Virus record (IMG/VR): IMGVR_UViG_3300025131_000414
Span: 1 to 24,379 of that record
Length of the DNA stretch: 24,379 bases
From: a virus
Reading direction: 5' to 3' (one strand)
Shown piece after piece: positions 1-24,379 of the stretch. Below the pieces are notes generated by a model, which did not search any database, was not told where the DNA came from, and saw nothing but the letters and a program-made list of their open reading frames with translations. The translations under genes were made by a program, and so were the position numbers. Within the stretch, counting starts at the first letter, position 1. The number at the start of each line of letters is the position of its first letter.

Positions 1-324
1 TGTAAAAATATCGCCAGCTTTTAAGTATATTGTACCATCAGAAACGCTTTTGATTTTATTTACGATATGACTATTTAATGCATTCTTAATTTCATTGAAT
101 TTTTTATCATCATGAATATACATTTGCCTTAATTCTAAAATTGATTCTTGTAATACCCATTCATAAATGTTTTTTATTTTTTTCAATATATCAATTTTAG
201 AATAATCGACTTCTTTGCCATGCTTTGGATTAAAATCTTCGTCACCATTATCAAATTTTGTTAAATATTCTTTAAATGCCGATGCTAACTTTTTCTTATT
301 AAATCTGAATTCTGTATCTATCAT
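1..324 (-). CDS. Unidentified protein, 5' part only (runs off the left edge)
   Basis: An open frame starts at an ATG at 322-324 and stays open for 108 codons to the first base of the window, so the C-terminus is missing. The start overlaps the polymerase stop in an ATGA arrangement, which argues for translational coupling. The visible protein begins MIDTEFRFNKKKL, is rich in Lys, Asp and Ile, and looks mostly helical, with no signal peptide or membrane segment. I do not recognise a family. Its position directly after a DNA polymerase makes a replication or nucleotide-related role possible, but that is only inference from context. Confidence 0.75.
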   Translation of the reverse strand, partial: MIDTEFRFNKKKLASAFKEYLTKFDNGDEDFNPKHGKEVDYSKIDILKKIKNIYEWVLQESILELRQMYIHDDKKFNEIKNALNSHIVNKIKSVSDGTIYLKAGDIFT

Positions 325-1703
325 TTTTTTAGCTCCGCTAAATTCTTGCCATAATTTATTGTAGTTGATAAGTCTAAGAATTTAACAATTTCAGTTAATA
401 CATTTTTTTCATCTGGATGGATATCTATAATCATTTCATCATAAATTGTTGCTATTAGTTTTGAAAATTTATTGTTGAAATAAAGATAATGTGTAATTGC
501 ATTTGTATATTGAATTGAAGTAAATGAGGCTAAATTCTGAATCATGTTATTCATACATTTTCTTTTAGCTTCAGTCTCTGTTTTATAGGTTATTTTAAAT
601 CCATTTTTTGTTGTTATGCTTAGATTCTTTACGGCATTATTTTTGAATGTTTCTAATTTCTCTTTTATATTGAACTCTTCAACAGTTGCATTAATAATAT
701 CAATATCGTATTTAGAAGAACCATACATCCATTTTATAATGTTTGTTTTGACTTGTTTTCTTGTAAATCCACCTTTATAATGAAGCAAATTAATCTTATC
801 TGTAATTGCTTGATATGGATCGCTAAATTCACAATACACATCAAAAAATTTTAGTAATATCTTAAATTCAAAGCATTGAAAATCTATGCCGCATAACATA
901 CCATCATGAAATCTAGATATAATTATTTTTGAATATTTTTCAGGTATGTTATGAAATGATGAAGCAAGTCGACCAGTAGATGTATGATCTAAATGATATT
1001 TAATTTTACCATGATATTGAGCTTCCTTTAAATCAGAAAAATACTTAGAAACCAAATTTATATCTAGCATTTCTAATTCATCTGTATCTATTTTTATTTT
1101 TGCAAATTCTTCTATTATAGCGTAATACATAGAAGCATTATGAAGTAATTTAATGAATTTTTTATCTTTGAAATCTAATTTCATTATTTGATAAATTTTC
1201 AGTAATACTTCAAGCTCATATTTAATCAATGAAGAAAGATTTGATGAACTTAACACTTGATATGAAAAAAAATCAAAATTGAATAGCCTTGTATAAAATT
1301 TCATATGTTCATCTGGACATTTAGTATTTACAAATTTTTGAATGGTTTCGTCTGTTAAATCTATATGCTTATTGAACCTATCATAAAGGAATAACTTAAT
1401 ATCTTTGAAAAGCGAAATGTCAGGAGTAAAATCATTATTGATCATTACAGAATAAAATTCTTTGAGGTCGTAAAGTATAACAAAACATTGTTTGTCTATT
1501 AATATTTTGAATAAATTGCTAATAAAATTTTTTTGGTCAAGAATTTTATCTACAATGAAAAATATTTCATCTATGACAAAACCTATAGAAATAATTTTTG
1601 ATAATTCATGATCAGGCTTTAATGATAAAATGATATTCTTATCTTTAGCTTCATATATTTTATTTAAAAGTAAAATTTCATTGTAGTTATGTATAATTTC
1701 CAT
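321..1703 (-). CDS. Diverged family A DNA polymerase (Pol I/T7-like), exonuclease domain apparently inactive
   Basis: Replicative or repair DNA polymerase of 460 residues, much shorter than E. coli Pol I (928) or T7 gp5 (704). The polymerase motifs appear in order: TSTGRL at 241-246 followed by NIPE at 252-255; motif A GIDFQCFEFKIL with D274 and E279; motif B with R315, K319, Y327 and G328 at the usual Pol I spacing; motif C ATIYDEM with D422 and E423. At the spacing of Pol I Phe762 there is Ile323, and the usual HDE of motif C is YDE. Residues 20-170 look like a worn 3'-5' exonuclease domain: the DxE strand reads LSLKPD and the expected NLKYD block reads DLKEF, so catalytic acids seem lost. 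The start is an ATG with AAGG 7 bases upstream. It follows tail genes after a 67-base gap, so it may open a new functional block. Family assignment is firm; the exonuclease reading is from alignment by eye. Confidence 0.88.
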   Translation of the reverse strand: MEIIHNYNEILLLNKIYEAKDKNIILSLKPDHELSKIISIGFVIDEIFFIVDKILDQKNFISNLFKILIDKQCFVILYDLKEFYSVMINNDFTPDISLFKDIKLFLYDRFNKHIDLTDETIQKFVNTKCPDEHMKFYTRLFNFDFFSYQVLSSSNLSSLIKYELEVLLKIYQIMKLDFKDKKFIKLLHNASMYYAIIEEFAKIKIDTDELEMLDINLVSKYFSDLKEAQYHGKIKYHLDHTSTGRLASSFHNIPEKYSKIIISRFHDGMLCGIDFQCFEFKILLKFFDVYCEFSDPYQAITDKINLLHYKGGFTRKQVKTNIIKWMYGSSKYDIDIINATVEEFNIKEKLETFKNNAVKNLSITTKNGFKITYKTETEAKRKCMNNMIQNLASFTSIQYTNAITHYLYFNNKFSKLIATIYDEMIIDIHPDEKNVLTEIVKFLDLSTTINYGKNLAELKK

Positions 1704-1770
1704 AATAAAACCTTAAAGTATAGAGTAGTTTATTACCTTCCCCCTTCCCTCTTAGGATTTTAAACCAGCT
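1704..1770 (-). promoter_or_regulatory. Short gap before the polymerase gene, with a G-rich patch and weak -10-like box
   Basis: This is one of only three sizeable gaps. On the coding strand it carries GAGGGAAGGGGGAAGG (1736-1751), which is very unusual in such an AT-rich sequence, then a TATACT that could be a -10 box, then the AAGG ribosome-binding site of the polymerase. I found no good -35 box and no stem-loop followed by a T-run. It might separate tail and replication genes transcriptionally, but the evidence is thin. Confidence 0.2.
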
Positions 1771-2949
1771 TTACCCTATTTTTAAACTATCATGTATTGC
1801 CATCGATGGTATTGTTCCCAAATAATTCATCATCATTTCATTTGCAGATAATGGTCTATTGAATATTCTTGTCATACCAACCGTACCTGTAATTCCTGAA
1901 CTTGCTAAATCTAAATCTTTTCCTATGAGCAATCTTGTATCAGAATTAACTGCTGGAAATGAATTTATAGAGGCACTAAAAGAGGCACTATTTCCGTTAA
2001 TATAAACAAAACCACCTGATTCACTACCTGTAGTATTATGAACAACAGCCCCAATATGATACCATCTGCCAATATCCATAAAACCAGCAGTTACTGAACT
2101 AGCTCCAACTTTTAATCTAACTGTTCCGCTCTCTTCCTTAAGTGAAATTACTTCTGTACCGCTGCTGCCAACAGATAAAATATTTGTGTTTCCTGTAGCT
2201 GCTAATTTAATATGGGTCATTACAGAAAATCCATTTGCAGTAGATGCATTAAAATGATGACTGCTTAAGCTTTCAATCCAAGAAGTACCATCTAATCTAA
2301 AACCACCATCGCATGGAGAATATGTAAATCCTGTAATTGTTGCGCTTGTTCCATCCCCAGATGCCGTTCCTTTAATATCTGCTGAAATAGAATTATTTGA
2401 TCTATCTTCAATTCCAGTTATTTGAGAAGAAAGTTCTTGCCTATTATATGTGTATAACAATACCTGACTTTTACCTGTAGTTCCATCAGGAGGTGTTTGT
2501 TCAGGGGCAGGTCTAAAACCTGTACCAATATAATTCAAATCATTATTTATTTTTGTTAAACCTGTTATTGAAATATCACCAACATTAATGTTATTATCTT
2601 TAATAATAACATCTACCCTATTAGATTTTGTTATTACTGTAGATATTGTATATTGATTTTGAGATGCAGTTGTTGTATTTGCAGCTGTCCCAATACCACC
2701 TGTTATAGACTCTGGAAGAAGTTCTTTTGAACCAGTTGTGCTATTTAAATTTGCTGATGTTCCCCAATGAAAACTAAGCAAGCCAGAAGCAGCTTCATTT
2801 TTTTCTTTTACTATTCTAGATATAGCAACAAATTCATTTCCTGTAAGAGATTTGTTTGTTACTAAGACAAATACTGGCTGTTCATTATAGTCACCAGCAT
2901 TTGTTAAAAATTTTACCTTATTTTCAATGAGAAAATTTGTCGTATCCAT
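1771..2949 (-). CDS. LamG-like (concanavalin A-like) tail/fibre structural protein
   Basis: A 392-residue virion protein, probably part of the peripheral baseplate or fibres. Residues about 215-378 read as a LamG/laminin-G-3 jelly roll: FRLDGTSWIE, then FSVMTHIKL, then RWYHIGAVVH, then GFVYINGN, and a closing GTVGMTRIFNRPLSANEM, the usual 'G.i.~vrIwnrAlsa~Ei' ending of the fold. Residues 1-210 are Ser/Thr/Asn-rich beta-type sequence with no family I know. LamG folds bind glycans or mediate contacts, so adsorption is the likely role. The ATG has GGAA 5 bases upstream and follows the 499-residue LamG gene by 8 bases. No signal peptide is seen, as expected for a virion protein. Confidence 0.75.
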   Translation of the reverse strand: MDTTNFLIENKVKFLTNAGDYNEQPVFVLVTNKSLTGNEFVAISRIVKEKNEAASGLLSFHWGTSANLNSTTGSKELLPESITGGIGTAANTTTASQNQYTISTVITKSNRVDVIIKDNNINVGDISITGLTKINNDLNYIGTGFRPAPEQTPPDGTTGKSQVLLYTYNRQELSSQITGIEDRSNNSISADIKGTASGDGTSATITGFTYSPCDGGFRLDGTSWIESLSSHHFNASTANGFSVMTHIKLAATGNTNILSVGSSGTEVISLKEESGTVRLKVGASSVTAGFMDIGRWYHIGAVVHNTTGSESGGFVYINGNSASFSASINSFPAVNSDTRLLIGKDLDLASSGITGTVGMTRIFNRPLSANEMMMNYLGTIPSMAIHDSLKIG

Positions 2950-2957
2950 TTAAATTC

Positions 2958-4457
2958 CTAATCTAATATAGGCCAAATCATTTGACCTGATTTTCTTGTT
3001 CTGCTTGCACCTACAAATGATGATGAATAATCACCTTCTGAAACTTGAAGACCATCAATTTGCCATAATGAACCAGCATTGTTACTAGCATTTAAACCTA
3101 TCACTGTTACTTTTCCAGTTAATGTAGCTCCACCCAATGTATTTCTAACTATAATTGGTTCCCATGTTGTAGCATTAGAAACTGCTGTAATTGATGTTGA
3201 AGAATTACCTAAATCAAATGTTACTCTAGCTGATACTGATCCAGAAATAGTTCTATATCTAAGACTTAAAGAATATGTATTATTTTGATATAATAATGCT
3301 GAATTTGAAACATTTATAGAGGCACCAGTATCAGCAGATACTGTGTTAATTTTAATTCCTGATGCACCATAAAAAATGTTATTGTTTTCTTGAGTTATTG
3401 TAACATTACTACCTGTTGTTGCCCAGGAATTAAACTCATCCTTGATTAAATTTTCGTTACCTATTTCTAATTTTAGAGTATTATCTTGAGGATCTAATAC
3501 TAATAATCCACCATAATCTTGATTACCGCCTAATAAATTCTTTAAATCACCAGAAGCTGATAACCCATTTATGATTGTTGTTTCAGAGGAAATATTATCT
3601 GACCCTTCAAATCCTGATGGTGTTCCATGATGACTATTCGGTGTTGAGTCCACTATTGATGCAGATATTGCAGAAAATAATTGAAATGCAGACACTGTTT
3701 CAAAACGCCACCATGCAGCCAATGTATCAGCCGAAGGTTGAAATTCATTTAATGGTGGAGATAAATCTTCAGGAGCTTGACCAATTGCAGTTACAGCACC
3801 AATTTGCCCATATGCTGTTGTAGAACCTGTATCAAGCCATAATCTTACTTCATCTAATCTACCACCAAAATTTATAGCTCTTTCACCAAGAAGAGTTCCT
3901 GTTATAGATGATGCGGTAGGTAATTGTATTGTTTGAGTTTTATCAAGAACTCTATTTATGTATATTTTTGCTGTTTGGGCACCTGATGCATATTCACAAG
4001 CAATATGATGCCAATCAGTTATATTAATACTAGCATCTGAAGTTACAACAAAAGAGTGATCTTGGTCATGATTTATTCTGAATTCTATATAATGCAATCC
4101 ACCTGTTAAAATAACACTTCCAATATAAAAACCATCAAAACCAGAAGTAGTTGCACTATTAGATCTCATTATAGATACGTCAAAAAAAGTACTTCTAGCT
4201 GCACCAGTAACATTATGCTTAATAAATGCATCAAATGAAACATTATTTGCAGAAGCGCCAGATACACCAATATCTTGCGCAAGTATGATATTACCAAATG
4301 TTAATGAATCATCAATAGCATCAAGCGGAATAGATACATTTGATAATGGTCCTGGTGTATCGCTATTTAAATCTATAGTTTCAGGATCCTCAATTAATCT
4401 ATTGAATAATGTTTGATATTCGCCAGTAGCCCCGACGTTTATAAACTTAAAAGCCAT
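2958..4457 (-). CDS. Two-domain sugar-binding tail protein (LamG-like plus CBM-like)
   Basis: A 499-residue structural protein. Residues about 40-255 form a LamG-like domain (VSFDAFIKHN, DWHHIACEY, AKIYINRVLD, GGRLDEVRLW, and LAAWWRFE near the end). Residues about 335-482 resemble a CBM4/9 or CBM-like beta sandwich: NLIKDEFNSW, YGASGIKIN, YSLSLRYR, TWEPIIV, and a closing LWQIDGLQVSEGDYSSSF, which matches the usual 'i~iDn~ql~eG~~~~~f' end of such modules. Together they suggest a receptor- or glycan-binding fibre or baseplate appendage. The ATG has an AAGGA site about 7 bases upstream and lies 9 bases after the preceding gene. Domain calls are by motif only; exact ligands cannot be inferred. 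Confidence 0.75.
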   Translation of the reverse strand: MAFKFINVGATGEYQTLFNRLIEDPETIDLNSDTPGPLSNVSIPLDAIDDSLTFGNIILAQDIGVSGASANNVSFDAFIKHNVTGAARSTFFDVSIMRSNSATTSGFDGFYIGSVILTGGLHYIEFRINHDQDHSFVVTSDASINITDWHHIACEYASGAQTAKIYINRVLDKTQTIQLPTASSITGTLLGERAINFGGRLDEVRLWLDTGSTTAYGQIGAVTAIGQAPEDLSPPLNEFQPSADTLAAWWRFETVSAFQLFSAISASIVDSTPNSHHGTPSGFEGSDNISSETTIINGLSASGDLKNLLGGNQDYGGLLVLDPQDNTLKLEIGNENLIKDEFNSWATTGSNVTITQENNNIFYGASGIKINTVSADTGASINVSNSALLYQNNTYSLSLRYRTISGSVSARVTFDLGNSSTSITAVSNATTWEPIIVRNTLGGATLTGKVTVIGLNASNNAGSLWQIDGLQVSEGDYSSSFVGASRTRKSGQMIWPILD

Positions 4458-4466
4458 TATTTTTCC

Positions 4467-5285
4467 TTATATATCAAGTTGAACTCTAATTGTTACGGGG
4501 ATGTCAGTTGATTTTCTCATTGGTCTTGTTAATTTTCCCACTGCTAATAAATTATTATCATCATCGTATAATCCTATTGATGAAATATGAGGTTGCCAAG
4601 CAATACCACTTGAAACTAAATCTGGAAAGAATTCAGCATTATTTGAGCTACCTGTCAATCCACCAGTCATATAATTTCCACCGGCAGTAATATTAAATGC
4701 TGAAGGATTTAAAGTAAAATTCATTTCATTTGGTTGGCATTTACAAAATACGCTTAATTCTGTATTTTGAACAATTGCTCTATATTTTAATGATGTAATT
4801 GATTGAACTATGCTTGTCAATGATGATGATGCAGATGTAACAACAAACATTCCTTCATCATTAAGAAATGCGCCATAAGTAACACCATTGCTCTTTCTTA
4901 CTAATGCTCCAGAACCAGAATCATAATAATCATCTGCATGTGCGCCAGTTACTGCTGCAGTTAATGATCCATTTTTTATCTTAACATCAAAAAATCTTTT
5001 TTTCAATTGATAGATTCCAATATTACCAGTAAGACCCGTATAGCTTTCTTCAAAACCCCTATTGAATAATGTCATTCTTGTAGAATAATATGAACTAGAA
5101 TTGCTGCCAGTTAAGCTTGCAGTTACTGAACAAACAGATGTAGCTAATGTATCAGCAGTCGTTATTGTCAATAATCTTGATGTTTCAAAATCAGTGTAAA
5201 TAACATCAGAAGCCTGTAACGAAACATAAGCATTTTCAATATCTTTGTTCGTTATTATAGGTAATGTTGGAGGTCCTAAAGCCAT
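4467..5285 (-). CDS. Peripheral baseplate/fibre protein with shared C-terminal structural module (paralogue 3)
   Basis: A 272-residue protein. Residues about 95-272 carry a module also present in the genes at 5827-8001 and 8021-8887. Here it reads GALVRKSNGVTYGAFLNDEG, then FCKCQPNEMNFTLNPSAF at 180-197, then ISSIGLYDDDNNLLAVGKL at 234-252, and it ends in VQLDI. This 'E(M)N(F/Y)T.NP ... (T/S)(I/V)GLY.D...L(L/V)A(V/I)GKL..P' pattern is familiar from structural proteins of large aquatic phages, often annotated only as hypothetical or tail fibre. The N-terminus is a short unique region beginning MALGPPTLPIITNKDIENAY. The start overlaps the stop of the 2H phosphoesterase gene by one base (TAATG), so expression is probably coupled. 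Confidence 0.7.
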   Translation of the reverse strand: MALGPPTLPIITNKDIENAYVSLQASDVIYTDFETSRLLTITTADTLATSVCSVTASLTGSNSSSYYSTRMTLFNRGFEESYTGLTGNIGIYQLKKRFFDVKIKNGSLTAAVTGAHADDYYDSGSGALVRKSNGVTYGAFLNDEGMFVVTSASSSLTSIVQSITSLKYRAIVQNTELSVFCKCQPNEMNFTLNPSAFNITAGGNYMTGGLTGSSNNAEFFPDLVSSGIAWQPHISSIGLYDDDNNLLAVGKLTRPMRKSTDIPVTIRVQLDI

Positions 5286-5806
5286 TATAGTTTTATCTTT
5301 ATTTTTTTTCCATCGCTAGATGAAAATATGATTGTTTTAACTAAAAATTTTCTATCTCTAAATTCATCAATTCCTACGTATTTTTTTCCTATTCCTGGTT
5401 GAACATATCCTATTGTAACATGCGGCTTATAATCAGGCCAACTATTTTCATTTTTTATATTTTTATCTAAGGTATAATGCATTTTATGTAGCATTTCACC
5501 ATGAACATCAATTTTTATAACATCGTAATTATCAGCATTAAAAATTGATAATTTACCAAGAAATACTTCAAATGGTTTAAATTTCTTTAATATCTGTCTT
5601 GTTTTTATTGGCTCTTCTTCATGCAGGCCATATAGCACTGTACAATGAATATCATCTTCTCTTCCATAAGAATCATCTTGGGGATCTTCATATATTTCAT
5701 TATTAGGAATATTATCATTTCCCCATTTTATCAATTCTCTTGCAAAATTTAATGGAAAATTTGCTTGTGTTGAACTATAACTATAACTACCTTTCATTTT
5801 TTTCAT
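5285..5806 (-). CDS. 2H phosphoesterase (2'-5' RNA ligase / cyclic phosphodiesterase superfamily)
   Basis: A 173-residue soluble enzyme with both signature motifs of the 2H superfamily: HCT at 54-56 inside DDIHCTVLYGLHEE, and HVT at 129-131 inside YKPHVTIGYVQPG. The spacing of 75 residues and the overall length fit single-domain members. Known 2H proteins act on 2'-5' or 2',3'-cyclic phosphate bonds; in phages they include the T4 anti-CBASS protein Acb1, which cleaves cyclic oligonucleotide signals, and RNA-end processing enzymes. Both His-x-Thr pairs are intact, so activity is expected; the substrate is not determinable. The first ATG (5804-5806) has only a weak purine-rich site; an ATG three codons in is an alternative start. 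It sits oddly between structural genes and is coupled to the next by TAATG. Confidence 0.85.
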   Translation of the reverse strand: MKKMKGSYSYSSTQANFPLNFARELIKWGNDNIPNNEIYEDPQDDSYGREDDIHCTVLYGLHEEEPIKTRQILKKFKPFEVFLGKLSIFNADNYDVIKIDVHGEMLHKMHYTLDKNIKNENSWPDYKPHVTIGYVQPGIGKKYVGIDEFRDRKFLVKTIIFSSSDGKKIKIKL

Positions 5807-5826
5807 TCAACTTTCTTAGTTTCATG

Positions 5827-8001
5827 TTAAAAATCCAATTTTGTTTGTATTTCTACTTTACTTGTTTCATCTTTTCTAACTGGCACTGATAATTTTCCAA
5901 TAGCTACTAATTCACCTGTATCATTGTATAAGCCAACAGACGTAATATAACCAGCAGGTTCATCTAATATTGTTCCACCACTTTCAACATCTACACCAGC
6001 TGGATTTTCAGTAAAATTAAATTCATTTCCTTCACCAACAGCATTTAATAATAATCTACCTCTGTTATCTATTGAATTAAATACAAAACGTTCAACATTT
6101 AATGCAGCGTTATTAGTTCCTGTTACTGAAAAACCAAAATCACCAGTTGTCCCAGATGCTGGCCATAAAAAATTCATTCTAGCATTAGTATCATCAGCAT
6201 CTAAAACTATAACACCTAAATCATAATAAATTATACCTACTCTAATTTGTGTACCATCTGCAGCCCTTCTAATTATTCTTCCTTGCTTAAGATCATTATC
6301 AATAACATTATTTTCTGGGATGTCTATGTATAAATATGTTCTTGGATTTGCAGATAAGGATGTATCAACTATTGTATTTCCTTGAGCAGTTACAGTGAAA
6401 TCTGTATAATCAAATAATTCAATTTTTGATTCACCTATCAAGCTACCAGTATTAGAATTTTGTGATACATCTGCGGCAGTTATAGTATTTCTTTTATTAA
6501 AATTCCACCAACCAATTAAATTAGTACCTAATGTGCCTGTTAATGAATTATCCTTGAAATTATTAAATGATAAACCTGCTGAGCTTGTAGCATTTACAAT
6601 TTTTTCAACCGATTGCTTAATTCCAGTAGTTCCATCTGTAAATCTTTGATTCCATATTCTTATATGTTGTATTTGACCATCAAAACCACCTTCAATACGA
6701 GGATTATTAGCATTTAATAATGAGCCTCTATCTCCAATCGTATCTTCTTTGCCATCTCTATTGAAATTTGATATACCAAAATACAGATTATTACCAGAAG
6801 GTGAAGCATCTTGAGTATCAACATATTCTATTGCACTTGTTCTAATTGGTATTCTTTGTTCAAACATATTTGCTTGAATAACAGGGCCACCAGCAGAATC
6901 AGCACCACCTCTTCTTGGATCTACTTGTTCTTTGTTAAGTAATTTAAATCCATCAATATAGCCAAATACTGCTCCAGCACCAGATTCAATTGTTGTGCTT
7001 TTATCAACTCCTGAAATTCCCCAAGAAACTATTAAATGATGAAATCTTCCATCAAATAAATTTATTCCTACGTCACTTGGAATGAATAAACCTGATGCTT
7101 GAATATCATTTTTTGCAAAATCTTCTGAAAATGTATCATTAGCTGTAACTGATCTTATATAGAATCTAAATGCATTTTGAACATTATCTGCTGATTTTGT
7201 TAACTCTAATTTTAAAAATGAATTTTGTGTTTCTACAGTTGCACCAGCCCAAGCTTCAGAAGAAAGTCTTCTCCATAATATAACTGAATTTTCTTTGTAT
7301 GGTCTAATTATAGCTTCAATTGTTAAACCACTTGTCGCAGTATCTAAACTTGTGCTTTCAGCCCAAGGAACACCAAAAAATGATTTATCGGTTGTCCCAA
7401 TATCACCGCCAAATGGATTTTTTAGATCTAATGCAGTAACTAATCCTGTTGATGCACCTGCAACAATTCCTGTTGCAGAAGTATTAGAAAGATTCATTTC
7501 CATTCTAACAGAATTAGGTTCTATAGATGATCTAAACAAATCCCTTCTTAACGTAATTAATCTAATAACTGAAATACTTGACGCTGTGCTTGTGCTTTGT
7601 AATGCAGTTATACCTGCAACATAAGAATTATCGTTCCTATATAAATATCCATGAGTATAATTGAATATAGATTGATGAGATGCTGTAGCTGCATTATTGC
7701 TTGAACTTTTAAATTCTTGATCTGGGGCAGAAAGAAAAATACCTGATGTTCTTTCTGCTGTTAACGAACTACCTGGAACTGTTGATTTATCAAATAAAAA
7801 TTGATACTTAAGTTCTTTAGTTAATGTTAAACCAAATGATGGAGGTGTATCAACATCGAAGAATGAAATCTTCCCTAATGAACGAATTCCAGTAAAAAAA
7901 TGAACATGCGTCGCAGTAGGACTTCCAGTAGAAATACTCAAGTTTTGCCTATTATCAAATGAAATAGGTACAATATCTGAATCGCTGAATGCTTTAAACA
8001 T
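5827..8001 (-). CDS. Large LamG-containing fibre/baseplate protein with shared C-terminal module (paralogue 2)
   Basis: A 724-residue structural protein. Residues about 220-500 form an extended LamG-like domain: LTIEAIIRPY at 226-235, FHHLIVSWGI at 320-329, FGYIDGFKLL, then GFDGQIQHIRIWNQRF at 439-454 and LIGWWNFN. A long insert lies before the closing strand. Residues about 555-724 are the module shared with its two neighbours: TYLYIDIPEN, VGIIYYDLGVIVLD, NEFNFTENPAGV at 659-670, YITSVGLYNDTGELVAIGKL at 685-704, and a terminal KLDF. Residues 1-215 are beta-rich with no family recognised. The gene starts at an ATG preceded by AAGG and follows the 288-residue paralogue by 19 bases. Role inferred: an adsorption appendage attached to the baseplate. 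Confidence 0.75.
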   Translation of the reverse strand: MFKAFSDSDIVPISFDNRQNLSISTGSPTATHVHFFTGIRSLGKISFFDVDTPPSFGLTLTKELKYQFLFDKSTVPGSSLTAERTSGIFLSAPDQEFKSSSNNAATASHQSIFNYTHGYLYRNDNSYVAGITALQSTSTASSISVIRLITLRRDLFRSSIEPNSVRMEMNLSNTSATGIVAGASTGLVTALDLKNPFGGDIGTTDKSFFGVPWAESTSLDTATSGLTIEAIIRPYKENSVILWRRLSSEAWAGATVETQNSFLKLELTKSADNVQNAFRFYIRSVTANDTFSEDFAKNDIQASGLFIPSDVGINLFDGRFHHLIVSWGISGVDKSTTIESGAGAVFGYIDGFKLLNKEQVDPRRGGADSAGGPVIQANMFEQRIPIRTSAIEYVDTQDASPSGNNLYFGISNFNRDGKEDTIGDRGSLLNANNPRIEGGFDGQIQHIRIWNQRFTDGTTGIKQSVEKIVNATSSAGLSFNNFKDNSLTGTLGTNLIGWWNFNKRNTITAADVSQNSNTGSLIGESKIELFDYTDFTVTAQGNTIVDTSLSANPRTYLYIDIPENNVIDNDLKQGRIIRRAADGTQIRVGIIYYDLGVIVLDADDTNARMNFLWPASGTTGDFGFSVTGTNNAALNVERFVFNSIDNRGRLLLNAVGEGNEFNFTENPAGVDVESGGTILDEPAGYITSVGLYNDTGELVAIGKLSVPVRKDETSKVEIQTKLDF

Positions 8002-8020
8002 TTATTTTTTTACCTTAAAA

Positions 8021-8887
8021 TCAATACTGTAATTGGACGCCGAGTGTTAACTCATCTGCAAAGGTCTTCTTAATAGGCGCTGAAACTTTTCCAACTGCTA
8101 ATAAAGAACCATCATCGTGGTATAAACCAACTGTTGTAACCCATGTTCTTGGATTGGCAGTTAATGATCCAGTGATTGTTCCTTCTACGGCATTAGAAAT
8201 TGCAGTAGGATTATTGGTATAATTCATTTCCTTATTAAACGCTCTGCAATAAAAAGTTGTTCTTTTTAAAATGTTTAAAGATTTCCATGATAATGAAGTA
8301 CAAACTATCTTACCGGCGCTAGCTGATCCAAATGTAAATCCTGAAGCAGATTCAACTAAGAAATGAGGCCATCCAGTTCCACCATGAAAAATCATAGAAC
8401 CAGATTCATAAAACACTGTTCCTACTATATTGGATGTATTTCCTTGAGATACTAATGCACCTTTTCTGCCAACTGATGCAGTAATACTTGTTTCTGGAAT
8501 ATCAATATAAGTATTATTTCCAGATGTTCCAAATGCAAATACAGCTGTCAATGTTCCTGAAACAACTGCATCATCCATTGTTGTCCTGCCAATCTGAATA
8601 GCTCTTGTTATTCCAGTTGTAGTAGTTTGATCATGTGCAACTGGTACTACATTTCCTCCAGTTGATGAAAAATAGTAATGTGAAATATGTCTGATTGTAG
8701 AGCTTAATGGAATTGTCGTAGCTGTTCCTTGTGCATTTGCTAAAAATCCTGTACTAGAGTTTTCTGATACAAATGCTGAAACATTTCTATTTTGTGCTGC
8801 AGACAATGCAGTAATTTCAAAAGCAGTTTTTGTTTCTACTGTTTCATCTGCAACATCTTTATTTGTATCTAATTGTACGAAAGACAT
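8021..8887 (-). CDS. Peripheral baseplate/fibre protein with shared C-terminal module (paralogue 1)
   Basis: A 288-residue protein whose residues about 126-288 are the common module: TYIDIPETSI at 126-135, IVGTVFYESGSMIFH at 154-168, FYCRAFNKEMNYTNNPTA at 212-229, WVTTVGLYHDDGSLLAVGKV at 249-268, and a terminal VQLQY. Residues 1-125 differ from the paralogues (EITALSAAQNRNVSAFVSEN and onward), so a variable head sits on a conserved tail. The likely role is attachment of different surface modules to the virion. The ATG has AAGGGGTGA upstream and lies 15 bases after the 186-residue gene. No enzymatic motif was seen. Confidence 0.72.
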   Translation of the reverse strand: MSFVQLDTNKDVADETVETKTAFEITALSAAQNRNVSAFVSENSSTGFLANAQGTATTIPLSSTIRHISHYYFSSTGGNVVPVAHDQTTTTGITRAIQIGRTTMDDAVVSGTLTAVFAFGTSGNNTYIDIPETSITASVGRKGALVSQGNTSNIVGTVFYESGSMIFHGGTGWPHFLVESASGFTFGSASAGKIVCTSLSWKSLNILKRTTFYCRAFNKEMNYTNNPTAISNAVEGTITGSLTANPRTWVTTVGLYHDDGSLLAVGKVSAPIKKTFADELTLGVQLQY

Positions 8888-8901
8888 TATTAATTCACCC
8901 C

Positions 8902-9462
8902 TTAACTTGCGCTTGCGCTAACTGTTAATTCAAATTCTGCTCTAGCACCAGTGTTAATACCTGTTACATCTATTTTTACGAGGCCTGATTTAGAACCAGC
9001 ATTTACGCCTGTTAAAATTTGAAATGTACCTATTCCATCTTCAGGTTCAGCCTTTGAATTATTTAATTTGCTAATATCAGAATCTCTTGATACCGCTGTC
9101 CATCCTTGAAGATCTTCACCATTATTAGTTGAAACAGTTAATGTCACTGTGTCACTGAAATCTGATGTTGCTTTAGATGGGCTAAGCGTTAATGTTGCTA
9201 TTTTAAGTGAACCTTTTGGCAATGAAATTAGCCTATATAATAATGCAACTGATTCATTTGAAACAGGTTCTAATAATGGAAGATTATTAACATCAGCATC
9301 TGGATCTGAAGCATTTGCATCATAAAGTTGATAATTAATTTCATCATCTCCAAATGCGAATTTAGATATTTTAAATGAGCCATCATTTTTTGCTAATAGC
9401 TCTCTTCCTTTTCTTGTTAAAATAGCATCAATTACTGCAGTGCTGCTGTCCAGAAATGCCAT
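8902..9462 (-). CDS. Fibre-type N-terminal module with Ig-like C-terminus
   Basis: A 186-residue structural protein. The N-terminus, STAVIDAILTRKGRELLAKN followed by GSFKISKFAFGDDEINYQLY (residues 7-47), matches a conserved N-terminal module of phage structural proteins ('LT.kGRe.l~....f.I.kFA..DDEI.Y.l'), usually at the front of longer baseplate or fibre proteins. Residues about 85-186 read as a bacterial Ig-like (BIG2-type) sandwich: LTLSPSKATSDFSDTVTLTV, then GWTAVSRDS, then SGLVKIDVTG and ARAEFELTV. So it looks like an attachment module plus a short decoration domain. It is directly upstream of the three paralogues with the shared C-terminal module and may organise them. Start: ATG with a clear AAGGAG site, 10 bases after the previous gene. 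Confidence 0.72.
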   Translation of the reverse strand: MAFLDSSTAVIDAILTRKGRELLAKNDGSFKISKFAFGDDEINYQLYDANASDPDADVNNLPLLEPVSNESVALLYRLISLPKGSLKIATLTLSPSKATSDFSDTVTLTVSTNNGEDLQGWTAVSRDSDISKLNNSKAEPEDGIGTFQILTGVNAGSKSGLVKIDVTGINTGARAEFELTVSASAS

Positions 9463-9472
9463 TATTTACTCC

Positions 9473-9964
9473 TTATTTATAAACGTATAAAGCTACTGAA
9501 GGTTTACCAGCTAATTGTCTTAATTTTGCTTCTGCAGCTTGTACATATTTTAATTGAACATGCCCTAAAATTGTTCCACGGCCAATTTCTTTTCTGTTTT
9601 GATCATGAATAAAACTTCGTTCATCACCTATCTTATGATTAGATGCATCGCTACCTTTTGATGGATCGCCAGCTCCTGCAATAGCTATTGTTTTATCTTT
9701 TTTAATTGCACCATATGGGTCAGCCTTAAATTTGACAAGCGTAATCCACCCACCACCCTTACTATCGCTAAGCCAATCACTTACAAATTCATTTTTTTCT
9801 GGCTGAGCAAATTTTAAAGAAGATCTAGTAGTTAAAATAGGATCACCCTTATCGGTAAACGCATCCCATCTTTCCCGTCTTGGTTTACCAGGTCTTTCAT
9901 TTAACATTTTCTCTTTAAGTACTTCCTTAATCAATGCTTTAATTTCTGATTTTTTAATTTTCAA
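9473..9964 (-). CDS. Unknown protein with amphipathic N-terminal leader; TTG start
   Basis: A 163-residue protein started by TTG (9962-9964) behind the strongest Shine-Dalgarno in the window, GGAGGAA at 9969-9975. No in-frame ATG occurs until codon 20, past most of the charged leader, so TTG is preferred. The leader MKIKKSEIKALIKEVLKEKM, ending LNE at 21-23, is a charged amphipathic helix of the kind seen at the front of many marine phage proteins. The body (RWDAFTDKGDPI onward) has a Gly-rich middle (SKGGGWITLVKF, IAIAGAGDPSKGSD) and no family I can name. The leader could be a capsid-targeting or assembly tag cleaved after LNE; that is inference. Confidence 0.75.
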   Translation of the reverse strand: MKIKKSEIKALIKEVLKEKMLNERPGKPRRERWDAFTDKGDPILTTRSSLKFAQPEKNEFVSDWLSDSKGGGWITLVKFKADPYGAIKKDKTIAIAGAGDPSKGSDASNHKIGDERSFIHDQNRKEIGRGTILGHVQLKYVQAAEAKLRQLAGKPSVALYVYK

Positions 9965-9976
9965 TTTATTCCTCCA
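9965..9976 (-). promoter_or_regulatory. Strong ribosome-binding site deciding a TTG start
   Basis: On the coding strand GGAGGAATAAATTG places GGAGG six bases before the TTG at 9962-9964. This is a near-perfect anti-Shine-Dalgarno match at optimal spacing and supports the unusual start codon of the 163-residue gene. Confidence 0.7.
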
Positions 9977-9998
9977 GTATTATAAATATCAATATGAT

Positions 9999-10649
9999 TT
10001 ACTTTTCTTCTTCTTTAGACTTTTTAGTTTGTTGTTTTTTTGATTGTCTTTTTGCAGGTTCTTTTTTTTCTACAACAATATTAGATGTTTTATAATCTAC
10101 TATACCGAAGCTATTTTTAAAACCTGCATCATCTACAGTTTCTATAATATGACTATCATGTACTTTTGCTAAATTTTTATATACTGAAGGCGTTTTCATA
10201 GCAGTTGCTGACTTGCATTCTACACAATGCAGAACTATTAAGCAATCATCTAATTTTTTTGATATTGCATCCCAAATTTTATCTGTTCTATCATGATTTT
10301 CACCAATGAATATCATTTTCTTATTAGCAACAACATCAGACAAAACTTTATTTAACATTTTTGCATCACTTACAAATACAAATTCTACATTTTCACTTAA
10401 GTGATTAAGATTAACCATATCTTGCGCAGTTGGTTCAATATCTCTTCCAAAATCTACAGATGTAACATTTCCTTCTATATCAATTAAATCTTTAGTAGCC
10501 TGGGCAAGCCATAATGTTGCAAAGCCACCAAATGTACCTACTTCTAAAATATTATCGCATTTATTTTCTAATGCAATACCGTATAATGTTTGCCCTTCTT
10601 CAATTGTAATTTGTCTTGCTGATTTAAACTTTAAATCTGGATAGTTCAT
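9999..10649 (-). CDS. Class I SAM-dependent methyltransferase-like protein with altered catalytic loops
   Basis: A 216-residue protein with a Rossmann-type methyltransferase core. ILEVGTFGGFATLWLAQ at 34-50 is motif I (SAM-binding Gly-rich loop), and VTSVDFG at 62-68 holds the acidic residue after strand 2. The family closest by eye is Methyltransf_24/O-methyltransferase, where later strands usually read FIDGDH and ivxHD. Here they read IFIGENHD (113-120) and LIVLHCVE (137-144), so metal-binding or catalytic acids may be shifted or lost. The C-terminus from about 195 is a Lys/Gln/Glu-rich tail (KRQSKKQQTKKSKEEEK). Position between wedge and fibre genes suggests modification of a virion component or surface glycan, or a non-catalytic structural role. 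Start: ATG with AGGAG upstream, 10 bases after the wedge gene. Confidence 0.72.
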   Translation of the reverse strand: MNYPDLKFKSARQITIEEGQTLYGIALENKCDNILEVGTFGGFATLWLAQATKDLIDIEGNVTSVDFGRDIEPTAQDMVNLNHLSENVEFVFVSDAKMLNKVLSDVVANKKMIFIGENHDRTDKIWDAISKKLDDCLIVLHCVECKSATAMKTPSVYKNLAKVHDSHIIETVDDAGFKNSFGIVDYKTSNIVVEKKEPAKRQSKKQQTKKSKEEEK

Positions 10650-10659
10650 TTAAACTCCT

Positions 10660-13600
10660 TTATGTGTTTATTTTTTCCCCGCCTTGGCCACCAGCTAATT
10701 CATCAAATAATTCTTGCCTATTACCAATAGCCACTCTTAAAATTCTTATGCTGTTATTGAACAAATTTGTAACATTTATATTCACTATACCAATTTCACC
10801 TGAAAGTGAATTTGCGTCAGCAGTAAATGATTTTACAACATCTGCTAATTGTAATTTCATTTGTATTTTCTTTGTATCAATTTTTGTTGTAAATTCTGTA
10901 TCCTTTCCTTCTATTACTCTGCCTTTTCCATTGTCAATATCACCAATTACCGCTTTAAAATAATTTGTTCCATCTGCAGAAGATGGGAATTCAAATTTAA
11001 GGGCTGGAACTTGTGTTAAGAATGGTTTTCCAGATTTCAATAAAGTTATTTCGCCATTTATATTTGCGTTAATAGCTGAGGCACCAGCAGTTGGTGAAAT
11101 AAGTAATCTACTTAATGTAATTTGAACATCTGTTTCAGCAGTATTAGAAGGTGTAACTTTTGCAGGTAAAAATCTGCCTATTCTTGTTTGCGAAAATCTT
11201 GGTATGCTGAATGAATCACCATTTCTATTTGATAATGTCTTAATTGCTTGGCTGCCAGTTAATGACCTGTTAATAAATTTTTGAATCCTATCTTTTTTTT
11301 GGAACCCTTGAAAATTTGCAGTTGTAGATGCAGAGGCTGCAGTAGTGTCTAATTCAAGAAAATGTGTGTTAATTTTTACTGATGTTGGCGATATTGTATT
11401 TATTCCATATTCTTGCCTTTCTTCTTTTGGCCTATGTAAAATATGAGGTTCAATTAAAATACCTTCAGATAATATGACAGATTTAGCAGGTAAAAATTGT
11501 CTCATAAATGGAAATATGCTACACATCACATCATTGAAATTATCCATAACATCAATAAATGTATTAAAATCACCAATATGCTGTGCTGCAGCTGAAAGAC
11601 CAGAGCCTGACTCTAATCCTTCAGACATAACAGTTCCATATCTTGTCATAACATCATTTAATGTAGCTGTAATAGGGCCATTATATCCAGGCTTATACAA
11701 ATCTGCTGGATCACCCATTAATTCTTTAATATTCAATTCTTGAATTGTATTTCTTATGTCTCTATTTATTGCATTTACTGGGGTCATGTGCATAGATATA
11801 TTGCCGCTATCTGCAATATCATTTTCAGTATCAGTTTGTCTTACTTTATCATTATCAACAGTAAGTCCAGTAGGATACCAACTTGAAATTTTAGGCATAT
11901 TAGAAAAAACTCTATACCTTTTATCAGTTTGGTTAGCAAAATTAATTGGTGTTGCAGTATTAGCTGCAGTAGTAGAATCTACAATAAAATTATGACTTGC
12001 TGGAATAACTCTATTTTCCTTTAATTTGTAATGTGCTGATAAACTACCATATGTTGCTGATAATGATGCAGTTGAATTACAAAAAGATGCTGATTCAAAA
12101 TTCCTTGTTTGTTCTCTTAAATCTTCAGGATCTAAAGCAACGCTCCAAATTCTTACTTCATGCATATAGCCACTAAATGAACCAGATCCAGGAAAATAAC
12201 CACCAAATGCTGAAGCACCTGCTGATGAATAAAATGATTCATCTCTCATGCTACCAGTTGAGCCTGAATTCATTATAACTACATCATCACCGCCTGAACC
12301 AGACCCAGAAACAACCATTGCATAAACTTTCACTGTAGCGTCATCTCTTGTAACTGCTACATTCAAAAATTTATCTTTAGTTTGAATAAATGAAGATATT
12401 GAACTTTGTGTTGTGCTAGCAGTTGTTGTTCCTGTTGTAATAAAATGAACATTTCCAGATGCATCTAATTTTATTTTATACAATGGGTGAACAAATAGCA
12501 TATGCTCAGTAGCTGAAGTAGCTGAAACCCTCATTTGTATTGTAAAATTAGCGGATGGTGCAAAATCAAATGCTGATAATGTTCCTGTAGGGGCTTGTAC
12601 ATAAACATCCCCTGTTGAAAATAATGTAGGAGTATCAACTTCCTCTCTAACTTTTACTAAGCGATCTCTATTTAAAAATGAATATTCATCAACCTTCAAG
12701 AAGTTATGATCTATACCATATATTCTGCCAATGGCATCAATTACTTCTTTTGTTCCCTTTCTTTTAAGAAGATAAATGAGGTTATTTAAAATTCTATTCC
12801 ATAAATCGAATGCTATTTCTTGTTTTGGAGCACCAGTTGTTGATTTAGTAAAAAATGATTCAATAGCACTATTCACTGCAGATTGATATAATGTTATACC
12901 AAAATGTGCAGCTAAGACTGGAAGAAACTTATTAGGGACTCTATTAACGTCTTCATAACTTGTATGTTTAATATGGGATAACTGATCTGCAAATCCTTTT
13001 AGCTCATCCAAAAGATCACCAAATGATTGAAGTAATTTTTCTAATACTTCATTATCATCACCAAAAAATAATACTTCAGGAAGCATATTTTTAAGTTTTG
13101 GGCTTCTTGATATTGTTGTTTCTGCAGTAAGCGGATAATCTATATGGTCATTTGAAGAGCCAGAAGTTTTTGTAACAATATCAATATTTTGTTCTTCAAA
13201 ATCAACTGCTTTACCTGAAATAGAATCTACCACTGCTGCTTGAGATCCTGTTATTGTATTGCTATGTGTTCTATTTACAAATGTAAGAAATATAGTATCA
13301 CCATCATTATTTGTAGCTGCAGCAGTTAATGTATTTGTTAATGATAATTCATCAAGTACAAATAAATCAAAGCCAGAGGCTTCTTTTTTCCATTTATCAA
13401 CTGCAAAAATATTCGCAGAAGATAACGATGCCGTATCACCTGCAGAAAGGCCGATAGGATATGTATTTTCTATTTTCTTTAATGTGTTTCTATATTTTCT
13501 TAAACCATCACCAAAAAATACATGGTTTGAAAAAAGGTTGTAGTCAATAGATGGCCTAATTCTTTGTCTTTCACCAGTTACTGATAATTCAGCTAAGTTT

Positions 13601-13668
13601 GAACTTAATGATCCAAACCCTGATAATGATTTTATTAGACTATTAAATGATTGTCCTACTTCTGGCAT
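10660..13668 (-). CDS. Baseplate wedge protein, P2 gpI / T4 gp7-like, with embedded LamG domain
   Basis: A 1002-residue protein, close to T4 gp7 (1032). The N-terminus includes IDYNLFSNHVFFGDGLRKYR (41-60), a motif I associate with this wedge family in large aquatic phages. Residues about 205-330 resemble the P2 gpI fold: the helical LLQSFGDLLDELKGFADQL, then VPNKFLPVLAAHFGITL at 244-260, and LNNLIYLLKRKGTKEVIDAI at 294-313 with IYGI after it. Residues about 345-550 are a LamG-like insertion, closing with GYMHEVRIWSVALDPEDLRE (500-519) and LSAHYKLKENRV. The C-terminal 450 residues are beta-rich and unassigned. It lies in the syntenic place, downstream of gp25 and gp6, and its ATG is one base past the previous stop. 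Inferred role: linking the inner baseplate to peripheral fibres. Confidence 0.78.
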   Translation of the reverse strand: MPEVGQSFNSLIKSLSGFGSLSSNLAELSVTGERQRIRPSIDYNLFSNHVFFGDGLRKYRNTLKKIENTYPIGLSAGDTASLSSANIFAVDKWKKEASGFDLFVLDELSLTNTLTAAATNNDGDTIFLTFVNRTHSNTITGSQAAVVDSISGKAVDFEEQNIDIVTKTSGSSNDHIDYPLTAETTISRSPKLKNMLPEVLFFGDDNEVLEKLLQSFGDLLDELKGFADQLSHIKHTSYEDVNRVPNKFLPVLAAHFGITLYQSAVNSAIESFFTKSTTGAPKQEIAFDLWNRILNNLIYLLKRKGTKEVIDAIGRIYGIDHNFLKVDEYSFLNRDRLVKVREEVDTPTLFSTGDVYVQAPTGTLSAFDFAPSANFTIQMRVSATSATEHMLFVHPLYKIKLDASGNVHFITTGTTTASTTQSSISSFIQTKDKFLNVAVTRDDATVKVYAMVVSGSGSGGDDVVIMNSGSTGSMRDESFYSSAGASAFGGYFPGSGSFSGYMHEVRIWSVALDPEDLREQTRNFESASFCNSTASLSATYGSLSAHYKLKENRVIPASHNFIVDSTTAANTATPINFANQTDKRYRVFSNMPKISSWYPTGLTVDNDKVRQTDTENDIADSGNISMHMTPVNAINRDIRNTIQELNIKELMGDPADLYKPGYNGPITATLNDVMTRYGTVMSEGLESGSGLSAAAQHIGDFNTFIDVMDNFNDVMCSIFPFMRQFLPAKSVILSEGILIEPHILHRPKEERQEYGINTISPTSVKINTHFLELDTTAASASTTANFQGFQKKDRIQKFINRSLTGSQAIKTLSNRNGDSFSIPRFSQTRIGRFLPAKVTPSNTAETDVQITLSRLLISPTAGASAINANINGEITLLKSGKPFLTQVPALKFEFPSSADGTNYFKAVIGDIDNGKGRVIEGKDTEFTTKIDTKKIQMKLQLADVVKSFTADANSLSGEIGIVNINVTNLFNNSIRILRVAIGNRQELFDELAGGQGGEKINT

Positions 13669-13669
13669 A

Positions 13670-15043
13670 TTATATTACCCTAAATTTATGTTTATCAGGT
13701 TCATCAATAATTATAGTTTCACCACGCATTTGTAATTTAAGAACAGGTTTATAATCAACACCTATGTAAAGATTGTTTGTATCTAATTCAACAAAATTTC
13801 CATTAGAATCATGTGATATTTGATAAGCTGGAATTTCTATATCATCTGTTTGCAATTCTCTAAATTCTATTGTACCATCAGTACAGATGAATGTACTTAC
13901 TGCAGTTGATGCAGCTGTTAGGGCTGTAAATGTTGTTTTATCATCTTTGATATGAATTCTTAGTCTTGCTTTAGCGCCTTTTTCATAGGTTCTTTGAAGA
14001 TTCTTATATGTTATTCTGTACTTGGATGTTTGAAAATCACTAAATCCTGATGCAGGATCAATCGCAGTAAATACATGAGTATAATTTGCAGTTGGAGATG
14101 CTGAAATAAACCAATTATCTTTAAATGATGCATAGTCACTTCCAGTAAGAGGCATTGTTCCAATATTACATTTATATAATCCCTTAGCATGTCTTGCTGC
14201 AGTTAATGCAGTATGCAATGCTGAAACTGAAGCGTCACCAGAAACACCGCTAAGTGTAACATTGCCAGGAAATGGACCAGTTCCGTTTAAATCCTGCAGC
14301 TGATTGTTTACAATATTATAGAACCATAATTGACCTGTACTATTAAATGAAATTGCTGATCTATCATCCTTAATTTGACCTGGCCATTCAAGCTGAATGT
14401 AAGATCTTTTTCTTGTATTTGTTTCTTTTCCATAAAATTTCTTTGTAAATATGCTTGTTGCTGATAATGCACCAGTTTTGATTTCTTGGTTATCAGTCAT
14501 TTTAATCATGACACCAAAATTTCCTGTATTTCCAGCAAGCCATTCTTTAAACATATTTGTTATATCAACTTTTAAATCTTCTTCACCATGATCAAAAGTT
14601 TGTGTAGCAGAATTTGAATCAACTTGAAAAGTTCCACCTGTTGTTGTCCATGCAACTGTTGATTGAGCTGAAACTGCACTTGCATAACCAGTTTGAGATA
14701 AGTTATCATTATCTAAACCATCACCTTCATCCCATTCTTGTGTAATTGGATGTACATTAAGATTAAATGACTTTGCTTGTTCATCACCATGTTTAGCATT
14801 AAACATATATAAATATGCAGTTACTGTTGTATCAGTTCTTGGATCAACAAGATTACCAGCAGAAATATCAGCTGTCAATGCAGAAAGATTATAACTTGCA
14901 ACTATTCTAGCAAATTCTTTTCTTCCTTTTATAGAATCAAAAATATTCCACGTTTCAAGAATAGGAGAACCACCAAAATTAGCAGTTAAACTTTTTTCAG
15001 TAATCCATGCATCTTTATTTACATATGCTCTTCTTACACTCAT
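13670..15043 (-). CDS. DNRLRE-domain baseplate-associated structural protein
   Basis: A 457-residue protein. Residues 1-225 fit the DNRLRE beta domain: KDAWITEKSLTANFGGSP at 10-27, ARIVASYNLSAL, then TVTAYLYMFNA, HPITQEWDEGDG, DLKVDITNMFKEWLAGN, GVMIKMTDN and, at the end, RKRSYIQLEW. DNRLRE domains occur in secreted and surface fibrillar proteins of bacteria and in structural proteins of large phages. The C-terminal 100 residues (IPAYQISHDSNGNFVELDTN, then YKPVLKL and a final KHKFRVI) look like a second small sandwich. It sits between gp6-like and gp7-like genes, where T4 has no counterpart, so it may be a phage-group-specific wedge component. Its start is coupled by TAATG to the broken gene upstream. 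Confidence 0.75.
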   Translation of the reverse strand: MSVRRAYVNKDAWITEKSLTANFGGSPILETWNIFDSIKGRKEFARIVASYNLSALTADISAGNLVDPRTDTTVTAYLYMFNAKHGDEQAKSFNLNVHPITQEWDEGDGLDNDNLSQTGYASAVSAQSTVAWTTTGGTFQVDSNSATQTFDHGEEDLKVDITNMFKEWLAGNTGNFGVMIKMTDNQEIKTGALSATSIFTKKFYGKETNTRKRSYIQLEWPGQIKDDRSAISFNSTGQLWFYNIVNNQLQDLNGTGPFPGNVTLSGVSGDASVSALHTALTAARHAKGLYKCNIGTMPLTGSDYASFKDNWFISASPTANYTHVFTAIDPASGFSDFQTSKYRITYKNLQRTYEKGAKARLRIHIKDDKTTFTALTAASTAVSTFICTDGTIEFRELQTDDIEIPAYQISHDSNGNFVELDTNNLYIGVDYKPVLKLQMRGETIIIDEPDKHKFRVI

Positions 15044-15268
15044 TATATTTTCTCAAAATAATATATGCCTGGCGTTGAATCTTGCATCTTAGCATAGCCA
15101 TATTTTTTAGCAATCATTTCTGCGAATCTTTTATACAATCTTTGTCTTGTTTTTTCTCTTGCTGAAAAACCAAACGTAATCAGTATCAAATATAACTTGA
15201 ATATTATCAGGTGTATCTGTTGTAACTTTATATGGGTAAGGGTTATCTAATACTTCTTTTAAATACAT
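15043..15268 (-). pseudogene. Small gene split by a +1 frameshift in a homopolymer
   Basis: Behind a good GAGGTGA site an ATG at 15266-15268 opens a frame that ends after 45 codons (stop 15131-15133). The coding-strand T5 run at 15165-15169 is the likely break. Removing one T would join VIFDTDYVW to FSAREKTRQRLYKRFAEMIA and give about 74 residues, ending IYYFEKI with its stop overlapping the next ATG (TAATG). The C-terminal part (REKTRQRLYKRFAEMIAKKY) resembles the end of a small protein family in marine phages that normally has a longer middle, so an internal deletion is also possible. Explanations are a sequencing or assembly indel, a true pseudogene, or a programmed frameshift. Function unknown; the MYLKEVLDNPYPYK start resembles the VLNE leaders nearby. 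Confidence 0.65.
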
Positions 15269-15276
15269 TATTCACC

Positions 15277-15816
15277 TCATATTTTTGGTTTACCGAATAA
15301 TTGTTTGACTACTTTTAACGATCCACCAACAGTTCTTTCATATTTACCATTATCATCAAGCCATTTTATTTTTTTGCCAAGAACCTTTTCAACTTTTTCT
15401 TGAGTATCAACAATGTTTATGTTATTGTCTACAAAAATTTCAGCTAAACGATGAGATGCTTCTACAAACCAACCTGATTTTTTTAAGCTGGATAATTTGT
15501 GCTTAACCAAGGCGCTCTTTCCTTCTCTGCCGCCATCAGTTCCAGCAAGTACCATTTTATTACCGAATCGTGTTTCTTTATAGATCGTGAATGCATCAGG
15601 CATTGGATCTTTATCTACATCTATCAATAAAGAAACCTTATATTTTCCTGTTAGCTCACTCAGGCTTTTTACTATCAGGCCAATGGATTTATATGTATGT
15701 TCATACATATCCCATATTTCATTAAGAACATCTTGATCTAATTCTGATAGTTTTTTGATCACCCATTTCTTTTTAGGAGCATTGAAATCTTCATTTAGTA
15801 CTTGTCTTAATTTCAT
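15277..15816 (-). CDS. Unknown phage protein with VLNE leader, possible GNAT-like fold
   Basis: A 179-residue protein beginning MKLRQVLNEDF, a short leader ending L-N-E like those of T4 internal head proteins. The body contains MYEHTYKSIGLIVKSLSELT, then VSLLIDVDKDPMPDAFTIYK, AGTDGGREGKSALVKHKLSS and GWFVEASHRLAEIF. I recall this layout from uncharacterised proteins of large T4-related phages; the strand order and the Gly-Arg-Glu-Gly-Lys loop loosely suggest an acetyltransferase-like fold, but I cannot confirm an acetyl-CoA motif. The ATG overlaps the gp6 stop by one base (TAATG). An injected or head-internal protein, or an accessory assembly factor, are both possible. Confidence 0.7.
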   Translation of the reverse strand: MKLRQVLNEDFNAPKKKWVIKKLSELDQDVLNEIWDMYEHTYKSIGLIVKSLSELTGKYKVSLLIDVDKDPMPDAFTIYKETRFGNKMVLAGTDGGREGKSALVKHKLSSLKKSGWFVEASHRLAEIFVDNNINIVDTQEKVEKVLGKKIKWLDDNGKYERTVGGSLKVVKQLFGKPKI

Positions 15817-17618
15817 TATATTACTCTACCAATAATATCAAAATCTAAAAAGCGTGTTTCCCAAATTGCATATTCAGGAAATCTTAAGATTCCGTTGTTT
15901 GTATGCGCTGCAATATTAAATGCAACATTTGAATATGTTCTTCCATCTAAACTACCTGTTATATTTGTTATATTGAATGATGCTACTGATCTAATTTTGT
16001 CAATAGATTGAATTCTTGAAACAATATCAGGTATGACTATAAAATCATTAAAGTTAGAATTGGTTATATCAAATACTCTTCTAAGTTTTAATAATGCTTC
16101 TAATAATGCTTCATTTCCATTTACATTTGGTTCTGGAACAATTGAAAAATCTGTTTTGATATTTATTATCTTACCATCTGATAGTTTTACTGAATCAGAA
16201 AATGATTTAAATTTGTTTATGTATACACCAATATTATTTTTCAGCGTACCACCAGGAGCCATTAAACGATTATCTGTATCTCTTGATATAAGGAATAATT
16301 CTACGCCTAAAGCATTTTCAGGATCTTTTCTTGAATGGGCTCTAAATACTGAACCAAAGCATGCAGGTAAACTTCTTACTAAAACTTGATAGTCTTGTAA
16401 CGTTACTGCTCTATTTTGTGCGCTAAAGAATGCTGCTGCATTTTCTCTCATCTCTTCTAAAGATTCTCTTTCCGAACCACCAGTAGCTTGTTCTGCATTT
16501 GATACCTTCATGTTATGTTCAATAACATTTACTTCTTCTGCAGATAATGATTCAAAATTAGCAGTCTTATATGTTACTGTTCTTTCTCTAAATCTTGTAA
16601 GTTGGTTTGAACCAACATTAGTTTCTAAACCTCCACCAAATCTGTAATTAACATCTAATGAAATATTTGCTGGTGCAAAACCTAAACTTTTTGTATCAAG
16701 AAATTGAGCTGCGTTAATAGCAGGTGGAGTAAATCCTGATGCAGATCCCCTTAATGTAGGAGGTAAAACAAAATCTTCTGGATTGATTATAACTTCTGAA
16801 TCTTCTAATGTTAATTTTCCAGAACCAAATCTTATAAGAGTTCTACCAGCAGTCTCTCTTTCAACTGTATATCTTCTTGGTACCCTCTTTGCTTTAAGAA
16901 CAAATGGTGTATTGCCTGATGTTGATGTATCATTATTTTCGCCAAACATAATTGTATCTTGCGCTAAATGGTCTACTTCAGTCCATTCATTTCCATCAGA
17001 ACTAGTAATTGAAATAACTTCAGTAATATCTTCATTTGGTAATTCAATTTCTAAGAATGACTTACCAGCACCAACAGTATATACAAATGTTCTTGATTGT
17101 CCTGCAACTGCAGAAACTCCTGAAATAGATGCTGTAACAAATGTAGCATCGCTTGTTACTGTTCTATTTGCTGTTAACGAAAAATCAACATCTTCTATGA
17201 TTTCAAAACTAACGGCAGGTTCTAATTCAGTAGAAACTCTTGTACCTTTATTTATTACAAATAATGATTGCGCAGATGTTGCTTTAGTCATAACGGCACT
17301 AATAGAAACATCAACAGTTGCTGGAGTAACAAATCTTGGTTTTCTACCTAATGTTTTTGAAAGTCCTATTATATTTTTTTCTTCAACAGCTCTATTGATA
17401 AATGTTTCATTAGCTTGTCTATCAATATGGAATGACATTAAGTCACCAACATACGCAAGCATTTCTAAAAGAGCCATACCGCCTGAAGCTTCATTAAAAT
17501 CCTGAAAATCATTTGGAAAGTTTTGCTGAATAAATTCCATTAAATTCAGTTTTATACTATCAAAATCTTTTGATAGATAATTTACATTACGAACTTCTTT
17601 GAGTTTTTGTGTAGCCAT
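15816..17618 (-). CDS. Baseplate wedge protein, T4 gp6 / P2 gpJ-like
   Basis: A 600-residue protein (T4 gp6 has 660). The N-terminal block contains VNYLSKDFDSIKLNLMEFIQ (13-32), SGGMALLEMLAYVGDLMSFH and then RQANETFINRA, which is the classic start of gp6/baseplate J proteins. A later block EEMRENAAAFFSAQNRAVTL, then DYQVLVRSLP, marks the conserved second half, followed by LGVELFLISRD and FNDFIVIPDIVSRIQ. In T4, gp6 dimers form the ring that joins wedges and triggers sheath contraction. It lies directly after gp25 with a 10-base gap, the same order as T4 and P2 (W then J), which strongly supports the call. Confidence 0.92.
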   Translation of the reverse strand: MATQKLKEVRNVNYLSKDFDSIKLNLMEFIQQNFPNDFQDFNEASGGMALLEMLAYVGDLMSFHIDRQANETFINRAVEEKNIIGLSKTLGRKPRFVTPATVDVSISAVMTKATSAQSLFVINKGTRVSTELEPAVSFEIIEDVDFSLTANRTVTSDATFVTASISGVSAVAGQSRTFVYTVGAGKSFLEIELPNEDITEVISITSSDGNEWTEVDHLAQDTIMFGENNDTSTSGNTPFVLKAKRVPRRYTVERETAGRTLIRFGSGKLTLEDSEVIINPEDFVLPPTLRGSASGFTPPAINAAQFLDTKSLGFAPANISLDVNYRFGGGLETNVGSNQLTRFRERTVTYKTANFESLSAEEVNVIEHNMKVSNAEQATGGSERESLEEMRENAAAFFSAQNRAVTLQDYQVLVRSLPACFGSVFRAHSRKDPENALGVELFLISRDTDNRLMAPGGTLKNNIGVYINKFKSFSDSVKLSDGKIINIKTDFSIVPEPNVNGNEALLEALLKLRRVFDITNSNFNDFIVIPDIVSRIQSIDKIRSVASFNITNITGSLDGRTYSNVAFNIAAHTNNGILRFPEYAIWETRFLDFDIIGRVI

Positions 17619-17628
17619 TAATTATTCT

Positions 17629-18042
17629 CTATCCGCTTATTCTTAATTGAATTGAATCGTTAGCTGTTTCAGCTCTAGTTAATTCATAATCCATCTTTAT
17701 TAAAATATCATTAGGCTTGAGACTTGGGTCATCATCATCAGTTATGACAGTAACCTTTGTTAAATTAACATGCGGCATCCATTCTCCTAATACTGATCTA
17801 ATTTCATTTGTTATTCTAAGCCTCATTTCTGCTTTATTTATCTGCCTAAATAGTTCACCTCCATAAGCGGCAATATTTGTTCCTATTCCTGAATTAATAA
17901 CACGCTCACCTTTTCTAGTAAGGAGCAATATTTTTATGTCCTCTCTTACAGCAGCTAATGTTGTATCATTACCAGCAAAAAAACCTCTATTATGAGCTCT
18001 GAGCGGGAATTTAAAATTTATTTGTCCTGGATTATGTGGCAT
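17629..18042 (-). CDS. Baseplate wedge protein, T4 gp25 / P2 gpW-like
   Basis: A 137-residue protein (T4 gp25 has 132). The core VREDIKILLLTRKGERVINS followed by GIGTNIAAYGGELF matches the gp25/W/lysozyme-like family ('v...i~.lL.T..GeR.~.p.fG'), and the acidic end (ITDDDDPSLKPNDILIKMDY) is typical. The conserved EPR triad is replaced by GIGTNI-type residues. gp25 plugs the inner baseplate to the sheath, and despite the Pfam name it has no proven lysozyme activity. It begins at an ATG with TAGGAAA just upstream, 6 bases after the spike gene. Confidence 0.85.
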   Translation of the reverse strand: MPHNPGQINFKFPLRAHNRGFFAGNDTTLAAVREDIKILLLTRKGERVINSGIGTNIAAYGGELFRQINKAEMRLRITNEIRSVLGEWMPHVNLTKVTVITDDDDPSLKPNDILIKMDYELTRAETANDSIQLRISG

Positions 18043-18048
18043 ATTTTC

Positions 18049-19209
18049 CTAATTTATATATTGATGCTTGCTTAAATGATTTGTTATTTCTGTTTTCAGT
18101 TCTTGAACTGCTACCTTAGAATCATTAATTCTACCTTGAATTGCAGCAATATCAAAAAATAATGTTTGCGGACCACTTGTATTTCTTTCTGGTATGTCTA
18201 CTGTAAGATTGAAAGATTCAGTTTCACCTGATGGACCTGTTGATACAGTTATTGTATCTGTATTTACAGTTATTGCTGGAACTGTATGAATATGTGAAAA
18301 TAATACAAAAGTTAATAGCAAATTAAGATTAATTGAACCATCAATGGCATCTAATAATTTATTAAGCCATTCATTTTGTTTTTCACCCAATACTAATTTT
18401 TGAAGTATTTCTTCTGAATCTTCCTTATTTGAAACATTTGCTATAATATCTGCAGCATTTACAACAACATTACCAATATCATCTTCACCAGTTAAACTTC
18501 TTCCTGTTATTTTTTGAATTTCTGTATTTGCAACATGAATACTTTTAGTTAATGTATCACCTATCGATGCGCTATTAGATGCATTATAATGACGTCTTTC
18601 TTTTATTCCAGATTCAAGAACACCACTTTCATTATTTTCTCCATCAAACGAATGTCTAACAAATGAATCACTTCTTCCTTGCTGAACAACATCCCCTGGT
18701 TTTAATGGAACTGAAAAAACTCTTTTCCTTGTTTGTGTAACTGGTTTTTGAATATTTTCAACTTTAAATGGAAATTGATATCTATCTTGAGGACTTTGAT
18801 CTGAATTGACTTCCCTTGCTAATGTTTTACTTAAAAAATCTGTATCTTGAACTTTAGATATCCAAAATCCTTGAGATTTTCTTGTGCTACTTTCTCTCAT
18901 TATCCATACTTCTTCACCAATTTCTGGAAGTACTATATTATGAATTGACATTAACGGTGGGTACCAATCTAATGTATCTGAATAAGGATCATTGCTACTT
19001 ACGTTTTCACCTATAATCTTTACTTGTAAGCTTCCAGGCGGAATTATAAAAGAACTTTGTCCGTTATTAGTATTTACATCTACCCTTATAACAATACTTC
19101 TTCTTAAAATGAATTGAGCATTTTCATGCTTTTCCCAACCTAACGCAGAAGCATATGTTTTTTTTACAAATTTCTTACCAGGATAATATATTTCATCTAG
19201 TTTAGGCAT
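18049..19209 (-). CDS. Baseplate central spike/OB-fold protein, gp5-like without a visible lysozyme domain
   Basis: About 386 residues from the ATG at 19207-19209; a TTG three codons upstream (19218) is possible but less likely. The N-terminal part has an OB-fold character: IVIRVDVN, then SLQVKIIGEN, then NIVLPEIGEEVWIMRE, as in spike proteins. Next LKPGDVVQQGRSDSFVRHSF resembles the 'QGR.~nsIR' stretch of gp5-related spikes. A later part, VLGEKQNEWLNKLLDAIDGS, then SHIHTVPAI and TVSTGPSG, matches the 'll.~ih.HpT..Gps' tail seen in gp5-like proteins of marine phages. No lysozyme catalytic segment is visible, nor a long beta-helix. It overlaps the 65-residue gene by 8 bases. Confidence 0.65.
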   Translation of the reverse strand: MPKLDEIYYPGKKFVKKTYASALGWEKHENAQFILRRSIVIRVDVNTNNGQSSFIIPPGSLQVKIIGENVSSNDPYSDTLDWYPPLMSIHNIVLPEIGEEVWIMRESSTRKSQGFWISKVQDTDFLSKTLAREVNSDQSPQDRYQFPFKVENIQKPVTQTRKRVFSVPLKPGDVVQQGRSDSFVRHSFDGENNESGVLESGIKERRHYNASNSASIGDTLTKSIHVANTEIQKITGRSLTGEDDIGNVVVNAADIIANVSNKEDSEEILQKLVLGEKQNEWLNKLLDAIDGSINLNLLLTFVLFSHIHTVPAITVNTDTITVSTGPSGETESFNLTVDIPERNTSGPQTLFFDIAAIQGRINDSKVAVQELKTEITNHLSKHQYIN

Positions 19210-19399
19210 TTTCTTCAATCTCTTTTATTTTTACACCCTTGCTATTTAAATCTTTTTCTAAAGACATAATTTCATTTTCAACTCTTATCATAGCTTCTGA
19301 TGTTGATTGAAAAACTTCTAATAGCTCTTGGTAAATTTGTAATCTTTCTACATAACGTTCAGCAATTTCTTTTGTGTTATTAGCGTTTAATGAACCCAT
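19202..19399 (-). CDS. Small helical, probably coiled-coil protein
   Basis: A 65-residue acidic protein, MGSLNANNTKEIAERYVERL followed by heptad-like IYQELLEVF, EAMIRVENEIMSLEKDL and VKIKEIEENA. The pattern suggests one or two amphipathic helices forming a coiled coil. It is sandwiched tightly between the sigma-like gene (start directly after its stop, TAAATG) and the spike gene (8-base overlap), so it is surely translated. It may be a spike or hub chaperone or a small baseplate part; no family recognised. Confidence 0.7.
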   Translation of the reverse strand: MGSLNANNTKEIAERYVERLQIYQELLEVFQSTSEAMIRVENEIMSLEKDLNSKGVKIKEIEENA

Positions 19400-20080
19400 T
19401 TAATAGTTACCGTAATAATCTTCCTTAAGATCGCAATATACATTTTTTAGTTTATTCAATGTTCTTGTAATTTTTCTAGATTCTAAACCTGTGCCCTCTT
19501 TTATGTACACGTATATTTGTTTCTTTTTATAAATATCCATTGACTTATAATTATGTAGAAGATTAGATACAATGCTTATAACAGCCTTATCGTCATTGCT
19601 AAGATTGACTTTGCTATCCATCAAAGCACTCACGCTTTCTGAAAGTAATTTTATAAATTCAATATCTTCTTCAGATTTTTTCTTTACCTTGTATTCATTA
19701 ATGCTAAGCGTTTGTATCAAACCAATTTGGGCATCTTCATCTATATGAATTTTCTTTTTTGCAGCATTGGTTCTTTGTATAAACCAATTTTTTACTGTTG
19801 TACCAAAAAATGAAAATGATTTTGTACCTCTTTCAGGTTTAAATTTACATATTCTTTCATAAAGATGAATTAAGAGATCATGCTCTATGTTTTCCTTATC
19901 GCCAAGTATTTTGTTAAAATTAAATGTATAGAATATGTTTTCTATCAATTTTTTAAATGCATCTTGGATGATGTTTATATAAATATCATGTCTTTCAGTT
20001 ATACTATCAGATGCTATATAGTCTTTTATAGCTTGTTCTTGGGGCTGAGCCCAATACATATTTTTTCTTTGTTTTTCCAT
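19400..20080 (-). CDS. Sigma-70-like factor related to late sigma gp55
   Basis: A 226-residue protein with a region 2-like core: ICKFKPERGTKSFSFFGTTV at 77-96, then KNWFIQRTNAAKKK, which parallels 'kFDp.kg..aF.YFtti~.n.fi.r..k' of T4 gp55 and phage sigma factors. The N-terminal EQAIKDYIASDSITERHDIY at 15-34 and FKKLIENIFYTFNF match a phage sigma-like family usually annotated as late transcription sigma. A C-terminal TGLESRKITRTLNKLKNVY could be a short helix-turn-helix. It should redirect host RNA polymerase to late phage promoters. Its ATG has AGGGAA upstream and follows a 143-base gap with a possible promoter. I saw no T4-like TATAAATA late box in convincing position on the coding strand. 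Confidence 0.8.
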   Translation of the reverse strand: MEKQRKNMYWAQPQEQAIKDYIASDSITERHDIYINIIQDAFKKLIENIFYTFNFNKILGDKENIEHDLLIHLYERICKFKPERGTKSFSFFGTTVKNWFIQRTNAAKKKIHIDEDAQIGLIQTLSINEYKVKKKSEEDIEFIKLLSESVSALMDSKVNLSNDDKAVISIVSNLLHNYKSMDIYKKKQIYVYIKEGTGLESRKITRTLNKLKNVYCDLKEDYYGNY

Positions 20081-20139
20081 GTAATTCCCTATTTTTTAAT
20101 GTTTCCTTAATACTATTATAATAAAGGGGAAAATTAAGT
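20081..20139 (-). promoter_or_regulatory. Candidate promoter in front of the sigma-like gene
   Basis: The coding strand carries TATAAT at 20115-20120 within TTTATTATAATAGTA, about 35 bases before the sigma-like ATG. A 17-base spacer leads back to TTAAAC, a poor -35. The weak pair CTTAAT / ATTAAG flanks it, too loose for a terminator. The longest true gap in the right half makes a promoter plausible, but AT-rich DNA gives such boxes by chance. Confidence 0.25.
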
Positions 20140-20208
20140 TTAAACTATATGATCAAACTTTTTAACACGATAAGTTGCACTATCGAAATATGCCAAAAAC
20201 CATTTCAT
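20140..20208 (-). CDS. Possible 22-residue micro-ORF between hub and sigma genes
   Basis: An ATG at 20206-20208 has GGAG seven bases upstream (20216-20219), begins 16 bases past the hub stop and runs 22 codons to TAA at 20140-20142. The peptide begins MKWFLAYFDSATYRVKK. The ribosome site is as good as those of accepted genes here, but the product is too short for family recognition. It could be a real microprotein, a coupling leader for the sigma gene, or the remnant of a longer gene. Confidence 0.4.
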   Translation of the reverse strand: MKWFLAYFDSATYRVKKFDHIV

Positions 20209-20223
20209 CACAATTCTCCAGTT

Positions 20224-22233
20224 CTATATAAATAATTCTGAGTTATGTTCTTCATTAACATGTTTTGAATACAATTGTTTTTTGCTAGTATTGAATGGTT
20301 TTTTTAAGCCAGCTTCTATTACTGTTATAAAAGAGTCTTTATTTAATTGTTCAGTTACAGTCAATATATTATACACACCTTCTAATTTTTTTATTACACC
20401 ACGAATACCTATCAAATTATAAGCATTTATTCCAACCGTGCCATGAATGGTTATTGAAGTTCTTTTTAAATAAAGACCTAATAATTTACCGAATGTATCT
20501 GCATCTTTAGATAATGCTCTTAATATCCTTCTGTAATTTCTAGTATCTTGTGATACAAGTTTATCAATAACTGAAGGCGCATCTATTGTAACTGCTTTGC
20601 CATCTTTTGGTTTTGCTTCTTCAATTATTTTTAATATGTCATCATCTAATCCTTCTCTTCTAAACGCATCCGCATATTTTCCAGTTGTTAGATCTTCTAT
20701 AGTGTCATTTAATGGAACAGGTAATTTATAAAGTTCAAAAGCATTTGGGTCTAATTTAGATGACAAATCCATTGAATAACATAATGAATTAGATACACCA
20801 AAATTTATAAACATTGTTGAATCTGCAGACCTATCATTTAAATTGCTTTGTCTCTCTATTTCTATTTCTAAGCCATCAACATTAACGCTTGGTACAAAAA
20901 CATGTAAAACTCCATCAACTGTTTTAGTTGACACCTGTACATTTGGTACTGCAACTATAGAACTATCAGTAACTGATCTAATCATATCTAAAACAGGTAA
21001 ATCAGGGGTATCTATGATTAGATCTACTGCAGCCTTATCTAATGGCAATTGAAAAACATTGAATAGGCTTTTTGATGCAGTAGTTTTTGAATCCCCTTCT
21101 GGATCATAAAATTTTTGATAATATGTAGCTAATGCATTGTTTTGTTCTATATCTTGATAAGCAAGACTAACATTAATATTTTCGCCATCTCTTGATACAG
21201 CGTCTTTTAATGCCTCTAAAACCCAGCCAAGATGATAATATGTATCTTTACTTTCTCTTGATGAACCAGTCCTTACTTCTGTTTTAAGTTCTTTTCTCTC
21301 CTCATCAGTCATATCATCAATAGTTGTTTGAGAAACTTCGTTTCCATTAGAATCTACAGTTATTGTTTCTTGCGTCTTTCTGTCTATAAATACTTGTATC
21401 TTAGGTTTTTTTAAATTAGGGTCTTTAGCAATTAGTTTCTCAATTTTTACTGGACGCACATTTGGATCATTTGAAATTCTTTTTGAATCAGAATTTAATA
21501 ATTCTGATGGTATTGTTTCAGAATCGAGAAACTGTTTAATTCTTATAGCTACACCAGAACTTTTAATAAATGTTAATGCTGCATTATTAGGAGTTGAAAA
21601 TGTAAGTGATGTATCAATATGGCCTTTATCATCAAATGAAAAATCAAATTTATATAGTTTACATAATTCACCTTTCCAAAAACCATTATTTTTAGATTTA
21701 AGATCTATTATATTAGTTCCGAGTGTCTTAAATAGCGGAGGCCCAGTAAACAATCCAGATTCAGCTGCTGTCCAACCATACATTAAAAGATATACTGAAT
21801 TTAATGAAATTAGTTGCCCATATGTTGGATCAAGATCAAATATATCTGGATTCATTATAGTCATTTTCATGCTATATCTAATGTTAAATGCTTCCTTTGT
21901 GCCCCTTGTTATTTCTAATGAATTAATACCTGCTCCACCTTTTTGATTACCGGATTGTAATTGAGACTCTATCTTACCAATAACTGCACCCTTTATACTA
22001 GTATTAGCATTTGTATCGCTAAATACACTTGACCTATTATTTTTAAATTTGAAATCAAGTAAATCCATTTTATTTTTTTCTGGATCAGTATAGCTTTCTA
22101 AGTCATTATTATCAAACAATGCTACTAAATTAACAAATGGCACAAGCTTAGAGAGTTCTAAACTACTTGAATTTATTCTACTATTCCACCCATGTATTAT
22201 TTCTTCTTCTACGTTAAAAATTGTTGAAGACAT
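20224..22233 (-). CDS. Baseplate hub protein (gp27/gpD-like functional position)
   Basis: A 669-residue protein in the slot between the gp53-like gene and the spike. The N-terminal part has ITRGTKEAFNIRYSMKMTIM, SVYLLMYGWTA and FKFDFSFDDKGHIDTSLTFS, consistent with the nested beta barrels of hub proteins. The C-terminal block RTSITIHGTVGINAYNLIGI, then GVYNILTVTEQL and FITVIEAGLKKP, resembles the end of hub proteins in large aquatic myoviruses, where the analogous strand reads as a ligand-free 'tIhGt.Gi.afn.i.ikgv' motif. A charged central insert (residues about 250-350, TDEERKELKTEV) may be flexible. It starts at TAATG shared with the gp53 stop. The hub call rests on synteny and motif memory. 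Confidence 0.62.
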   Translation of the reverse strand: MSSTIFNVEEEIIHGWNSRINSSSLELSKLVPFVNLVALFDNNDLESYTDPEKNKMDLLDFKFKNNRSSVFSDTNANTSIKGAVIGKIESQLQSGNQKGGAGINSLEITRGTKEAFNIRYSMKMTIMNPDIFDLDPTYGQLISLNSVYLLMYGWTAAESGLFTGPPLFKTLGTNIIDLKSKNNGFWKGELCKLYKFDFSFDDKGHIDTSLTFSTPNNAALTFIKSSGVAIRIKQFLDSETIPSELLNSDSKRISNDPNVRPVKIEKLIAKDPNLKKPKIQVFIDRKTQETITVDSNGNEVSQTTIDDMTDEERKELKTEVRTGSSRESKDTYYHLGWVLEALKDAVSRDGENINVSLAYQDIEQNNALATYYQKFYDPEGDSKTTASKSLFNVFQLPLDKAAVDLIIDTPDLPVLDMIRSVTDSSIVAVPNVQVSTKTVDGVLHVFVPSVNVDGLEIEIERQSNLNDRSADSTMFINFGVSNSLCYSMDLSSKLDPNAFELYKLPVPLNDTIEDLTTGKYADAFRREGLDDDILKIIEEAKPKDGKAVTIDAPSVIDKLVSQDTRNYRRILRALSKDADTFGKLLGLYLKRTSITIHGTVGINAYNLIGIRGVIKKLEGVYNILTVTEQLNKDSFITVIEAGLKKPFNTSKKQLYSKHVNEEHNSELFI

Positions 22234-22556
22234 TATGAATCATCTACCTTTGTTTGAATATGATTTAAGATATTATTGATGTTGGTTGGTATTCTTAATT
22301 TTGTTCCTGGAAGTACTGTAGAACCAAAAGGAAGATGAATATCATTTAATAAGCATATCGCCCACCAGTATCTTCCATCGCCTAAATATTGTGCAGCTAA
22401 TTGGTCTAATTTTTGTCCATCTTGAAAATTTATAATTACATCATTATTATCATCTATTAAATCAACTGCTTTTATAGGTGGAAATGTTTCTAATCTTGGT
22501 TTTCTTTTTTTTCTATCTCTTACATTAAGAAATTTTTCGTATCTTGATATGGCCAT
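22233..22556 (-). CDS. LysM-like baseplate protein, T4 gp53 / P2 gpX-like
   Basis: A 107-residue protein. A basic N-terminal arm (RYEKFLNVRDRKKRKPRLET) leads into a LysM-type fold: INFQDGQKLDQLAAQYLGDG, then RYWWAICLLNDI, then PFGSTVLPGTKLRIP. Gp53 and P2 gpX use this fold to hold baseplate wedges or hub together, with no peptidoglycan binding required. Both junctions are one-base TAATG overlaps with the tube-cap and hub genes, indicating coupled, matched synthesis. Confidence 0.85.
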   Translation of the reverse strand: MAISRYEKFLNVRDRKKRKPRLETFPPIKAVDLIDDNNDVIINFQDGQKLDQLAAQYLGDGRYWWAICLLNDIHLPFGSTVLPGTKLRIPTNINNILNHIQTKVDDS

Positions 22557-24367
22557 TATCCTTTCCTTCTAAGAAAGTCAACATAAGATTCAGATTCAGT
22601 TCCTTTATCGCCAGATGGTTGAGATATTAATTGACCGCCATCTTCTTTTGTAGTAGTAACACCTGCTTGAAGGCCCCAATAAAAATCAAAATTCCTATCT
22701 GGAAGCGCTGCATGGATAACTTGATAGCTTAGTTGTGCTTGACATGTTACTGGCATTCTTACACCCTTTGTTAATTCCCATTTACCACCTGCACCTCCAT
22801 GATCCCAATTATAAGTAAGGCTCCTAATATAACCAGGAATCCTGCTAAATATATCACCAATTGTAAGTCTAAGTAACGGTCCAGTTTTTACTCTATTCAC
22901 ATTAAAATCTGTATCAATATCAAATTGCCCATAACATTGTTGTGCTAACCAATTTGTTCTTTCATATACATTTTGCAATTCTCTCATTGAATTAGCAAAA
23001 ATAACAAACTGAATATCTAATGTTCTATCAGTTTCAGAATATGTATAAATCTTTTCTGTCCTTCCAAAAAAAGACTTAGGTGTCCAGTTTGGTTGAAAAC
23101 CTTCTTGCATTTGATTTAATGTTGCCTGTAAAAAACAATATTGTTTAAAATCACCATCTCCACCCCTATTCTCTGTTTCAAACATAAATGGAAAATATTG
23201 ATTTTCTGCATGGCCAATAGATTCAATTGCACCAGGAGCATTAGCATCTTCCGAACTTAGAAAGTCTAAAAATCGGGCAAAATCTCCGTGGAATTTGTTG
23301 AAAACTCCACTGGTGATGTCTTGTGTAAGTGCTTGTTGATTTGAATTTATTACTGCTGGATTTAATTTATCAGAATTAACATTTATGTTATTTGTAAATC
23401 CTCTGTCATGCTTATCAGAATTTAAATATGCTTCATCATCTGAAAATTTAAATGCTTTTGTACCATATATATCAGGCTCTTGAATTTCTCTAATTGAAGT
23501 TCCGCCCATTACGCCTTCTGGAATTGATGGGTCATTTCCAGCATTGTTGTTATTAATGTATGTATTTTTAAATGTATCTACATTAGATAAGTTATCTCCT
23601 GGTAGTAATAAATTTTGTTGCAACATAATATCTAATGATTCTTTTTTTCTTATTGGCGTTGGAGGCCTATTAAATGCAGATGAATATGCGGTAGTCAATG
23701 CTCTTGATTGAGAATTTGTAGTTAGATAATCTATGAAGTCCCAAAAACCTAATCTACCTCTTTCTATCCCAAGTAAAACTTCATCAATGCCAGATGAAAA
23801 ATAAGATTTCGCTACATTAGCAGGACTACCAAATGCTGGTCCTAAAATTTGCCCTAAATTAAATGTTAATGCTGCACCGTCTTCTATATTTTCAAAACTT
23901 GGTTGATCACCTGGAAACCCTTCAACTTTTGAAAACGCTCTATCATATGTATTTTTATCATTAAACTTGGAAACATTAGGATTATTTTCAGGAGAATTTA
24001 ATCGAGGTGACATTGGGGGCGAAGAATCTGGAGGTCTTGTTATAGTTGCCTCTTTACCAGCTACAACTGGACCTGTATTACCCATAACAGAATCTTTGTA
24101 TATTGATTCTAATAATTTCTTGTTGGCTTTATTCACATTAGATATATAACTTAAAAATGATATAAAACCACCACCTTCTGCGAATGCTTTTTTAGACCCT
24201 TCTTTCAATTCTTCATGAGAAAGATATTCTGCAAATCCTTTATACGGGCTTGCAGAAGTATATGTATCAAATTCATTTACGGCAGTAATTAAATTACTTT
24301 TATGCTCTTCATAATTTTTGATTATGCTATTTTTCTTTGTATCTAACAATAATCTTGATGTTCCCAT
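22556..24367 (-). CDS. Tail-tube initiator / baseplate tube cap, T4 gp48/gp54-like
   Basis: A 603-residue protein. The N-terminal 380 residues are helical and Asn/Ser-rich with no clear family. Residues about 385-565 contain a strongly conserved block: ENQYFPFMFETENR, FKQYCFLQATLNQMQEGFQP, FFGRTEKIYTYSETDRTLDI, YERTNWLAQQCYG, TGPLLRLTIGDIF, IPGYIRSLTYNWDHGGAGGK and WELTKGVRMP, ending near LPDRNFDFYWG. This block marks the tube-nucleating proteins that sit on the hub and start tube growth in contractile tails. The start ATG has TAGAGGA upstream and lies 12 bases from the right edge of the window. It overlaps the gp53-like start by one base. Confidence 0.75.
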   Translation of the reverse strand: MGTSRLLLDTKKNSIIKNYEEHKSNLITAVNEFDTYTSASPYKGFAEYLSHEELKEGSKKAFAEGGGFISFLSYISNVNKANKKLLESIYKDSVMGNTGPVVAGKEATITRPPDSSPPMSPRLNSPENNPNVSKFNDKNTYDRAFSKVEGFPGDQPSFENIEDGAALTFNLGQILGPAFGSPANVAKSYFSSGIDEVLLGIERGRLGFWDFIDYLTTNSQSRALTTAYSSAFNRPPTPIRKKESLDIMLQQNLLLPGDNLSNVDTFKNTYINNNNAGNDPSIPEGVMGGTSIREIQEPDIYGTKAFKFSDDEAYLNSDKHDRGFTNNINVNSDKLNPAVINSNQQALTQDITSGVFNKFHGDFARFLDFLSSEDANAPGAIESIGHAENQYFPFMFETENRGGDGDFKQYCFLQATLNQMQEGFQPNWTPKSFFGRTEKIYTYSETDRTLDIQFVIFANSMRELQNVYERTNWLAQQCYGQFDIDTDFNVNRVKTGPLLRLTIGDIFSRIPGYIRSLTYNWDHGGAGGKWELTKGVRMPVTCQAQLSYQVIHAALPDRNFDFYWGLQAGVTTTKEDGGQLISQPSGDKGTESESYVDFLRRKG

Positions 24368-24379
24368 TTTTTTCCTCTA

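Follow-up and report, generated by a model that had tools for sequence, protein, structure and literature searches.

A compact family A DNA polymerase with isoleucine at the Phe762 site in a metagenomic tailed phage, probably an accessory enzyme and a sister of divPolA1

The gene at 321..1703 of the window, by which we mean the entire 24,379-base virus record fragment analyzed here, encodes a compact family A DNA polymerase of 460 aa that carries isoleucine at the position of Phe762 in Escherichia coli Pol I. The reading that we favor, and consider rather probable, is that of an accessory family A polymerase without proofreading, probably a sister of divPolA1, which would fill short gaps behind another replicase. 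The ORF starts with ATG and stops with TGA, and its assignment rested on a profile, a fold model, and the catalytic residues.

The window virus is a tailed phage of large size that has been seen only in metagenomes. All main genes of the window lie on the minus strand, to which all window coordinates in this text refer, in the order tail/baseplate genes, large tail proteins, polymerase ORF, and a gene at 1-324. A gp6-like baseplate wedge is encoded at 15816-17618, and the hub and baseplate genes at 22556-24367 and 22233-22556, followed by a gene for a 669-aa protein at 20224-22233 (together 20224..24367), served as a synteny marker. Rfam matches and tRNAs were not found within the 24-kb window, and promoter-like matches near the polymerase gene did not rise above chance level. 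Among the tail genes, 5285-5806 encodes a 2H-phosphoesterase-like protein of the 2'-5' RNA ligase superfamily, which scored 29.9 bits with the Pfam model of the anti-CBASS protein Acb1, above its cut-off of 27. A C-terminal module of ~70-100 aa is common to the three tail proteins encoded at 4467-5285, 5827-8001, and 8021-8887 and also occurs in several tail proteins each of Microcystis phage Mel-JY01, Flavobacterium phage immuto, and LR756508. A similar N-terminal helix (MKIKKSEIKALIKEVLKE-like) was seen in small structural-region proteins of the window (9473-9964) and of two other contigs (L147:282-1208, minus strand; L156:9725-10363, plus strand); this starting helix is perhaps a shared sorting or cleavage tag.

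Evidence for the family assignment was weak from tools that use the single protein but strong from profile and fold. The Pfam DNA_pol_A score of the single protein was 22.8 bits, under the cut-off of 34.3, phmmer with the single protein found no match in the PDB, and most matches to phage PolAs had 20-28% identity over partial length. A three-sequence profile, in contrast, retrieved Pol I chains from the PDB sequences, with Bst Pol I as the best match (E 6.6e-7). The structure prediction that the earlier note had called for was performed with AlphaFold2 and gave a confident Klenow-like fold (pLDDT 83.4, pTM 0.82). Among solved structures, Foldseek ranked apicoplast polymerase, Bst Pol I, and Klenow nearest, at E values of about 1e-17 to 1e-16 and TM values of about 0.68-0.79, with up to 0.79 to Klenow. 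In a viral fold search regular PolAs ranked first, and the clade of Ile762 enzymes described below was therefore not placed by this search.

Motifs A, B, and C are all present within the Pol I fold, as is typical of family A. Motif A extends from the catalytic D274 to the steric-gate E279 (E. coli D705 and E710; 867..884), motif B lies on the O-helix R315-G328 (RKQVKTNIIKWMYG; 720..761), and motif C consists of Tyr421-Asp422-Glu423 (E. coli H881-D882-E883; 435..443). They are accompanied by a TSTGRL motif at residues 241-246 (E. coli T664-R668 region; 966..983). In E. coli numbering D705, E710, R754, K758, Y766, G767, N845, Q849, D882, and E883 are kept, whereas the position of H881 is occupied by Tyr, just as the earlier note had read motif C (YDE). 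Its description of the protein as a compact Pol A is thus upheld by the profile match to PDB Pol I, by Foldseek, and by the catalytic residues. An RNA polymerase is unlikely because Glu710 is retained. PADLOC contained no model matching the polymerase. The large fragment of Bst Pol I, the top match of the sequence profile in the PDB, shares the fold of the window enzyme but differs from it by Phe at the 762 site, a full thumb, and a length of about 580 aa.

The codon ATA at 735..737 specifies Ile323, which occupies the position of E. coli Phe762 and T7 Tyr526. When the protein was aligned with other PolAs, Ile323 coincided with E. coli F762 and T7 Y526 in all five MAFFT settings, and in the profile alignment, which pairs TRKQVKTNIIKWMYG with RRQAKAVNFGIVYG, it falls on the Phe of Bst Pol I. 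Misalignment of Ile323 was rejected because these two approaches concur. They confirm the earlier placement of this residue, and R315, K319, Ile323, Y327, and G328 indeed stand at exact Pol I spacing.

Relatives were located via gp6-based neighbors, a sequence profile, and an O-helix DNA pattern; a direct protein search of viral contigs yielded a near-copy of the phage only, and no relatives were found in bacterial and archaeal genome contigs. Both IIKWMYG and YDE are retained in two further lineages whose polymerases share 34-36% overall identity with that of the window: a sister lineage (contigs G004, G006, and G010; 36%) and a third one (L134/G011; 34-35%). Ile762 is thus not a one-off. Across the three lineages 10 of 14 O-helix positions are invariant, compared with 63 of 231 across the polymerase region (P about 5e-4). 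Outside this Ile762 clade only Phe, Tyr, or Leu was seen at 762 in a limited sample that does not amount to a census. Phe was present in those divPolA1 relatives that could be scored and in 78 of 80 HTVC033P-type environmental PolAs (two were unread); each reference enzyme carries F, Y, or L. The comparison with environmental PolAs suggested in the earlier note hence gave no Ile outside the clade, and the residue looks rare, in agreement with the claim that Ile is uncommon at this site. Regular viral PolAs carry Phe, Tyr, or Leu here; the three lineages of the clade all carry Ile.

Residues 1-175 (1179..1703) form a degenerate 3'-5' exonuclease-like domain, as judged by alignment and secondary structure. 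In the window protein Leu, Leu, and Phe stand in place of E. coli D355, E357, and D424, and none of the three Ile762 lineages has these acids; an acidic residue is left at the D501 position, which is Glu. The exonuclease domain of the Bst Pol I large fragment is inactive as well. The thumb region is truncated (residues 198-242; 978..1112), with 46 residues between the helix motif that precedes it and the TGR motif. The stretch between the pre-thumb helix and the TGR motif measures 43-46 residues in the Ile762 clade and 38-45 in divPolA1, as opposed to 126 in E. coli Pol I, and the window enzyme lacks the full thumb of regular viral PolAs. The replaced acids and the short thumb imply that the enzyme is probably without proofreading and has little thumb. 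A decaying or non-catalytic PolA relic, retained as a structural or DNA-binding protein, would be in keeping with the adjoining tail genes, with an exonuclease half that is already dead, and with the far divergence of the polymerase (36% identity between lineages versus 67% for the baseplate gp6). However, conservation of the protein is among the highest at the catalytic residues and motif B, and three lineages have an intact frame; a relic appears very improbable.

The combination of replaced exonuclease acids and a truncated thumb is found in divPolA1, an extra polymerase described for 14 phages (Yutin et al. 2024, PMC11348598). The window gp6 is 28-32% identical to the gp6 proteins of immuto, Mel-JY01, and the 484-kb LR756508, all of which encode a compact PolA of 408-452 aa beside another polymerase, a full PolA in immuto and PolB in Mel-JY01 and LR756508. 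With divPolA1 (immuto gp1) the window enzyme has in common the compact size, the short thumb, the replaced exonuclease acids, Tyr for the motif C His, the same gene order, and a further DNA polymerase encoded beside it, seen for the window clade in its sister lineage; it differs in that divPolA1 and the window clade are only about 15-19% identical. Of the features defining divPolA1, a palm with the main catalytic residues, replaced exonuclease acids, and a truncated thumb were seen in the window enzyme itself, and the regular polymerase of family A, B, or C in the same genome corresponds to a PolC in the sister population, located on an overlapping contig of 99.9% identity. Sampled divPolA1 proteins have His710, a residue other than Arg (mostly Tyr) at 754, Phe762, and Ala883 (motif C YDA). 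From this H710/Y754/F762/A883 set, which is not part of the published definition, the Ile762 clade differs by E/R/I/E. Compact PolAs of the divPolA1 type were detected in at least 447 IMG/VR stretches (the set includes L044-L123, L156, L030, and L128) by a scan that selected the motif C peptide LYTYDAF and is therefore biased for that motif. Hundreds of IMG/VR stretches thereby join the 14 published genomes as carriers of the accessory compact PolA. divPolA2 (Yutin et al. 2024) resembles the window enzyme in being an extra exonuclease-less PolA of phages having a regular polymerase, but it is set apart by its description in that paper, which assigns it an unrelated N-terminal domain.

Gene order provided a further link. 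In Mel-JY01 and L156 homologues of 22556-24367 and 22233-22556 are situated just upstream of the compact PolA, and downstream of it come a gp2-like gene, ssb, and RecA. The order in immuto is gp1 (PolA), gp2, ssb, RecA, 5'-3' exonuclease, and DnaB. The sister contigs of the Ile762 clade show the immuto order with insertions, namely PolA, a partner gene, a gene for a ~650-aa protein, and a gp2-like gene (41% to immuto gp2), with ssb and RecA (44% to Mel-JY01) about 30 kb beyond the latter. The replication genes of the sister lineage as a whole (gp2-like, ssb, RecA, 5'-3' exonuclease, and DnaB) follow the divPolA1 order with long insertions. Baseplate and tail genes form a block between the hub genes and PolA in the window lineage. 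Pairwise BLAST and gene order tie the Ile762 lineages to Mel-JY01, L156, and LR756508.

A tree, as had been proposed in the earlier note, joined the Ile762 clade and divPolA1 with moderate support (86/84). AU tests rejected neither a grouping with HTVC033P-type PolAs (p 0.20) nor one with herellevirus-type PolAs (p 0.17). Profiles of the Ile762 clade matched regular PolAs equally well or better than divPolA1, the best similarity after the own clade being to the PolA of pelagiphage HTVC033P, and a two-row profile had no match in immuto, Mel-JY01, and LR756508. Because of the moderate support, the unrejected alternatives, and the missing residue set, the Ile762 enzyme is called a probable sister lineage of divPolA1 rather than a member. 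Alternatively, a regular PolA might have replaced divPolA1 at the locus and been reduced independently, in which case the likeness to divPolA1 would be convergence. In-place polymerase swaps are documented among phages (PMC11348598), and both groupings left standing by the AU tests are compatible with such an event. Replacement would nevertheless require that thumb deletion, exonuclease loss, Tyr881, and the locus each arose twice, and the best tree unites the two clades. We regard it as rather unlikely, and the placement as a sister branch is retained below.

The 84-kb virus contig G012 shares 35 kb with G010 and 17 kb with G006 at 99.9% identity and was assigned to the same virus population because of this near-identical overlap. 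It stops some 4.4 kb short of the PolA gene present on G006 and G010; the three contigs were compared separately and not joined. G012 encodes a family C polymerase of 1104 aa (DNA_pol3_alpha, E 3e-55, plus PHP and finger domains), and also a 5'-3' exonuclease, DnaB, UDG, ThyX, and ribonucleotide reductase. The contig L156, a divPolA1 carrier, encodes PolB. A second polymerase was not seen on any contig of the window's own lineage, the 24-kb window included. At the edge of another contig of the sister population, the first bases (L015:1-300, corresponding to G006:1-300) encode peptides that look foreign, possibly a chimeric contig end.

The presence of PolC in the sister population makes it most likely that the Ile762 polymerase is accessory. 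It might instead be the replicative PolA of the phage, an ordinary viral PolA that evolves fast and whose 762 residue, a fourth type, tunes replication speed. The retention of the regular residues E710, R754, and E883 favors this, as does the profile similarity to the HTVC033P PolA, the best one outside the clade. The PolC of the sister virus population, the absence of both thumb and proofreading, and a gene order that is that of the accessory PolA all argue against this proposal, which we consider unlikely. The earlier interpretation therefore stands in part. It was correct with respect to identity, Ile, and Tyr; the use of residue 762 as a clue to replication style found no support, given the PolC in the sister population and a probably accessory enzyme, and the dead exonuclease, the missing thumb, and divPolA1 (PMC11348598) had been overlooked.

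The polymerase gene is followed by a conserved gene whose first part is contained in the window (1..324); its start codon and the stop codon of the polymerase overlap. This partner ORF (window 1-324; L153:9397-10086; L155:9332-10081; 230-250 aa where complete) overlaps the PolA stop codon by 4-14 nt in each of the three Ile762 lineages. The partner protein is 43-47% identical between lineages, a value above that of the polymerase itself. It matched no known family, its structure model was poor (pLDDT 58.5), and the gene was not found in the divPolA1 loci compared. The partner protein is a candidate cofactor of the polymerase.

The analysis established which residues and domains are present, what fold is predicted, how the genes are ordered, and that a PolC is co-encoded in the sister lineage; catalytic activity, the cellular role, and the kinetic effect of Ile762 are deductions. 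In the accessory role proposed here, an enzyme consisting of palm and fingers with a dead exonuclease domain and a thumb stub would act while another polymerase, PolC in the sister lineage, copies the fork. The compact PolA and the separate 5'-3' exonuclease, encoded at L252:12166-13197 in the sister lineage, probably divide the work of bacterial Pol I between two proteins. Beside a PolC fork, ssb, RecA, this exonuclease, and UDG, a short-patch gap filler would plausibly complete the set, and slow short-patch filling is the most likely role. As suggested by gene content, the gaps to be filled would be short ones arising from Okazaki primers, recombination, and uracil excision. In Pol I, Phe762 and Glu710 jointly read the sugar of the incoming nucleotide. 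Unlike Phe, Ile762 should be unable to stack on this sugar, and looser nucleotide positioning and slower synthesis are expected for this reason, while Glu710 should still keep ribonucleotides out. Slow synthesis would be tolerable in gaps, which would explain the persistence of a non-aromatic residue at 762, and compensating changes may exist. At the equivalent site of Taq polymerase, the substitutions F667M and F667A lowered the rate to 0.13 and 0.02 of wild type and raised fidelity (PMC11666352). The Taq variant F667I-R728N-M747S, in which the effect of Ile is not isolated, had 0.02 of the rate and made one error per 22,506 nt versus 5,986 nt (PMC11666352).

divPolA1 altered Glu710 and Arg754 and kept Phe762, whereas the Ile762 clade kept Glu710 and Arg754 and altered Phe762. 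Speculatively, the nucleotide-sugar checkpoint might have been rebuilt in opposite ways, with divPolA1 losing Glu710 and the Ile762 clade the aromatic residue, resulting in unusual substrate selection for specialized repair. If this tentative idea were true, the Ile762 enzyme might select dU or modified nucleotides or serve lesion bypass.

As the earlier note had stated, surveys of viral PolAs discuss Phe, Tyr, and Leu at 762. The table of Nasko et al. 2018 contains F, Y, and L and no others (PMC6302109), and Keown et al. 2022 kept only F, L, or Y and also discarded sequences whose DNA_pol_A hit was shorter than 325 aa (PMC9069017). Owing to the F/L/Y filter, Ile is missing from the literature on this residue at least partly by construction, and the length rule would probably miss compact enzymes too. 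The regular viral PolAs of these studies share with the window enzyme motifs A, B, and C at Pol I spacing as well as E710, R754, K758, and Y766; their full thumb, their length of about 590-1150 aa, and F, Y, or L at 762 are absent from it, and the references sampled have His in motif C as opposed to Tyr. Residue 762 is in use as a marker of viral replication style. A natural, conserved Ile762 renders this marker incomplete, and because some viral PolAs are not replicases, inferences from residue 762 need to be combined with a check for a second polymerase. The Ile762 polymerase offers a natural enzyme for studying how an aliphatic residue functions at this site.
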